Below, piece by piece: positions 1-64,000 of a stretch of DNA of 64,000 nucleotides. Both the position numbers and the translations under genes were made by a program. Position 1 is the stretch's first letter. Each line of letters opens with the position of its first letter. The stretch comes from Gammaproteobacteria bacterium LSUCC0096 (GTDB lineage: Bacteria; Pseudomonadota; Gammaproteobacteria; Pseudomonadales; Litorivicinaceae). The DNA lies in contig VIEA01000001.1 in assembly GCA_008087055.1 (NCBI GenBank), positions 322,514 to 386,513 on the forward strand. The letters are read 5' to 3'. The notes below the pieces were generated by a model. It did no database searches. It was not told the origin of the DNA and was given only the letters and a program-made list of their open reading frames with translations.

Positions 1-492
1 CCGGTCATTACTGATCCAGCGAGCCAAGAGGCACAAGTTTTTGCGAGAGCTTTATCGACTCTAGCCGATGATCTTGCAGAAATGCTGGCGCGCGACGGTG
101 AGGGTGCAACTAAGTTTGTTCGAGTGATTTGTGCGGATGCGACCAGTGATGAGGATGCCCATGCCATTGCAAACACAGTTGCGCTATCGCCTCTGGTGAA
201 AACAGCATTAGCCGCATCAGATCCTAACTGGGGACGAATTGTTGCAGCTGTTGGTCGCGCTCCGATTCCGCAGATTGCAATCGATCGAGTGAATGTCTGG
301 ATTAATGATGTGCAGATCGTCGAAAACGGTGGTCGTCATCCCGAGTACACAGAAGAAGCAGGTCAGGCGGCAATGAATCCGGTTGATATTGATATCCGGA
401 TTTCGATGGGTGTTGGTTCGGGCTATTGTCGAGTCATGACCTGTGATCTCACCAAAGAATATGTTCGGATCAATGCCGAATACAGGACCTGA
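1..492 (+). CDS. argJ: Arginine biosynthesis bifunctional protein ArgJ, C-terminal part (5' end outside window)
   Basis: The reading frame is open from base 1, so the N-terminus lies upstream of the window. ArgJ transfers acetyl from N-acetylornithine to glutamate (and in bifunctional forms uses acetyl-CoA) in the cytosolic arginine pathway. The GEGATKF segment and the following ALSPLVKTALAASDPNWGR stretch are typical of the beta chain of this self-cleaving Ntn-type protein; the cleavage site itself is not in the window. The C-terminus overlaps the next gene by about 20 bases, suggesting co-transcription. Neighbour order (argJ, Nudix/ThiE, yacG, coaE, pil genes) is the one known from Pseudomonas relatives. 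Confidence 0.95.
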   Translation, partial: PVITDPASQEAQVFARALSTLADDLAEMLARDGEGATKFVRVICADATSDEDAHAIANTVALSPLVKTALAASDPNWGRIVAAVGRAPIPQIAIDRVNVWINDVQIVENGGRHPEYTEEAGQAAMNPVDIDIRISMGVGSGYCRVMTCDLTKEYVRINAEYRT

Positions 493-1396
493 AATCCAAG
501 TTGCTTGCGCGCTGATCTGGCGTGATGGGCAAATCCTTCTATCTAAAAGGCACCACAGTGCGCATCAAGGTGGCCTCTGGGAATTTCCAGGTGGCAAGTT
601 TGAGGCTGGCGAAGACCCAAAAACCTGCCTGAGCCGAGAGCTGGAAGAAGAGCTCGGCATTATCCCGCGTGATTCTTATTTTATGTTTCAAATCCCATGG
701 GATTATGGTGACAAGTCGATTCGCCTATGGGTGTATGAAGTATTTGATTTTGACGGTGAACCGGAGGGTCTTGAGGGGCAAGAAGTGAGCTGGTTCATGC
801 CGGATGCGATCGCTCAATTAGAGTTCCCAAAAGCAAATCATGCGATTGTTCGCGCGATCGGGCTACCTCGAATTGTTCGTATTTATGATCCATCGATTAC
901 GCTTGAGCCTGCGATTTGGGCTGTCGAGACGGAGTTTCGTTGTCTCCTGTATTTCCGTGGTTTGACCCCGGGTGTTGAGCTCGATACGGCGATTGAGGCG
1001 GCGCTGACCCGCGGTCATCAGGTGATATTAACGCTTGATCAACTGTCGTGTTTTCGTGCCGGTTGTGGGGTGCATTTGCGGAAGACGGATCGCTTATCTG
1101 AAGCACTTAGCCATCTGGAGGCGTTGGAAGCTCCTTGGCCCATCACCGCAGGCATCCGAGACGAGCAGGATATTGAAAGGCAACGAACATGGCCTTCAGA
1201 TGCGCTCTTGATTTCTCCGGTTCGTGAGACGCCTACTCACCAGGGTATGCAAGCGCTTGGTTGGGATCGCTTCTCAGAACTCGCGTGTACGGTCGGTGTG
1301 CCCGCATTTGCATTAGGTGGCATCACCCAAGATGACCTCCAAAAAGTCACTGAAAATGCCGGCTTTGGTGTTGCGGGGATTCGCGGGTTTCAGTGA
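473..1396 (+). CDS. Nudix hydrolase (MutT-type) fused to a thiamine-phosphate-synthase-like domain
   Basis: The N-terminal half has a complete Nudix box (about residues 40-62: GG-K-F-EAGED, then RELEEELG), expected to hydrolyse 8-oxo-dGTP or a related damaged nucleotide. The C-terminal half (about residues 150-305) resembles ThiE/TenI, with the segments [12 protein letters not shown] and FALGGIT. The fusion is known in gammaproteobacteria; the job of the ThiE-like half is not established. GTG 443, ATG 461 and ATG 473 are possible starts; 473 is chosen because it begins just before the first Nudix strand and shortens the overlap with argJ. The stop overlaps the convergent yacG by 7 bases. Confidence 0.85.
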
Positions 1397-1590
1397 GTAT
1401 CAATCTCTGGATCGTTGAATTCAGGAGGAACCGGTCGTCCTGGAATTCGATGGCCTTCATCGGCCCACTCACCCAAATCAATTAACCGACAACGCTCTGA
1501 GCAAAACGGGCGAGACGGATTGTCTGTGTGATAGAGCGTTTCTTTTTTACAAGTTGGGCAAGACACAATGTGGCCTTGGGTATCAGTCAT
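1390..1590 (-). CDS. yacG: DNA gyrase inhibitor YacG
   Basis: A 66-residue zinc protein with the YacG pattern: Cys11-x2-Cys14 and Cys30-x3-Cys34, followed by the conserved [10 protein letters not shown] segment. YacG binds GyrB and inhibits gyrase in Escherichia coli. It is the last gene of the minus-strand run pilB-pilC-pilD-coaE-yacG; its start overlaps the coaE stop by 8 bases, consistent with translational coupling. Full length for the family. Confidence 0.93.
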
Positions 1591-2176
1591 GACTGAGTCT
1601 CTCGTGTAAGGTCTGAATTTGCTGGATGAGTGATTCTAAATCACCTGAGTTATCGATCACAAAATTCGCGTAACTGAGCCGTACGTCTCTCGGAAGCTGT
1701 GCATTAATGATGTGCTGAATCGTATCTTTCGACTGCGTGTCTCTTTCTGAGCCGCGCAGCAATTGGTCCTTCTCTGGTGTATCGATCACGATGACACCAT
1801 CGAGGCTTTCATGTTGGTTGGTTTCGATTAAAAGTGGAGAGCATAAGATTCGATACGATGATGATGCTTCTTGATTGAGCCATTGATTCACTGCATCGCG
1901 AACGAGCGGATGGATGATCGATTCAACTGTCTTTTTCAGTCCGGGCGCTTCGTACATGTGTGATCGTAAAAGTACACGATCCAAGCTTCCATTCGAAAAG
2001 TACTCGGATCCAATTGCGGCTTCTAATGCCAAAGCGCCTGGAGTCCCCTCCGCGATCATATCCCGTGCGAGCTGATCTGTGTCGAGAGTGTCGATGCCGA
2101 GTACGGCAAATTGCTCGAGTACCGTGCTCTTACCGCTGGCAATACCGCCTGTGAGTCCGTAGACAGGTGTTCTCAA
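1583..2176 (-). CDS. coaE: Dephospho-CoA kinase
   Basis: CoaE phosphorylates dephospho-CoA in the last step of coenzyme A synthesis. The P-loop GGIASGKST lies at residues 10-18, followed by the LDTDQLAR segment and a C-terminal helix-rich part. The open frame extends to a GTG at 2221, but that would overlap pilD. A TTG codon at 2176 has a good Shine-Dalgarno sequence (AAGGAG, 5-base spacing) and gives 197 residues, the family's usual size, with the P-loop close to the N-terminus, so TTG 2176 is preferred. It then begins 14 bases after pilD ends. Confidence 0.88.
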
Positions 2177-2190
2177 ATTGATCTCCTTTG

Positions 2191-2835
2191 CTAAAGGATG
2201 ACTTTTAGGTGCCAACAACACAAGGTAGCCAAGGCCAAATGTGGTCCAAAGCGAATCATGGAGCGTCGTTTGACTCGAGATTCAACGAGACCCGTGATTG
2301 AAGCGATCCAGATGATGGCGGCAATCTCTGTGAGTGAAAAACAGAGACCCAAAGCGGCTAGCAGGGCGATATCCCCGCCACCTAACGGTGTGATTTGCCA
2401 AAGCCGTCGGCTCAGGCCGTTGATCAGACAAAGTATTGTAGCAACACCGAGTGCAGTAATGAGATGGGTCGTCATCTCAAAAGGCGCGTTGATGGATATG
2501 TATAGCAACGCAGAAATACCAACAACGCCTGAGACCCTAAATGGCAGTAACCCCGTTCTGTAGTCGATCATTGCCCCTGTTAAGAGTGCGGCCGTAACAA
2601 CGAGCGTCATCGCTTTCCATAGAAGCGGCTGATCGAATGTCAGAGGAATAATAGAAAGAACGAGCCATGTGATGACTAAGCCCACGGTCTCTCGTATTGA
2701 TAAGCACTTCGGATAGGTTGGTTCGCGTACAAAGAATCGATATTCAGTGATCGCAGAATGCACGATTGAACGCGGCAATTGTGTGGCTTGCATGATGATG
2801 AGGACAGAAAGTAATGGGATCAGAAGCCATAGCAT
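2191..2835 (-). CDS. pilD: Prepilin peptidase PilD, short form without the N-terminal methylase part
   Basis: A 214-residue polytopic membrane protein with the aspartyl protease motifs of prepilin leader peptidases: IDYRTGLLP around residue 90 and GGGDIALLAALG around residue 152 (family GxGD). It should process PilA and the minor pilins. Normal PilD is about 280-290 residues with an N-terminal cytoplasmic domain carrying paired CxxC motifs for zinc and N-methylation. That domain is absent here; only one hydrophobic segment and a short charged stretch precede the protease core. The ATG overlaps the pilC stop in TGATG, so the two are translationally coupled. Confidence 0.85.
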   Translation of the reverse strand: MLWLLIPLLSVLIIMQATQLPRSIVHSAITEYRFFVREPTYPKCLSIRETVGLVITWLVLSIIPLTFDQPLLWKAMTLVVTAALLTGAMIDYRTGLLPFRVSGVVGISALLYISINAPFEMTTHLITALGVATILCLINGLSRRLWQITPLGGGDIALLAALGLCFSLTEIAAIIWIASITGLVESRVKRRSMIRFGPHLALATLCCWHLKVIL

Positions 2836-3893
2836 CAGAGCGCATCTCCGAGTGAGAAAATCGGTTGGTAGAGAGCGAGCATGACACCACCCGTAAGTAA
2901 TCCAAGCGCAGCCATTAAGGTGGGTTCAAGGAAGCTCGTGAGGATGGTTAATCGCTGATTGAGTCGATCACCTAAGACTTGTCTGCCGATGCTCAAAAAT
3001 TCCGTCAGTCGTCCTGAGCGAACGCCAATGGTCCATAACTGCCGCATCAGAGGGGCGAGTGTGGACTGATTGAGTGCGAGGTCTGATCGTTGACCCTGAC
3101 GAATACGTTTTGAGGCCTCAATCAGCGACGCCTGATATGAAGGAGAGGGGATGATTTCGGCACTTGCTTTTAATGCATCAGGTAAAACCACACCCGATCC
3201 AACCAAAAGCTCGAGAGTCGATATCACGCGGTGCGAAAAGAGTTCTTGTCTGAGCGTTGAAATAATCGGTAGTTGATTCAGAACCCAATCAGCCGTTTGT
3301 TGTCCTGGATTTGATTTCAATGCAAAACGTACAAGTACGATCATGATTAGGCTGAATACAGCGGTCGTGATGCCGTGGTTTTGCAACAAATCAGACACAG
3401 CAAGAAGGAATTCAGTTGCTTTCGGGAGGTCTGAATCCATACGTGCATACAACGCTTCGAATTTGGGCACGATAGAGATAATGAGCCCAATAATAATCAG
3501 TAGGGCAAGGCAACCAATAATGAGCGGATACCGGGCAGCTTCCCAAGCCTTCGAGCGCATGGCCCGAATCGACTCTGCATTTTCGGATGCGCGTTTTAGC
3601 ATCGATCCAAGCGTACCCGTCAGTTCTGCACTTTTGATTCCTTTAAGGACAGATTCCGAGATTGGTAAGCGTGATTCATGAAGTGCTGCATACAGGCTAT
3701 GTCCTTTACCAAGCGCGTTTAATACTTGCCGAAAACCAATTTGGTCGCCCTCGCGCTCTGCACCATCAGCCAGTAGCTGAATTGATTCAGTCACTGTGAG
3801 ACCAGATGAGATGAGTGGCGCCCATAAACACAGGATTTCTGTTTCAGTGGAGGTGGGTTTCGGGAGTTGGATCAGGGAGATATCCGAGAACAC
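2835..3893 (-). CDS. pilC: Type IV pilus inner-membrane platform protein PilC
   Basis: PilC is the T2SF-type platform protein that couples the assembly ATPase to pilin insertion. Two repeated T2SF domains are visible, each followed by hydrophobic segments, and the C-terminus ends with a membrane helix. The open frame runs to 4058, deep inside pilB, which is unlikely. A GTG at 3893 preceded by AAAAGGAAA with 7-base spacing gives 352 residues starting just before the first T2SF domain. This is shorter than usual PilC (about 400 residues), so the N-terminal region is reduced. It overlaps pilB by 50 bases. Confidence 0.85.
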   Translation of the reverse strand: MFSDISLIQLPKPTSTETEILCLWAPLISSGLTVTESIQLLADGAEREGDQIGFRQVLNALGKGHSLYAALHESRLPISESVLKGIKSAELTGTLGSMLKRASENAESIRAMRSKAWEAARYPLIIGCLALLIIIGLIISIVPKFEALYARMDSDLPKATEFLLAVSDLLQNHGITTAVFSLIMIVLVRFALKSNPGQQTADWVLNQLPIISTLRQELFSHRVISTLELLVGSGVVLPDALKASAEIIPSPSYQASLIEASKRIRQGQRSDLALNQSTLAPLMRQLWTIGVRSGRLTEFLSIGRQVLGDRLNQRLTILTSFLEPTLMAALGLLTGGVMLALYQPIFSLGDAL

Positions 3894-5253
3894 GTTGGAT
3901 TTCCTTTTCTTGGGTTGCACATCGCGCGAGGTGGTGTGTGACCGATGCGTAATAATCAAATCGCGCATCCCTAATAGGGTCTCCTGGATGCCAGAACTCA
4001 AAGAGACCCGCGCGACCTCTGAAGCCTTGATTGCATTCACTGCACCCACTGCCTCCACAAATCAGACAGAGCGTGCGGATCAAACGTTGTGAAATCACCA
4101 GTCGTACGCAGGCATCAAAGGCATGCGCGGTAATACCGAAGTGCGATAAGCGATTAGGCACGTCTTGAGCGCGCTTAGTGTGAAGTGTTGCAAGCACCAG
4201 ATGGCCTGTTTCGGATGCTTGAATCGCGATTTCTGCTGTTTCTTGATCACGAATTTCTCCGATCATCAGGACGTCCGGATCTTGTCTGAGTAATGCGCGA
4301 AGGCTTTTTGGAAAATCGAGATGACGTGCTCGATTAAGTTGTACTTGGTGAACGTTCGGGAGTTCGAATTCGATTGGATCCTCGACCGTTGCCACATGGC
4401 GATCTTCGCGCGCAAGATCCAATAACATCCGAGCAAGCGTCACGGATTTACCTGAACCAGTTGGACCTGTAATGAGAATGAGCCCTTGAGTTGAATTGAG
4501 TGCCTTTGTGATTTCTTTTGCCTGCTGATCGGTGAGTCCGAGTCCAGAAATGGGTGGAATGCTTGAAGCGTGTCCGACTAAACGAAGTACTGCTTTCTCG
4601 CCGTGCAGGGAAGGAAGGATCGCAACACGAAATCGGCGACGTTGCTGTTGTGCATCGGTCACGATGAGAGATCCATCCTGGGCTGTTCCCGATTCAGTCA
4701 GGTCTAAATTGGCCATTACCTTAATACGTGCAATCAAGCGGCGCTCGAGTTGCTGTGGAGCACTTGGTTGTCGGACCAAAAAACCATCGATCCGCAGAAA
4801 TATCTCGTAGCCAGAAGCAGTTGGACTGATGTGAATATCAGATGCACCTTTCTGAATGGCATCTGTTAATACGTGCCTTGAATATCTCACGAGGGGTGCT
4901 TGTGTGAGCTCATGTTCATCGTGTGTCGAGTCTTCAAATTCCAACTGGTCAGGATCGTCTCCGCGTACAGTAAAACGATCGATATGCTCTTGATCGGACA
5001 TCGCCAGCACCTGGTTTGGCATGAGGTGTTTTAGATTGTTGGCTCTTGATATCAGGGGGAGTTTTAAATGCGCGTTCAACTGAATAACAGGGCCGGTCTC
5101 TGTTGAATCAATGCGATGAGGATCAACCAGCGACAGATCAATCCATGGGAGCCCGCAGTGGGCAGCAATATCGAGTGTGTCTTGTTCATCCATGCGGGGA
5201 CTGTAGCTCTGGAACTCAGATGTGGGTTGGTATTGGACTGACGGCCAATGCAT
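3844..5253 (-). CDS. pilB: Type IV pilus assembly ATPase PilB
   Basis: A cytoplasmic GspE/PilB-family ATPase that powers pilus extension. It shows the N-terminal T2SSE domain, Walker [11 protein letters not shown] (about residue 265), an Asp box, a Walker B region [17 protein letters not shown], a His box with TLHTKRA, and a C-terminal tetracysteine zinc site (CLIC...C-SEC). ATG 5253 is chosen; ATG 5193 (MDEQDTLDI) is an alternative and a still longer frame would run over the pilA ribosome binding site. At about 470 residues it is shorter than PilB of Pseudomonas, mainly at the N-terminus. Divergent from pilA and first of the pilBCD-coaE-yacG run. Confidence 0.9.
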
Positions 5254-5316
5254 CGATCTGCGGTGTTTATTTCCAACTACAGTCCGTGGGTCGTGAACAA
5301 ACAAAGGAGACACACG

Positions 5317-5754
5317 ATGAATACAATCCAACGTGGATTTACACTAATAGAATTAATGATTGTTGTTGCGATCGTCGGCATCTTGGCAGTTGTGGCAATT
5401 CCTGCCTATCAAGACTACGCGACCCGAGCGAAGGTCTCTGAAGCCATCTCGATGGCCTCACAAGTCAAGGCGTCTGTGAGCGAGGCCTATATCTCGAATG
5501 GGTCACTTCCTATTACGAATTCAGATGCTGGCTTGCCACCAAAAGCTGATATCTCAACTACCTATGTCGAGAGCGCTGAGGTGAGTAATGGTCTTATCAC
5601 GGTTGCCCTACAAGGAACTGGGGTCACTGCAGTAGATGGTGCATCTTTGATCTTCGAGCCGTCAGTATCCAACCAAAACCTCACTTGGACCTGCCAAGCC
5701 TCGACGTCTGCTATTAATCAGTACGTACCAGCAGACTGTCGCGTAACTCTTTAA
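5317..5754 (+). CDS. pilA: Type IV major pilin PilA
   Basis: The prepilin motif is complete: short leader MNTIQRG, cleavage after Gly7, then [17 protein letters not shown] with Glu at mature position 5. The protein has 145 residues and a C-terminal disulfide pair (Cys in WTCQAS and ADCRV). ATG 5317 follows AAAGGAG at 7-base spacing, so the longer open frame from 5248 is not used. Transcribed away from pilB. No clear sigma-54 type GG-N10-GC promoter was found in the 63-base spacer, although pilA promoters of that kind are common. Confidence 0.95.
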
Positions 5755-5769
5755 CTTGCAAAACATGCG

Positions 5770-5810
5770 GTCGCTCCCCACCTCTAGGGTATGGAGCGAC
5801 TGACTGTTTT
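5770..5810 (+). terminator. Inverted repeat and T-run downstream of pilA, overlapping the next start codon
   Basis: GTCGCTCC (5770-5777) pairs with GGAGCGAC (5793-5800) over a 15-base loop, with TTTT at 5807-5810. This could terminate pilA transcription, but the T-run is displaced 6 bases from the stem. The ATG of the following gene (5791) sits at the edge of the loop, so the same hairpin could limit its translation. Confidence 0.45.
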
Positions 5811-6180
5811 ATACAATGACCAATGCCCGGTATGTTCATTTGAGATCGAACATTACCGGGCGTTGTGCGTTAAACGCGGTATTGATCTCGGTTTCGAGAA
5901 GATTTCAGAGAAAGGACCGATGTTGCACGAAGCGGGATTGTCCGCCACTGATGCGAAGAAGCGATTACATGTGCGTACTGGTGATGGTCAACTGAAAGTG
6001 GGTGTCGATGCGTTCTTAGCGCTCTGGGCTCAAATGCCAATCTATAAACATCTTGGACGCGTTGTCGCAATTCCAGGAATCTATCATTTGGCAGTGGTGG
6101 TGTATAACCACGTGCTCGCGCCATTACTTTTTTGGTGGGACAAGCGCCGATTACAGTGCGACGAGACTACCTGCCGCTGA
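5791..6180 (+). CDS. DCC-family (DUF393) thiol-disulfide oxidoreductase-like protein
   Basis: A 129-residue protein starting with MERLTVLYNDQCPVC: the D-x-CPxC motif (Asp10, Cys12, Cys15) defines the DUF393/DCC family, thought to be thioredoxin-like. The C-terminal half includes a hydrophobic stretch (GRVVAIPGIYHLAVVVYNHVL) and ends with another Cys (ETTCR). Function is not established in the family. The start is the only ATG before the motif and lies in a hairpin after pilA. The 3' end overlaps the convergent PAP2 gene by 30 bases. Confidence 0.8.
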   Translation: MERLTVLYNDQCPVCSFEIEHYRALCVKRGIDLGFEKISEKGPMLHEAGLSATDAKKRLHVRTGDGQLKVGVDAFLALWAQMPIYKHLGRVVAIPGIYHLAVVVYNHVLAPLLFWWDKRRLQCDETTCR

Positions 6181-6693
6181 CGCAACGAACCAGCCGATTG
6201 CTGTCGCAATTAGCACATCACTTGGGTAATGCAGTCCGAGAATAATCCGAGACAGCATGATCATCAGAGTTACAGGAACTAATAAAAGCCCCAGCAATGG
6301 AAGAACAGGTAACACGATCAAAGTGATCGTGACGGCATGGAGCGTGTGTCCGCTTGGGAAACTGTAATGATCGAGTGGGGGCGTCTTTGGGTTAATTGCT
6401 TCCCATGTTGTGCAAGGTCGATTCCTGAGGGTTTGTCCCTTGATCAACTTGTATAACCCGAGATTAAACGCACACGCACCGATCAATACGGCTGGAAGAT
6501 TGCCAGCATCTGGTGTGGTGAGACCGATAATAACAAAGAGTATGACCCAGGCAGGTCCATCACCGAGCTTTGAGAAGAATTCGAAGGTGCGGTGGACCGA
6601 AGGAATCTCCGCTAACGCATTCGCAAGCGTACATAGTGGTCTTTCAACCCGATCAAGGTGGTGAAAGAATTGCGTCCAACCAGATGTCTGCAT
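6151..6693 (-). CDS. PAP2-family lipid phosphatase
   Basis: A 180-residue integral membrane phosphatase with the three PAP2 motifs: K-x6-RP (KGQTLRNRP, about residues 85-93), PSGHT (about 113-117) and SR-x5-H-x3-D (SRIILGLHYPSD, about 150-161). Such enzymes dephosphorylate phosphatidate, phosphatidylglycerophosphate or undecaprenyl diphosphate; the sequence does not decide which. ATG 6693 has AGGGGA at 5-base spacing and is preferred to earlier starts at 6714 and 6735. It follows the GT4 gene on the same strand after 74 bases, so the two may be an operon; a phosphatidate phosphatase role would supply diacylglycerol to that enzyme. Confidence 0.87.
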   Translation of the reverse strand: MQTSGWTQFFHHLDRVERPLCTLANALAEIPSVHRTFEFFSKLGDGPAWVILFVIIGLTTPDAGNLPAVLIGACAFNLGLYKLIKGQTLRNRPCTTWEAINPKTPPLDHYSFPSGHTLHAVTITLIVLPVLPLLGLLLVPVTLMIMLSRIILGLHYPSDVLIATAIGWFVASAAGSLVAL

Positions 6694-6767
6694 GAGATTC
6701 CCCTGATCACTCATATGGCAATGGTATGAAGTCAAGGTGACGCCTTTGCGTCGGTTTCATGAACTTT

Positions 6768-7802
6768 CTATGACACTGCTTGATCTAAAAGTTCTGGTGG
6801 TGCCGGTTTCAATTGAGATGCGAATTGATCTGTACATCGCTCCCATGAAAAAGTTTCTGCGAATTCGCGACAGGCGACACGATCAACTGTTAGTGCTTTT
6901 TGAATTGACTCACCGAGGTCCTCACCAATCCAGCCGTTTTTGCCATTTTCAATCAGATCGATTGGCCCAGGCGCCGGATACGCTGCGACAGGAACCCCAG
7001 ACGCGAGTGATTCTAAAATTACCAGTCCGAACGTGTCTGTGAGTGATGGGAATACAAAACAATCTGCATCGCGCATGCACGCGGCTAATTCTTCACCGTG
7101 CTTGTAGCCTACAAATTCGACATCCGGATATTTTTCTTTGAGTTCATCAAGTTCCGGGCCGCCACCAACAACCCGTTTGATTCCGTCGCAAGGGGTCTCT
7201 AAGAATGCACCAATATTCTTTTCAGGTGCGACTCGGCCAACATACAAAAGAATGGGTGTTTTGGACGTTGGCCTATCGTGATCTGGTGTAAATAACTCAA
7301 GGTCTACCCCACGAGACCACCGACCAATATTTTTAAACCCTCGTTCGATCAGCTCGTTTTCCATCGACTGGGTCGCGACCAACATCCGATGCGCGGGACC
7401 ATGGAACCATCGCAAAAACGCATAAGACCAGCTGACAGGAATCGGAACTCTCAGGCGAACATATTCTGGGAAGCGGGTGTGATAACTGGTGGTAAATGGC
7501 AGCCGATTTCTGCGACACCAGCGTCTTGCCGCCAAACCAAGCGGGCCCTCTGTTGCAATATGCACAGCATCTGGCTTGAGTGTGGTCAGTCTTTTTTTGA
7601 CTGAGCGCGCAGCAAATAAAGCCAGTCTGATTTCTGGATATGTTGGACAGGGGACAGAGCGATATCCTTCTGGACTGATAACCTCAACGCGATGTCCACG
7701 TTTTTCGAGTTCTGATTTGGTTCTGGAGAGCGTTCTAACGACTCCATTAACCTGTGGAAACCACGCGTCTGTCACGATAGCAATAGTGTTTGGAGCTGTC
7801 AT
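6768..7802 (-). CDS. GT4-family glycosyltransferase, probably a diacylglycerol/lipid glycosyltransferase
   Basis: A 344-residue two-domain GT-B enzyme. The N-terminus (IAIVTDAWFPQVNGVVRTL) and the segments CPTYPEIRLAL, HIATEGPLGLAAR and SYHTRFPEY are those of the group containing Agt, the glycosyltransferase that makes glycolipids in phosphate-starved marine bacteria; this is recognised by eye. The nucleotide-sugar site is visible as LYVGRVAPEKN and PSLTDTFGLVILESLASGVPV. ATG 7802 is preceded by AAAGGGTAG. The promoter region contains a PhoB-like repeat array with a matching -10 element. Substrate and sugar cannot be read from the sequence. Confidence 0.85.
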   Translation of the reverse strand: MTAPNTIAIVTDAWFPQVNGVVRTLSRTKSELEKRGHRVEVISPEGYRSVPCPTYPEIRLALFAARSVKKRLTTLKPDAVHIATEGPLGLAARRWCRRNRLPFTTSYHTRFPEYVRLRVPIPVSWSYAFLRWFHGPAHRMLVATQSMENELIERGFKNIGRWSRGVDLELFTPDHDRPTSKTPILLYVGRVAPEKNIGAFLETPCDGIKRVVGGGPELDELKEKYPDVEFVGYKHGEELAACMRDADCFVFPSLTDTFGLVILESLASGVPVAAYPAPGPIDLIENGKNGWIGEDLGESIQKALTVDRVACREFAETFSWERCTDQFASQLKPAPPELLDQAVS

Positions 7803-7824
7803 ATCTACCCTTTGCGTTTTACAC

Positions 7825-7858
7825 CTTATATGACGCTTGTATTGCATTTGTATGACAC
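7825..7858 (-). promoter_or_regulatory. Putative PhoB-box array and -10 element for the GT4-PAP2 operon
   Basis: Read on the minus strand, three 11-bp repeats follow each other: GTGTCAT-ACAA, ATGCAAT-ACAA, GCGTCAT-AT (7858 down to 7830). The 7+4 spacing is the Pho box architecture and GTGTCAT matches CTGTCAT in 6 of 7 bases. Ten bases after the first two half-sites comes TATAAG (7830-7825), 5 of 6 to the sigma-70 -10 element and at the distance seen in phoA-type promoters. The third half-site overlaps the -10 by one base. The predicted transcript starts about 16 bases before the ATG. Confidence 0.6.
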
Positions 7859-7898
7859 GAAAAGTTGTTTTTGAGTGTTATATCTATGGTTCGAGAGA

Positions 7899-7927
7899 CC
7901 GTAACGAAACTGTCATCATTCGTTCAT
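7899..7927 (+). promoter_or_regulatory. Putative PhoB-box array upstream of olsB-olsA
   Basis: Three 7-base half-sites with 4-base spacers on the plus strand: CCGTAAC-GAAA-CTGTCAT-CATT-CGTTCAT. The middle half-site is the exact consensus CTGTCAT; the others match in 6 and 5 of 7 positions. The array is 54 bases upstream of the olsB ATG. No convincing -10 element at the expected distance was found, only weak candidates around 7938-7948. Confidence 0.55.
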
Positions 7928-7980
7928 CGAACCGTCTTTCTCGATTCTTAAACTGCAAAAAACTATCAAAGGAACGATGC

Positions 7981-8775
7981 ATGTTGATGGCAGAACTTAA
8001 CCGAAGCCAAGGCTTCTCGGTTCGTTTGGCAACCACTCCAGAGGAAATTGAAAAAACGCAACGCCTTCGTTATGACGTTTTTGCAGGGGAAATGGGCGCG
8101 AAGGTCCATACGATCAAACCTGGCGTTGAGTTTGATGACTTTGACCCATATTGCGAGCATCTGTTAGTCGAAGAGCTTGAGACCGGGCGTATTGTTGCCT
8201 CGACACGGTTACTTCGAAAAGACGCCGCTAAAACCATCGGGCATTTTTACTCCGAGTCAGAGTTTTCAGCTGGTTTCATCAGTAGCCTCGATGGTGAAGT
8301 GGTCGAACTGGGACGTACCTGCGTTCATGTCGATTTTCGTTCGGGCGGCGGCATCATGCTGTTGTGGAGCGGTATTGCTCAACTAATGAAGCGATGGGAT
8401 ATTGATTATTTGCTTGGTTGCGCAAGTGTTCCATGCCGTGATGATGGTCAGCTTGTTCAAACATTGATGAGTGGATTGCGTACGAAGCATCTGAGTCCGG
8501 AGACGCTGCGAGCGGAGCCTCGCGTGCCGGTTGCTGCACTCTCTGGAAAAGAAGTAGATGGTGCGATCATGCCGCCTCTTCTAAAGGCGTATTTGCGTTT
8601 AGGTGCATGGGTCTGTGGCGAGCCAAGTTTGGATGAGGAGTTTGGTGTTGCTGACTTGATGGTGCTTTTGGATATGCGCCAATTAAACCATCGCTATTTC
8701 AAACACTTCTTGGGTCGTGAGTCTAAAGCTGCTGATCAGGTTGGAAAGCCTCAAGAGGTTGCAATTACAGCATGA
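7981..8775 (+). CDS. olsB: Ornithine lipid synthesis N-acyltransferase OlsB
   Basis: A 264-residue GNAT-fold acyltransferase of the OlsB (hemolysin-like) family. OlsB transfers a 3-hydroxyacyl group from ACP to the alpha-amino group of ornithine, giving lyso-ornithine lipid. Recognisable segments are TQRLRYDVFAGEMGA, EHLLV, VASTRLL, VELGRTCVH and LLGCASVP. The open frame reaches back to 7837 across the Pho-like repeats; ATG 7981 with AAAGGA at 7 bases is the likely start. Its stop overlaps the olsA start as ATGA, the usual olsBA arrangement. Confidence 0.9.
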   Translation: MLMAELNRSQGFSVRLATTPEEIEKTQRLRYDVFAGEMGAKVHTIKPGVEFDDFDPYCEHLLVEELETGRIVASTRLLRKDAAKTIGHFYSESEFSAGFISSLDGEVVELGRTCVHVDFRSGGGIMLLWSGIAQLMKRWDIDYLLGCASVPCRDDGQLVQTLMSGLRTKHLSPETLRAEPRVPVAALSGKEVDGAIMPPLLKAYLRLGAWVCGEPSLDEEFGVADLMVLLDMRQLNHRYFKHFLGRESKAADQVGKPQEVAITA

Positions 8776-9536
8776 AACTTATCCGTATCATCCTTCACAT
8801 GCTGCGTGGCATGTGGACCCTTAAGCGACTTGAGGCGCGAAATGATGCACGTCTGGCACGTCGCAAAGTGCAGCTATGGCATCGAAAAGCATTGCATCTG
8901 TTTGGTCTTGAGCGGATTTTGGTTGGCGATATTCCAAAAGGCCCCTGCTTGATTGTTTCGAACCATCTGTCATGGATTGATATTCTGGTTATCGGTTCAC
9001 TGATGAATGTTCGTTTCTTGTCGAAAGCTGAGGTATCGAGTTGGCCGATCGTGGGCAAGTTAGCGAAAGGTGCGGGTACATTATTCGTCCATCGCGGCGA
9101 TCGTCGCTCAGCTGAAATTGCACTTCAAGACATCGAGGTAGCATTGAGGCAAGGCGATCAAGTGGTCGTGTTCCCTGAAGGCACTTCCACACGTGGTCCG
9201 ATGCCGATTAAATTTAGGAGTCGTTTAATTGAGGCTGCTCGTCGAGCGGGCGTCCCAATTATCCCAATGGCTTTGAGTTATCACGGACCGGGTAAATCGT
9301 TTGCATCGTATGCGGGTGATGACGATTTTGTCTCTCACATGACTCGGTTGAGTGAGGCGCCATTTATTCGTGGTCGTGTTGCAGTTGGCTCAGCCATCGA
9401 GCCGACAGAGCCTGCCGCGGTCATCGCGCGCCAGGCACAGCTAAATGTCGAATCGATGCTAGAAATGGTGGTTTGTGAAGAGCGAGAGATCCAGTCAGTT
9501 GGATCGGTCGCCGATCTAGCAACTACGGCGAACTGA
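8772..9536 (+). CDS. olsA: Lyso-ornithine lipid O-acyltransferase OlsA (PlsC family)
   Basis: A 254-residue membrane-associated acyltransferase with the PlsC motifs: NHLSWID (motif I, H-x4-D), VHRGDRR, and FPEGTSTRG (motif III). As the partner of olsB it should add the second acyl chain to lyso-ornithine lipid; a general 1-acyl-glycerol-3-phosphate acyltransferase activity is possible as well. A short hydrophobic/basic N-terminal helix could anchor it at the inner membrane. Coupled to olsB by ATGA; the end overlaps the convergent asparaginase gene by 21 bases. Confidence 0.9.
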   Translation: MKLIRIILHMLRGMWTLKRLEARNDARLARRKVQLWHRKALHLFGLERILVGDIPKGPCLIVSNHLSWIDILVIGSLMNVRFLSKAEVSSWPIVGKLAKGAGTLFVHRGDRRSAEIALQDIEVALRQGDQVVVFPEGTSTRGPMPIKFRSRLIEAARRAGVPIIPMALSYHGPGKSFASYAGDDDFVSHMTRLSEAPFIRGRVAVGSAIEPTEPAAVIARQAQLNVESMLEMVVCEEREIQSVGSVADLATTAN

Positions 9537-10508
9537 GATAGCGCCGACAGTCTCTCCACGTGCAGTGGTGACTGACGGCTTTCTCACATGTTCCGGAAGA
9601 CGAGCCACTATCGACTCTTCGCCGATCGCTCGTAAGACTTCGATTACCAAGGCTTCTTGGCCTCTGAGAGAACCGTCTTCGCACTTTAACGCAAACCCAA
9701 TCTCTCGATCGGCAATGGCTCCAAGATACACACCCTCAGCACCCATTTTGACTTGAAGTCGACCTTGGCCTGCTTCCAATAGGAGCGTATCCAGACGCTC
9801 CGATCCTGCAACCATAAACGGAGCGTTGGCCTGGGCTTGTCGGAGTCGTAAGGCCGCCTGATTGATTGCATCTGAAAATCGTCCCGCACCAAGTTTCGCA
9901 TAGCCAAGTGCCATGGTGTCTAGGGGCATTGCGTACGTTGGAACCGAACAACCGTCAGATGCATAGACCAGCGAATCGGCATCAATATCAAAAATGGTGC
10001 TGATATGCCCGCGGATCGCAACCTGAAGGGGGTGTTCATAATGGGTGTAACCGAGAGTTGGCCAACCGACGTGGGCACAGACTGACAGCATGCCGGTATG
10101 TTTTCCGGAGCAACAGTGGTGGAGTTGGGTGGCTGTCACATGATCATGACTGAGTTGTAACCGTACCGCTTCTGTGAACGGCAAAGTTACTCCACATTCG
10201 AGATCCTCAGTATCAAGGCCAATCTGCTTAAGCCATTGGGTGACTAGAGTGACATGCTCGTGTTCACCATTATGCGATGCGCAGGCGATGGCCAATTGTT
10301 CATCTGAAAGATTAAGAGCATCTGCTGCTCCGCTCAGGATGAGTTCAAGCCCTTGAATCCATTTTGCTGCAGACCGGGGAAAGGTTTCTCGATTTATATC
10401 ACCGAAAGACAAAATGGTTTCGCCGTCGGCATTCATCACAATCCCGTGACCAAGCGATGAGCTCTCGACACGAGAGCCACGAGTAATTTCGACAATCCAA
10501 GGATTCAT
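9516..10508 (-). CDS. Asparaginase of the rhizobial (class II, PF06089) type
   Basis: A 330-residue cytosolic enzyme of the family typified by Rhizobium etli AnsA/ReAV, unrelated to the E. coli asparaginases. Family signatures are SAAKWIQ (the S-x-x-K pair), ASHNGE, HHCCSGKH with paired cysteines, and ASDGCSVPTY. It should hydrolyse L-asparagine to aspartate and ammonia. The ATG at 10508 has only a weak ribosome binding site. No operon partner: it is convergent with olsA and 49 bases downstream of the HNH gene on the same strand, which may include it in a longer transcript. Confidence 0.85.
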   Translation of the reverse strand: MNPWIVEITRGSRVESSSLGHGIVMNADGETILSFGDINRETFPRSAAKWIQGLELILSGAADALNLSDEQLAIACASHNGEHEHVTLVTQWLKQIGLDTEDLECGVTLPFTEAVRLQLSHDHVTATQLHHCCSGKHTGMLSVCAHVGWPTLGYTHYEHPLQVAIRGHISTIFDIDADSLVYASDGCSVPTYAMPLDTMALGYAKLGAGRFSDAINQAALRLRQAQANAPFMVAGSERLDTLLLEAGQGRLQVKMGAEGVYLGAIADREIGFALKCEDGSLRGQEALVIEVLRAIGEESIVARLPEHVRKPSVTTARGETVGAISVRRSC

Positions 10509-10557
10509 TTCTGCACCACGTTGTTTTCAGGCTTTAAGAATTGCTGAACATAGGGGG

Positions 10558-11118
10558 TTAACGCAAGCGGCTTTGTCGACTAAAGCTCGGTCTTAAGAAT
10601 TCCATTTGGTCTGATCGGATTCGATGCGAATTAATCAAGGCAAGATATTCCGCGTGATTTGGAGTGTAGGGAAGCGCAAGTAACTCCATGCTGGTTTCAT
10701 CGAGTAACTTATTGCCTTTGAATTGATTACAGCGCCGGCACGCGGACACGACATTCATCCACGTGTCCTCACCACCTTTTGAGATGGGAATCACATGGTC
10801 GCGGGTCAGTTCTCGTTCTTGGAAGTGTTTGCCACAGTAGAGGCAGAGTTGTTGGTCGCGTCGGAAAAGAGAGGTGTTGGTCAGATTTGGGATTCGGCTT
10901 GCAAGATCAAATACGCGACCTTCACAAGCCATGATCGAGTGCAGCACCAAGGTTGACTGCGTTCCGGTGATCCTCGATCGACCGCCTCGAACGGTCATAC
11001 AGGGAGAGCCGAGCGTCCAAGCCACCATCCCGCGGGCTTGTAGGGTCACGGCATCCTCCCAGTTCAGCCATTCGACTGGGGAGCCGGCGATATTTAAACG
11101 CAGGATCCTTTCGTGCAT
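10558..11118 (-). CDS. HNH endonuclease family protein
   Basis: A 186-residue protein with a C-terminal HNH domain: zinc-binding CLYC and CRRCNQFKG flank RDHVIPISKGGEDTWMN. The N-terminal segment (LRLNIAGSPVEWLNWEDAVTL) belongs to a conserved stand-alone HNH protein seen across gammaproteobacteria, not to a homing endonuclease or restriction enzyme. Its biological role is unknown. ATG 11118 has AGAGGAG at 5-6 bases. It lies 32 bases after nadC on the same strand. Confidence 0.82.
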   Translation of the reverse strand: MHERILRLNIAGSPVEWLNWEDAVTLQARGMVAWTLGSPCMTVRGGRSRITGTQSTLVLHSIMACEGRVFDLASRIPNLTNTSLFRRDQQLCLYCGKHFQERELTRDHVIPISKGGEDTWMNVVSACRRCNQFKGNKLLDETSMELLALPYTPNHAEYLALINSHRIRSDQMEFLRPSFSRQSRLR

Positions 11119-11150
11119 GAGCTCTCCTCTAAAGGAAACCTACATGTTTT

Positions 11151-11999
11151 TTATGACAATTCAACCCTCATTGAAAGATCAATTGCGCGAATATCTTTGG
11201 TGAGAGTTCCGAGTGAAATCCGATCGACGCCTGTTGCGCCGATTTCCGCAAGATTTTGCTCGGTAATTCCGCCTGACGCTTCAAATTCAATCTGCGTGAG
11301 ACCTGAGTCTGATCGCTGTTGAATCGCTTGCCGGAGAGCTTCGATGTCAAAATTATCGAGCATAATGATGTCGGGTTGAGCAGCTAATGCCTCGGTAAGT
11401 TCAGTAAAGTTCTCGACTTCGACTTGGACTTTGATTGTTGGGTGCATCTGTCGCGCCACTTGAATTGCTTGAGTGATGCTACCTGCGGCCGCAATGTGAT
11501 TTTCTTTGATTAATATTTGATCAAAGAGTCCGATTCGATGATTTTCGCCTCCACCCACTTTGACCGCATATTTCTGTGCATCGCGGAGTCCCGGAATCGT
11601 TTTTCGGGTATCAAACAGCTTGGCATCAGTGCCGTGTAAAAGCGTTGCCAAATTATGTGTTCGCGTGGCGACTGCTGATAGTAACTGGATAAAGTTGAGA
11701 GCCGTACGTTCGCCCGTCAGAAGAGCTCTTGCAGGACCCTTCAACGTTGCGAGCTTGGTATTTGCGTCAATAAGCTCACCTTCTTTGACATGCCAGTCGA
11801 TGCGCACTTTGGCATCCACTTGAGTGAATACCTCGTCTGCATAAGGAATCCCAGCCATGACCATAGCATCTCGCGTAATTAGCGACGCATGTCCTTGAGT
11901 GCTCTCTGGTATGAGATCGGCTGTGACATCACCAGACCGGATATCTTCGTCGAGTGCACGACGGACATCGGCTCCAACTGTAGTAGGGATTTTGATCAT
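11151..11999 (-). CDS. nadC: Nicotinate-nucleotide pyrophosphorylase (quinolinate phosphoribosyltransferase)
   Basis: NadC converts quinolinate and PRPP to nicotinate mononucleotide in de novo NAD synthesis. The 282-residue sequence has the family order: EDIRSGDVTADLI near the N-terminus, GERTALNFIQ, DTRKTIPGLRDAQKYAVKVGGG (catalytic Arg/Lys), ENHIAAAG, VEVENFTE and ASGGITE. Its ATG overlaps the folM stop in TAATG. The other NAD gene of the window, nadE, is far away at 37825. Confidence 0.96.
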   Translation of the reverse strand: MIKIPTTVGADVRRALDEDIRSGDVTADLIPESTQGHASLITRDAMVMAGIPYADEVFTQVDAKVRIDWHVKEGELIDANTKLATLKGPARALLTGERTALNFIQLLSAVATRTHNLATLLHGTDAKLFDTRKTIPGLRDAQKYAVKVGGGENHRIGLFDQILIKENHIAAAGSITQAIQVARQMHPTIKVQVEVENFTELTEALAAQPDIIMLDNFDIEALRQAIQQRSDSGLTQIEFEASGGITEQNLAEIGATGVDRISLGTLTKDIRAIDLSMRVELS

Positions 12000-12709
12000 T
12001 AAGGCATTCCGAGTGGACGGCCACCATCCAGAGGGAGCACGGACCCTGTGGTGTAGCGATTTGTTTGAAGATAACGGATGGCCTCAATAGCCACATCAAA
12101 TCCGGGTACGATTTTTAGCGCACTCTTGTCGCGTGCGCGTTCACGATAGGCAGCGTCATCCTCGTCTCGAAATTCAAGCAGTGCAGGACAGAGCGCGTTC
12201 ACGCGTATATTGGGTGCGTATTTTTTTGCCTGACTTTTTGTCAGGTTCAACATCGCGGCTTTGGACGCAGCATAGGCCATGTGTTCATCACTTCCACGAT
12301 TGGCCACATGGTCCGACACATTAATCACTGACGGATTGTCCGATTTGAGAAGTGCATCAGAGAGTATTTCTGTAAGAACCATTGATGCGCCCACATGGAT
12401 TCGCATCATGAGCGCCAGATTATCTAAATCCTTAGTACCGCCGGGATCTGTAAACCAGCTTGATGCATTGTGGACGATGGACTGAAGCCTTGGGCATTGC
12501 GCTTTTAACTGCTCGGCAGCCTCGTAGATTCCGATATCAGTTGAGAAATCAGCGCGCATACAGATAGCACCCTTTTTGGTCAGTTCTTGCACTTCTGGCC
12601 GGTCAGTCCGATACGTGATCACGACGGATTGGCCGGAATCCAGATAATATTCAGCGAGCGCAAAGCCTAAGCGCGTTGCGCCACCTGTAATCAGTATCGG
12701 GTCAGTCAT
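11999..12709 (-). CDS. folM: Dihydromonapterin reductase FolM (short-chain dehydrogenase)
   Basis: A 236-residue SDR with an N-terminal nucleotide-binding loop PILITGGATRLGFALAE and catalytic Tyr-Lys (YAASKAA). The TGGATRLG form and the C-terminal SVLPLDGGRPLG are typical of FolM/pteridine reductases, which make tetrahydromonapterin or reduce dihydrofolate with NADPH. A generic SDR assignment would be the fallback. Start overlaps the preceding gene's stop as ATGA, and its stop overlaps the nadC start. Confidence 0.82.
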   Translation of the reverse strand: MTDPILITGGATRLGFALAEYYLDSGQSVVITYRTDRPEVQELTKKGAICMRADFSTDIGIYEAAEQLKAQCPRLQSIVHNASSWFTDPGGTKDLDNLALMMRIHVGASMVLTEILSDALLKSDNPSVINVSDHVANRGSDEHMAYAASKAAMLNLTKSQAKKYAPNIRVNALCPALLEFRDEDDAAYRERARDKSALKIVPGFDVAIEAIRYLQTNRYTTGSVLPLDGGRPLGMP

Positions 12710-12993
12710 GCTGTGAAATTATCCGGCCGAATCGGGTCTTCCATTTGAAAGAAGGCGTGAGAAAGTTGCAAGGGGGACGGCCAATAATTTCGTTCTTGGC
12801 GCCAATACTGTTCTGCTTCTTTACACAGCGCATCAAATGCTTGGTTGTATGGATGATGCGGATCCATTGGATCTCCGTCTGCCAGTTGATCCAGTCCGAG
12901 CTCATGTTGACGTCGACTAAACCACTCAAGTAATACTTGATATTCAAGGGCATGTCGGCTGGTATTTTCAGGCTCTGTAAGAATGTTATACAT
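12706..12993 (-). CDS. Hypothetical protein (about 95 residues)
   Basis: Not recognised. The sequence is soluble, rich in Glu, Asp, Gln and aromatic residues (HALEYQVLLEWFSRRQHELG, WRQERNYWP), mostly helical by eye. ATG 12993 overlaps the upstream stop as TGATG and is preferred; a TTG at 13050 would add 19 residues including three cysteines (CDACPFGPENEC), which could be a metal site or chance in an overlapped frame. The stop overlaps folM as ATGA, so the gene is translationally coupled on both sides and probably real. Confidence 0.65.
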   Translation of the reverse strand: MYNILTEPENTSRHALEYQVLLEWFSRRQHELGLDQLADGDPMDPHHPYNQAFDALCKEAEQYWRQERNYWPSPLQLSHAFFQMEDPIRPDNFTA

Positions 12994-13451
12994 CAGAGCG
13001 CATTCATTTTCGGGCCCAAAGGGACACGCGTCACAGAGTCCGTCATCCAACTGTCTCGGTAATCACCACCGATTTGCCTGGATAAAGACCAAAGATAGCC
13101 TGCAATCTCTCCGTTAGCACCAACGACCATCAGAGGGATTGATACGACGTTATTTCCAGAAAATTCAGGGTCTCCCAGCGTGCGGCTCGTATGGTTGAGA
13201 AGTGGTGCATAGGCCGGCTGTTCCACGATTGCTTTGAAATGCCAAAACGGTCCAGTTGATCGTTTGTTGGAGGGGCTCGCAAACTGGAAAGCTTGCTGAA
13301 TTCCGGCATCTGGTGTCGGGTTATCGTTGTTCGCCATCCCCCCTAAGACGATTTCAACCACGTCTTTGGGTGATAAATCCGGAGAAGGAGTTCGGTCGTA
13401 ACCTAACGCAACGGATGAGAACCCAAATATTAAAACGGCTAGCCAACGCAT
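12993..13451 (-). CDS. Exported DUF4864-like protein
   Basis: A 152-residue protein with a signal peptide (MRWLAVLIFGFSSVALG, likely cleaved near residue 18). The mature part (SPKDVVEIVLGGMANND, GIQQAFQFASPSNK, GPFWHF, PAYAPLLNH) resembles the DUF4864 family, recognised by eye; no biochemical role is known. ATG 13451 has GGAGG at 6 bases, so the longer frame from 13478 is not used. It lies 32 bases after pdeM and is coupled to the next gene by TGATG. Confidence 0.7.
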   Translation of the reverse strand: MRWLAVLIFGFSSVALGYDRTPSPDLSPKDVVEIVLGGMANNDNPTPDAGIQQAFQFASPSNKRSTGPFWHFKAIVEQPAYAPLLNHTSRTLGDPEFSGNNVVSIPLMVVGANGEIAGYLWSLSRQIGGDYRDSWMTDSVTRVPLGPKMNAL

Positions 13452-13483
13452 AATGGACCTCCACTTTTTAAATTTCATGGGGA

Positions 13484-14128
13484 CTAATTTGTTGGAGGCA
13501 ATACATGGTCGTTAATGATTGGAAAGCAGCGCGCATCCTTTGGTTGATAACGAGGCCCACCTGAAAATCCAGTGAATGCGGGTAGAAGCAGCACTCGTTG
13601 ATCTTTGATAGCGAAACAAGGGCAGACCAAATGATCAGATGCTGTCTTGAATTCAACCTGTGGATGAATATGCCCAGCTATACGAAAGGCCGATCCGTCG
13701 TCAGGATGATGGGCCAATTCGATGTCGTTCCAACGCGTTGGCTCAGGTTCGATAGAGAAACCCAGAGCGGATGCAAAAGGTTCTGCTTGTCGATCGTGAT
13801 TGCCTAGAATTACCTTGAATTCAGTTCCGAGAGACAGAAGTGTGCTTTGCCAACGCTGCATTTGTGTTTCGGTGATTGAGCGCGGTTCGTGAAATAGATC
13901 ACCGAGAACCCAAACAGTTGTGGCTTGTGTCTCTATGATCGCTTTGACGAAGCGTTCCAAATCGGAGATCTCGCTCGCCTCAGGAACTGGAATGCCAGCC
14001 TGCCTAAAATGTGCTCCTTTACCCAGGTGAAGATCGCTTAAAAAAAGGGTCTGCGTTTCTTGATGCCATAGGGTTCGATCAGCTCGTGCGATGAATTCCA
14101 ACTGGCCAAATTCAAGATGCTGCATCAA
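13484..14128 (-). CDS. pdeM: Ligase-associated metallophosphoesterase PdeM
   Basis: A 214-residue calcineurin-like phosphoesterase with the dimetal motifs in order: DLHLGKG (about residue 32), GDLFHEP, GNHD and GHIHP. Together with the adjacent helicase, ATP-dependent ligase and exonuclease it forms the conserved set named ligase-associated DNA damage response genes. PdeM is expected to cleave phosphodiester bonds at DNA ends. Its start overlaps the helicase stop by 17 bases. Confidence 0.88.
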   Translation of the reverse strand: MMQHLEFGQLEFIARADRTLWHQETQTLFLSDLHLGKGAHFRQAGIPVPEASEISDLERFVKAIIETQATTVWVLGDLFHEPRSITETQMQRWQSTLLSLGTEFKVILGNHDRQAEPFASALGFSIEPEPTRWNDIELAHHPDDGSAFRIAGHIHPQVEFKTASDHLVCPCFAIKDQRVLLLPAFTGFSGGPRYQPKDARCFPIINDHVLPPTN

Positions 14129-16544
14129 AACTCCGCGTCATTCGTTCCATTCGTTGCGCAATGGTTTCAGTTGATAGCCGTGAACTCAGTCGATCGATCA
14201 CGAGCGGTAGTGCAAGTGGCGAAGGTTGCGCGATTTCTTTCACTTGCACAGGTTGTTGCTCAAGTGATTGCAGAACCTCCAAGAGCCTCTCAATATCAAA
14301 TTCGTCGCGAAGGACATCATTCTTGGCTTGACCCAATAGCACGTGATTAGGGTCGTATTGACTCAAGACATCGTACAAGAGCCCTGCGGATGTTTGCAGC
14401 ATGCGAAGCGATTTTTGCCGGCCCGGATAGCCTTCGAAAATCAATCCAGAGATTCGTGCTGTGGCACGGAATTGACGTCGCACAAGTTCTGACAAATTGA
14501 GAGCTTTCTCAAGATCGTGTTGTAATTCTCTGGGCTGAACGATCGATGACCATTGCTCGGTACAGATATCCAATGGACCTGCTTCTGGGCTTAAAAGCTC
14601 AATACCATAATCATTCACAGTGACAGTTAAGGTCGCAGGAGTCAGTTTGGCGATCCGGCTTGCTATGAGTGGACCGAGTGCCTGATGGACGAGCCAACCT
14701 GCAAATGGATAGATGCATAGATGATGACCATCACGCGTTTTAAATCGTTCTGCGATCGTTACCTCAGTCTCCGGACATTGACTGATCCGTGCCTGAATCT
14801 CAGCCGTTTCTTTCAAGGCTCGGGCGAGCCACTGACTGTTTTGAATCCGCTGAGAAAGAGGGTTGCTTCTTTGAAAATCTGCAACCACTCGGGTCGCCAA
14901 AGTTTCAGATAAAGGCAGGCGGCCTCCCGTCCATCGCGGAATTTCACTCGCCTTTCGAGAACCTGCCGGTTTGACGATGAGTTCCCCATCCGAAAATCGC
15001 ACGACCTCTAATCGTTTACCTGAAAATCGAAAAACGTCTCCAGGTTGAAGGCGGCCGGCAAATGATTCTTCGACTTCCCCCAAGCTTTTACCGCGTCTCA
15101 TTTTGACCCGCACATGTGCGTGAGAAACGATAGTGCCGATACTCATGCGGTGTCGTCTTGCTGCTTGGTTGGATACAAGAATAAATCGACCGTCTTCGCG
15201 TTCCTCAAGTCTGCGGTATTCGGGATACTCTTTAAGAGAATCAGAGCCTTTGGTAAGCACTGTTAAGAGTCGCTCAAATGTTTCGCGTGTCATGTGACGA
15301 TAAGCCCAGGCTTGAGTCACTTCCTCGAACATATCATCTGGTTTCCAGGGCCCTTGTAATGCCATTGTGACCAAATGTTGGATTAAGACATCGAGACAAT
15401 GTTCTGGTGGACGGATCGGTTCGAGCGATCCGGTATCGAGGGCATCGGCAAGTGCGGCATATTCATTCAAGTGAAGGCGATTGGTTGGAACTAAGAGAAC
15501 ATCTGTTCCTTCACCTGGGCGATGACTCGCACGGCCAGCTCTTTGAATTAATCGGCTGACTGAACGTGGTGAGCCAATTTGGATGATCCGTTCGACAGCC
15601 TGAAAATCGACGCCGAGATCGAGCGCGCTGGTCGCAACAACGCAGTCAATCTCGCCAGTTTTGAGCTTGGTTTCCACATCCTGTCGTGTCGCGCTTGCAA
15701 GCGAACCATGATGGAGCGCGATCGATAAATCCATCCGTACTATGCTGAGTGCTTGAAACCATTGTTCGGCTTGATTGCGGGTATTGGTGAACAACAGTGT
15801 GGTTTGTCCTTTGATCAGTGTTTGGCTGACCGGTTTCAGAAGGCTGAGTCCAAGGTGGCCTGCCCAAGGAAGGCGTGCATCATCGGTTGACTCGCAAATT
15901 GTCAGCGCGACGACTCGATCAATATGTGCTTGGGTCAGTTGTCCTGTCTCGCCATTTGGAAGTAGTACGTTGAGAGCCATGTGCGGATCTTTGAGGGTGG
16001 CCGAGATCCCTGTGATGGTCGCTTTCTTGCTGAGCTTCAGAAGACGCTGTAAGCAGAGGCTCATTTGCACGCCGCGCTTTGTTGCCATCAAATCGTGCCA
16101 TTCATCGACAACGATCAGTTCAAGCTCTGCAAATAGTTCTTTCGATTTTGGTGACGACAAAATGACAGATAACGACTCTGGAGTTGTCATCAAAATCTGT
16201 GGATGTTTTCGAAATAAACTTGCGCGGTCTTTGGCTGACGTATCCCCATTACGAGCCAAGACTGTGATGTTGGTGCTAGACAGGGGATCTTTTAACGCCA
16301 GTTCGAGATCTTTCGTCATGGCACGAAGCGGGGTGACGTAGAGTAACCGCAGTCCTTTACTGTTCGGGGCTGCTAAGAGTTGATCGATCATGGCGCCGGT
16401 TGCGGCTAAGGTCTTGCCAGAACCGGTGGGGCATTGGATCAGTTGATGATGACCCGACATAGTGCGCTTCCAAGCTTCAAGTTGAAATGGAAACGGCTGA
16501 AACCCTTTGTTCTTAAAATAAGCGGTGATGTGTTCAAACGGCAT
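14112..16544 (-). CDS. Ligase-associated DNA damage response DEXH-box helicase (Lhr-Core type)
   Basis: An 810-residue superfamily 2 helicase of the Lhr-Core group. Visible motifs: Q-type region FPFQLEAWK, Walker A CPTGSGKTLAA (about residue 40), LYVTPLRAMTKDL (Ia), MTTPESL, DEWHDL (motif II), ISATL (III), HHGSL, ATSALDLGVDF and QRAGRASHRPG (VI), then a winged helix and the Lhr beta-sheet region. It unwinds DNA or RNA:DNA hybrids 3' to 5'. Start overlaps the ligase stop by 11 bases; the four repair genes form one tightly coupled operon. Confidence 0.92.
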   Translation of the reverse strand: MPFEHITAYFKNKGFQPFPFQLEAWKRTMSGHHQLIQCPTGSGKTLAATGAMIDQLLAAPNSKGLRLLYVTPLRAMTKDLELALKDPLSSTNITVLARNGDTSAKDRASLFRKHPQILMTTPESLSVILSSPKSKELFAELELIVVDEWHDLMATKRGVQMSLCLQRLLKLSKKATITGISATLKDPHMALNVLLPNGETGQLTQAHIDRVVALTICESTDDARLPWAGHLGLSLLKPVSQTLIKGQTTLLFTNTRNQAEQWFQALSIVRMDLSIALHHGSLASATRQDVETKLKTGEIDCVVATSALDLGVDFQAVERIIQIGSPRSVSRLIQRAGRASHRPGEGTDVLLVPTNRLHLNEYAALADALDTGSLEPIRPPEHCLDVLIQHLVTMALQGPWKPDDMFEEVTQAWAYRHMTRETFERLLTVLTKGSDSLKEYPEYRRLEEREDGRFILVSNQAARRHRMSIGTIVSHAHVRVKMRRGKSLGEVEESFAGRLQPGDVFRFSGKRLEVVRFSDGELIVKPAGSRKASEIPRWTGGRLPLSETLATRVVADFQRSNPLSQRIQNSQWLARALKETAEIQARISQCPETEVTIAERFKTRDGHHLCIYPFAGWLVHQALGPLIASRIAKLTPATLTVTVNDYGIELLSPEAGPLDICTEQWSSIVQPRELQHDLEKALNLSELVRRQFRATARISGLIFEGYPGRQKSLRMLQTSAGLLYDVLSQYDPNHVLLGQAKNDVLRDEFDIERLLEVLQSLEQQPVQVKEIAQPSPLALPLVIDRLSSRLSTETIAQRMERMTRSFDAAS

Positions 16545-18117
16545 TGGAATCGCTCATCAAGGTTTCAAAGTGTGATAAGTGATCCGCGTCCTGCGGTCCA
16601 ACGTCCTGGCGCCAGCGCAGGATACGAGGGAATCTCAATGCGATCCCGCTTTTATGTCGAGTCGATCGCGCAATCCCCTCAAAGCCAATCTCAAAGACTT
16701 GGACAGCTTCCACTTGCCTGACTGGACCGAATTTTTGGAGGGTGTGTTTGCGTATCCATTGATCCATTGCTTTTAATTCAGCATCTGTGAGTCCTGAGTA
16801 AGCTTTTGCGACCGGAACGAGCTCATTGTTTTGATTCCAACATGCCAGTGTGTAGTCACTATGCAGACTTGCTCTGCGTCCATGACCGGCTTGTGCGTAG
16901 ATCAACACGCAATCTGCAGTCATCGGATCCAGTTTCCATTTCCACCAATGGCCTGTTTTCCGACCGCCCACATAGGTGCTTTGTCGATCTTTGATCATAA
17001 TGCCTTCAGCCCCTTCAATTCGCGCTTTTAGTCGCATGTCTTGGATGTCTTGATGAGCTGCTGGGTAGATGACTTGGCTTTGAATGACGTTGATTTTACT
17101 TAATATATTTTTGCGAACTGTAAGAGGTTGTGTCCGCATATCCTCACCATCAACTCGCAAGAGATCATAGGCTTTAAAAAACGCAGGGTTTGTTTTCAAC
17201 AGATTTTGGGTGATGCGTTTACGATTCAGGCGGGTTTGGAGGTCATTGAAGGTTTGAAGTTGCTCTGGCGATCCAGCGAGAATTTCGCCATCGAGAATGA
17301 GTTGCGAGGGCAGCGTAGTTGCTGCTTCGATAATGTCTGGAAACTGCTCAGTGATATCTTGATCGCCGCGTGACCACAACCTAATGGTTTCATGTGTTTT
17401 GATTAATTGTGCGCGGATTCCGTCCCATTTGTATTCAACGGCAACATGGTTCGGATCGAGCTTGAGTACATCTGATTCAGATAATGGATTGGCAAGTAAA
17501 AATGGAAGTGGTCGAGCATCTAATTCATTCTGCGTGACTGGTTCTTTGAGTCGATGGAGCCAATCTTCGTTCGGAATAAACGCGCCCATCATTCGCTCTT
17601 CAATCACTGCGCGATCCATATCGATCGCGCGGGCGATGGCATCGTGAACGAGTCCCTTACTAACACCGACCCTGAACCCGCCTGATGAAAGCTTTAAAAA
17701 CAAAAATGCTTCGTCGCGTGACATCACGCTGAGTAAACCGAGAAGGTCACTCGTTAATGTGTCAGGTTCTTTCTTAGAAAGTTCACGTTGGCATGCCTGC
17801 CATTGGGCGAGAACAGGATCTTCCGTTTGTGAGACAGCTTCTTGGTTGGCTAACAAGATTGCCAAGGTTTCAGAGAGATCTCCGACTGCCGCATAGCATT
17901 CTTCGAATAACCAACTCTCATCAGCAAATGCTTGATAGGCGGCTTGTTTGAGAAGGCTTGGTTTGAGTTGCCTGCGTTCGCGACGACCGGTGAGTGCTTC
18001 GACGGCAAGGGCGCTTTCGAGAGGGTGCGCTGTCTCGATAAATTCAACCAAGGCACTGCGTTTGGCGTTGGTCGATTGATTTGTATCGAGCATCTGAAAC
18101 AGGTGAACGAAGTTCAT
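16534..18117 (-). CDS. ATP-dependent DNA ligase (bacterial LigB/LigC-like, ligase-associated cluster)
   Basis: A 527-residue ligase with an N-terminal all-helical DNA-binding domain, a nucleotidyltransferase domain whose adenylation motif I is VEYKWDGIRAQ (Lys at about residue 228), motif III ILDGEILAG, motif IV AEGIMIKD and motif V TGHWWKWK, and a C-terminal OB fold. It seals nicks using ATP and is distinct from the housekeeping NAD-dependent LigA, not seen in this window. The ATG overlaps the exonuclease stop as ATGA. Confidence 0.92.
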   Translation of the reverse strand: MNFVHLFQMLDTNQSTNAKRSALVEFIETAHPLESALAVEALTGRRERRQLKPSLLKQAAYQAFADESWLFEECYAAVGDLSETLAILLANQEAVSQTEDPVLAQWQACQRELSKKEPDTLTSDLLGLLSVMSRDEAFLFLKLSSGGFRVGVSKGLVHDAIARAIDMDRAVIEERMMGAFIPNEDWLHRLKEPVTQNELDARPLPFLLANPLSESDVLKLDPNHVAVEYKWDGIRAQLIKTHETIRLWSRGDQDITEQFPDIIEAATTLPSQLILDGEILAGSPEQLQTFNDLQTRLNRKRITQNLLKTNPAFFKAYDLLRVDGEDMRTQPLTVRKNILSKINVIQSQVIYPAAHQDIQDMRLKARIEGAEGIMIKDRQSTYVGGRKTGHWWKWKLDPMTADCVLIYAQAGHGRRASLHSDYTLACWNQNNELVPVAKAYSGLTDAELKAMDQWIRKHTLQKFGPVRQVEAVQVFEIGFEGIARSTRHKSGIALRFPRILRWRQDVGPQDADHLSHFETLMSDSNAV

Positions 18118-19136
18118 TGGTCGATTCCGTCTTCGATTCCGAATGCTGTTTCTAACCGCTCAGCTGATATTCCTAAATGATCATTCAGATACCGAGTGAG
18201 CACCCGTGTTTCGCCATGGGTGGCGAAGACCTCTGTTGCTTCACTTTGTTTGACAGTTTTGATCAGGCTGTTCCAGTCGGCGTGATCGCTGACAACGAAT
18301 CCTTGGTGAATCGCCGATCGGCGGCGGACTCCTCGTACTTGCATCCATCCGGAGGCCATGGCCAGCTCGGTCGGATGAAAGCGCTTAAGAAACGATGACC
18401 CGGCGACTTGCGGTGGCGCAATGATTAAGTCGGTCGACACGCCTTTGTCTGATTCACTGGCGCGTTGCCAAGGACACAATTGAACGCCTTGTTTTTCATA
18501 TTCGATATTGAGGTTGGCTACAGCGCCATGGACTTGAACTGATCGATCGGAGCGCTGTTTGATTTCTGCCATGATCCGCTGCGCTTTGCCGAGTGAATAA
18601 CACAAGAGGACGGGTGTTCGTTGATTCCTTATGTGATGGTCCCACCAACCAAACAACTGATCCATGACCTGATCCATCGAAGGCCAGCGATAGATCGGAA
18701 GTGCAAATGTCGCCTCAGTAATGAGGACATCGCAGGGTATCGGCTCAAAGGGTTGGCATGTTGGGTCCAAATCGCGCTTGTAGTCGCCTGTAATGACCCA
18801 CACCGATTCGCCATCATCAAGACGAATCTGAGCAGATCCTAGGACATGCCCTGCTGGATGAAAGCTAATTTGTACATCACCGAGCGAAAAGGGTTCGCCG
18901 TACGAGTGAGGTTCGATGATGTGGTCACCAAGCCGTTTTGCGAGCAAGCCCTCACCGCCACGGGCGCAATGATAGTGCTTGGAACCAGCGCGCGCATGGT
19001 CCGCGTGAGCATGCGTGATCAAGGCACAATCAACAGGGCGCCAAGGATCGATATGCGCCCGTGCTTTGGGGCAATAGAGTCCTTCGGGTGTTCTGATAAT
19101 CAAAGGGTCACGGTGACGGCGTTTTTTCGATACCAT
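18114..19136 (-). CDS. Ligase-associated DNA damage response exonuclease (metallo-beta-lactamase fold)
   Basis: A 340-residue beta-CASP-like MBL-fold nuclease: HAHADHAR (metal motif 2), HPAGHVLGSAQI, VITGDYKRDLD, DVLITEATFALP, SDHADW and ATHGE. It is the first gene of the four-gene repair operon. The open frame extends beyond the divergent patatin gene to 19511, but ATG 19136 starts the recognisable protein and leaves a 37-base divergent spacer. The start has only a weak ribosome binding site. Confidence 0.9.
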   Translation of the reverse strand: MVSKKRRHRDPLIIRTPEGLYCPKARAHIDPWRPVDCALITHAHADHARAGSKHYHCARGGEGLLAKRLGDHIIEPHSYGEPFSLGDVQISFHPAGHVLGSAQIRLDDGESVWVITGDYKRDLDPTCQPFEPIPCDVLITEATFALPIYRWPSMDQVMDQLFGWWDHHIRNQRTPVLLCYSLGKAQRIMAEIKQRSDRSVQVHGAVANLNIEYEKQGVQLCPWQRASESDKGVSTDLIIAPPQVAGSSFLKRFHPTELAMASGWMQVRGVRRRSAIHQGFVVSDHADWNSLIKTVKQSEATEVFATHGETRVLTRYLNDHLGISAERLETAFGIEDGIDQ

Positions 19137-19141
19137 GGTGT

Positions 19142-19159
19142 CTTTATTACGTAATGAAG
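19142..19159. promoter_or_regulatory. 18-bp near-perfect palindrome between the repair operon and the patatin gene
   Basis: CTTTATTACGTAATGAAG is symmetric at all positions but one pair and contains the perfect 10-bp core ATTACGTAAT. It lies in the 37-base divergent spacer between the exonuclease ATG (19136) and the patatin ATG (19174). It could be an operator acting on both promoters. It does not match the LexA consensus. Confidence 0.4.
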
Positions 19160-19173
19160 CGAACTTGCGCCCC

Positions 19174-21381
19174 ATGTTCAGACCATTCCATGTCGTCTTT
19201 GTCGTCCTGATAGCGCTCAGTATTACTGAGATTGCGTCTGCGCGCGAGAAAACTGGTTTGGTTTTATCGGGTGGTGGAGCACGTGGTTTCGCGCATGTTG
19301 CCGTTCTTGAAGCGCTTGAGGCAAACAATGTGCAAATCGATTTTATTGCTGGAACTTCGATGGGTGCGGTCGTTGGTGCCCTGTATGCGTCGGGACTGAG
19401 TGCGTCTGAGGTTCGTGACAAGTTATTGTCGGTGGATTGGAATTCCACGCTTCGCGATGTGACAGATCGTAATGAGCGTAGTTTTCGAAACAAAAGTTTT
19501 GAGGGTCGCAACTTTTTAGGCCTGGACCTGGGTGTTGCCCCCGGCGATGTCCGTTTACCTTTGGCAGCCCTTCGTGGTCAAAAATTGGCGCTGGCATTGA
19601 ACTCGCTGACGTTAGAAACAGCGACAGTGACTGACTTTGATGCGTTACCCATTCCATTTCGAGCGATGGCGACGGATTTGGCGACAGGGGATGCGATGGT
19701 GTTGGGTAGTGGGTCGTTAGCGACTGCGCTGCGTGCATCCATGGCTGTACCAGTTGTGTATTCACCTGTTGAAATCGATGGTCGACTCTATGTCGATGGT
19801 GGCGTTGCCAATAACCTTCCGGTCGATGTGGCGCGTGATATGGGTGCGGATCGGGTGATTGTGGTCGATACCTCATCGCTCAGATATTCCACCAATGAAC
19901 TGACGTCAGTCGTTACTGTTGTTGATCAGTTGACGAACCTACTGACGCGTCGAAACACTGAAGCTCAGCTTGAACAGTTAACAGATCAGGATTTACTCAT
20001 TGAGATCTTCCCTGAGGGGATCGCGACTGCCGACTTCGATAAAGCTGAGGATGCGCTAGCCATCGGCAGAAAATCCTTGGCTGCTGTCCCTGATATGTTT
20101 GATGCATTTCGAGTTGATCCCGTGGCTTATCAAGCCTGGAATGCAAAACGCCTTAATCGGAGTGAGCCGCCAACGCTTGCGTTTGTTGAAGTGATCAGTG
20201 ATGCACCAAGAACTTCGAGTAAAACGATTGCCAATCGATTAACAGTTCGGCCGGGCCAGCCGCTGGATAATGAGCGACTGAAATCGGATCTCGGAAAGAT
20301 CTATGCACTTGAGACAATTGACCAGGTTGAGGTTTCCGTTGTTGAGAAAGATGATCAAGTCGGATTGTCATTAGAGACCAAAGAAAAAGCATGGGGACCT
20401 GATTATCTCGACCTCGGATTTACACTTGAAGATAGTCTTGATGGACGCGCTTCCTACAATTTAAATGGAGTGATTCGAGCAACCAACATTAACCCGCTCG
20501 GCGGCGAATGGCGGACTGAATTAACCCTTGGCGACAAGACTCGCGTCACCTCTGAACTGTATCAGCCTATTGATTATGGTTCGGATTGGTTCGCTTCAGC
20601 GATCGTCGGGTTCGTCCGTGAAGATCGTGCGCTATATGAAGAAGGAACACTGACATCGACCTATTCGACCGAGACACGTGAGTATGGGTTTGATGCGGGA
20701 TATTCGCTCGATACCCGCGGGGAATTCCGGATTGGCTTCCGTCAGGCCGATATCAAAAACAATAAATTGTTGGGTACTGATTCCTTAAGCACCAAGGTCG
20801 ATGATTCGCGTTATTTTGCTCGTGCTGGCTTCGATACATTGGATTCATTTGGATTTCCGACTGAAGGAATACGGGTGCTTGGAGAGTATTCGATTTACGA
20901 TGCCAAACTGGGTGCGACCCGTCAGTACGATGGTGTGACCCTTGATATCTTGTATCCGTTCTATCACAGCAATGGGACAACTCTTGTTGGGCAAGGGTAT
21001 TTCGGATACTTGTTTGAGACCGCAGTCACAGACGTAACACCACGGTACAGTTTAGGTGGTTTTACTCGATTATCAGGATATAGCCCCGATGAGATTTCTG
21101 GTCGTCATGCAGGGCTTCTCTCGTTTATGGGATATCAGCGTTTGAATGAGCGTGCAGTATTTCCAATTGATCAACCATTATTCATCGGATTTTCATTAGA
21201 AGCAGGTAACGTCTTCCAAGACCGTGATGAAATCCGTTGGGGGAACACATTGTCTGGTGGATCATTATTTATCGGAGCTGATACAGCAGTAGGTCCGGGC
21301 TATCTTTCATTTGGGCGCACAGAAGGCGGTCGTCAGTCGGTGACATTGTCAGTGGGTCGACCGTTTGCGGAGCGTGACTGA
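19174..21381 (+). CDS. PlpD-like patatin phospholipase with outer-membrane barrel (type Vd autotransporter)
   Basis: A 735-residue protein: signal peptide (cleavage likely after ASA, residue 23), patatin domain (about 25-310) with oxyanion loop SGGGARGFAHV, nucleophile GTSMG (Ser62) and catalytic Asp208 in DGGVANN, then a POTRA-like domain (about 330-400) and a C-terminal 16-strand BamA/TpsB-like barrel ending in a beta strand. Secreted or surface-held lipase activity is expected by analogy with PlpD. ATG 19174 is preferred to 19135 because it starts the signal peptide. Its stop overlaps the next start as TGATG. Confidence 0.9.
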   Translation: MFRPFHVVFVVLIALSITEIASAREKTGLVLSGGGARGFAHVAVLEALEANNVQIDFIAGTSMGAVVGALYASGLSASEVRDKLLSVDWNSTLRDVTDRNERSFRNKSFEGRNFLGLDLGVAPGDVRLPLAALRGQKLALALNSLTLETATVTDFDALPIPFRAMATDLATGDAMVLGSGSLATALRASMAVPVVYSPVEIDGRLYVDGGVANNLPVDVARDMGADRVIVVDTSSLRYSTNELTSVVTVVDQLTNLLTRRNTEAQLEQLTDQDLLIEIFPEGIATADFDKAEDALAIGRKSLAAVPDMFDAFRVDPVAYQAWNAKRLNRSEPPTLAFVEVISDAPRTSSKTIANRLTVRPGQPLDNERLKSDLGKIYALETIDQVEVSVVEKDDQVGLSLETKEKAWGPDYLDLGFTLEDSLDGRASYNLNGVIRATNINPLGGEWRTELTLGDKTRVTSELYQPIDYGSDWFASAIVGFVREDRALYEEGTLTSTYSTETREYGFDAGYSLDTRGEFRIGFRQADIKNNKLLGTDSLSTKVDDSRYFARAGFDTLDSFGFPTEGIRVLGEYSIYDAKLGATRQYDGVTLDILYPFYHSNGTTLVGQGYFGYLFETAVTDVTPRYSLGGFTRLSGYSPDEISGRHAGLLSFMGYQRLNERAVFPIDQPLFIGFSLEAGNVFQDRDEIRWGNTLSGGSLFIGADTAVGPGYLSFGRTEGGRQSVTLSVGRPFAERD

Positions 21382-21806
21382 TGCGATTTGAACGCCGGTT
21401 ATACTCAGCGAAGCCTGCGGAGGAAACCCTCCGTTTGATTGCCGATTTTCGAAACCTCAAATCCTGGGATGATTCAGTTGAGTCTGTGAATCCTCGCAGT
21501 GAGGTCTTTTCTGAAGGTGCTGAGTACGACGTACGCGTGCTGTTCAGTGGCAATCCGATTGATATGGTGTACACCGTCAGCGTTTATGAGCCTGGGGTGC
21601 GAGCGGTGTTAACCGGTGTTGCTCCAAAGGCGACCGCAGTCGATATTATTGAGGTGACCTCAACAGAAAAGGGCACAGCGATTGATTACACGGCAGAGAT
21701 TCAGTTGGCCTTCCCATACAGTTTGCTCGATCCAATCTTTGCGATTGGATTTAAGAAAACAGTCGATCACGCGGTCGAGGGCTTAGGCCGATTTTTGTCC
21801 GCGTAA
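21381..21806 (+). CDS. SRPBCC (START/polyketide cyclase-like) family protein
   Basis: A 141-residue protein of the Bet v1-like lipid-binding fold: N-terminal FERRLYSAKPAEETLRLIADFRNLKSWDDSVESV, alternating strands with AVLTGVAPKA, and a long C-terminal helix. Members bind hydrophobic ligands; none is predicted here. It is translationally coupled to the PlpD-like gene (TGATG), so a link with lipid released by the phospholipase is conceivable but is inference. The end overlaps the convergent SDR by 24 bases. Confidence 0.75.
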   Translation: MRFERRLYSAKPAEETLRLIADFRNLKSWDDSVESVNPRSEVFSEGAEYDVRVLFSGNPIDMVYTVSVYEPGVRAVLTGVAPKATAVDIIEVTSTEKGTAIDYTAEIQLAFPYSLLDPIFAIGFKKTVDHAVEGLGRFLSA

Positions 21807-22586
21807 CACAGCCATTGCCACCAGTTTACTGAACCAACTATCAGGCAATATTTTTCTGAGAAAGAGTAGTGATCCGCTGTGTTTTCCAGCGTTGTAGCGA
21901 AGCTGGTTTGTTCTATCGAATAGAGCGCTGATGATGACCTTGGCGACGTCTTCTGGCGGCGTGGCTGTTGTGCCTTCTTTCATCGACTTCGCAAGCCAAG
22001 CTAATCCTTGCTCGTGATGAGGGCTATTCTCTCCTGACATCTGCATGCCATGAGTCGCAAATTGCGTCTGTGTAAATCCCGGTTCAATGATTTTGATTCG
22101 TATCGCTGAATTGAGGCACTCGTACCATAGCGCTTCGTAAGATGCTTCAAGGGCATGCTTGGTGGCGTTGTAATATCCAAAGTAAGGGAAAGCCATGCGG
22201 CCACCGATGGATGTATTTACCATCAGCACTCCCTGATCGTGCTGTCTGAAATGCTCCATCGCTTTTTGTGTAATTGCCATGGTGCCAAAATAATTGGCTT
22301 CAAATTGCTGCCGGATGGCTTCTGTTGATGCAGATTCGATTGGTGCAATGAGGCCAAAACCTGCGTTGTTAAAAATGGCATCGATAGGTTTGTTCCAGGC
22401 GGCGCTGTCGCAGAAGGACTGCACGCTCTCTGCTTGGCTGAGATCAAGAGTAAACCACTCGACTGGGCCCTCGTTCGGCTGATGGTGTCGAGATGTTCCA
22501 ATCACCTCATGCCCCAAATCGATGAGTTGCCTGATGACAGCGTGTCCGATCCCTGCTGTACCACCGGTGACGAGTATCCGAGCCAT
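21783..22586 (-). CDS. Short-chain dehydrogenase/reductase
   Basis: A 267-residue classical SDR: VTGGTAGIGHAVI cofactor loop, FNNAGFG, catalytic Ser in NTSIGGR and YNATKHALE (Tyr, Lys). The C-terminus has a hydrophobic tail. Substrate unknown. It begins immediately after the msrA stop (22587), so ispB, msrA and this gene probably form one transcript. Confidence 0.85.
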   Translation of the reverse strand: MARILVTGGTAGIGHAVIRQLIDLGHEVIGTSRHHQPNEGPVEWFTLDLSQAESVQSFCDSAAWNKPIDAIFNNAGFGLIAPIESASTEAIRQQFEANYFGTMAITQKAMEHFRQHDQGVLMVNTSIGGRMAFPYFGYYNATKHALEASYEALWYECLNSAIRIKIIEPGFTQTQFATHGMQMSGENSPHHEQGLAWLAKSMKEGTTATPPEDVAKVIISALFDRTNQLRYNAGKHSGSLLFLRKILPDSWFSKLVAMAVLRGQKSA

Positions 22587-23057
22587 TTAAATTCCGCAGT
22601 GGCCAAGGCCACGCTTGTCGAGATAATGCTGGTGATAGTCTTCAGCCGGCCAAAATGTGTCCGCAGTTTCGATTGTCGTTGCAATTGGTTGGCTGTAGTA
22701 ACCGGACTGATTAAGTTGATCGATTTTGTTTTCTGCTTCGATCCGTTGCTCTTTGTTTTGCGGGAAAATAGCAGATCGATACTGGGTGCCAATATCAGGC
22801 CCTTGTCGGTTCACTTGGGTTGGATCGTGCCATTCGAAAAAACATGATATGAGCGTCGTGAAGTCGACTTGGGCTTGATCGTACTCGACTTCGACGACTT
22901 CAGCATGACCGGTTTGGCCGGTACAGACAGATCGATAATCCGGGGCGTCCGTTGTGCCACCCATGTATCCGACCGTGGTGTTTGTTACTCCGGGTAATTT
23001 AGAGAAGCGCTGCTGGACTCCCCAAAAACATCCGGCTGCAAAATAGGCAGTAGCCAT
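22587..23057 (-). CDS. msrA: Peptide methionine sulfoxide reductase MsrA
   Basis: MsrA reduces methionine-S-sulfoxide. The catalytic motif AAGCFWG places the nucleophile at Cys10, and the C-terminus GHCGI offers a resolving cysteine. The 156-residue length is that of the short MsrA form lacking the N-terminal extension of the E. coli enzyme (about 212). It starts 9 bases after the ispB stop, on the same strand. Confidence 0.95.
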   Translation of the reverse strand: MATAYFAAGCFWGVQQRFSKLPGVTNTTVGYMGGTTDAPDYRSVCTGQTGHAEVVEVEYDQAQVDFTTLISCFFEWHDPTQVNRQGPDIGTQYRSAIFPQNKEQRIEAENKIDQLNQSGYYSQPIATTIETADTFWPAEDYHQHYLDKRGLGHCGI

Positions 23058-23066
23058 GTATTCACC

Positions 23067-24038
23067 TCAATTGCCTCGACTGACTGATAAATCTGCGAGT
23101 CCGATAAGCCCTTCTTTGAACTGGGAGTCAGGCACTACGCGAAGTGCTTTTTTGGCTTTCTCCACCGCGGACAGCGCGCGCTCCTTTGTATAAGTAAGTC
23201 CGCTTGTCTTGGTTACAATTGCGGCGATCGCAGAAAATTGATCGCGATCACCGAATGTAATGGCTTGTGTGATGATCTCAGCCTCTTCTTTTGAGACTTC
23301 TTCAAGCGCCTTAATTAGAGGTAGTGTGCATTTTCCATCAGCAAGGTCATCGCCTAAATTTTTCCCAAGGCTTTCGGCATCGCCGGCATAATCGAGGTAG
23401 TCATCGATTAACTGAAATGCAAAACCAAGTTCTAGCCCATACGTTTTTAGAGCGTTAATTACGTCTTCGGGTTGTTCTGTCACGAGACCTGCGCACGCTG
23501 CGGCCGCCTCAAATAACACTGCGGTCTTGCGTGTGATGACTTGATCATATTCTGCTTCGGACACGTCAGCACGATGTTGGTTCTTCAGTTGCCACACTTC
23601 ACCTTCAGAAATTTGGTTTGTGGTATCTGCGAGAAGCTTCAGTACATCCATGCGTCCGACTGAGACCATCATTTGAAAAGCCCGTGAATAAACAAAGTCA
23701 CCAACTAAGATGCTGGCACTGTTACCGAAGGCAGCATTCGCACTGGGTTGCCCGCGTCGCGCATCTGAGCTATCGACGACGTCATCGTGAAATAGTGTTG
23801 CTGTGTGCAGACACTCAATTGAGGCCGCAAGCGGGATGTGGTGATCATTGTTTGTATTGAGCGCACGTGCGGTCATTAACGTAACAAGTGGACGAACGCG
23901 TTTACCGCCTGATTGAATCAGATATTGACTTACTTCCTCTATCAGATCGATATCGGATCCAAGTTGAGAAATTAGTAACTCATTTAACGCATCAAAATCA
24001 GGTCGGATGAGGTCAATTAGTTGGTCAGCAGTCGGCAT
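23067..24038 (-). CDS. ispB: Octaprenyl/polyprenyl diphosphate synthase
   Basis: A trans-polyprenyl synthase giving the ubiquinone side chain. Both Asp-rich motifs are present: LFHDDVVDSSDARRG (FARM) and LIDDYLDYAGD (SARM), as well as GGKRVRP near the N-terminus. 323 residues from ATG 24038; a TTG at 24056 is possible but less likely. It is divergent from rplU, the usual ispB/rplU-rpmA arrangement. Confidence 0.94.
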   Translation of the reverse strand: MPTADQLIDLIRPDFDALNELLISQLGSDIDLIEEVSQYLIQSGGKRVRPLVTLMTARALNTNNDHHIPLAASIECLHTATLFHDDVVDSSDARRGQPSANAAFGNSASILVGDFVYSRAFQMMVSVGRMDVLKLLADTTNQISEGEVWQLKNQHRADVSEAEYDQVITRKTAVLFEAAAACAGLVTEQPEDVINALKTYGLELGFAFQLIDDYLDYAGDAESLGKNLGDDLADGKCTLPLIKALEEVSKEEAEIITQAITFGDRDQFSAIAAIVTKTSGLTYTKERALSAVEKAKKALRVVPDSQFKEGLIGLADLSVSRGN

Positions 24039-24107
24039 GAATTCGTCCGGTATCAATTAAGCCTGTATTCTAACGATTATTCAGTTGAGAAAAAGCGAAA
24101 TTAGGAC

Positions 24108-24136
24108 TTGTCTTCTGTTTTGGAACTCCCTATTAT
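24108..24136 (+). promoter_or_regulatory. Sigma-70 promoter of rplU-rpmA
   Basis: TTGTCT (24108-24113, 4 of 6 to consensus) and TATTAT (24131-24136, 5 of 6) are separated by exactly 17 bases. The distance to the rplU ATG leaves a leader of about 47 bases. Confidence 0.6.
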
Positions 24137-24149
24137 TACGCGCCTTTCG

Positions 24150-24165
24150 GGTGGCATATGCCGCC
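24150..24165 (+). other. Hairpin in the rplU leader
   Basis: GGTGGC-ATAT-GCCGCC forms a 6-bp stem with a 4-base loop (one G-U pair) between the promoter and the rplU ribosome binding site (GGAG at 24179-24182). It could be part of an autoregulatory ribosomal protein leader, but no known leader family is recognised. Confidence 0.35.
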
Positions 24166-24189
24166 GAGATTTGAAAACGGAGTTAGAAC

Positions 24190-24501
24190 ATGTACGCGGT
24201 CATTGAAACAGGCGGCAAACAGCATCGCGTTGTTGAAGGCGAGCTCATCAAGGTCGAGAAAATCGAAGCCGAGACCGGTTCGACCATCGATTTTGATCGT
24301 GTACTGATGGTTGGAGAAGGCGAATCAATCAAGGTAGGCACACCAGTCGTTGACGGTGCAAAAGTGTCTGCAGAAGTGGTTCAGCACGGCCGTGGCGATA
24401 AGGTGACTATTGTGAAGTTTAAGCGTCGCAAGCACCACATGAAGCGTCAGGGACACCGTCAGTGGTTTACTGAAATTAAGATCACAGCGATCAACGGTTA
24501 A
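24190..24501 (+). CDS. rplU: 50S ribosomal protein L21
   Basis: Full-length L21 (103 residues): [14 protein letters not shown] start, basic C-terminal [16 protein letters not shown]. Binds 23S rRNA and L20. ATG 24190 is preceded by GGAGTTAGAAC. Followed by rpmA after 14 bases. Confidence 0.98.
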
Positions 24502-24515
24502 GGCAGGAGACGGAA

Positions 24516-24776
24516 ATGGCTCACAAGAAAGCTGGTGGTAGTACCCGTAACGGCCGCGATTCGGAAAGTAAACGCCTTGGCGTGAAGAAGTTTGGCGGTC
24601 AAGAAGTTTTGGCTGGTAACATCTTGGTTCGCCAGCGTGGAACTCAATTCCACCCGGGTGTTAACGTCGGATGTGGCACAGACTATACACTCTTCGCGAA
24701 AGCCGATGGCGAAGTGAAGTTTGAAGTGAAGGGGCCGCACAAGCGCCGCTTCGTAAGTGTTATACCTTCTGCGTAA
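24516..24776 (+). CDS. rpmA: 50S ribosomal protein L27
   Basis: Full-length L27 (86 residues) beginning [19 protein letters not shown], the flexible N-terminal tail that reaches the peptidyl transferase centre; no N-terminal cleavage leader of the Firmicutes kind. Ribosome binding site AGGAGACGGAA. Closed by a strong terminator at 24796. Confidence 0.98.
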
Positions 24777-24792
24777 GCGAAGGTCTCACTGA

Positions 24793-27157
<2,365 letters not shown>

Positions 27158-27178
27158 GCCAGCGCCTATATGTCTGTG

Positions 27179-27445
27179 TTAAGACGCGATTGCTTTGATT
27201 CTCGCGTTCAGGCGGCTCTTAATGCGAGCGCACTTGTTCTTCTTGTAGATGCCTTTAGTGACCATGCTATCAAGAATCGGTGCAGCTTCACGGAAAGCAT
27301 CCGTTGCAGCCTGTTGTTCACCGGTCGCAATTGCTGCCAGTGTTTTCTTAACATATGTGCGAGCCCGTGAACGCAGGCTGGCGTTATGATTGCGACGGAC
27401 ATCCGCCTGCTTTGCGCGCTTACGCGCCTGGGGACTATTTGCCAC
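27179..27445 (-). CDS. rpsT: 30S ribosomal protein S20
   Basis: Complete S20 (88 residues), Lys/Arg/Ala-rich three-helix protein starting [13 protein letters not shown] and containing [10 protein letters not shown] and [14 protein letters not shown]. It binds 16S rRNA. Divergent from murJ with a 104-base spacer, the conserved gammaproteobacterial arrangement. Confidence 0.97.
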
Positions 27446-27549
27446 CGGGGTTGCTCCCTTACACTAAACTTCGAACCAGTTGAAATAACTGGAAATTCAA
27501 GGCGCGGGAATGTACCGAAAATGGAACCAGAGGTCAAGGATAGTAAAGC

Positions 27550-29097
27550 GTGACGACAGAAAAGATGGTTCGATCTGGAATAACAGTTGGCGGTTGGACG
27601 CTTGGTTCACGCGTTCTGGGATTGGTGCGAGACATTGTTCTTGCCAACTCTGTGGGTGCGTCTGCTGGAGCCGATGCGTTTTTTGTCGCTTTTAAAATCC
27701 CAAACTTTCTCCGTCGCCTGTTTGGTGAAGGCGCCTTTGCGCAGGCTTTTGTCCCTGTATTTTCTGAAACACGAGAAAAAGAGGGTGAAGAGTCGGTCAA
27801 ACGTTTGATTAATCAAGTGGCCGGACGCTTTGGGTTAATCCTGTTCGCGATCAGTGTGATTGGCGTTCTTCTCGCGCCATGGATCGCGATGTTGTTTGCT
27901 CCAGGTTTTTCTAATGACCCGGGGAAAATGGCCTTAACCGCTGATCTTCTGCGCTGGACCTTCCCTTATCTTGGATTCATTTGCTTTGTTGCATTTGCCG
28001 GCGGCATTTTAAATAGTATCGGTCGTTTTGCGGTGCCGGCTGCGACTCCAATTTTCTTAAATTTATCGTTGATTGGAAGCGCACTGTTTTTGGTGCCAGT
28101 TGTTTCACCTTCGGTTATGGGGCTTGCGATTGGTGTTGCGATTGCCGGGTTGATCCAGCTTCTGATTCAGATTCCCCCATTGATGGCTGCAGGATTGCTT
28201 CCTAAGCCGTCACTCAAAGCTGATCACCCTGGTGTTTCAAAAATTTTGAAACTCATGGTTCCCGCGCTTTTCGGTGTCTCTGTCAGCCAAATCAACCTGT
28301 TGCTCGATACGGTGTTGGCATCCTTGTTAGTGTCAGGGTCTGTGTCTTGGTTGTATTACTCAGACCGTTTGATGGAACTTCCTCTCGGTGTGATTGCGAT
28401 TGCTGTTTCAACAGTCATCCTCCCGAAGCTATCTCGTGAATTTGCGCAAGATGACGCCAGTGCATCCCGTCAAACGCAAAGCTGGGCGATCTGGGTCGTT
28501 CTGGTATTGGGCCTGCCGTGTGCGGCTGCACTTGCTGTCTTTGGAGAGCTGATTTTATCGACGCTCTTTCAATATGGTGCGATGACGGTGTCAGATATAG
28601 AGGCATCTGCAATGTCGTTGATGGCTTATTCAGCGGGTCTGCCCGCATTCATGATGATTAAAGTGCTCGCGCCTCATTATTTCGCGCACCAAGACACGAA
28701 GACGCCGGTGAAAATCGGGTTAATCGCGATGACCGCAAATATGGTCTTCAACCTGATTTTTGTGTGGTCTCTCGATCATGTGGGTCTGGCGCTCGCGACA
28801 TCACTCTCCGCTTGGGTCAATGCATCGCTATTACTGCGCGGTCTGCATCAGCGCGGATGGTATGAGGTTCGCGGTCTTCCGTGGAAACAGATTCTGCAGG
28901 TGGCGCTTGCATTGATCATCATGGTGCAAGTGGCCTGGTGGGCTCCATCTGCCTCTGTGTTGGCGGACTATCTGATCATTGAGCGCGTTGGTTGGACAAC
29001 CGCACTTCTTATTATCGCAGGACTTTTGTATTTGTTAACTCTGAGACTGACGGGGATCCGGTATACTGCGCTGCTCGTTCCGCCATCAGCTCGTTAA
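27550..29097 (+). CDS. murJ: Lipid II flippase MurJ
   Basis: A 515-residue MOP-superfamily transporter with about 14 membrane segments that flips lipid II across the inner membrane. Family segments include SRVLGLVRDIVLA, DAFFVAFKIPNFLRRLFGEGAFAQAFVPV and YSDRLMELPLGVI. GTG 27550 follows AAGGATAG; first gene of murJ-ribF-ileS-lspA-fkpB-ispH. Confidence 0.96.
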   Translation: MTTEKMVRSGITVGGWTLGSRVLGLVRDIVLANSVGASAGADAFFVAFKIPNFLRRLFGEGAFAQAFVPVFSETREKEGEESVKRLINQVAGRFGLILFAISVIGVLLAPWIAMLFAPGFSNDPGKMALTADLLRWTFPYLGFICFVAFAGGILNSIGRFAVPAATPIFLNLSLIGSALFLVPVVSPSVMGLAIGVAIAGLIQLLIQIPPLMAAGLLPKPSLKADHPGVSKILKLMVPALFGVSVSQINLLLDTVLASLLVSGSVSWLYYSDRLMELPLGVIAIAVSTVILPKLSREFAQDDASASRQTQSWAIWVVLVLGLPCAAALAVFGELILSTLFQYGAMTVSDIEASAMSLMAYSAGLPAFMMIKVLAPHYFAHQDTKTPVKIGLIAMTANMVFNLIFVWSLDHVGLALATSLSAWVNASLLLRGLHQRGWYEVRGLPWKQILQVALALIIMVQVAWWAPSASVLADYLIIERVGWTTALLIIAGLLYLLTLRLTGIRYTALLVPPSAR

Positions 29098-29101
29098 CGT
29101 T

Positions 29102-30043
29102 ATGCAGTTTGTTTTTGGTCGACATGCAGAGTTTCGATCACCACATGTTTTAACCATCGGTAATTTTGATGGGGTGCACGTGGGGCACCAGCGCGTTATT
29201 CGTCAGGCACAGCAGGTTGCTGATCAGTTAAAGCTTCCTTTGACTGTGGTGTTATTTGAGCCGCAGCCAAAAGAATATTTTGCAAACCGTAATAGCCAGG
29301 TTGCACCAGCAAGATTGATGAATCTCAAATCCAAAGTGGCCGCCCTGAAAGCCTTGGGTGTTGACAGTATTTGGTGCCTTAAATTCTCTGATATCCGGCC
29401 AATGACTGCAGAAGACTTTGTCAGCCAGCTTGTCGCAGGGAAGCACGTGAAGCATATGGTCGTTGGCGATGACTTTCGCTTTGGTTGTGACCGGCAGGGT
29501 GACTTTAATTACCTTGTTCACTCAGGTGAGCGGCATGGTTTTACGGTTGAGCAGTCGGATACTCACCGGGTGGGTGATGAGCGGATTTCATCCTCACGGA
29601 TACGGCATTTGTTGCAGACACATGATTTCGATGGTGCTGCACAATTGCTCGGCCGACCCTACGCGCTTTGTGGGCGAGTGATTTACGGGCAACAATTAGG
29701 GCGGAAAATTGGGTTCCCGACTGCTAACATAGCGCTCTCAAATTCGCCGCCACTACACGGTGTGTTTGGTTGCACGGTTGAACTTCCCGGTGGGCAGATT
29801 GGTACTGGGGTTGCCAACATTGGTTCGCGTCCAACCGTCTCTGGCCAGAAGGTCAGATTGGAAGTGCATTTGCATGAGTTTACTGGGGAGTTGTATGGTC
29901 GCACTTTGATCGTGACTCCACGGATATTTATTCGCGCTGAACAAAAATTCGAAAGCATCGAAGCGTTGACCGCACAAATTCGGGTCGATAACGCAAGGGC
30001 TTTGGAATTACTGAGCGTATTAACTGGATCTGAAACTGAATGA
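29102..30043 (+). CDS. ribF: Bifunctional riboflavin kinase/FAD synthetase
   Basis: RibF makes FMN and then FAD. N-terminal nucleotidyltransferase domain with [12 protein letters not shown] (HxGH) and SSSRIR; C-terminal flavokinase domain (from about 185) with [11 protein letters not shown] and VEVHLHEF. 313 residues, standard length. Stop overlaps the ileS ATG as ATGA. Confidence 0.96.
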
Positions 30044-32865
30044 CTGATTACAAACAGACGCTAAATCTTCCTGATACAGAGTTTCCAATGCGTGGGAACT
30101 TGGCGAAACGTGAGCCGGATATGTTGGCGTCATGGATTGCGGACGATTGGTATCAACAGATCCGTGATGTGCAGTCGAATCGTGATAAGACCTTTATCCT
30201 GCATGATGGCCCTCCGTATGCAAACGGCGATATCCATATCGGTCATGCCGTCAACAAGGTGTTGAAAGACATCATTGTCAAAGCCAAAGGGTTGGCGGGA
30301 TATAACGCGCCCTATGTTCCCGGATGGGACTGTCATGGGTTACCAATCGAACACAAGGTTGAGACAACGATCGGTAAAATCGGTGACAAATTTCGATCGG
30401 CAAGTGAATTCAGAAATGCGTGTCGTGAATACGCCGCGACGCAAATTGAGCGACAAAAAGTTGATTTTAAGCGCCTTGGTATCTTAGGGGACTGGGATCA
30501 TCCCTACCTGACGATGGATTACAAAGTTGAGGCGGATATCGTTCGGTCTTTGGGACGGATTATCAACAATGGTCATTTCCACCAGGGTGCAAAGCCCGTC
30601 TATTGGTGCATGGATTGTGAGAGTGCTTTGGCTGAAGCTGAAGTGGAGTATCAAGACCGCAAAACGTGGACCGTTGACGTCGCCTTTCCGATTCAAAACA
30701 CGGATCAAATCGAAAGTGCTTTTGGAGTGTCCTCAGATATCGCTGCGAATGCTTCGATGGCGATATGGACAACGACACCATGGACTCTTCCAGCTAACCA
30801 ATTTGTTGCGGTCAACGCCGAGCTTCCATATGTCTTAGCTCAATTTGAAAAAGATGGCACAACGTGGACATTGGTTTTGGCTGAGGGGCGTCTCGAGGCA
30901 TTATCCGAGCGTTATGGCATTGATGAATTCACGATTTTAGGCAAGACAATTGGTGAAGCTTTAGCTGGAATCCAATGTGAAGCACCATGGGATAGTCGTG
31001 TTGTTCCGGTTGTCACAGGTGAGCACGTGACTCTCGAAGCGGGTACAGGCGCCGTCCACTCAGCGCCTGCCTATGGCCTTGAAGATTTTAATGCTGCAAA
31101 AGCCTTAGATATTGAGCTGTTAACACCTGTACGTGATGACGGGACTTTTGCTGAATCCGTCGCTGTCGTTGCGGGCTTACACGTCGAAAAAGCAGGTCCA
31201 GTGATTTCAGACTACCTGGCTGAAAAGGGACGTTTGGTTCACAAAGCAAAGCTTGAACACTCCTATCCACATTGCTGGCGTCATAAAACACCGGTGATTT
31301 ACCGAGCGACTCCACAATGGTTTATTCGCATGCAAGGTGAAGGACTTTTGGAAACAGCGCGGGAAGCCGTCGAATCGCAAATTCAGTTCACACCAAGCTG
31401 GGGTAAGAATCGCTTGGCGGCAATGCTTCAAGACCGACCTGACTGGTGTATCTCAAGGCAACGAAATTGGGGTGTTCCAATTACTGTCTTCGTGCATAAA
31501 GAAACGAGTCAGCTACATCCCGATACAGAAGCACTTTTTGAAAAAATTGCTGCCAAAATCGAAGAAGGCGGCATCAATGCCTGGTTTGATCTTGAGCCAA
31601 GTGAATTGCTTGGTGATGATGCCGAAGACTATCGCAAGGTCACAGATGTGCTCGATGTTTGGTTTGACTCTGGCACAACGCACGCGTCGGTTCTCGGTCG
31701 TCGTGAAGGTCTTCGCTTCCCTGCTGATTTGTATCTCGAAGGGTCTGATCAACATCGTGGTTGGTTCCAGTCATCACTTCTAACATCTGTCGCGATTCAT
31801 GGTCGCGCACCGTATGAGGGGCTGCTAACTCACGGGTTTACTGTCGACCAAGACGGCAGAAAAATGTCGAAGTCTCTCGGTAATGTGATTCCGCCGCAGG
31901 ATGTGATGAATACCTTGGGTGCGGATATTTTGCGTTTGTGGATTGCATCAACAGACTTCACAAAAGAAATGACAGTGAGTCATGAAATCCTTAACCGCAC
32001 CTCAGATACTTACCGCCGGATCCGCAATACATCGCGATTCTTGTTGGCGAATATGGCTGGGTTTAATCCAGAAACTGATCAGGTTGCGTTGGATGATTTG
32101 GTATCACTGGATGCAGAAATGATTCGCCGCACGAAGGCGCTGTCGGAAAAGATTATCGGCCACTATGAACGTTATGAATTTTCTGAGGTAACTCAATCGT
32201 TGCACCACTTCTGCGTTGATGATCTCGGAGGTTTTTATCTCGATATCATCAAGGATCGTCAATACACACTGAAGGCAGACAGCCACGCCAGAAAGAGTTG
32301 CCAGACGGCGATGTACTGGATTACAGATGCACTTGTTCGTTGGATGGCGCCGATCTTGTCATTCACTGCGCAAGAGATTTGGGAAGTCATGCCGGGTACC
32401 CGTCCACATCGTTTCGTGTTTGCCGTAACGGAAGCTGAGCTCCCTGAAGCCAATGGTCGAGCGACAGTGGACTGGTCTTTGATCCAGTCAGCTAAAGAGG
32501 CTGTCAACCAAGCGATTGAAGCGGCGCGAAATGATGGACTTGTTAAGGGATCATTGTCTGCTGAGGTTGCGTTATACGCAGATGGCCCCGTATTTGACGC
32601 ATTAACTGCATTGGGTGATGAATTGAGGTTTGTCACGATCACCTCAGAAGTCACCTTGCACAGACTATCCGATGCACCGAGTGATGCGCTGTCTGATCCT
32701 GCGTGCCCACAGTTGTCTGTCGTGGTATCAGCGACATCATCTGAGAAATGTGAGCGGTGTTGGCACCATCGTCCAGACGTCGGCACGGTGAGTGAGCATC
32801 CAACGTTGTGTACGCGATGTGTTGATAATGTTGAAGGTGTGGGCGAAGAGCGGACGTTTGCATGA
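30040..32865 (+). CDS. ileS: Isoleucyl-tRNA synthetase
   Basis: A 941-residue class I synthetase: HIGH-type signature [11 protein letters not shown] (about residue 65), editing domain with [14 protein letters not shown] loop (KMSKSLGNV, about residue 607) and a C-terminal zinc finger CERCWHHR...CTRC. Coupled to ribF and lspA by 4-base overlaps. Confidence 0.98.
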
Positions 32866-33341
32866 GGCTTGATTTTGCGCTGGTGATAGGGGGTATTTTC
32901 CTGGTCGACCAGTGCACTAAGCTGTTGGCGTCGACGTTCCTCAATTATGCCGAGCCAATTGGTTTGCTCCCATTTTTTTCATTCACGTTATTACACAATA
33001 CAGGTGCAGCGTTCAGTTTTCTTGCAGATGCTGGTGGTTGGCAGCAATGGTTATTTCTTGTCTTGGCTATTGGCGTGTGTGCTTATTCTCTCTGGTCGTT
33101 ACGTGATCCAGAATTGTGCGGATGGATGCAAGCTGGATTTGTACTCCTGATTCCAGGTGCGATTGGTAATGCAGTTGATCGAGTGGCGTTCGGTTATGTG
33201 GTCGATTTTTTACATTTCCATTGGGGAAATTGGTCGTTTCCGGCCTTTAATGTTGCTGATACAAGCATTACGTTAGCAGCAGGTTGTTTATTAATTGGAT
33301 GGTATGTAGATGCTCGACATCGGCCCAAATTGCAAAGTTGA
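32862..33341 (+). CDS. lspA: Lipoprotein signal peptidase
   Basis: A 159-residue inner membrane aspartyl protease with four membrane segments, catalytic motifs GAIGNAVDR (Asp) and NVADTSIT (Asp), and the [10 protein letters not shown] segment. It removes signal peptides from prolipoproteins such as BamD in this window. ATG overlaps the ileS stop. Confidence 0.96.
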
Positions 33342-33756
33342 ACTGCATTTCTCACTGAGACTTGTAGACACCGGCGAAGTCGTCGACTCAACGTTCGAAA
33401 AGAAGCCTGCGGAACTTGTGATCGGCGATGGTAATTTGCCTGCAGCTTTTGAAGCGGTGCTTCATGGCATGAAAGCGGGCGAGCGTAAAATCCAAAGGAT
33501 TGAGCCCAAAGACGGGTTTGGTCAGCACAACCCATCCAATGTGCAGCGAATTTCTAAAGATCAATTTGATCCATCAGTTGAACTGTCAGAGGGGCTCGTT
33601 GTCAGTTTTCAAGATAAGGCGAAATCTGAATTGCCGGGTGTCGTTGCCGCTATCGACGAGTCGATGGTCACTGTGGATTTTAACCATCCGCTGGCCGGTC
33701 GTGATCTCGAGTTTGAGGTCGAAATTCTTTCTGTAGCTCCAGCGGAGACTCACTGA
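33310..33756 (+). CDS. fkpB: FKBP-type peptidyl-prolyl isomerase FkpB (SlpA)
   Basis: A 148-residue SlyD-like [39 protein letters not shown], then the insert-in-flap domain and [20 protein letters not shown]. Conserved position between lspA and ispH. Start overlaps lspA by 32 bases; stop overlaps ispH as TGATG. Confidence 0.94.
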
Positions 33757-34703
33757 TGCAAGTCACGCTCGCGAATCCGCGCGGCTTTTGTGCTGGTGTT
33801 GATCGAGCGATTGATATCGTGAATCGCGCACTTGAGGTGTTTGGGGCGCCTGTGTATGTGCGCCATGAAGTGGTTCACAACAAAACCGTCGTTGACGATC
33901 TCAGGGCTCGAGGCGCTATTTTTGTTGATGAACTCGATGAAGTTCCTGATGACACGATCGTTATTTTTTCCGCGCATGGTGTCTCGCGTGCGGTTCAAGA
34001 AGAGGCTCTAAGGCGTCAATTGAAAGTCTTTGATGCGACCTGTCCTTTGGTTACCAAAGTCCATATGGAAGTGATCAAATTTTCTAAAGAAGGACGTGAG
34101 TGCATTTTGATTGGGCATGCAGGGCACCCCGAGGTCGAGGGAACGATGGGCCAGTTTGATACCTCAAATGGCGGCATCATGAAGCTTGTTGAAGATGAGG
34201 ATGATGCGCGAACGGTTCAGATCGACGATCCGAAAACCGCATCATTTGTGACTCAAACCACATTATCGATGGATGATACCGCGCGTATCATCGATATTTT
34301 GCGTGAGCGTTTCCCTGAGATCCAAGGGCCACGGAAAGATGACATTTGTTATGCAACACAAAATCGTCAAGATGCGGTGAAGCGTTTGGCGATAGCGCAT
34401 GATCTCGTGTTGGTGGTTGGTTCTCCGAATTCTTCGAACTCCAACCGGCTAAAAGAGCTCGCGGAGCGTTTGGGTTCGCGATCTTTTTTGATTGATGGTC
34501 CAGAACAGATTGATCCGGCTTGGGTTCAAGAAGCGACTGCCATAGCAGTCACGGCGGGCGCATCCGCTCCTGAGAATGTCGTGCGTGCTGTTTGTGATCG
34601 ACTCCAAGAGTTGGGCGCTGACTCGATCTCACAAGAGCGTGGCGTCGATGAATCGGTCCAATTCTCGCTCCCCAAGGAATTGAGACTGCGTTCAGTCGAC
34701 TAG
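33756..34703 (+). CDS. ispH: 4-hydroxy-3-methylbut-2-enyl diphosphate reductase
   Basis: IspH makes IPP and DMAPP in the MEP pathway. The three iron-sulfur cluster cysteines are visible in [17 protein letters not shown] and [11 protein letters not shown]; substrate residues in [11 protein letters not shown] and [12 protein letters not shown]. 315 residues. As in Pseudomonas, minor pilin genes adjoin it. Confidence 0.97.
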
Positions 34704-34766
34704 TACCGAAGTCCAGTTTCCTCCTGTTTTCTTTTCGCTCTGCTGTACTGCCCAAACGGAGGTGGT

Positions 34767-35171
34767 ATGCGCGGATTTGCTCTATCTGACAGTTTGATGG
34801 CTCTGGCGATTGTGAGCCTATTGTTCGTTGTGATGCTCAGTCGTGGCCCTGATTTAGAGGCGCGTGAGGCCGAGCGGCGAACCGAAGCTTTCATGTTTGA
34901 TGCGGCAACGGCGGCTTTGACGCTGAGTCGGACGCTGAATCAAACAGGTTCGTGGACGCTTTATGATCAAGGTGTGGTCGTCGCATTACCAATGGATCAA
35001 TTTCATTACCTTCATGAACTTCTCACGCTGCAACCTGCGATGCCCTATCGACTCGAGCTACAAGTTACTCCAATCTCTAAGGATCAATTCTCAAGTGCTG
35101 TGCAGTTGTATCGGAATGATGACTTGTTACTCGGTGAGGAGGTGACATGGTCAAGCAACGCGGCCTCTTAG
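34767..35171 (+). CDS. PilV/FimU-like minor pilin or pseudopilin
   Basis: A 134-residue protein with a prepilin-like N-terminus: MRGFALSDSLMALAIVSLLFVVML. Cleavage after Gly3 would leave Phe at +1, but position +5 is Asp in place of the usual Glu. The rest is soluble and not recognised. GGAGGT precedes the ATG. First gene of the cluster after ispH; overlaps the next gene by 25 bases. Confidence 0.7.
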   Translation: MRGFALSDSLMALAIVSLLFVVMLSRGPDLEAREAERRTEAFMFDAATAALTLSRTLNQTGSWTLYDQGVVVALPMDQFHYLHELLTLQPAMPYRLELQVTPISKDQFSSAVQLYRNDDLLLGEEVTWSSNAAS

Positions 35172-35656
35172 CAGAGACATTGGTGGGGATCGCAGTCGGT
35201 GTGGGTATCGTAGTTATCTTAGTGTCACTATGGGCGTCAGACAGCTCAAGACGTGCACATGAAATTGAAGGCATGCTTGAGCGATCAGATCTCGATGCCG
35301 CCACATTTTATTTCCCGTTGATCACTGTCCCAGCACATGTGATTTCGATTGTGTCCAAAGATCAACTGAAACAAGCCATCGGTTCGTCCCAAGTGGAGCC
35401 AACCTCATCCCATGCACTTAAGGTCACGCACCCTTTTTCGGCAACATATATCTATCTCGGATTTAGCGAAAGGCAGCAGAAATCGGCACTGTGGGTTTAT
35501 AAAGATCGTTTCGGAAATACAGCAAATGACGCACTACTCGATGCGTCTGGCACATTGAATTTGGATATATCCGATGACGTGATGTGCCTTGGTCTCACGA
35601 GTCCGCAATGGATTTACTGTCATAACCGCTTACCAGGGCAAACGCATGAGTACTAG
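35147..35656 (+). CDS. PilW-like minor pilin
   Basis: A 169-residue protein starting MVKQRGLLAETLVGIAVG, matching the PilW N-terminus in position and in its hydrophobic helix, with the conserved Glu at +4 instead of +5 if cleaved after Gly6. The C-terminal part has two cysteines (VMCLGL, IYCHNR). Only about half the usual PilW length. GAGGAGG precedes the ATG. Confidence 0.65.
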   Translation: MVKQRGLLAETLVGIAVGVGIVVILVSLWASDSSRRAHEIEGMLERSDLDAATFYFPLITVPAHVISIVSKDQLKQAIGSSQVEPTSSHALKVTHPFSATYIYLGFSERQQKSALWVYKDRFGNTANDALLDASGTLNLDISDDVMCLGLTSPQWIYCHNRLPGQTHEY

Positions 35657-35990
35657 ACAAGGATCGGCCCTGATTGCCATTTTAGTTGTGATCTCTGTAC
35701 TCGGCTTTTTATGGGTTGGAGATTTTGCATTACGACTGACCGAAGATATTTCTCAGGCGCGTGTTCATGGCATGGAGCAGAAGCATCTCGCTGCCGCGGA
35801 AAAAGAATGGGGGGCATTCTTGCAGGCAACTGCTGAAGCGGATACCAGTGGTATGTGGCAACCCATTGAATACGTGATTCCCGATGGGGTCTCCGAGCGT
35901 GTCGTGAGCCTCACAATCGCTTTTGTGAATGACCAATGGATTGCAAAGGATCGGCAAGTCGTATGGCGGGCGAACGTGGTTTCTCATTAA
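35646..35990 (+). CDS. PilX-like minor pilin
   Basis: A 114-residue protein beginning MSTRQGSALIAILVVISVLGFLWVGDFA. The QGSALI start resembles PilX, which lacks the +5 Glu. It overlaps its neighbours at both ends (11 and 28 bases). Much shorter than Pseudomonas PilX (about 190). ATG 35646 is chosen since it begins the leader; the open frame to 35589 adds no recognisable sequence. Confidence 0.62.
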   Translation: MSTRQGSALIAILVVISVLGFLWVGDFALRLTEDISQARVHGMEQKHLAAAEKEWGAFLQATAEADTSGMWQPIEYVIPDGVSERVVSLTIAFVNDQWIAKDRQVVWRANVVSH

Positions 35991-36364
35991 TTGAAACGCT
36001 CGTTGTGATGGCGATCGCAGCGATTATGGTGGCTGGTGGCTCACAGTTATTCGGGACGACAACTGAGCGGTCGAGGACACTCTATTATCAGAGTGAACTG
36101 ATGCATCAAATGGAATCGATGAAGCGTCAATACCTGCGATCTCGCCAATTCCCTAGTCAACTTGAAAGCCCGCATGACTATCGACTTACCCTCAAGCGAT
36201 GTGGAGACGACTGCCGGACCGTCAGATTGGTACCTAGTGCTTCGCACTCATGTCTCTATTGGGAGTTGAGTACTGATGGTTCAATGCGAGCGGGAAGGGA
36301 AGGATGTTGGCCTGAGTCAGCAGTTCGCGCGTTCGCTCGTGAATCGAGTTCTTCCCAGACTTGA
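35963..36364 (+). CDS. PilE/FimT-like minor pilin with canonical prepilin motif
   Basis: A 133-residue protein with a complete prepilin motif: MAGERG then FSLIETLVVMAIAAIMVAGG, Glu at +5. Four cysteines in the C-terminal half (KRCGDDCRTV, SCLYW, EGCWP) probably form two disulfides. It overlaps the PilX-like gene by 28 bases and the inverted GspH-like gene by 48 bases. Confidence 0.78.
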   Translation: MAGERGFSLIETLVVMAIAAIMVAGGSQLFGTTTERSRTLYYQSELMHQMESMKRQYLRSRQFPSQLESPHDYRLTLKRCGDDCRTVRLVPSASHSCLYWELSTDGSMRAGREGCWPESAVRAFARESSSSQT

Positions 36365-36679
36365 GACAGTGATAATCCAATCAATCGTTTCTCCGCATAA
36401 TCTCACTTGGCCCGGGCTGACTGATCCATCCGAATAGGCCTCAAGCCGGTTTCCAGAAAATGACCGAATTTGAATTGGCATGCGTGTTTTCGGCATTTCG
36501 ATTACCTGAGTCGTCTTTGTGGTAATCGCTGTCGCCATATGCATTCGAATCGCGCTTCGCAGGTGAGCTGCATCCTGTTTGACTATCGATATGTCGCGTG
36601 GACTCGACCACGTTGAAACAACCTGTGATGCGAGAATAACGCTGATGGAAAGCGCTGTGAGTAAGGAGATCAATTGCAT
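36317..36679 (-). CDS. Inverted GspH/FimT-like pseudopilin lacking a prepilin leader
   Basis: A 120-residue protein on the opposite strand to the other minor pilins. The N-terminal helix MQLISLLTALSISVILASQ aligns with the mature pilin helix FTLIELLVALAI, but the leader peptide, the Gly at -1 and the Glu at +5 are missing. The upstream frame reaches a stop (TGA) without another ATG/GTG/TTG codon. The C-terminal half (AYSDGSVSPGQVRLCG, ITVSSLGRTRF) has the GspH/FimT pattern including the GR turn. Function uncertain; overlaps the preceding gene by 48 bases, convergent. Confidence 0.6.
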   Translation of the reverse strand: MQLISLLTALSISVILASQVVSTWSSPRDISIVKQDAAHLRSAIRMHMATAITTKTTQVIEMPKTRMPIQIRSFSGNRLEAYSDGSVSPGQVRLCGETIDWIITVSSLGRTRFTSERANC

Positions 36680-36733
36680 GGTCAGAGTGTAGTTGGTTCT
36701 GACGAAATGGCTTGCGCGTGCGATAATTCAACC

Positions 36734-37828
36734 ATGTTGCAAACAAAGACTTCCCCGTGTGATGTATTGATTATTGGCGCAGGCGTCATGGGCATGTTGT
36801 CTGCTTTGGAATTAGCCGAAGCGGGTCAGCGTGTTGTTATCGTTGATAAAGGCCAAGCAGGACTTGAAGCCTCTTGGGCGGGTGGAGGGATTATTTCGCC
36901 ACTCTATCCGTGGCGCTATGCTCCACCAATCACTGCATTAGCGACTTGGTCACAGAATGCATTTCCTGATTTGATCGCGAGACTACGTGATTCGACAGGG
37001 ATCGATCCAGAACTGCTCTCGAACGGTATGTTGGTCACAGCAACCAATGAGCGTGAAAAAGCGCTTGCATGGGGTTCGGGTTTGGCGCGAGCGGTTATCG
37101 AAATTACGGACGATGAGGCGCAAGCGTTGGAGCCGCATGTCCGTCTTGATGAAACACCTTTATGGATGCCTGGGGTTTCGAGCGTTCGTAATCCACGGAT
37201 GGGTCAAGCCCTCAGGCAAATATGCATGCATCATCCACGAATTCAGCTCCTTGAGCATCATGAGGTACAGGTGTCTGGTGATTTGGATTCACCTGTGGCC
37301 TCAAGTCATGGCCAGAAATTTGTGGCGGATCGAATCGTACTCACAACGGGAGCCTGGACCGGAGGTCTACTGTCGGGATTGGATTTGGCTTGTCCAATCA
37401 AGCCTATGAAAGGGCAGATGCTGTTGTTTAGCCCGTGTGAACTTGTTAGTCGTGTGGTCTTGGCAAACGGTCGTTATGCAATTCCACGCGCAGACGGGCG
37501 GATTGTCTTTGGGTCGACACTTGAAGATGTCGGTTTTCAGAGAACGCCGGATCGAGACGCTTTTGAGTCTCTGTATGCATCAGCTCTCGCCATGATCCCT
37601 GCGTTGGAAAACGTGGGCTTGGAAGCGCAATGGGCTGGCTTCCGTCCTGGTTCGCCTGAAGGGATGCCTTGGATAGGTGCAATTACAGATACGTTATGGG
37701 TGAATTCGGGTCACTTTAGAAATGGAGTGGTCTTGAGTCCTGCATCCAGCCGACTATTATGCGATCTCATGATGGATCGAACACCAATTGTTGATCCTTT
37801 ACATTACCAACCTCGGAACACACGATGA
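36734..37828 (+). CDS. thiO: Glycine oxidase ThiO (FAD-dependent)
   Basis: A 364-residue FAD-dependent amine oxidase: N-terminal VLIIGAGVMGMLSALELAEAG, FAD segment EASWAGGGIISPLYPWRY, and C-terminal GFRPGSPEGMPWIG. ThiO makes the iminoglycine used for the thiazole of thiamine. ATG 36734 is used; the frame from 36674 overlaps the upstream gene without recognisable sequence. The stop overlaps nadE as ATGA. Confidence 0.88.
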   Translation: MLQTKTSPCDVLIIGAGVMGMLSALELAEAGQRVVIVDKGQAGLEASWAGGGIISPLYPWRYAPPITALATWSQNAFPDLIARLRDSTGIDPELLSNGMLVTATNEREKALAWGSGLARAVIEITDDEAQALEPHVRLDETPLWMPGVSSVRNPRMGQALRQICMHHPRIQLLEHHEVQVSGDLDSPVASSHGQKFVADRIVLTTGAWTGGLLSGLDLACPIKPMKGQMLLFSPCELVSRVVLANGRYAIPRADGRIVFGSTLEDVGFQRTPDRDAFESLYASALAMIPALENVGLEAQWAGFRPGSPEGMPWIGAITDTLWVNSGHFRNGVVLSPASSRLLCDLMMDRTPIVDPLHYQPRNTR

Positions 37829-39480
37829 CGCAAACTTCCCGTATTCGGTTGCTGCAAATGGACGCTGTTGTTGGTGACTTTGAAGCAAATTTACAGAAAT
37901 TAGCGGATGCAGCTGAAACTGCGCGAAACGAAGGTGTTTCCATTCTCGTTGCGCCTGAGCTGGCTCTCACCGGATATCCGCCTGAAGATCTTTTATTGCG
38001 TCCAGCACTAATCGATAAGTTAAATGCCTCTGAGTCCCGGTTATGCGAAATCAGCCGCGGTATCACGCTCTTAGTCGGAGCGCCGAGCGAACTGGCCCGA
38101 GAGTCCGGTGCTTGGGATCTCGGTAACAATAGTGCGCGTCCTGCATCGCTTTGGAACAGTCTGCTTGTGTATACGGATGGTGTCCGGGTGATGGCCTATC
38201 AAAAGCAATCGTTGCCAAACTATCAGGTCTTTGATGAGCGTCGATATTTCGTTGCAGGCTCTTTACCACAGGTCTGTGAAATTGATGGGGTACGGATTGG
38301 TCTTCTTGTGTGTGAAGACGTTTGGGTTCCAGACATTGTTGAAGCGACATGCAACCTTGGCGTCGATTTGATTGTTGTCGTGAACGCATCACCGTTTGCA
38401 GAAAACAAAGTATTCGAGCGATGTGAGCATTTAAAGCATCGCGCGCTTAGTAACCACGTACCAATCGCTTATGTGAATTTAGTGGGTGGGCAGGATGAGC
38501 TGATTTTTGATGGTGGTTCATTTGCCGTGAATCGAGAAGGTCAAGTCATTGCCCAAGCCAATTTTTTCTCTGAAGACACGTTGGATGTCGTTTGGGATGG
38601 GTCAGACCTGACAGGGCAGCGTATCGAAGATGTACCATCCTCAGATTGGATGCTGTACCAAGCGCTTGTTACTGGTGTGCGTGATTATTTTGCAAAGACT
38701 GGCTTTAAAAAAGCGGTCCTTGGATTATCCGGCGGAATCGATTCAGCGCTTACATTGGCAGTGGCTGTAGATGCGCTGGGTGCAGAAAATGTTCATGCGG
38801 TCATGATGCCGTATCTATACACGGCGGATATCAGTGTGACAGATGCCGAGCGGCAGGCTCGGATCTTGGGATGTGAATTTTCGATCGTACCGATTGAGCC
38901 GATGGTTCGTGAATTCATGCAGACATTAAATCCCTTTTTCGAAGGACACCCTATCGATACCACCGAAGAAAATTTGCAAAGTCGTTGTCGCGGGGTACTG
39001 CTCATGGCGCTCTCAAATAAAACCGGTGCGTTGGTACTAACAACTGGCAATAAGAGTGAGATGGCGGTCGGCTACGCGACGCTCTACGGCGACATGGCCG
39101 GTGGGTATGCCGTTTTAAAAGATGTCTGGAAAACCCGGGTGTACGATCTCGCGAGGTTTGTGAACCGGAATGGAGAAGTGATTCCAGAGCGAGTGATCAC
39201 GAGACCACCATCTGCTGAGTTGGCTCCTGGCCAAGAGGACTCGCATAGTCTGCCGCCTTATGATCGTCTTGATACGATGTTGTCGCTTTACATCGAATCG
39301 GATCTGTCGCCTCAGGAGATCATCGAGTCGGGGTTTGACCCTTCTGAAGTGAAGCGCATGTGTCGGCTGGTTGATATTAACGAATACAAACGTCGACAGT
39401 CTGCCGTTGGGCCTCGTGTGACGGTTCGCGGGTTCGGCCGCGATCGGAGATATCCAATCGCAAACCGCTGGTCTTTCTAG
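37825..39480 (+). CDS. nadE: Glutamine-dependent NAD+ synthetase
   Basis: A 551-residue two-domain enzyme. The N-terminal nitrilase-like glutaminase domain has Glu in PELALTGYPPEDLL, Lys in YQKQSLPN and Cys in LVCEDVW; the C-terminal synthetase domain has the P-loop LGLSGGIDSAL (about residue 295) and TTGNKSEMAVGYATLYGD. It amidates NaAD to NAD. The stop overlaps the convergent bamD by 4 bases. Confidence 0.96.
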   Translation: MTQTSRIRLLQMDAVVGDFEANLQKLADAAETARNEGVSILVAPELALTGYPPEDLLLRPALIDKLNASESRLCEISRGITLLVGAPSELARESGAWDLGNNSARPASLWNSLLVYTDGVRVMAYQKQSLPNYQVFDERRYFVAGSLPQVCEIDGVRIGLLVCEDVWVPDIVEATCNLGVDLIVVVNASPFAENKVFERCEHLKHRALSNHVPIAYVNLVGGQDELIFDGGSFAVNREGQVIAQANFFSEDTLDVVWDGSDLTGQRIEDVPSSDWMLYQALVTGVRDYFAKTGFKKAVLGLSGGIDSALTLAVAVDALGAENVHAVMMPYLYTADISVTDAERQARILGCEFSIVPIEPMVREFMQTLNPFFEGHPIDTTEENLQSRCRGVLLMALSNKTGALVLTTGNKSEMAVGYATLYGDMAGGYAVLKDVWKTRVYDLARFVNRNGEVIPERVITRPPSAELAPGQEDSHSLPPYDRLDTMLSLYIESDLSPQEIIESGFDPSEVKRMCRLVDINEYKRRQSAVGPRVTVRGFGRDRRYPIANRWSF

Positions 39481-40448
39481 AAGAATACTTCGTCGACGAC
39501 GCGAGGCGCGTCGATCGCGGGAGCATCTTCTGCTGGGCGAAGCGTTGCTTGCGGGCGACGGCTTGTATCCAAGCGACGTGATTGGCTGAATGCCGCAAGG
39601 CGATCCGCGAGATCGCCTCCGCTACCCATAAACCCAAGTGTGAGAATGCTGGTTAGGGTTTCACCTTCTTCATACAAAACGCCAGCAGCCAACCGTTGAT
39701 TACCACGCTCACCCGCCACGTATTCCGGATAATTTTCAGAGAGCACAAACAGTGCATCTTGTGATTCTTGTGGCAGACCTAGCGCTTCAAAAGCGAGGTG
39801 CATCACGATCAATGCATCAATAACAGCAGGGGTTGAAGGGTAACCTTCAACGACTTGGCGCGCGCGATTCGCGGCGGCCAGATAAGCGCCCTTTCTGATG
39901 TAGTAGCGAGAAACATTTACTTCATATTCTGCAAGCTGATTGCGGACATAAATCAAACGGAGGGTCGCATCTTCTGCAAATTCACTTTCGGGATAACGCT
40001 CGAGCAATTGTTTGAAATCATCGATCGCGTCTCGTGCACCGCCGATGTCTCGACCTGTTTCATCACCAGGGAGATACCGCGAAACCATCGAGTCATTCGA
40101 TGCATAGGATGACAGGCCTTTCATATACTGGGCGTAGTCGGCTTCGGGATGATCTGGATTGAGGCGGATAAATCGATCCGCTGTCATTCGTGCAAGTTCA
40201 TACTTTGATGATTTGAAATAGGCATAGACGAGATCTAACTGAGTTCCATCAGCGTACTGGCCGAATGGGAAGCGACGATCGAGTTCCTCTAGCGATGTGA
40301 TGGCCTCAAGATAACGACTTCCGTCCATGTGTCCTTGTGCTTCTTCCCACAGTTGGCGTTCGCTTTTTAGGTTGGCATCTGGGTCAAACAGTGAGCATGC
40401 TGTAAGAGCAATAGAAATGAGCAGGAAGCTAAGGGTCCGGGTTATCAT
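39477..40448 (-). CDS. bamD: Outer membrane assembly lipoprotein BamD
   Basis: Signal peptide with lipobox LTAC (Cys about residue 18), then tetratricopeptide repeats (SRYLEAITSLEELDRRFPFG, YELARMTADRFIRLNPDHPEADYAQYMKGL, DDFKQLLERYPESEFAEDA). BamD is an essential part of the Bam complex. At 323 residues it is longer than the E. coli protein (245), because of a C-terminal extension after the TPR part. ATG 40448 follows AAGGAATTCC. Divergent from rluD. Confidence 0.93.
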   Translation of the reverse strand: MITRTLSFLLISIALTACSLFDPDANLKSERQLWEEAQGHMDGSRYLEAITSLEELDRRFPFGQYADGTQLDLVYAYFKSSKYELARMTADRFIRLNPDHPEADYAQYMKGLSSYASNDSMVSRYLPGDETGRDIGGARDAIDDFKQLLERYPESEFAEDATLRLIYVRNQLAEYEVNVSRYYIRKGAYLAAANRARQVVEGYPSTPAVIDALIVMHLAFEALGLPQESQDALFVLSENYPEYVAGERGNQRLAAGVLYEEGETLTSILTLGFMGSGGDLADRLAAFSQSRRLDTSRRPQATLRPAEDAPAIDAPRVVDEVFF

Positions 40449-40464
40449 GGAATTCCTTGTTTCG

Positions 40465-41445
40465 ATGAATCGACAAATGACCGATCGGCAATATACCAAG
40501 ACGCATATTCAAGCACAGTTTGAGGTTCCTTTGGAGGAATCTGGATCACGGATTGATCAAGTATTAGCTCGCCTGATGCCGGATTACTCTCGTGCTCGTC
40601 TAACGCAATGGCTTACGGACGGGCAGATATTAGTCGATGGAGCGCCGTTAAAGCCAAAAAATAAAGTACTTGGTGGTGAAAAAATTATCATTGATGCCGA
40701 ACTCGAAGCTCAGATTGATTGGTCAGCAGAGGATATCCCTCTTGATATCGTCCATGCCGATGACGATCTGATCATCGTGAATAAACCAGCTGGTCTGGTG
40801 GTTCATCCCGGGCATGGCAACCCGTCTGGTACATTGGTGAATGCGTTATTGTCCGCGTTCCCTGAGCTCGAGGAGATTCCGAGGGCGGGAATTGTGCATC
40901 GCTTGGATAAAGATACTAGCGGTGTTCTCGCCGTTGCCCGTTCACTGAAAGCCCAGGCCAATCTAGTGAAACAGCTTAAAGATCGATCGATGAGTCGTCA
41001 GTACAGTGCGCTTGTCTATGGGCACCCGAGTAAAGAGGGGACGATTGATGCCCCGATGGACCGGCATCGACTGCAGAGAACTAAAATGGCTGTTGTGTAT
41101 TCGGGTAAGCCCGCTATCACGCATTATCGAGTGTCTGAGACGACAGCGCATTGTGCTTGGGTCGATGTGAAGTTAGAGACTGGTCGAACCCACCAGATTC
41201 GGGTTCACATGACTCATATTGGCCATCCTCTGGTGGGAGATCCAGTGTATCGGCAAGGTCGGCCTGGTCTTGGTAATGCAACCGAAGAAGCGCGTATTCT
41301 TATCGACAGATTTCCAAGACAAGCTTTGCATGCAAGGAAGCTCGGTTTAATCCATCCAGGTAGCGGTGAGGCGGTTGAGTTTGAGGTGCCACTTGCCCCT
41401 GACTTGGATGAATTATTGATGTCGTTGAGGCAAGTGGATGTCTGA
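40465..41445 (+). CDS. rluD: 23S rRNA pseudouridine synthase RluD
   Basis: S4 domain at the N-terminus (SRIDQVLARLMPDYSRARLTQWLTDGQILVDG), then the RluA-type catalytic domain with IVHRLDKDTSGVL (catalytic Asp) and TGRTHQIRVHM. From ATG 40465 it has 326 residues, the size of E. coli RluD; ATG 40447 and 40477 are possible. It modifies helix 69 of 23S rRNA. rluD-pgeF-clpB adjacency as in E. coli. Confidence 0.94.
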   Translation: MNRQMTDRQYTKTHIQAQFEVPLEESGSRIDQVLARLMPDYSRARLTQWLTDGQILVDGAPLKPKNKVLGGEKIIIDAELEAQIDWSAEDIPLDIVHADDDLIIVNKPAGLVVHPGHGNPSGTLVNALLSAFPELEEIPRAGIVHRLDKDTSGVLAVARSLKAQANLVKQLKDRSMSRQYSALVYGHPSKEGTIDAPMDRHRLQRTKMAVVYSGKPAITHYRVSETTAHCAWVDVKLETGRTHQIRVHMTHIGHPLVGDPVYRQGRPGLGNATEEARILIDRFPRQALHARKLGLIHPGSGEAVEFEVPLAPDLDELLMSLRQVDV

Positions 41446-42151
41446 TCCGTGGTTTGAAATCGAGTTTGGGCCAAAAGTTCTTGCGCTCCAGACGATCTGT
41501 GATCCGGAGCCTCTCCCATATGGCTCGTTCAATTTGGGGTTGCACGTCGGTGACGATGAGGCCTCTGTCTCTGAAAACCGCGCCCTTCTTGCGAGTCGAT
41601 TTGGTCGCGAAATCTACTTCCCAGAGCAAGTTCATGGCACCCATTTGGTCCATGTACATAGAGGCTCTCCAGTGACTCCAGCTGATGCTGTGGTGACCGA
41701 TGAGCTGAACTGTCCAATCGGCATCATGACAGCAGACTGTCTTCCGGTGTTATTCGCAAGCCAAGAGTTGGTCGGTGCTGCTCATGCTGGTTGGAGAGGA
41801 CTCGTCGCTGGGGTTCTTGAGCGGGCACTTGAGGAATTCCCGGATCCCTCCAAAGTGCGCGCATGGCTCGGGCCTTGTATTGGTCCAAACGCATTTGAGG
41901 TGGGGCCCGAGGTTGTGGACGCTTTTGTGTCTAAAAATTCAAGCTGGATTCGTTTTTTTAAATCGGTTCGCGATACGGACCGTTCCATTGCTGATCTTGC
42001 AGGTATTGCTTTCGATCTCCTTGAAAGCCGCGGCGTTGGCACCATCGAAACGGTTGCTAGTTGTACGTATAGCGACTCAATGCGCTGGTATTCCTACCGT
42101 CGTTCGGGCATTACCGGGCGAATGGCAAGTTGCATTATGCGCACTGGATAA
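41438..42151 (+). CDS. pgeF: Polyphenol oxidase family protein PgeF (YfiH/LACC1)
   Basis: A 237-residue member of the Cu/Zn YfiH family with metal ligands in QVHGTHLV, MTADCLPVLF, AAHAGWRGLVAG and GPCIGPNAFEVG. Homologues act on purine nucleosides or correct misincorporated amino acids in peptidoglycan precursors. Overlaps rluD by 8 bases. Confidence 0.92.
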   Translation: MSDPWFEIEFGPKVLALQTICDPEPLPYGSFNLGLHVGDDEASVSENRALLASRFGREIYFPEQVHGTHLVHVHRGSPVTPADAVVTDELNCPIGIMTADCLPVLFASQELVGAAHAGWRGLVAGVLERALEEFPDPSKVRAWLGPCIGPNAFEVGPEVVDAFVSKNSSWIRFFKSVRDTDRSIADLAGIAFDLLESRGVGTIETVASCTYSDSMRWYSYRRSGITGRMASCIMRTG

Positions 42152-42162
42152 CCTGTGGATAA

Positions 42163-42190
42163 CTTGAAATAAGCATGAGTCGTCCCCAGT
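42163..42190 (+). promoter_or_regulatory. Sigma-32 (heat shock) promoter of clpB
   Basis: CTTGAAA (42163-42169) and CCCCAGT (42184-42190) are separated by 14 bases, matching the sigma-32 consensus CTTGAAA-N(11-16)-CCCCATNT at nearly all positions. It lies 39-66 bases before the clpB ATG and inside no gene. Confidence 0.8.
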
Positions 42191-42228
42191 AATACAGTTA
42201 TACGTTGTTTTAGATAAGGGATTACCTA

Positions 42229-44802
42229 ATGCGAATGGATCGGTTAACAAATCGCCTCATGCAAGCTCTGCAAGATGCGCAAACTCTCGCCTTAAGTCTT
42301 GATCATAATGAGATGTCACCATGGCATCTTTTAAAAGCGTTGCTTACCCAAAGCGGCGGTTCTGCACGTTCCTTAATCCTATCTGCTGGTGGTCAGTTTG
42401 ATCAGCTACTCGCTGAAGTCGACCGCGCTTTAGATGGGTTGGCGCGGGTCTCGAACCACGACGGTGAGGTCCGTATGAGTCAGGACTTGGCCCGTCAGTT
42501 TAACTTGGCTGAAAAGCAGTCGATGTCCCAGAAAGACGCCTATCTCTCTTCTGAGACTGTTTTAGCTGTGATGTCGAAAGATAAGGTCACAAAGTCTGCG
42601 TTTCAGGCCGCAGCAGTGAATGAAGACCGATTGTCCGATGCGATTGAAAAACTCCGTGGAGGCGAGTCAGTGCAAACTGAAAATGATGAAGAAAATCGTG
42701 GTGCTCTCGATAAGTACTGTCTTGATCTGACTGCGCGAGCGTCGGAAGGTAAGCTCGACCCTGTAATTGGTCGAGACGAAGAGATTCGTCGGGCGGTTCA
42801 GGTGTTGCAGCGTCGGACAAAGAATAACCCAGTTCTAATTGGTGAACCTGGTGTTGGTAAGACTGCTATCGTTGAAGGCTTAGCTGCCCGGATTGTCAAT
42901 GGCGAGGTGCCTGAGGGTCTGAAAGGTAAGCGTGTCCTATCCCTCGATATGGGCTCACTGATCGCTGGGGCAAAATTTCGGGGTGAGTTTGAAGAGCGAC
43001 TCAAGGCTGTATTGAAGGAGTTGGCTCAGCAAGAAGGTCAAATCATTCTCTTCATTGATGAAATCCATACCATGGTTGGAGCGGGCAAATCCGAAGGAGC
43101 CATGGATGCGGGCAATATGCTGAAGCCTGCACTCGCTCGTGGAGAGCTACATTGTGTGGGAGCAACAACCCTTGATGAGTATCGCCAATATTTTGAGAAG
43201 GATGCGGCTCTTGAACGGCGCTTCCAGAAGGTGTTGGTCGGTGAACCGACCGAAACCGACACGATTGCCATACTTCGGGGATTGAAGCCGAAGTATGAAG
43301 TGCATCATGGAGTTGAGATTTCTGATTCAGCAATCATCGCAGCAGCAAAGCTGTCGAGTCGTTACATCACCGATAGGCAGTTGCCGGATAAAGCAATCGA
43401 CCTGATGGATGAGGCGGCAAGCCGCATTCGTTTGGAAATGGATTCCAAGCCTGAGGAGTTGGATCGGTTAGATCGTCGCTTGATTCAGCTAAAGATCGAA
43501 CGCGAAGCGCTTAAAAAAGAGAAAGATGAAGCGAGTAAAGCGCGACTGATCGAACTCGAGGACACGATTGCCGAGGTTGAGAAAGAGGCTGGTGCACTCG
43601 AAGAAGTATGGGCCTCAGAAAAGGCTCAAACGCAAGGTGTACAAGCAATCAAGGAAGAACTTGATCGCGCAGAAATTGATCTCGAGCAGGCGAGGCGTGC
43701 CGGAGATTTGGCTCGGATGAGCGAGATTCAGTATGGGGTCATCCCGACGCTTGAGAAGAGGATGCTCGAGGCTCAGGAAGCGAACGAATCGGATGAGGGC
43801 AAGCTTGTACGTTCGCGAGTCACAGAAGAGGAAATTGCGGAAGTTGTTAGTCGTTGGACCGGTATCCCTGTTGCGAAGATGCTCGAAGGTGAAAAAGACA
43901 AACTCCTTCAAATGGAAGATGCATTGCATGCGCGAGTTGTGGGTCAAGATACCGCGGTGACTGCTGTTGCCAATGCGGTGCGTCGCTCGCGGTCTGGCCT
44001 ATCGGATCCGAAAAGACCAAATGGTTCGTTTTTATTCCTTGGCCCAACTGGGGTCGGTAAAACAGAGCTTTGCAAAACTTTAGCTGAATTTTTATTCGAC
44101 TCTGAAGACGCCATGGTTCGGATTGATATGTCTGAATTCATGGAGAAGCACTCAGTGGCGCGGTTGGTTGGTGCACCTCCTGGATATGTTGGGTACGAGC
44201 AGGGCGGATATTTGACTGAAGCGGTTCGTCGCCGCCCGTATGCGGTTGTGTTGCTCGATGAAGTTGAAAAGGCTCATCCAGATGTCTTTAACATCCTTTT
44301 GCAGGTGCTCGATGATGGCCGCCTTACTGATGGGCAGGGACGTACCGTTGATTTTTCCAATACGGTAGTGGTGATGACATCGAATCTCGGTTCAGATCTG
44401 ATTCAGAGTATGGTGGGTGAGTCGCATGAAGCCATCCGTGATGCGGTGATGGGTGTTGTCGGGACACATTTCCGCCCTGAGTTCATCAATCGAATCGATG
44501 ATGCAGTTGTTTTCCATGCATTGGGCCGGGACCACATTCGTGGAATTTTGGATGTTCAGCTGTCCTATTTGCGTGCTCGGCTTGAAGACATGGAATATGC
44601 ATTTGAGTTGACTGATGAAGTCGCTGAGAAACTCTGTGAAGCTGGTTATGATCCGGTGTATGGCGCGCGACCATTGAAGCGTGCGATACAAATGCACCTC
44701 GAGAATCCGCTTGCTGAGGCGCTGCTCAAAGGTGAATTTGCACCAGGTGCAACCATTAAAGCATCGCTTAGTTCATCAGATGAAATCACCTTTTCAGCCT
44801 AA
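42229..44802 (+). CDS. clpB: ATP-dependent disaggregase ClpB
   Basis: An 857-residue Hsp100: N-terminal Clp repeats, NBD1 with Walker [14 protein letters not shown] (about residue 205) and Walker B ILFIDEIH, coiled-coil middle domain (about 410-525), NBD2 with [13 protein letters not shown] (about residue 605) and [15 protein letters not shown]. It has no ClpP-binding loop, as expected. Works with DnaK in reactivating aggregates. Sigma-32 promoter upstream, terminator downstream. Confidence 0.98.
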
Positions 44803-44807
44803 AATAC

Positions 44808-44833
44808 AACGGCCTGTCAGTTGACAGGCCGTT
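44808..44833 (+). terminator. Rho-independent terminator after clpB
   Basis: AACGGCCTGTC-AGTT-GACAGGCCGTT: 11-bp stem, 4-base loop, with a short T-run at 44831-44834. The right arm contains TTGACA (44821-44826), which could also serve as the -35 element of an ilvI promoter with a weak -10 (CACAAT) 16 bases later. Confidence 0.75.
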
Positions 44834-44887
44834 TCTGAGTGTCACAATTCTCGGTTTACCTTAACTATTTTTGAAAGAGGGTCGGAA

Positions 44888-46620
44888 GTGGAATTGCTTT
44901 CTGGCGGTGAAATGCTCATGCGTGCGCTGAAAGAGGAAGGAGTCAAAATGATTTTTGGCTATCCCGGCGGCGCAGTCCTGCACATCTATGACGCGCTGTA
45001 TCAGCAAGATGCAGTTGAACACATTCTGGTACGCCACGAGCAAGCAGCAGTCCACGCGGCTGATGGTTTTGCGCGTTCGACAGGTGAAGTCGGTGTTGCT
45101 CTGGTGACTTCTGGTCCTGGTGCGACAAACGCAATCACAGGTATCGCGACTGCTTACATGGATTCAATCCCTCTTGTCGTCATCTCAGGAAACGTACCCA
45201 GTCATTTGATTGGATCCGATGCATTCCAAGAGACCGACATGATTGGTTGCTGTCGTCCGATCGTTAAGCACTCGTTCTTGGTCCGCTCGATTGAAGAAAT
45301 TCCGAGCGTTATGAAGAAAGCGTTTCACATCGCAAAGACAGGCCGCCCAGGTCCTGTCGTGGTCGATGTGCCAAAAGATATGACGGCCCCGACTGAAAAG
45401 CGTCCGTTTGAATATCCAGAAACAGTTAAATTGCGTTCATATACACCTGCGCTGAAAGGACATGCTGGTCAAATCCGTAAAGCGCTTGATCTCTTGCTCG
45501 AAGCCAAACGCCCGGTGATTTATGCCGGCGGTGGCGTGGTGTTAGGTGATGCATCCGAAGAGCTGACTGCGCTTGCTAGACGTTTGGGCTATCCGGTAAC
45601 GAATACCTTGATGGGTCTCGGTGCATTCCCAGGATCTGATGATCAATTCATTGGTATGTTGGGTATGCATGGTTTCTACGAAGCAAACCAAGCCATGCAT
45701 CAAGCAGATGTGATTTTCGCGGTTGGCGCTCGATTTGACGATCGAGTCACCAATAATCCGAAGAAATTCTGCCCAAATGCGCGCATCATCCATATCGATA
45801 TCGACCCTGCGTCGATTCAGAAGACAGTACGTCACATCGAAGTACCATTGGTCGGCCCAGTGAAGCCTGTCTTGACGGATATGGTTGAGATGCTGAATCA
45901 GATGGATGTTGAACCTGATCAAGACGCTTTGAAAGGTTGGTGGGAAACGATCAACGGATGGCGTGAAAAGCATGGTCTGTGGACTGGCGATCGATTCATC
46001 CGTCGCGAAAAGATCATGCCGCAGGACGTAATTCGTACGCTGTATGAAGTGACTAACGGTGAAGCGTATATCTGTTCTGATGTAGGACAGCACCAAATGT
46101 TCGCCGCGCAGTATTACAAGTATGACAAACCGCGTCAGTGGATTAATTCTGGTGGTCTCGGAACTATGGGGTTCGGCCTTCCAGCCGCAATGGGGGTGCA
46201 ACTCGCGCACCCAGATAGCGCTGTCGCCGTTGTCACAGGCGAAGGTTCGATTCAAATGTGTATCGAAGAGTTGTCGACTTGTACTCAGTACAACATGCCG
46301 GTGAAGATCATCAACTTGAACAACGCTGCACTTGGCATGGTTAAGCAGTGGCAGGACATGCAGTATGGCGGTCGCTACGCGGCTTCAACCTATGCTGATT
46401 CATTGCCTGATTTCGTGAAGCTTGCCGAAGCATACGGTCATGTCGGGATGAAAGTGACAGATCCAGCTGAGCTCAAGTCGAAAATGGAAGAATGTTTTGC
46501 AATGAAAGATCGCGTGGTCTTCATGGATATCTACATTGATCCGGACGAGCACGTGTATCCGATGCAAATTCAGACTGGCTCGATGAAAGATATGATTTTG
46601 AGTAAGACGGAGCGTACCAA

Positions 46621-46624
<4 letters not shown>
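44888..46624 (+). CDS. ilvI: Acetolactate synthase, large subunit
   Basis: A 578-residue thiamine diphosphate enzyme that makes acetolactate or acetohydroxybutyrate. Features: [14 protein letters not shown] and catalytic Glu in [16 protein letters not shown], central FAD domain, and the C-terminal TPP-Mg motif TGEGSIQM...[10 protein letters not shown]. The motif is GEG where E. coli IlvI has GDG. GTG start at 44888. First gene of ilvI-ilvH-ilvC. Confidence 0.96.
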
Positions 46625-48160
<1,536 letters not shown>

Positions 48161-48166
48161 TTGAAC

Positions 48167-48188
48167 GCGGGCCTTCGGGCCCGCTTTT
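48167..48188 (+). terminator. Rho-independent terminator after ilvC
   Basis: GCGGGCC-TTCG-GGCCCGC followed by TTTT: 7-bp GC-only stem with a stable UUCG tetraloop. The ATG of pssA begins two bases later. Confidence 0.85.
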
Positions 48189-48189
48189 C

Positions 48190-48942
48190 ATGATGACCCA
48201 GTCTAAAGGTATCTACCTCCTCCCTAACATCCTGACCACAGCGGCGTTACTCGCGGGATTCTTTTCGATTATCACCGCGACCCGTGCTGTATATCAGGGA
48301 CCGGGGCTATTTGAGACCGCAGCGATCGCGATTCTTGTGTCGGGACTTTTCGATGGGCTTGATGGCCGTGTTGCTCGCCTTACCAACACGCAAAGTGAGT
48401 TTGGTGCGCAATACGATTCTTTGAGCGATGTGGTTGCCTTCGGGGTTGCACCAGCTGTTTTGGTATTTAGTTGGTCTTTGTCAGCATTGGGTAAGCTCGG
48501 CTGGGTGGCTGCTTTTATCTATGTCGCAGGAACTGCCCTGCGTCTTGCGCGCTTCAATATTCAACGCGAAATCGTTGATTCGAATTACTTCGTCGGTTTG
48601 GCCTGTCCCGCTGCAGCCTATTTTCTGGCGTCCGCTGTATGGACCTTGGTTGACTCAAATATTCAGGGCGAGACAGTCGCATTAACGATGGTTGTCTTGA
48701 CTGCTGTCTGTGGCCTTTTGATGGTGTCATCGATCCCATATCCATCGTTCAAAAATTCTGATCTCAAAGCCCGTGTGCCTCTGCTTGCAATTATGGCTGC
48801 GGCCCTTATTTTTGCAGTTGTGTCTTTGGATCCGCCGCGAGTGCTCTTCTTGCTTACAGGCCTTTATCTATTGAGCGGTCCGGCACTTTGGTTTAAAGAA
48901 CGCTTTGGTGGGAAACAACGTGCGCCGAAAGAAGAAAAGTAA
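48190..48942 (+). CDS. pssA: CDP-diacylglycerol-serine O-phosphatidyltransferase
   Basis: A 250-residue membrane enzyme of the CDP-alcohol phosphotransferase family, with signature D-G-LDGRVAR-x8-G-x3-D-x3-D (DGLDGRVARLTNTQSEFGAQYDSLSD). It makes phosphatidylserine, the precursor of phosphatidylethanolamine. Two consecutive ATGs (48190, 48193) follow directly after the ilvC terminator hairpin, so there is no visible Shine-Dalgarno sequence or promoter between. Confidence 0.93.
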   Translation: MMTQSKGIYLLPNILTTAALLAGFFSIITATRAVYQGPGLFETAAIAILVSGLFDGLDGRVARLTNTQSEFGAQYDSLSDVVAFGVAPAVLVFSWSLSALGKLGWVAAFIYVAGTALRLARFNIQREIVDSNYFVGLACPAAAYFLASAVWTLVDSNIQGETVALTMVVLTAVCGLLMVSSIPYPSFKNSDLKARVPLLAIMAAALIFAVVSLDPPRVLFLLTGLYLLSGPALWFKERFGGKQRAPKEEK

Positions 48943-49177
48943 ACGCGGTATTATCGACGAAGATATCCCGACGGTCTCAGAGAACGAGGCGAAACGCCAA
49001 GTGATTTATGGAGGGATCGGGTTTATTGTCAGCTTTATTCTCGTATTGCTGTTCCGCCCGGGAACCGACCACTTAATCGAGATGATCATCTTGATCGGCA
49101 TTGTGGCTTCAAGCACCTTCGGTGGCATGAAGTTAGCAAGCTGGGTGGAATCAAAACAATACAACCTTAAAGGATAA
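48920..49177 (+). CDS. Small two-helix membrane protein, unknown
   Basis: An 85-residue protein with a very basic N-terminus (RRKKKSKRG), an acidic patch (DEDIPTVSENE) and two hydrophobic segments (VIYGGIGFIVSFILVLLF and IEMIILIGIVASSTFGGMKLA). Not recognised. GTG 48920 preceded by GGTGGG is preferred; TTG 48905 and GTG 48908 also fit. It overlaps the 3' end of pssA and lies 3 bases before the DUF1330 gene, so it is probably co-transcribed with pssA. Confidence 0.65.
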   Translation: MRRKKKSKRGIIDEDIPTVSENEAKRQVIYGGIGFIVSFILVLLFRPGTDHLIEMIILIGIVASSTFGGMKLASWVESKQYNLKG

Positions 49178-49180
49178 AAA

Positions 49181-49471
49181 ATGCAAAAAGGGTATTGGAT
49201 TAGTTGTTATCGTGAAATTTATGACGCGGATAAGCTTGCTGCTTATGCTGAGCTCGCAAAGCCTGCCATTGAGAGTCAAGGCGGTCGCTTCCTGGTTCGT
49301 GGTCCTGCGGTTTACGCAGCTGGGTCAGGTGTAATGGAACGGACAGTGATTGTTGAATGGCCGACGTTGAACGATGCACAGCGCGCATATGACTCAAATG
49401 CGTATCAAGCAGCGCTGGACGCTTTGTCTGACGGCGTGGATCGTGATTTTCGTATAGTTGAAGGTGCATGA
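49181..49471 (+). CDS. DUF1330 family protein
   Basis: A 96-residue dimeric alpha-beta barrel protein: KGYWISCYREIYDADKLAAYAELAKPAIESQGGRFLVRG, then VIVEWPTLNDAQRAYDSNAYQ. The family has no firmly assigned role. AAAGGA precedes the ATG at a normal distance. Confidence 0.85.
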   Translation: MQKGYWISCYREIYDADKLAAYAELAKPAIESQGGRFLVRGPAVYAAGSGVMERTVIVEWPTLNDAQRAYDSNAYQAALDALSDGVDRDFRIVEGA

Positions 49472-49547
49472 GCTCATAGCAACGCTCAATGGACTTTATA
49501 GAAAAAACTGACTTGCAGAATGTCACTTTCATTGGCATTCTCAAACC

Positions 49548-49601
49548 ATGAACACGCAATTCGCCAATAACATTCTTCTACTTGGCCTTCGACTGCCCTG
49601 A
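49548..49601 (+). CDS. leuA leader peptide (17 residues, five leucines)
   Basis: MNTQFANNILLLGLRLP, then TGA. Leucine occupies residues 10, 11, 12, 14 and 16, using codons CTT, CTA, CTT, CTT and CTG. The stop codon lies in the loop of a terminator-like hairpin that is followed by five T residues, 75 bases before the leuA ATG. This is the classic layout of attenuation by leucyl-tRNA supply. No strong Shine-Dalgarno sequence is visible. Confidence 0.72.
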   Translation: MNTQFANNILLLGLRLP

Positions 49602-49618
49602 TGGGCGGTTCAGTTTTT
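49591..49618 (+). terminator. Attenuator hairpin in the leuA leader
   Basis: GACTGCCC (49591-49598), loop TGAT, GGGCGGTT (49603-49610), an 8-bp stem with two G-U pairs, then CAG and TTTTT. It overlaps the last codons of the leucine-rich leader peptide. Stalling at the leucine codons would cover its 5' arm. Confidence 0.68.
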
Positions 49619-49693
49619 ATCGTATTCGATTTCTATTTGTATTCAATTTTTGTATGTATTGCCAAACGGCTTTAGGTCGTTGGAGAGATTAAG

Positions 49694-51244
49694 ATGGCGA
49701 AAGATCAATTAATCATTTTTGACACGACGTTACGTGATGGAGAACAGAGTCCAGGCGCGTCAATGACTCGTGATGAGAAAGTTCGTATTGCAAAAGTACT
49801 TGAGCGTCTTCGTGTTGATGTTATCGAAGCAGGTTTTGCTGTTGCGAGTCCTGGCGACTTCGAAGCAGTTAAAGCCGTCGCGTCCGCGATCAAAGACTCA
49901 ACAGTTTGCAGCTTGTCGCGTGCACTTGATCGCGATATTGAGATTGCAGCAGAAGCGATTGCGCCAGCACCGCGTCGTCGAATTCACACGTTCATAGCGA
50001 CTAGCCCGATCCACATGAAGCACAAACTGAAGTTGGAACCGGAGCAGGTTATTGAACAAGCTGTTTACGCAGTGAAAAAAGCGCGTCAGTACACAGATGA
50101 TGTTGAGTTTTCTGCAGAAGATGCGGGTCGCTCAGACATCGATTTCTTGGCTCGCGTGTTTGAGGCTGTTATCGACGCAGGTGCGACGACATGTAACTTC
50201 CCTGATACCGTGGGGTATAACCTTCCATTCCAGATTGAAGACACCATTCGAACGCTCTTAACCAAGATCCCTAATGCCGATAAGGCTATTTTTTCCGTTC
50301 ATTGCCATAACGACCTAGGGGTGGCCGTTGCGAATTCGCTCGCAGCTGTCCGTGCGGGTTGTCGGCAAATTGAGTGTACGATTAACGGACTCGGGGAACG
50401 TGCTGGTAATACATCGCTTGAAGAGGTGGTGATGGCAGTGAAAACGCGCGCTGATATTGTTGATGTGGAAACTCATATTGATACCCAGCACATTGTCCCT
50501 GCATCTCGTCTCGTGTCCTCGATCACTGGGTTCCCGGTTCAGCCAAATAAGGCCATTGTCGGTGCGAACGCTTTTGCCCATGAGTCAGGCATTCATCAAG
50601 ATGGTGTTTTGAAGCATCGTGAAACTTACGAAATCATGCGCGCGGAAGATGTGGGTTGGCATACCAATAAAATGGTTTTAGGTAAGCACTCAGGGCGTGC
50701 TGCATTCAAGTCGCGGTTAGATGAACTTGGAATCATCTTGGCAGACGATCAAGCATTGAATGATGCATTTGCGCGTTTCAAAGACCTTGCTGATCGTAAG
50801 CATGAAATCTTCGATGAAGACTTGCAGGCATTGATGAATGCTCAAAAAATGGAAGCTGACAGCGCGCGTTACGATCTTGCGGATTTGTCTGTCACCTCCA
50901 AAATGGGTGTTGCACCAACAGCACACTTGAAGCTTCGCGTTGATGGATCTGAAATCGATGCCTCGGCTCAAGGTGATGGACCGGTAGATGCTGTCTATAA
51001 AGCGATTGAATCTGTAGCGAAATCCGGTAGTGATCTTCAGTTGTATTCAGTGAATGCGATTACCACTGGGACAGATTCTCAGGGTGAAGTTACCGTGCGT
51101 CTTGAGAAATCAGGGCGGATCGTCAATGGACTTGGCGCAGATACAGATATCGTTGTGGCTTCAGCAAAAGCGTATCTGCACGCGCTGAACTTGATTGAGA
51201 AGCCGCTTGATAAGCAACACCCCCAAAAGTCTGAGGGCATTTAA
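49694..51244 (+). CDS. leuA: 2-isopropylmalate synthase
   Basis: A 516-residue type I IPMS: catalytic barrel with [33 protein letters not shown] (metal His), [16 protein letters not shown] and a C-terminal LeuA regulatory domain (from about residue 390) for leucine feedback. Start codon follows GGAGAGATTAAG. Controlled by the upstream leader. Stop overlaps the next ATG as TAATG. Confidence 0.97.
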
Positions 51245-51954
51245 TGCAAACACTGCCACCGGAGGAATCGCGTAAGATTCTGGATGCGATGGGCATCCCG
51301 GTGGTGGTCCTTCGTGACCGTCCTATCGATACACCAACGTCTGAATCAGAGCCAACGCCCTCGGAGTCTGTATCGAGGAAGACTGCTTCCGATTTGATTC
51401 AATCGTTGGACAACAGTCCATCCAAGGTTTCTGAAACAATCAAAGTCAGAGAGCTTGAGAAGGCAAACGCCCTAGAGGCTGTTCCTACAGACTCATCGAG
51501 CTTACCGTCTGACGTAAGCGTACCAACAACTGAACAAAAGCCGCTCCGCTTCACTTTAGTGAGTGCGGTATCGGCTGATACCCTTTTAGCATGTGAACTT
51601 CCCGAGTGGGCCGGTGGGCTGTTGGAAGGTCGTTTAACGGGGTTATGTGCAGACCTCCTGCGCGCACTTTCTCCATCCGCTCAAGATGTGGATTGGCAAT
51701 ATTTTCATTGGCCGATTTCAGGGATTAAGGATCATGGTCGTGAGGCAGCTATTGATGCCTTAGACGCATGGTTGCACCGGCGGTGGGCTGAAACCACCTC
51801 CACAGATCCTGTTATTGCCTTCGCTGTATCGCAAATCGACCTCTCGTCGATTTTCTCTGATGCCTTGGTGCTGCCATCATTAGAGGAGCTAGCTGTCTCA
51901 AGTAACGCGAAGCGTTTAGCATGGGGAGTCATGCGAGAGCGGGCTCGTGGTTGA
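51244..51954 (+). CDS. HolD-like protein (possible DNA polymerase III psi subunit) with long linker
   Basis: A 236-residue protein. The N-terminal segment ILDAMGIPVVVLRDRP resembles the E. coli psi motif QLGITQWSLRRP that binds the clamp loader; the C-terminal domain (about 110-236) has GLCADLLRALSPSAQDVDW and SSNAKRLAWGVM, similar in pattern to the end of HolD. Between them lies a Ser/Thr/Pro/Glu-rich, probably disordered stretch (about 25-100). The gene stands directly before rimI, where holD is in E. coli. The assignment is by motif and position, not certain. Overlaps leuA by one base and rimI by 8. Confidence 0.55.
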   Translation: MQTLPPEESRKILDAMGIPVVVLRDRPIDTPTSESEPTPSESVSRKTASDLIQSLDNSPSKVSETIKVRELEKANALEAVPTDSSSLPSDVSVPTTEQKPLRFTLVSAVSADTLLACELPEWAGGLLEGRLTGLCADLLRALSPSAQDVDWQYFHWPISGIKDHGREAAIDALDAWLHRRWAETTSTDPVIAFAVSQIDLSSIFSDALVLPSLEELAVSSNAKRLAWGVMRERARG

Positions 51955-52417
51955 CACTCTGTCGTTTCGATTGATGGAAGAATCGGATCTCGATGCGGTC
52001 TGTGAGCTTGAGGCACGTGCTTACGAATTCCCCTGGTCTCGCGTAATTATCGGTGGCTGTACGACCGTTCCCTACCGAATCTGGCTCGGGTTTCGTCCTG
52101 GCGAATCGACTCATATTTCTCAGGCTTTTTTGTCGATAACCCTGGATGAAGCGCACATACTGAATGTATCCGTTGAGCCTGGTCTCCAGGGGCATGGTTT
52201 TGGAGGGCAGATGCTCAATCATCTGATCGAGGATGCTCGTACCCAAGGTGCTCGGCAGATGTTTCTTGAGGTTCGTGAATCAAACCAAGTTGCGATTCAG
52301 ATGTATCTCAATCATGGATTCAATGAAATCGGCCGACGACAAAATTACTACCCAACTAAAGCGGGTCGCGAAGACGCCCTAGTCTATGGTTTGCAGCTAC
52401 GATTTGATCAGGTCTGA
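51947..52417 (+). CDS. rimI: Ribosomal protein S18 alanine N-acetyltransferase RimI
   Basis: A 156-residue GNAT enzyme: MEESDLDAVCELEARAYEFPWS, acetyl-CoA loop VEPGLQGHGFGGQML and C-terminal EVRESNQVAIQMYLNHGFNEIGRRQNYY. GTG 51947. The 3' end overlaps fabY (convergent) by 21 bases. Confidence 0.92.
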   Translation: MVDTLSFRLMEESDLDAVCELEARAYEFPWSRVIIGGCTTVPYRIWLGFRPGESTHISQAFLSITLDEAHILNVSVEPGLQGHGFGGQMLNHLIEDARTQGARQMFLEVRESNQVAIQMYLNHGFNEIGRRQNYYPTKAGREDALVYGLQLRFDQV

Positions 52418-54238
52418 GTATTTTGTCTTGGCCTGATTCAAAGTCATGCTACTGCCAAAGCCTGGCACATTGATTGAGTCGGGACCCATTTCAATATCTG
52501 AGCCTTCGACAATATTTTCGCCATAGTGGTAAAGAATCTCGATTGTTCCTCGGTCAATTTCATGACGATAGCGTTCTTGTCGAGATTGCACTTCGTCAGA
52601 CCCCTTGATGTGGACTGACCCATGACGTGATTTGAGAAGTTCCGCTGTGGCCTCCGGTGACAAGATCGCCGCTGTCGCATTGTTACCACCGAAACCCTTA
52701 GCATTGATCAATGCTGCTGAGATTTGTTGCTCTCTTGATTTCAGTACGAAGTCGAGTCCGTCTTGAATGACATCTGGAGCTAAGGATTCTGTTGTTTGGA
52801 TGCCTGGTGCAATTTGTGATGCAAATGCACCTAAGCTGACAGCTAATTGGTCGCCACCTGCAGTTCCTTGCGAGTGTCCGAGTTGGCTCTTTACGGCACT
52901 GATCGACCATGCATCGAGACCGAATGCAGTTGCAACGCGCGACAGTACATCCGATTCCGTGACTCGGTTTTGCGGCGTGCTTGTCCCATGGGCTTGAACG
53001 AGTGTTTCGTGTGCAAGTGCGTCTTGTCCAAGTAAATCTCGAATACTTGCTGCCGCCTGAGCGAGTGTTAAATAGTTGCCAGCTCCTGGCGCAGAAATAC
53101 TGCGCTTACCACCATCGGCATGGCTCGCTACAGTTGGCACAGACCCGTAGATCGTTGCACCGAGCTCAATCGCTAACTGATCATCCATTAAGATCACATA
53201 CTGGCTCGATTCACCCATAGTGAATCCGCAATTCAAGCCAAATGGGCGACTCGTTTTTCTGTAATTTGGTGTCTCATGTTCACCGAGTCCATCAAGCTCG
53301 CGTAGCCCCTGATCTTCTGCAAGGGCTCCCATTGCACGGAACCCTTCAATGACCTCAGGAGTAATTGGGCAGTCTGCGCCACCTACGATTGCGATTTTGT
53401 AGCGTCCTTCTTGAATCCCATCGACTGCATTGTGCAAGTTGTATAGGAAGCTTGCGCACGCCCCCATGCTAGCTCCTGAGCGACCTAGACTGCCGAGTAC
53501 ATAGGCATTACTGAAATCGGCAGGCATTTGAGGATAACCAAGAGGTAATTGCTTTGATGTCGTACGCTTACCAAGAAGCGCACTTTTCAGCATTCCGCCA
53601 AACCCTGATTCATCCATTTGTCCGATCGATGAGCCAGCAAACACCGCAACTTGGTTTGGGGCGATGTGTTGCTTAATTTGGTGCCATTGAAGCCCGGAGC
53701 TTAACCAGCAGTCAGATAACGCGAATAAAGCAAGCTGAAGCGTTCTGGGATGGTTCCTCGATGGATAGAACATGTCTGGTCTAAACCCGGTCGGCGCCAT
53801 CCCGGCGGCCTGTACAGACAGTTTGCGGGTGCAGGGTTTTAAGACATCACTTGGTTCAATAACATACTCTGTTAATCGACCTTCTTTGCGCCCAATGGTC
53901 CACCCTTGCGGCAGTGGATTTGGTGCTTGCAGAGGTCCAAGCCAGATACTGGTTGGTTCCTTGGTGTGACCGAGTCGGTGAAGAGGGATTTCATCAGGAT
54001 TAAACCAATCCGGATGAATTCTGCGGATCAGTGTATTCTCAAGCGCGTGCCGAGCTTGCGCCTCATTCATCGAAATTTCAGGGCCCATACCAATGAGGGC
54101 TCCGATCTGGTCAACAGTGCGGGCCTTTTCAGATGGTGAGAGCGCATCGATGATAAGGCGTCTGAATGCCTGATGGTCTGAGCTCCGGCCCGCGGCATTG
54201 ATGCCGCCAAATCCGACAATAAGAGGTAATGCAGTCAC
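52397..54238 (-). CDS. fabY: Beta-ketoacyl-ACP synthase FabY
   Basis: A 613-residue thiolase-fold enzyme like Pseudomonas PA5174, which condenses acetyl-CoA with malonyl-ACP to start fatty acid synthesis in place of FabH. Catalytic Cys in SMGACASFLYN, His in QAHGTSTPQNRVTE and VKSQLGHSQGTAGG, and glycine-rich NAKGFGGNNA. The open frame starts at TTG 54274, but GTG 54238 gives the N-terminus MTALPLIVGFGG, which fits FabY, and leaves room for a promoter in front of ampD. Confidence 0.88.
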   Translation of the reverse strand: MTALPLIVGFGGINAAGRSSDHQAFRRLIIDALSPSEKARTVDQIGALIGMGPEISMNEAQARHALENTLIRRIHPDWFNPDEIPLHRLGHTKEPTSIWLGPLQAPNPLPQGWTIGRKEGRLTEYVIEPSDVLKPCTRKLSVQAAGMAPTGFRPDMFYPSRNHPRTLQLALFALSDCWLSSGLQWHQIKQHIAPNQVAVFAGSSIGQMDESGFGGMLKSALLGKRTTSKQLPLGYPQMPADFSNAYVLGSLGRSGASMGACASFLYNLHNAVDGIQEGRYKIAIVGGADCPITPEVIEGFRAMGALAEDQGLRELDGLGEHETPNYRKTSRPFGLNCGFTMGESSQYVILMDDQLAIELGATIYGSVPTVASHADGGKRSISAPGAGNYLTLAQAAASIRDLLGQDALAHETLVQAHGTSTPQNRVTESDVLSRVATAFGLDAWSISAVKSQLGHSQGTAGGDQLAVSLGAFASQIAPGIQTTESLAPDVIQDGLDFVLKSREQQISAALINAKGFGGNNATAAILSPEATAELLKSRHGSVHIKGSDEVQSRQERYRHEIDRGTIEILYHYGENIVEGSDIEMGPDSINVPGFGSSMTLNQAKTKYSDLIKS

Positions 54239-54293
54239 TGTGTTATCCGAGGTTGAAAGGACGTAATGTACCAAGATGAGGCCCAGTTGTGCT

Positions 54294-54821
54294 ATGCAGA
54301 ATCATCGCTTTTCTGATGCTTTGTGGATTCCAAGCCCACATTTTGATGAGAGACCCGCGGATGAAATTAGTTTAATCGTGATTCACGCCATCTCTCTGCC
54401 GCCTGAATTGCTGAACCCTTTGCCTGTGATGGCGTTTTTCCAAGGGACGCTTAACCATGAGACCGATCCTTATTTTGAGGCACTTAAAGACGTGCGGGTG
54501 TCTTCTCATTTGGTCATTGGACGGGATGGCGATGTCTATCAAGCTGTCGCATTTGATAAGCGCGCGTGGCATGCGGGACAGTCTGAATTTCAGGGTCGTG
54601 CGCGGTGCAATGACTTTAGTATTGGGATCGAATTAATCGGACCCGAAGAGGGGCCTTTTACTGATGCTCAGTATCAGTCGATCAACACGGTTTGCAAAAG
54701 GTTGTGCGACGCTTATTCGATCAATCCGAGCCACATTGTTGGTCATCGCGATATTGCACCTGGCCGTAAGATCGATCCAGGCGCAGATTTTGATTACGAC
54801 AGGATTCGACCGCTCAGTTAA
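54294..54821 (+). CDS. ampD: 1,6-anhydro-N-acetylmuramyl-L-alanine amidase AmpD
   Basis: A cytosolic zinc amidase that recycles muropeptides. Metal ligands: His in LIVIHAISLPPE, His and Asp in GHRDIAPGRKIDPG; also PSPHFDERP and WHAGQS. ATG 54294 gives 175 residues, close to E. coli AmpD; ATG 54276 would add six residues. The stop overlaps the convergent transporter gene by 4 bases. Confidence 0.94.
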   Translation: MQNHRFSDALWIPSPHFDERPADEISLIVIHAISLPPELLNPLPVMAFFQGTLNHETDPYFEALKDVRVSSHLVIGRDGDVYQAVAFDKRAWHAGQSEFQGRARCNDFSIGIELIGPEEGPFTDAQYQSINTVCKRLCDAYSINPSHIVGHRDIAPGRKIDPGADFDYDRIRPLS

Positions 54822-55711
54822 AGGGGGGGAGCGAGGGCTAGAGCGAGCGGCATCCAAAAAATTGCACCGATATTTCCAATTAAAACAATCGATGCGACCC
54901 GAGTCGGTTCTTGGTTATAACGCTCTGCGACCATGTAGTTGAGAACTCCTGGGGGCAACGCTGCAAATAAGATAAAGATGCTCCACTGTAGTGGATCGAG
55001 TTGCATCAGTGGTTCAAGCCCGTAAGCGATTAGTAATCCAATGATTGGGCAGAGAATAGCCGCGAATATCCCGACACCTAGATCATTTGTTGTCACGTCT
55101 TGCATCCGGATACCGAGTGAAAATAGCATGAGTGGAATTACGATTTGTCCAAGCATGTCGATAGGAACGAGCACGACTTCCGGAATAGCGGTGTGCGTGA
55201 ATCCAACTGCGAGCCCAGCGAAGGTCGCGAGAATGGTTGGGACAGAGATCCGGTTCAATACTTTTGCCCGGTGGTCAAGGATATAAAAGCCAAGTGTGAA
55301 GTGAATAAATTGTGAGACGATAAAAATTACGATCGCCGCGGGCATCGCAGTTTCACCAAAGGCCAACAAAACAAGTGGTAATGCGAGGTTACCTGTGTTG
55401 GTAAACATCATGGGTGGAATGAGTGTTTTTGGCTGAATTCCTGTCAGTTTGCAGATTGGCCATACAAGGAGCCCCGAGCCTAACACGACTCCAACGGTAC
55501 CAAGTGCAAGCGGTATGTATTCGGTCAGATCGACCGATTTCGCTGCCAGAACTGAAAAGATCAGCATCGGAACAAAGAGTTCCATGTTGATTTGATTCAT
55601 TGTTGACATATTGGGGCGGCGCCATCGCCCATAGGCGTAGCCGATAATCACAACAATCAATACGGGGATGACGCTCCCGAGAATGCGGTCAAGAATGATG
55701 TCATTTGACAC
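54818..55711 (-). CDS. AEC-family transporter (auxin efflux carrier-like)
   Basis: A 297-residue inner membrane protein with about ten hydrophobic segments in two inverted halves: IPVLIVVIIGYAYGR, TNTGNLALPLVLLAFG and PPGVLNYMVAERY are family features. Bacterial members move malonate, malate or other organic anions. GTG start with AAGGA at 8 bases. It follows the alpha-hydroxy acid oxidase gene after 58 bases on the same strand, suggesting that it handles the same type of acid. Confidence 0.85.
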   Translation of the reverse strand: MSNDIILDRILGSVIPVLIVVIIGYAYGRWRRPNMSTMNQINMELFVPMLIFSVLAAKSVDLTEYIPLALGTVGVVLGSGLLVWPICKLTGIQPKTLIPPMMFTNTGNLALPLVLLAFGETAMPAAIVIFIVSQFIHFTLGFYILDHRAKVLNRISVPTILATFAGLAVGFTHTAIPEVVLVPIDMLGQIVIPLMLFSLGIRMQDVTTNDLGVGIFAAILCPIIGLLIAYGLEPLMQLDPLQWSIFILFAALPPGVLNYMVAERYNQEPTRVASIVLIGNIGAIFWMPLALALAPPL

Positions 55712-55730
55712 GAGTTGCGTCCTTCAATAA

Positions 55731-55760
55731 TGGGGGCTGAACCCCACTGTCTGTGGGGTT
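55731..55760 (-). other. Two mutually exclusive hairpins between the oxidase and AEC genes
   Basis: AACCCCAC (55740-55747) can pair with GTGGGGTT (55753-55760) around a 5-base loop, or its CCCCA can pair with TGGGG (55731-55735). Neither is followed by a T-run on the minus strand. It may stabilise the 3' end of the oxidase transcript or modulate expression of the transporter. Confidence 0.35.
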
Positions 55761-55769
55761 GTTATTTAC

Positions 55770-56927
55770 CTATTTGCGGTGGAACCCGTCAGGAACGATA
55801 AGGATATCCTGATTGATATCGCTAATGCGAGTGCGTCCGCACAATCCCATCGTGGTATCGAGTTCTTTGTGGATGACTTTGAGCGCATCGGTCACGCCTT
55901 GTTCGCCATTTGCGCCTAAGCCGTAGGTGTAAGCGCGTCCGATCATTGTTCCTTTTGCGCCTAACGCGATGGCTTTCAGTACATCTTGGCCTGACCGAAT
56001 ACCACTATCAAACATGACTTCTGTTTTGTGACCCACGGCATCAACGATGTGCGAGAGCATTCGGATCGAGCTTGAGGCACCGTCAAGTTGACGGCCGCCG
56101 TGGTTGGAGACCACGATTGCATCTGCGCCGAGATCGGCCGCTTTTTTCGCATCTTCGGCGTCCAAGATTCCTTTCAAGATAACTTTGCCATCCCACATCT
56201 CCATGAGTTGGCCAATCCGTTTCCAATCGAGTGATTGGTCAAATGCTTCAGCGGTCCAGCTACTGAGTGACGATGCATCACTGACACCTTTGGCATGACC
56301 CACAATGTTGCCGAAGAAGCGACGCTTTGTGCCGAGCATTTCGAGACCCCAGCTAACTTTGGTCATCATGTCAGCAATCGATTTGATTGTGAGCTTCGGC
56401 GGGGCGGATAGCCCGTTTTTTAAATCTTTATGTCGCTGTCCGAGCATTTGGAGGTCAACCGTGATAACAAGCGCTGAGCAATTTGCTGCTTTGGCCCGTT
56501 CCATGAGTCTGCGCATAAAGTCGTCATCTTTTAATGTGTACACCTGAAACCAAAATGGATGGTCTGTATGTGCAGCGACGTCTTCGATAGAACAGATTGA
56601 CATCGTTGATAAGGTGTATGGAATTCCGAATTTTGCAGCCGCTCGAGCAGCTTTGATTTCGCCGTCTGCGCACTGCATGCCGGTGAGTCCGACCGGAGCG
56701 AGTGCAACCGGCATGGTCACATCCTGGCCAATCATGGTTGTCTGAGTTGAACGACCTTCCATGTTGACTGCGATTTTTTGACGAAAATGTAGTTCCTGGA
56801 AGTCTGAGGTGTTTTCAAGAAAAGTCTGTTCTGTCCAACTGCCTGTTTCGGCATAGTCATAGAACATTTTTGGGACGCGGCGTTTGTAGATCTGTTTCAG
56901 ATCTTCGATACAGGTGATAACCGGCAT
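55770..56927 (-). CDS. FMN-dependent alpha-hydroxy acid oxidase/dehydrogenase (LldD family)
   Basis: A 385-residue TIM-barrel flavoprotein: ALAPVGLTGMQ, FMN-binding residues, LVITVDLQMLGQRHKD, VILKGILDAEDAKKA, catalytic His in VSNHGGRQLDGA, and DSGIRSGQDVLKAIALGAKGTMIGRAY. Members oxidise L-lactate, glycolate or other (S)-2-hydroxy acids. An LldD-type lactate dehydrogenase is the best guess. Two PdhR-like operators lie upstream. Confidence 0.9.
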   Translation of the reverse strand: MPVITCIEDLKQIYKRRVPKMFYDYAETGSWTEQTFLENTSDFQELHFRQKIAVNMEGRSTQTTMIGQDVTMPVALAPVGLTGMQCADGEIKAARAAAKFGIPYTLSTMSICSIEDVAAHTDHPFWFQVYTLKDDDFMRRLMERAKAANCSALVITVDLQMLGQRHKDLKNGLSAPPKLTIKSIADMMTKVSWGLEMLGTKRRFFGNIVGHAKGVSDASSLSSWTAEAFDQSLDWKRIGQLMEMWDGKVILKGILDAEDAKKAADLGADAIVVSNHGGRQLDGASSSIRMLSHIVDAVGHKTEVMFDSGIRSGQDVLKAIALGAKGTMIGRAYTYGLGANGEQGVTDALKVIHKELDTTMGLCGRTRISDINQDILIVPDGFHRK

Positions 56928-56950
56928 ATGGACTTTCCTTTTCCTCGTGG

Positions 56951-56977
56951 CGGCAAATTGGTCAGACCAATTTGCCG
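56951..56977. promoter_or_regulatory. 27-bp perfect palindrome, PdhR/LldR-like operator upstream of the oxidase gene
   Basis: Two 13-bp arms around a central A; the middle is ATTGGTCAGACCAAT, which fits the PdhR box ATTGGT-N3-ACCAAT exactly. It begins 24 bases upstream of the ATG at 56927, so a bound repressor would block transcription or early elongation. Confidence 0.75.
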
Positions 56978-57024
56978 TGATAACTTGCTAATGATAGATC
57001 TTTAGCTGACGAGCAAAAATTTTA

Positions 57025-57035
57025 TGGTCTGACCA
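57025..57035. promoter_or_regulatory. Second TGGTCTGACCA operator, upstream of the oxidase gene
   Basis: Perfect 11-bp palindrome TGGTCTGACCA, centred 66 bases from the 27-bp site and just after the stop of the small membrane protein gene. The pair could support looping or cover a promoter between them. Confidence 0.65.
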
Positions 57036-57041
57036 GTTGAG

Positions 57042-57242
57042 TTAGTCTTTCTTGCGTACTGTCTCGTCCCAGAGATCGTACAGTGCCATTCCGAAAACGA
57101 ATAATGTAATCAAAGCAAAAGGTAAACCGCCCCAGAATCCTGCGAATCCTGAAGAGATACTCTGTGATAATCCAAATACAAAAATTGCGAACAATGCAGT
57201 CGCAATAATGCCAATAATGAGTTGTAGTCGTTGTGGAAGCAT
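57042..57242 (-). CDS. Small two-helix membrane protein in the TRAP operon
   Basis: A 66-residue protein with two membrane segments (LQLIIGIIATALFAIFVFGL and GLPFALITLFVFGMALYDL) and a charged C-terminus WDETVRKKD. Not recognised; small membrane proteins of similar shape occur near TRAP transporters. Its ATG overlaps the amidase stop as TAATG, so it is translated from the dctPQM-amidase transcript. Confidence 0.7.
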   Translation of the reverse strand: MLPQRLQLIIGIIATALFAIFVFGLSQSISSGFAGFWGGLPFALITLFVFGMALYDLWDETVRKKD

Positions 57243-58576
57243 TAGTCTTCTCCTTCCTCAAATAAATGGGTCATGAACCAATTCGCGGTTCTCAGTAAAC
57301 GAGCATCATCCTTGTAGCGGCCAATCATTTGTAAGCCGATCGGGAGTCCGTTTTCTCCCTGCAAAATCGGGAGATTCAAAGTGGGTAATCCAGCGAGAGT
57401 CCATACTGTGCAGAAAATTGGACTGCCTGTATGCCCTTCGCTCAAAAGAGGTGCCTCACCTGCTGCTGAAGGCGACAAAATGGCATCGAAGTCTTCAAAG
57501 AAGTTTCTGAAAAACTCATCTAATGACTGTTTGATGCCAAGCGCTTCTTGATATTGGTCTTCAGAATACGCTTTGCCGTCAGCGAGCATTGCCTTCAGGG
57601 TATCCGACAATTGATCGTTGCCATACAAACCCATGGTCTCAAAAGCAGCCGCAGCTTCTTTCAAATGAATCGTACGTTGTGCTTCGATGAGCTGATCGAA
57701 GACTGGCGGTGCTTCTAAAACCTCAACTCGTCCTTCAAGTGCCTCGGCAACTTCCCTGAATCCTTCTGTGCACGCATGTGACTGAAGGTTGCTGTAGGGA
57801 AGCGTCATGATCGCAAAGTTGGGCTCAATCGGTGGGTCTGACAGAAAGCCATCAACGCAAGCGGGTCGCGGCGCTGCAATACTATGCGGATCTCTGCTGT
57901 CGTGGATTGATAGCACATCGACCACTGTTGCAATGTCAGCAAGTGAAGCTGCAAACACACCCATTTGGTCAAGTGTTGGCGACTGCTCAAACACCCCAGT
58001 CCTCGAAATGATCCCAGCTGAAGGTTTCATGCCATAAACCCCGCAATAGGAAGCAGGACGAATGACGGAACCATTAGTTTGTGAACCGATTGCGATCGGT
58101 ACTTCTCCAGCAGCTACTGCGGCTGCTGATCCTGCCGATGAGCCGCCAGGAGAATGCTCAAGTGAGTGAGGATTTTTTGTCCGAGCCGGATGCATGGCTG
58201 CAAATTCAGTCGTCTCAGTTTTTCCAAGAATGACTGCGCCAGCAGCTTCTAATGCATCAACGAGTGCGGCATTGGATTCAGATACCTCGCCCATCAATTG
58301 TGAGCCACACCGGTGCGGCATGCCCTTGACTTCAATAATGTCTTTAAGACCGACTGGGCAGCCATGCAAACTACCGAATGCACTGCCATCCTTCCTTAGC
58401 CAGTCCATTGCATCTGCACGTTCGAGTGCGCGCTCGCGGTCGATAAATGACCACGCACCAATCGCTTCGTGAGATTCGATTTGATCCAAGCAGTGTTCAG
58501 TCCACTGCCGAGCGGTCAATCGACCGTCGGCAATGGCTTCCACTGTTTCGGCAATCGTTTGCGCAGATTCAGACAT
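57242..58576 (-). CDS. Amidase signature family hydrolase
   Basis: A 444-residue amidase with the Ser-cisSer-Lys triad: Lys in VGLKDIIEVKG, cis-Ser in SPGGSSAGSAAA and nucleophile Ser in GSQTNGSVIRPA. The substrate is not predictable; GatA is unlikely because no gatB/gatC is nearby and the gene belongs to a TRAP operon. Coupled to dctM by TAATG. It may release a carboxylic acid from an amide brought in by the transporter. Confidence 0.88.
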   Translation of the reverse strand: MSESAQTIAETVEAIADGRLTARQWTEHCLDQIESHEAIGAWSFIDRERALERADAMDWLRKDGSAFGSLHGCPVGLKDIIEVKGMPHRCGSQLMGEVSESNAALVDALEAAGAVILGKTETTEFAAMHPARTKNPHSLEHSPGGSSAGSAAAVAAGEVPIAIGSQTNGSVIRPASYCGVYGMKPSAGIISRTGVFEQSPTLDQMGVFAASLADIATVVDVLSIHDSRDPHSIAAPRPACVDGFLSDPPIEPNFAIMTLPYSNLQSHACTEGFREVAEALEGRVEVLEAPPVFDQLIEAQRTIHLKEAAAAFETMGLYGNDQLSDTLKAMLADGKAYSEDQYQEALGIKQSLDEFFRNFFEDFDAILSPSAAGEAPLLSEGHTGSPIFCTVWTLAGLPTLNLPILQGENGLPIGLQMIGRYKDDARLLRTANWFMTHLFEEGED

Positions 58577-59937
58577 TATGGAATGTATGCTCCGAACAAG
58601 TAGTCAGGTAACCACAGTGCGATACCTGGGAACTGATAGAGCAATACCATACTGAACAATACGATGCCCAAATAGGGTAGCAATCCTTTGAAGATCTCCA
58701 TCAATTCAATCTGGTTCTTCAATACACCCTTCAAGTAGTAGGCTGACATTGCCATCGGAGGTGTTAAGAACGAGGTCTGAAGGTTCAGCGCAACCAGCAT
58801 CGCAAAGAAGTACGGGTTGACCCCAAAGTTATCGAGCATTGGCAAGAAAATTGGTACGAAAATAATCAAAATCTCTGACCATTCAAGCGGCCATCCCAGT
58901 ACAAAGATGATTGCTTGTACCATGACCAAGAACTGCCACGGTGCTAGATCCATAGAAAGAACCCAGTGCTCAATGACATCGTGTCCGCCAAGGTATGAGA
59001 ACACAGATGCGAATGTCCATGATCCAACGAACAACCAGCACACCATCGCTGTCGCTTTGGCACACAAGAACACACTTTCTTGAATTTTCTGCCATGTAAG
59101 AGCGCGATAGAGTGCCGCTAGGATCATTGAGCCCAGCGCGCCCATTGCTGCCGCTTCTGCGGGCGTTGCAAGCCCACCCAGAATGGACCCAAGGACTGTA
59201 AAAATCAGCACAGTCAGTGGCACAAATGAGATAAATAAGTCTTTGTATATCTCACTTACTGGCGGAATATCTTCTTTAGGTGGCTTCGGAGCAATCGACG
59301 GATTGAGGCTAACTCGTACGATTGCGTACACGATGTATAACCCAGCCAACAATAGGCCTGGGAACATCGCAGCTGCGTACAGACGCAAAGGCGATAACTC
59401 AGCGATTGCTGCATAAACAATCAACATGATCGATGGTGGAATCAAAATGCCAAGTGTACCGCCGGCACAGATCACACCTGCTGCAAACTTCTTGTCGTAG
59501 TTTGCTTTGGCCATCGCTGGGTAGGCGAGAAGGCCCATCAACGTGACAACAGCACCAACAATTCCTGAGGCTGTTGAGAAAACAGCGCACGTGATCAGTG
59601 CAGCAATTGCCATTGACCCAGGGAGATTATGTGCAGCCATCTGCAATGAGCGGAACAGTCTACCGACGATATCGGCACGTTCAACCACATAGCCCATAAA
59701 TAGGAATAATGGGATCGCGACCAATGTGTCGCTCTCCATGACAGAGTATGTATTTTGATTCAGCAGATAGAAAATCTGGTTATCAAAAATTTCAGAAAAT
59801 GTTTCTGGATTGTGCCAATACGCGTAATAACCAAAGCCGACACCCATGGCGACTAGCGTGAAGGCAATTGGGAAGCCTAGAAGTACAAATACTATGAATA
59901 GGCATAGCATCATGATGGCTACTTCAGGATTGGTCAT
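58576..59937 (-). CDS. dctM: TRAP transporter large membrane subunit DctM
   Basis: A 453-residue permease with about 12 membrane segments. Typical parts: VAIPLFLFMGYVVERADI, GCICAGGTLGILIPPSIMLIVYA-like segment AGVICAGGTLGILIPPS, and ALNLQTSFLTPPMAMSAYYLKG. It carries out sodium-driven uptake together with DctQ and DctP. Overlaps dctQ by 4 bases. Confidence 0.94.
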   Translation of the reverse strand: MTNPEVAIMMLCLFIVFVLLGFPIAFTLVAMGVGFGYYAYWHNPETFSEIFDNQIFYLLNQNTYSVMESDTLVAIPLFLFMGYVVERADIVGRLFRSLQMAAHNLPGSMAIAALITCAVFSTASGIVGAVVTLMGLLAYPAMAKANYDKKFAAGVICAGGTLGILIPPSIMLIVYAAIAELSPLRLYAAAMFPGLLLAGLYIVYAIVRVSLNPSIAPKPPKEDIPPVSEIYKDLFISFVPLTVLIFTVLGSILGGLATPAEAAAMGALGSMILAALYRALTWQKIQESVFLCAKATAMVCWLFVGSWTFASVFSYLGGHDVIEHWVLSMDLAPWQFLVMVQAIIFVLGWPLEWSEILIIFVPIFLPMLDNFGVNPYFFAMLVALNLQTSFLTPPMAMSAYYLKGVLKNQIELMEIFKGLLPYLGIVLFSMVLLYQFPGIALWLPDYLFGAYIP

Positions 59938-60506
59938 GCCTTATTCTCCTCAGCTTCTTTCATCAATAGTTGTTCTGTCTCCTGAACGTCATTCAGGCGA
60001 TCCATCCACTTACCTTCTTTCATTGCGCGGATGCAGCGACAAATTTCTGCGAGCCCTTGAAGGATGAGTAACAAACCGGCTGCAGGGATTAGAGTCTTGA
60101 AGAAATAAATTTGAATTCGAGCAGGGCTGTTCCAGCTCACTTCCTTATAACGCCAACTATCCGCAGCGATCTCTGCGCCGAACCAAAATAACGCGAGCAT
60201 CCCGGGAAAGAAGAAAAGCACATAAAGTGTCAAATCGATCTTTGCTTGGACTTTAACTGGGAAGAGTCGGTAGACAAAGTCACCGCGAACATGTGCGTCC
60301 TGGGCGAGCGCATAGGGCCCAGCCATTAAAAATAATGCACCATACATTTGAATCATCACGTCCATCGCCCAGACCGTGGGGGAGTTCAAGACATAACGAA
60401 CGAATACTTCATATGAAACAGACAAAGTGAGGATCAGGATGCACCAACCAAAGGCACGACCCACCCATACACTCAGTCCTTCGATCGTGTAGACAAAGCG
60501 ATCCAC
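59934..60506 (-). CDS. dctQ: TRAP transporter small membrane subunit DctQ
   Basis: A 190-residue protein with four membrane segments; family features VSYEVFVRYVLNSPTVWAMD and LAQDAHVRGDFVYRLFP. The C-terminal tail is charged and longer than in many DctQ. Located 58 bases after dctP. Confidence 0.92.
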   Translation of the reverse strand: MDRFVYTIEGLSVWVGRAFGWCILILTLSVSYEVFVRYVLNSPTVWAMDVMIQMYGALFLMAGPYALAQDAHVRGDFVYRLFPVKVQAKIDLTLYVLFFFPGMLALFWFGAEIAADSWRYKEVSWNSPARIQIYFFKTLIPAAGLLLILQGLAEICRCIRAMKEGKWMDRLNDVQETEQLLMKEAEENKA

Positions 60507-60564
60507 TTAAATTCTCCTTGGAAAACCCAGGGCGATATGCCCTGGGCATTTCACACTCGGTTGA

Positions 60565-61719
60565 TTAACCGAAGTGGTGGTTGTAAGCCATCCGATAATC
60601 AGGCTGGTTAAGATTCAAATAGCCCATCACGCGTTCTGCGTATGCTCTCTGTGAATCAATTACCTTCTTAAAGAATGGATCTTCAGCATTCAGACGATCA
60701 ACAACGATGTCCCATGCTTTGAGTTGCTCGTTCATGACTGAATCAGGTGTGCGGTAAACGTTGACACCATTTTCCTTCTGCAACTTGATCAAGTCGTCAG
60801 CATAACGATTAGTGTTGTGCCAGTAGAAGTTTGAGTTTTCAGCCTCTGAAGCATACTTCAGGATCGCCTGAAGCTCTTGTGGAAGAGCGTCGTACTTTCC
60901 TTTATTGAATGAAATTTCAAAGAATTCCTGAGACTGGTGGAATGAACCCAAGTGATAGTGCTTCGATACGTCTTGCATACCAAAGTCTTTATCTGATGTT
61001 GGGTTGTTGAATTCCGCAGCATCGATCAGGCCTGATTTCATTGCTGGCTGAATTTCACCGCCTGGCAACTGAACAACTGACATACCCATTTCGAGCAATA
61101 CGTCAGCGGCAAGACCAACTGTACGGTACTTTAGACCGTTCATTTGAGATGCGTCTTTGATTTCTTCTTTAAACCATCCCAGTGGCTGAGCTGGCATTGG
61201 GCTGTTGAAGAAAGAAACGATATTCAATCCAAGGCTGCCCATGAGTTCGTCAAACAATTCCTGACCGCCACCATAGTAGACCCAGCCAAGTACTTCTTGT
61301 GATGACCAGCCAAAGCAAGGGCCAGTACCGAACAAAGAAGCTGTCTTAGACTTCGAATACCAGTACGCAGGAACATAGTGACAACCGTCGATTACACCGC
61401 GGTGAACCGCGTCTTGCATCTGAGATGTCTTAACAACTGAGTTCACAGGAAGAAGATCAATTTTCAGATCTTTACCTGCCATCGCGTGAACGCGATCGAC
61501 ATATGACTGTGCATTTTCAAGGAAAATACCGCCGCCCCATGCCGCTTGTACTTTAAGTGTTGTTGTTTCACGAGTTTGAACAGCTGGAGCTGCTACTTTT
61601 TTTTCTTCTTTATCAGAGGAACATCCTGCAACGAGTGCGACAGTCGCACCTGCAGCGATGGCTGCGCCGCCTTTTAAAAATTTACGGCGTTCAATTGTTT
61701 TGTCTTCAGTATTATCCAT
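60565..61719 (-). CDS. dctP: TRAP transporter substrate-binding lipoprotein DctP (TakP-like), Tat-type signal
   Basis: A 384-residue periplasmic binding protein. The N-terminus has a twin-arginine motif (ERRKFLKGG) and a lipobox VAGC, so it is probably exported folded and lipid-anchored. The mature part (QAAWGGGIFLENAQSYVDRV, GVIDGCHYVPAYWYSK, QMNGLKYRTVGLAADVLLEMG, GLIDAAEFNNPTSD) resembles the subgroup that binds 2-oxo acids or lactate, recognised by eye. First gene of dctP-dctQ-dctM-amidase-small protein. Confidence 0.92.
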   Translation of the reverse strand: MDNTEDKTIERRKFLKGGAAIAAGATVALVAGCSSDKEEKKVAAPAVQTRETTTLKVQAAWGGGIFLENAQSYVDRVHAMAGKDLKIDLLPVNSVVKTSQMQDAVHRGVIDGCHYVPAYWYSKSKTASLFGTGPCFGWSSQEVLGWVYYGGGQELFDELMGSLGLNIVSFFNSPMPAQPLGWFKEEIKDASQMNGLKYRTVGLAADVLLEMGMSVVQLPGGEIQPAMKSGLIDAAEFNNPTSDKDFGMQDVSKHYHLGSFHQSQEFFEISFNKGKYDALPQELQAILKYASEAENSNFYWHNTNRYADDLIKLQKENGVNVYRTPDSVMNEQLKAWDIVVDRLNAEDPFFKKVIDSQRAYAERVMGYLNLNQPDYRMAYNHHFG

Positions 61720-61763
61720 CTCGAAGGCACCTTTTTGTTATCGATTGTCTGTTGCGAGTCCGT

Positions 61764-61774
61764 TCGCCTGACCA
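61764..61774. promoter_or_regulatory. Degenerate PdhR-like operator upstream of dctP
   Basis: TCGCCTGACCA matches TGGTCTGACCA in 9 of 11 positions, with a perfect right half-site. It is 45 bases upstream of the dctP ATG. Confidence 0.4.
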
Positions 61775-61852
61775 AAAAATTGGGTTTGTCGTCCTTGAGA
61801 TGTTAGATATTGATGACATCGACCCTTTGTTGCAAGGTTTTTGCGAAAAAAC

Positions 61853-61863
61853 TGATCAGACCA
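61853..61863. promoter_or_regulatory. PdhR-like operator between dctP and the hydroxyacid dehydrogenase
   Basis: TGATCAGACCA, 10 of 11 to the other sites. It lies in the 210-base divergent region, 67 bases before the dehydrogenase ATG (61930), and could control both directions. Confidence 0.55.
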
Positions 61864-61929
61864 CTTTTTTATTGAAACTTGTTTCCAAAACAGCCAATGT
61901 GAATCGTAGAAGATATAGGGGAAGCCTAG

Positions 61930-62886
61930 ATGACGGATTTGAGTATTACACGACTACTAGTCGATCCAGTGTTAGCAAGGGCTCGCGAAAGCTACTCTGT
62001 GTGGCTTAACGATGACGACCACATTATGTCGGCTGATGAAATTGTCGCTCGAAGTTTCGAATCCGATGCGCTCATGATCTGCCATTCTGAGATTTTATCG
62101 AGCGATGTTGTTGCTCGTCTGTCTGATCGTTTGAAAATTGTTGCTAACTATTCAGTAGGTGTTGATCACTGTGATCTGGGGGCCCTGAAAGCGCGCGGAA
62201 TAGTTGTTACCAACACACCAGACGTTTTATCTGATGCGACCGCTGAAATTGCGATGCTTTTATTACTTGGTGCGAGCCGCCGTGCCTTTGAGGGTGATCA
62301 AATGTTGCGCCTCGGAACCTGGAAACATTGGGCACCCGTCGAAATGAACGGTATTCAAGTCAGTTCAAAAAAGCTTGGTATTGTGGGAATGGGGCGTGTT
62401 GGCCAGACCGTAGCGAAGCGTGCGCGTGGGTTCGACATGGAAATTCATTACACCAACCGCAGTCGCCTTCCGGCCGAGTTAGAGCAAGGTGCAATCTATC
62501 ATCCGACGGTGAAGTCACTGTTTGAGGCGGTTGACATGATTTCACTCAACTGCCCTGCAACCCCGGAGACAGACAATCTAATTAACGCCGAATCAATCGG
62601 CTGGATGAGACCAGGTGTTGTCTTTGTAAACACAGCCCGCGGACGCTTGGTTGACGAGAAAGCATTGATTGATGCACTGCACTCAGGACATATTGCTGCT
62701 GCAGGTCTCGATGTTTTCCAAAATGAACCTGGTGGCAACCCGGCATTTGCAGAATGCCCGAATGTGTTCATGTTGCCGCATTTGGGATCGTCGACTCGCG
62801 AGACTCGCAAAGCGATGGGTGATCGAGCACTCGATAATCTCGATGCATTTTTTGCTGGGGAAGAGCCGCGAGACCGACTTGTATAA
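61930..62886 (+). CDS. D-2-hydroxyacid dehydrogenase, glyoxylate/hydroxypyruvate reductase type
   Basis: A 318-residue NAD(P)-dependent enzyme: ANYSVGVDHCDL, VLSDATAEIAMLLLL, Rossmann loop LGIVGMGRVGQTVAKRA (about residue 150), catalytic Arg in NTARGRLVDE, Glu in VFQNEP and His in LPHLGSST. It interconverts D-2-hydroxy acids with 2-oxo acids. Divergent from dctP and 70 bases before pdhR. Confidence 0.9.
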   Translation: MTDLSITRLLVDPVLARARESYSVWLNDDDHIMSADEIVARSFESDALMICHSEILSSDVVARLSDRLKIVANYSVGVDHCDLGALKARGIVVTNTPDVLSDATAEIAMLLLLGASRRAFEGDQMLRLGTWKHWAPVEMNGIQVSSKKLGIVGMGRVGQTVAKRARGFDMEIHYTNRSRLPAELEQGAIYHPTVKSLFEAVDMISLNCPATPETDNLINAESIGWMRPGVVFVNTARGRLVDEKALIDALHSGHIAAAGLDVFQNEPGGNPAFAECPNVFMLPHLGSSTRETRKAMGDRALDNLDAFFAGEEPRDRLV

Positions 62887-62900
62887 CGGTTTGCGAAATT

Positions 62901-62932
62901 TGGTCTGACCAGTTAGTCTATTGGTCTGACCA
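62901..62932. promoter_or_regulatory. Tandem TGGTCTGACCA operators upstream of the GntR regulator
   Basis: Two identical perfect 11-bp palindromes at 62901-62911 and 62922-62932, 21 bases centre to centre (two helical turns), 24 bases before the regulator ATG at 62957. The layout indicates autoregulation with cooperative binding on one face of the DNA. Confidence 0.75.
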
Positions 62933-62956
62933 CTTTGGATTGCCGGTGAATATTAC

Positions 62957-63724
62957 ATGAATGGTTATCTATCGACTCCGCGAGTGACGCGTGCAGCTGA
63001 TGTCATCATGGATCAAATTGAACGATTGATCCTTGAGGGCAAAGTACGTCCAGGGCAAAAGCTCCCGTCCGAGCGCAGCCTTGCAGAAGAGTTTGACGTT
63101 TCTCGACCCACTGTACGCGAAGCGATTCAGAAGCTTGAGGCGCGGGGCTTGATCCAGCGACGTCATGGTGGCGGAACTTTTGTGGCTGAGCATGTCGGGT
63201 CGACATTTATTGATCCGATGATGGCGATGATACAGCGGTCGCCGGATGGGACTTTTGACATTCTTGAGTTGCGGTTCGCGCTTGAAAGTGTGGCAGCTTG
63301 GTTGGCAGCAGATCGCGCGACGGAGCGCGCGCGTGGCAATGTGCAGCGTCGCTACCACGAATTGCAGGCTGCGGTTCGCTCTCACGACTTGCATCGCGAG
63401 GCAAAAGCAGATGCGGAGTTTCACCTTGCGATTGCAGAGGCGTCTCAAAACGGTGTGATCCTGCACATCATGCGATCGATTTTTGTGTTGTTAGAAGAGT
63501 CGATTGTGAAGAATTTGGCCGAACTGAACCTGGATCGAATAAGAAAACAAGATCTGGCTCTTCAGCATGAGGCGATTTATCGCGCGATCGTTATTGATCG
63601 TGATCCGGCGGCAGCCAGGAGGGCAGTCCGTCAACATATGTTAACTGTGAGCGAATCACTGGATCGTGAACGGCTTGCAGATACGAAACCGCGACGCCTA
63701 AAGGAGTTGACACAATCGACTTAA
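62957..63724 (+). CDS. pdhR: GntR-family (FadR/FCD) transcriptional regulator, PdhR-like
   Basis: A 255-residue regulator with an N-terminal winged helix (ILEGKVRPGQKLPSERSLAEEFDVSRPTVREAIQKLEARGLIQRRHGGGTFV) and a C-terminal FCD ligand-binding domain (ELRFALESVAAWLAA, DAEFHLAIAEAS). It stands directly before aceE, as PdhR does, and operators fitting the PdhR box flank it. An LldR-type lactate-responsive role is the alternative because the oxidase and TRAP genes have the same sites. Confidence 0.85.
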   Translation: MNGYLSTPRVTRAADVIMDQIERLILEGKVRPGQKLPSERSLAEEFDVSRPTVREAIQKLEARGLIQRRHGGGTFVAEHVGSTFIDPMMAMIQRSPDGTFDILELRFALESVAAWLAADRATERARGNVQRRYHELQAAVRSHDLHREAKADAEFHLAIAEASQNGVILHIMRSIFVLLEESIVKNLAELNLDRIRKQDLALQHEAIYRAIVIDRDPAAARRAVRQHMLTVSESLDRERLADTKPRRLKELTQST

Positions 63725-63768
63725 TTTAAGCGTTGTTGATCACCAACCAACCCAACGAGGTGAACGAT

Positions 63769-64000
63769 ATGGCGAATACGCCAATAACAGTCGACCAAGA
63801 TCCGGTCGAAACAAAAGAATGGCTAGAAGCCTATGAGTCAGTTTTACAGCACGAGGGTGCAGACCGTGCAGCCTATTTGCTGAACCAACTTGTTGCACGT
63901 GCCAGCCAGGAAGGAGCCAGTCTCCCGGTTGCCATGACCACACCGTACCGGAACACAATCCCTGTGCAGAACGAAGCACGGATGCCGGGCGATTTGTTCA
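63769..64000 (+). CDS. aceE: Pyruvate dehydrogenase E1 component AceE, N-terminal part (3' end outside window)
   Basis: The first 77 residues fit homodimeric AceE: QDPVETKEWLEAYESVLQHEG, RAAYLLNQLVARA and TTPYRNTIPVQNEARMPGD. ATG 63769 follows GAGGTG. It lies 44 bases after pdhR with no operator of its own, so it is probably driven from the pdhR promoter. Confidence 0.9.
   Translation, partial: MANTPITVDQDPVETKEWLEAYESVLQHEGADRAAYLLNQLVARASQEGASLPVAMTTPYRNTIPVQNEARMPGDLF

What the first reader, a model, noticed from the sequence alone, without database searches (positions are those of the whole stretch)
6151..9536. Candidate compact locus for phosphorus-free membrane lipids: PAP2 phosphatase + Agt-like GT4 + OlsB/OlsA
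Known marine lipid remodelling uses PlcP phospholipase with Agt glycosyltransferase, or OlsBA, usually at separate loci. Here an Agt-like GT4 is paired with a PAP2 phosphatase rather than PlcP, and placed head-to-head with olsBA under shared Pho-like control. PAP2 could turn phosphatidate into diacylglycerol, the glycosyltransferase could glycosylate it, and OlsBA would provide an aminolipid. The gene families are clear; the pathway and PAP2 substrate are inference.
Basis: partly seen in the sequence, partly recalled or inferred. Interest (0 to 1): 0.72.

Follow-up and report, generated by a model that had tools for sequence, protein, structure and literature searches.

The report
PAP2-Agt-OlsBA phosphorus-free lipid locus
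A marine bacterium carries, back to back behind phosphate-type switches, the genes to replace phospholipids with sugar- and amino-acid-based lipids, and seems to make the lipid backbone with a PAP2 phosphatase instead of the usual phospholipase, a pairing that recurs in many related bacteria.

Summary
The genome matches "Ca. Halomarinus pommedorensis" LSUCC0096 (OM252, marine Gammaproteobacteria). The GT4 is Agt1-type: 48.5% identical to the P. aeruginosa glycosyltransferase beside a PlcP-like gene, with the catalytic residues of SAR11 GTcp. The PAP2 has intact motifs and an LpxE/PgpB-like fold. No PlcP-like gene was found in this genome. The three best Pho-box-like arrays of the 64 kb lie between GT4 and olsB, on both strands. 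In 22 same-genus genomes PAP2, GT4 and OlsB co-occur. Some congeners have a C-P lyase operon inside the locus; others have phoB, ppk, ppx, dgkA and a PlcP-like gene around it. In a 92-row tree the PAP2 lies on a 75-row side (100/100), of which 50 rows sit beside Agt1, Agt2 or PlcP, 11 near a weaker GT4 match and 14 near neither. Of 25 genomes with a strong Agt match, 24 have PlcP or this PAP2. Best reading: PAP2 makes diacylglycerol for Agt, a variant of the PlcP-Agt route. Substrate, lipids and regulation are untested; some relatives have both PAP2 and PlcP.

The parts
6151..6735 (-). PAP2 membrane phosphatase (listed ORF from TTG; probable start ATG 6714 or 6693); proposed phosphatidate phosphatase giving diacylglycerol
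   Evidence: PF01569 E 1.5e-18; motifs KX6RP, PSGH, SRX5H intact; AF2 model pLDDT 92.3 with 36-row alignment, best PDB matches B. subtilis PgpB 5jki, A. aeolicus LpxE 6ebu, E. coli PgpB; only PF01569 match in the genome
6768..7847 (-). Agt1-type GT4 glycosyltransferase (probable start ATG 7802), proposed diacylglycerol glycosyltransferase
   Evidence: 48.5% to the P. aeruginosa GT downstream of a PlcP-like gene, 32.7% to the GT beside plcR; motifs GRVAPEKN and FPSLTDTFG and residues H123, R179, D271, W335 (ORF numbering) placed like GTcp H104, R163, D256, W320
7830..7858 (-). Pho-box-like array, 3 units at 11-bp spacing, facing GT4-PAP2
   Evidence: 3-unit score 13.5, joint second of 64 kb; stronger three-unit form in congeners G020 and G006
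7899..7938 (+). Pho-box-like array, 4 units at 11-bp spacing, facing olsBA
   Evidence: best 3-unit and 4-unit score of 64 kb; kept in congeners of types A and C
7981..8775 (+). OlsB-like N-acyltransferase (lyso-aminolipid synthesis)
   Evidence: PF13444 E 1.4e-29; NCBIfam OlsB E 1.1e-48, below cut-off
8772..9536 (+). OlsA-like O-acyltransferase, 4-base overlap with olsB
   Evidence: PF01553 E 2.8e-26; NCBIfam OlsA E 1.5e-34, below cut-off
6737..6776 (-). weak Pho-box-like stretch between GT4 and PAP2 (not significant)
   Evidence: 4-unit score 15.5, reached or passed by the best of 11 of 12 Markov copies

Best explanation
The locus is a compact, probably PhoB-controlled cassette for two kinds of phosphorus-free membrane lipid. 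Leftward: PAP2 takes the phosphate off phosphatidate (possibly also phosphatidylglycerophosphate) at the inner membrane, giving diacylglycerol and free phosphate; the cytosolic Agt1-type GT4 adds a sugar (glucose or glucuronate, by analogy) to that diacylglycerol. Rightward: OlsB and OlsA make an acyl-amino-acid lipid, most likely ornithine lipid. PAP2 stands in for PlcP as the diacylglycerol source, so glycolipid would be drawn from newly made phosphatidate rather than from broken-down phospholipid. Shown here: gene families, catalytic residues, no PlcP-like gene found in this genome, recurrent PAP2-Agt linkage, Pho-box-like sites. Inferred: substrates, products, direction of flux, induction by phosphate starvation.
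For: GT4: nearest relative of a characterised kind is the P. aeruginosa GT in the PlcP-type pair, which I read as Agt1/PA3218, reported to make MGDG (PMC8528852, passages); residues as in GTcp of SAR11 (PMC8231724 section 9; mapped). No PlcP: a PlcP-like query gives no hit in G000 at E 1e-5. Congener contexts are phosphorus genes: a phn operon between GT4 and olsBA (G010, G020, G006); ppk-ppx-phoB on one side and dgkA plus a PlcP-like gene on the other (G003, G012, one G019 locus). Among 22 genus genomes GT4/PAP2: 10 both, 1 GT4 only (contig end), 2 PAP2 only (one at a contig end, one a fragment), 9 neither, p 0.002; GT4/OlsB: 11/0/2/9, p 0.0002. PAP2: the 11 best hits outside the genus lie within 450 bp of Agt1, Agt2 or PlcP, 0 of the next 12 within 20 kb of those scored. 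Of 75 PAP2 rows on the window's side of a 100/100 branch, 50 are beside Agt1, Agt2 or PlcP. 25 genomes with a GT4 match at E <= 1e-34: 11 have PlcP at E <= 1e-50, 20 the Agt-linked PAP2, 24 at least one; the exception, G006, has its contig end 99 bp from GT4 on the PAP2 side. Separate olsBA-Agt2-PAP2 runs: L193 Allochromatium humboldtianum, L218 Ca. Contendobacter. Pho arrays. UppP and PgpA present.
Against: No biochemistry, lipidomics or expression data. The best TM-score is to LpxE, a lipid A 1-phosphatase, and sequence cannot set the substrate. PAP2 enzymes of this fold act at the periplasmic face (recalled), whereas GT4 is cytosolic, so diacylglycerol must flip. Congeners G003, G012 and G019 have a PlcP-like gene as well as PAP2, with a dgkA, which would send diacylglycerol back to phosphatidate, in the same run. 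GTcp's Arg163 site reads Lys in the P. aeruginosa Agt1 row. OlsB/OlsA are below curated cut-offs, so the amino acid is unsure. pstS and phoB promoters of this genome score only 10.5-11 in the same scan, so the motif model is rough. The Metallophos search of G000 missed PdeM, a known member in the window, so it is not a complete list.
Confidence: 0.65

Rival explanations
1. PAP2 dephosphorylates lipid A (LpxE-like), saving phosphate in the outer membrane, while Agt draws diacylglycerol from another source such as MdoB/OpgB-type head-group transfer.
For: Best TM-score is A. aeolicus LpxE (0.71/0.82, rmsd 2.2); a profile of 36 relatives scores LpxE best among solved structures (E 6e-16).
Against: Linkage is to diacylglycerol glycosyltransferases of two clades and to PlcP; the NCBIfam LpxE model matches only 8 of 36 relatives at E 1e-5, and the window protein at 18.8 of 177 bits. 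Linkage to lipid A genes was not searched for.
Confidence: 0.13
2. PAP2 is a general PGP or undecaprenyl-diphosphate phosphatase that merely lies next to Agt.
For: Weak NCBIfam similarity of 36 of 36 relatives to the SepP and PgpB models (window 42.6 of 250 and 41.4 of 261 bits); 14 of 75 clade rows have no Agt or GT4-type neighbour found.
Against: UppP and PgpA are present; no PAP2 was found in congeners G004 and G009 at 98% completeness; PAP2 tracks GT4 and OlsB.
Confidence: 0.11
3. PAP2 scavenges phosphate from outside lipids or esters, an independent Pho-regulon phosphatase next to a lipid gene.
For: Class A acid phosphatases share the fold; phosphorus-scavenging genes share the locus in congeners.
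Against: The model is a helix bundle of membrane type; repeated pairing with Agt.
Confidence: 0.07
4. GT4 uses a non-lipid acceptor such as a polysaccharide precursor.
For: GT4 is a broad family (one search lists weak matches to many GT4 models).
Against: It falls with Agt1, has the Asp-type catalytic site and DAG-contact residues of GTcp, and lies with PAP2, OlsBA and, in congeners, a PlcP-like gene.
Confidence: 0.04

Closest known systems
PlcP-Agt lipid remodelling (SAR11 PlcP/GTcp; P. aeruginosa PA3219-PA3218; Phaeobacter PlcP)
   Same: Agt1-type GT4 with the same catalytic site; Pho-box-like promoter; glycolipid for phospholipid logic (PMC4796936 section 13 and part 1 of section 15; PMC8528852 passages; PMC8231724 section 9 and passages)
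   Different: No PlcP-like gene found in this genome; a PAP2 phosphatase is the partner; olsBA head-to-head. PMC4796936 says diacylglycerol comes from phosphatidate dephosphorylation or from PlcP, and takes PlcP as the likely major means in marine heterotrophs.
P. aeruginosa Agt2 (PA0842)
   Same: Related GT4, reported to make GADG (PMC8528852 passages); GTs of its kind are the commonest clear partner in the survey, 34 of 80 loci
   Different: In the P. aeruginosa stretch seen it lies beside plcR and a phospholipase C gene, no PAP2 annotated within the 3 kb flanks; that this is PA0842 is my reading. The window GT4 is Agt1-type.
OlsB-OlsA ornithine lipid synthesis
   Same: Two overlapping genes of the right families and order
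   Different: Below curated cut-offs; amino acid not established; shares an intergenic region with PAP2-Agt
Phosphate-related genomic islands of HIMB59 (PMC10734472, passages only)
   Same: Flexible marine island with pst, phoRB, ppk, ppx, diacylglycerol kinase, an 'LpxH' and a glycosyltransferase, like congener type C
   Different: Alphaproteobacteria; the words PAP2, PlcP and ornithine do not occur in that text (find)
PgpB / LpxE / PAP2 lipid phosphatases
   Same: Fold and three catalytic motifs
   Different: The window protein reaches none of their NCBIfam cut-offs

Membership tests
PlcP-Agt lipid remodelling pathway | Agt-type GT4 with GRVAXEKN, FPSXTDTFG and His/Asp dyad | tested here: met
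PlcP-Agt lipid remodelling pathway | PlcP metallophosphoesterase in the genome | tested here: not met
   no hit in G000 with a PlcP-like query; none among the 5 Metallophos hits, a list known to be incomplete
PlcP-Agt lipid remodelling pathway | Pho box before the genes | tested here: met
   top three 3-unit arrays of 64 kb, both strands; binding untested
PlcP-Agt lipid remodelling pathway | glycosyl-diacylglycerol made at low phosphate | not testable with these tools
   needs lipidomics
Agt1 (diacylglycerol glycosyltransferase) | falls with the GT read as P. aeruginosa Agt1, apart from Agt2 | tested here: met
   Agt1 and Agt2 sets on opposite sides of a 100/100 branch; 48.5% identity
OlsB/OlsA ornithine lipid synthases | family domains and overlapping olsB-olsA order | tested here: met
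OlsB/OlsA ornithine lipid synthases | curated equivalog score | tested here: inconclusive
   best models are OlsB and OlsA but below cut-off
PAP2 phosphatase superfamily | KX6RP, PSGH, SRX5H and membrane helix bundle | tested here: met
phosphatidate phosphatase | hydrolysis of phosphatidate | not testable with these tools
   substrate inferred from context
LpxE lipid A 1-phosphatase | NCBIfam LpxE cut-off | tested here: not met
   18.8 of 177 bits

The most novel reading that the evidence does not exclude
PAP2-Agt is a second, PlcP-independent way of feeding glycolipid synthesis, spread over Gammaproteobacteria and some Betaproteobacteria. Members of one PAP2 clade draw diacylglycerol from new phosphatidate ('avoid phospholipid') where PlcP strips old phospholipid ('renovate'). 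The two sources are exchanged or combined across Agt1 and Agt2 partners, and olsBA, phn and phoB-ppk-ppx genes assemble round them into movable phosphorus-economy islands.
Probability: 0.48. Interest if true: 0.7.

Novelty: new variant of a known kind. Interest (0 to 1): 0.57.

Why it matters
PlcP has been used as the marker gene for phosphorus-saving lipid remodelling in ocean metagenomes (PMC4796936, abstract and sections seen). If PAP2-Agt does the same work, bacteria such as this OM252 strain, in which no plcP was found, would be missed by such counts. It would also be a concrete kind of answer to the second source of diacylglycerol noted when plcP is deleted in P. aeruginosa (PMC8528852, passage), though the Agt2 stretch seen there has no PAP2 beside it. 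The strain was isolated in culture (PMC8269220, passages), so the test is direct.

Tried and rejected
Rejected: PAP2 as the only UppP or PGP phosphatase. Rejected: that the PAP2-GT4 pair is peculiar to this strain. Rejected: that PAP2 simply replaced PlcP, since type C congeners hold both. It looked so with 37 rows, but 14 of 55 rows added from the named survey have no such neighbour. Led nowhere: single-sequence fold of PAP2 (pLDDT 51.6), replaced by the alignment fold; pstS and phoB promoters as a strong positive control (they show two 11-bp units with TGTAA and score low); the 25 'none' loci, whose neighbours fall in many small clusters; the Methylobacterium record, which carries no gene table.

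Limits of the counts: 'PlcP' is an inferred label. I had no characterised PlcP sequence; the query is the congener gene L054:13440-14219, which scores 43 of 134 bits on the LpxH-type NCBIfam model, is 54% identical to the gene before the P. aeruginosa GT and lies beside Agt in several genomes. One search used 51 PAP2 rows typed (the 3 weakest listed rows, G092, G057 and G043, and the genus rows were left out), the PlcP rows at E <= 1e-50 outside the genus, and only the 23 stronger non-genus GT4 rows, whose list was cut; weak GT4 neighbours could be missed. Labels are best BLAST hits; recounted: 34 of 80 loci at least 38% to Agt2, 5 of 80 at least 50% to the window GT4 (L180 and L181 among them carry the same PAP2 sequences as rows G010 and G003), 16 of 80 only 27-30% to either, 25 of 80 none. 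In one search, 25 of 80 loci had no PAP2 ORF of fitting size called and were left out of the tree. Genus genomes are kin, so p values are not corrected for descent.

Papers: PMC4796936 outline, section 13, part 1 of section 15, and passages; PMC8231724 section 9 and passages; PMC8528852, PMC8269220, PMC5193443, PMC6445935, PMC10734472, PMC11828411 and PMC10128005 passages only. I found no paper on a bacterial PAP2-Agt pair in searches of one open-licence library without preprints; most hits were seen as listings only. PMC10128005 came up for 'PAP2' through plasmid names.


Full report
IDENTITY. The held genome has 1,935,310 bases in 4 contigs with C1 of 1,442,657. These are the published length and N50 of LSUCC0096, 'Ca. 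Halomarinus pommedorensis', OM252 clade (PMC8269220, passages).

GENES. The four ORFs are as described. The PAP2 keeps the three motifs. Its alignment-based model (mean pLDDT 92.3) is a helix bundle closest to B. subtilis PgpB, A. aeolicus LpxE and E. coli PgpB. The window protein reaches no PgpB, SepP, UppP-type or LpxE cut-off. It is the only PF01569 match of the genome, which has a separate UppP, PgpA and DgkA.

THE GT4 IS AGT1-TYPE. A plasmid-borne P. aeruginosa stretch holds a PlcP-like gene and a glycosyltransferase in overlap; that this is the PA3219-PA3218 pair is my reading from its place near azoR3. The window GT4 is 48.5% identical to it, and 32.7% to the enzyme beside plcR, which I read as PA0842/Agt2. 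PMC8528852 reports that Agt1 makes MGDG and Agt2 GADG in E. coli (passages). Plasmids of Sphingomonas and Roseomonas have the same kind of pair, with GTs 53% and 50% identical to the window's. GTcp's catalytic Asp (not Glu), His, Arg and Trp have counterparts with similar spacing; the Arg site is Lys in the P. aeruginosa Agt1 row.

NO PLCP FOUND HERE. A PlcP-like protein from congener G003 finds nothing in G000 at E 1e-5, while it finds 44 of 115 genomes, 34 of them at E <= 1e-50. The 5 Metallophos hits in G000 at E <= 10 are by eye ApaH, two PrpE-like, LpxH and a 5'-nucleotidase type. That list missed PdeM at 13484-14128 (named), so it is not complete.

CONGENERS. Type A (G000, G001, G008): pilA, DCC1-like gene, PAP2, GT4, then olsB, olsA and an asparaginase-type gene. 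Type B (G010, G020, G006; G013 on two contigs): an HD-domain phosphonate gene, phn genes and three more genes lie between GT4 and olsBA. In G010 PhnG, PhnH, PhnI and PhnJ are named by Pfam; PhnK and PhnL are ABC ATPases named by their place; PhnG was not called in G006. G002 and G005 show phn-olsBA with the GT4 side off the contig. Type C (G003, G012, one locus of G019): ppk, ppx, phoB, PAP2, GT4, olsB, olsA, dgkA, PlcP-like gene; domains were scanned in G003, the others follow by clustering. G015 has the same left half and ends after olsB. In G000 itself PhoB, PhoR, PhoU, ppk, ppx and a pstS-type gene lie together on C2. Eight of 22 genus genomes (G004, G007, G009, G014, G016, G017, G018, G021) show no PAP2, no OlsB, no strong GT4 and no strong PlcP match; G004 and G009 are 98% complete, the others 56-87%. 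G011 has only a PAP2 fragment.

PHO SITES. In the window the three best 3-unit arrays lie in the GT4-olsB gap, and the best 4-unit score (17.5) exceeds the best of each of 12 Markov copies (15.0-16.5). The olsB-side array is kept in types A and C, and a three-unit array faces GT4 in G020 and G006. Single-locus background chances range from 0.002 to 0.06 over 11 loci, with a background that contains the loci themselves. The genome's own pstS and phoB promoters score lower.

THE PAP2 CLADE. Ranking PAP2 hits from 115 genomes, the 11 best outside the genus are within 450 bp of Agt1, Agt2 or PlcP; of the other 40 rows compared, two lie within 1.3 kb and three more within 6 kb of PlcP. In a 37-row tree the 20 linked rows are one side of a 100/100 branch. 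A wider tree adds 55 rows from the named survey; all fall on that side: 30 beside Agt1 or Agt2, 11 near a weak GT4 match, 14 near neither. So 50 of 75 rows on that side are linked. Of the 17 rows on the other side, 12 lie within 64 bp of a different glycosyltransferase, of PF13528 type in the two scanned. PAP2 is thus paired with three kinds of glycosyltransferase.

WIDER. 39 of 80 have a clear Agt1 or Agt2 within 1.2 kb, 16 a weak GT4-family match, 25 none. The clear ones include Marinobacter, Allochromatium, Ectothiorhodospira, Lysobacter, Xanthomonas and Acinetobacter, and betaproteobacterial Sideroxydans and Burkholderiales records. OlsB lies within 5 kb in 6 of 80. Allochromatium humboldtianum has olsB-olsA-Agt2-PAP2 and Ca. 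Contendobacter Agt2-PAP2-olsB-olsA, with a PlcP-like gene 3 kb off; L234 has PPK, Agt1, PlcP, PAP2, DgkA and PhoB matches within 10.5 kb. The same four families have probably come together more than once.

COMPLEMENTATION. 25 genomes have a GT4 match at E <= 1e-34. 14 lack a strong PlcP match and 13 of these have the Agt-linked PAP2 (in G013 only its first 26 residues before the contig end); the fourteenth, G006, is cut at the contig end. 5 lack the linked PAP2: G032, G045, G070 and G083, which have PlcP, and G006. This is what two alternative diacylglycerol sources predict, but within-genus rows are not independent and the PAP2 linkage was found through Agt.

READING. PMC4796936 (section 15, part 1) says diacylglycerol for these lipids comes from phosphatidate dephosphorylation or from PlcP, holds PlcP to be the likely major means in marine heterotrophs, and suggests phosphatidate phosphatases for cyanobacteria. 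The evidence here points to PAP2 as a dedicated first-route enzyme in this strain and in other Gammaproteobacteria. Substrate, flux and lipids remain to be measured.

Noticed in passing
L171 4385-5994, L175 4259-5997, L163 5975-7556 and 9 further loci: A second PAP2 group is paired (12 of 17, within 64 bp) with another glycosyltransferase, PF13528 type in the two scanned, sometimes next to dgkA or within 1-6 kb of PlcP: possibly another glycolipid route.
   Followed up: partly
L146 6319-13828, L151 4213-11692, L148 6833-14282, L150 9669-16811: A C-P lyase operon beginning with an HD-domain phosphonate gene lies between GT4 and olsBA, or beside olsBA, in type B congeners: phosphonate use and lipid saving in one island.
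   Followed up: partly
L052 9393-10472 and L055 5133-6925: Genome G019 holds two copies of the PAP2-GT4 pair; the GT4 of one is split into two ORFs by a stop while its PAP2 is open. Duplication or a mixed assembly.
   Followed up: no
L154 412-717: G011 shows only a C-terminal PAP2 fragment, with no strong GT4, OlsB or PhoB match: looks like decay after loss of the cassette, or incompleteness (88%).
   Followed up: no
L165 5302-7872, L166 4999-7607, L167 8870-11403: The PlcP-like gene lies next to a 568-577-aa protein weakly like OlsB (possibly OlsF): PlcP plus aminolipid synthase pairs.
   Followed up: no
L254 1-5704, L190, L257: PPK and PPX matches beside Agt2-PAP2 in Xanthomonas and Lysobacter records: polyphosphate genes beside the glycolipid pair.
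   Followed up: no
window 5791-6180: DCC1-like thiol-disulfide gene overlaps the 3' end of PAP2 convergently by 30 bases and stays next to it in types A and B.
   Followed up: no
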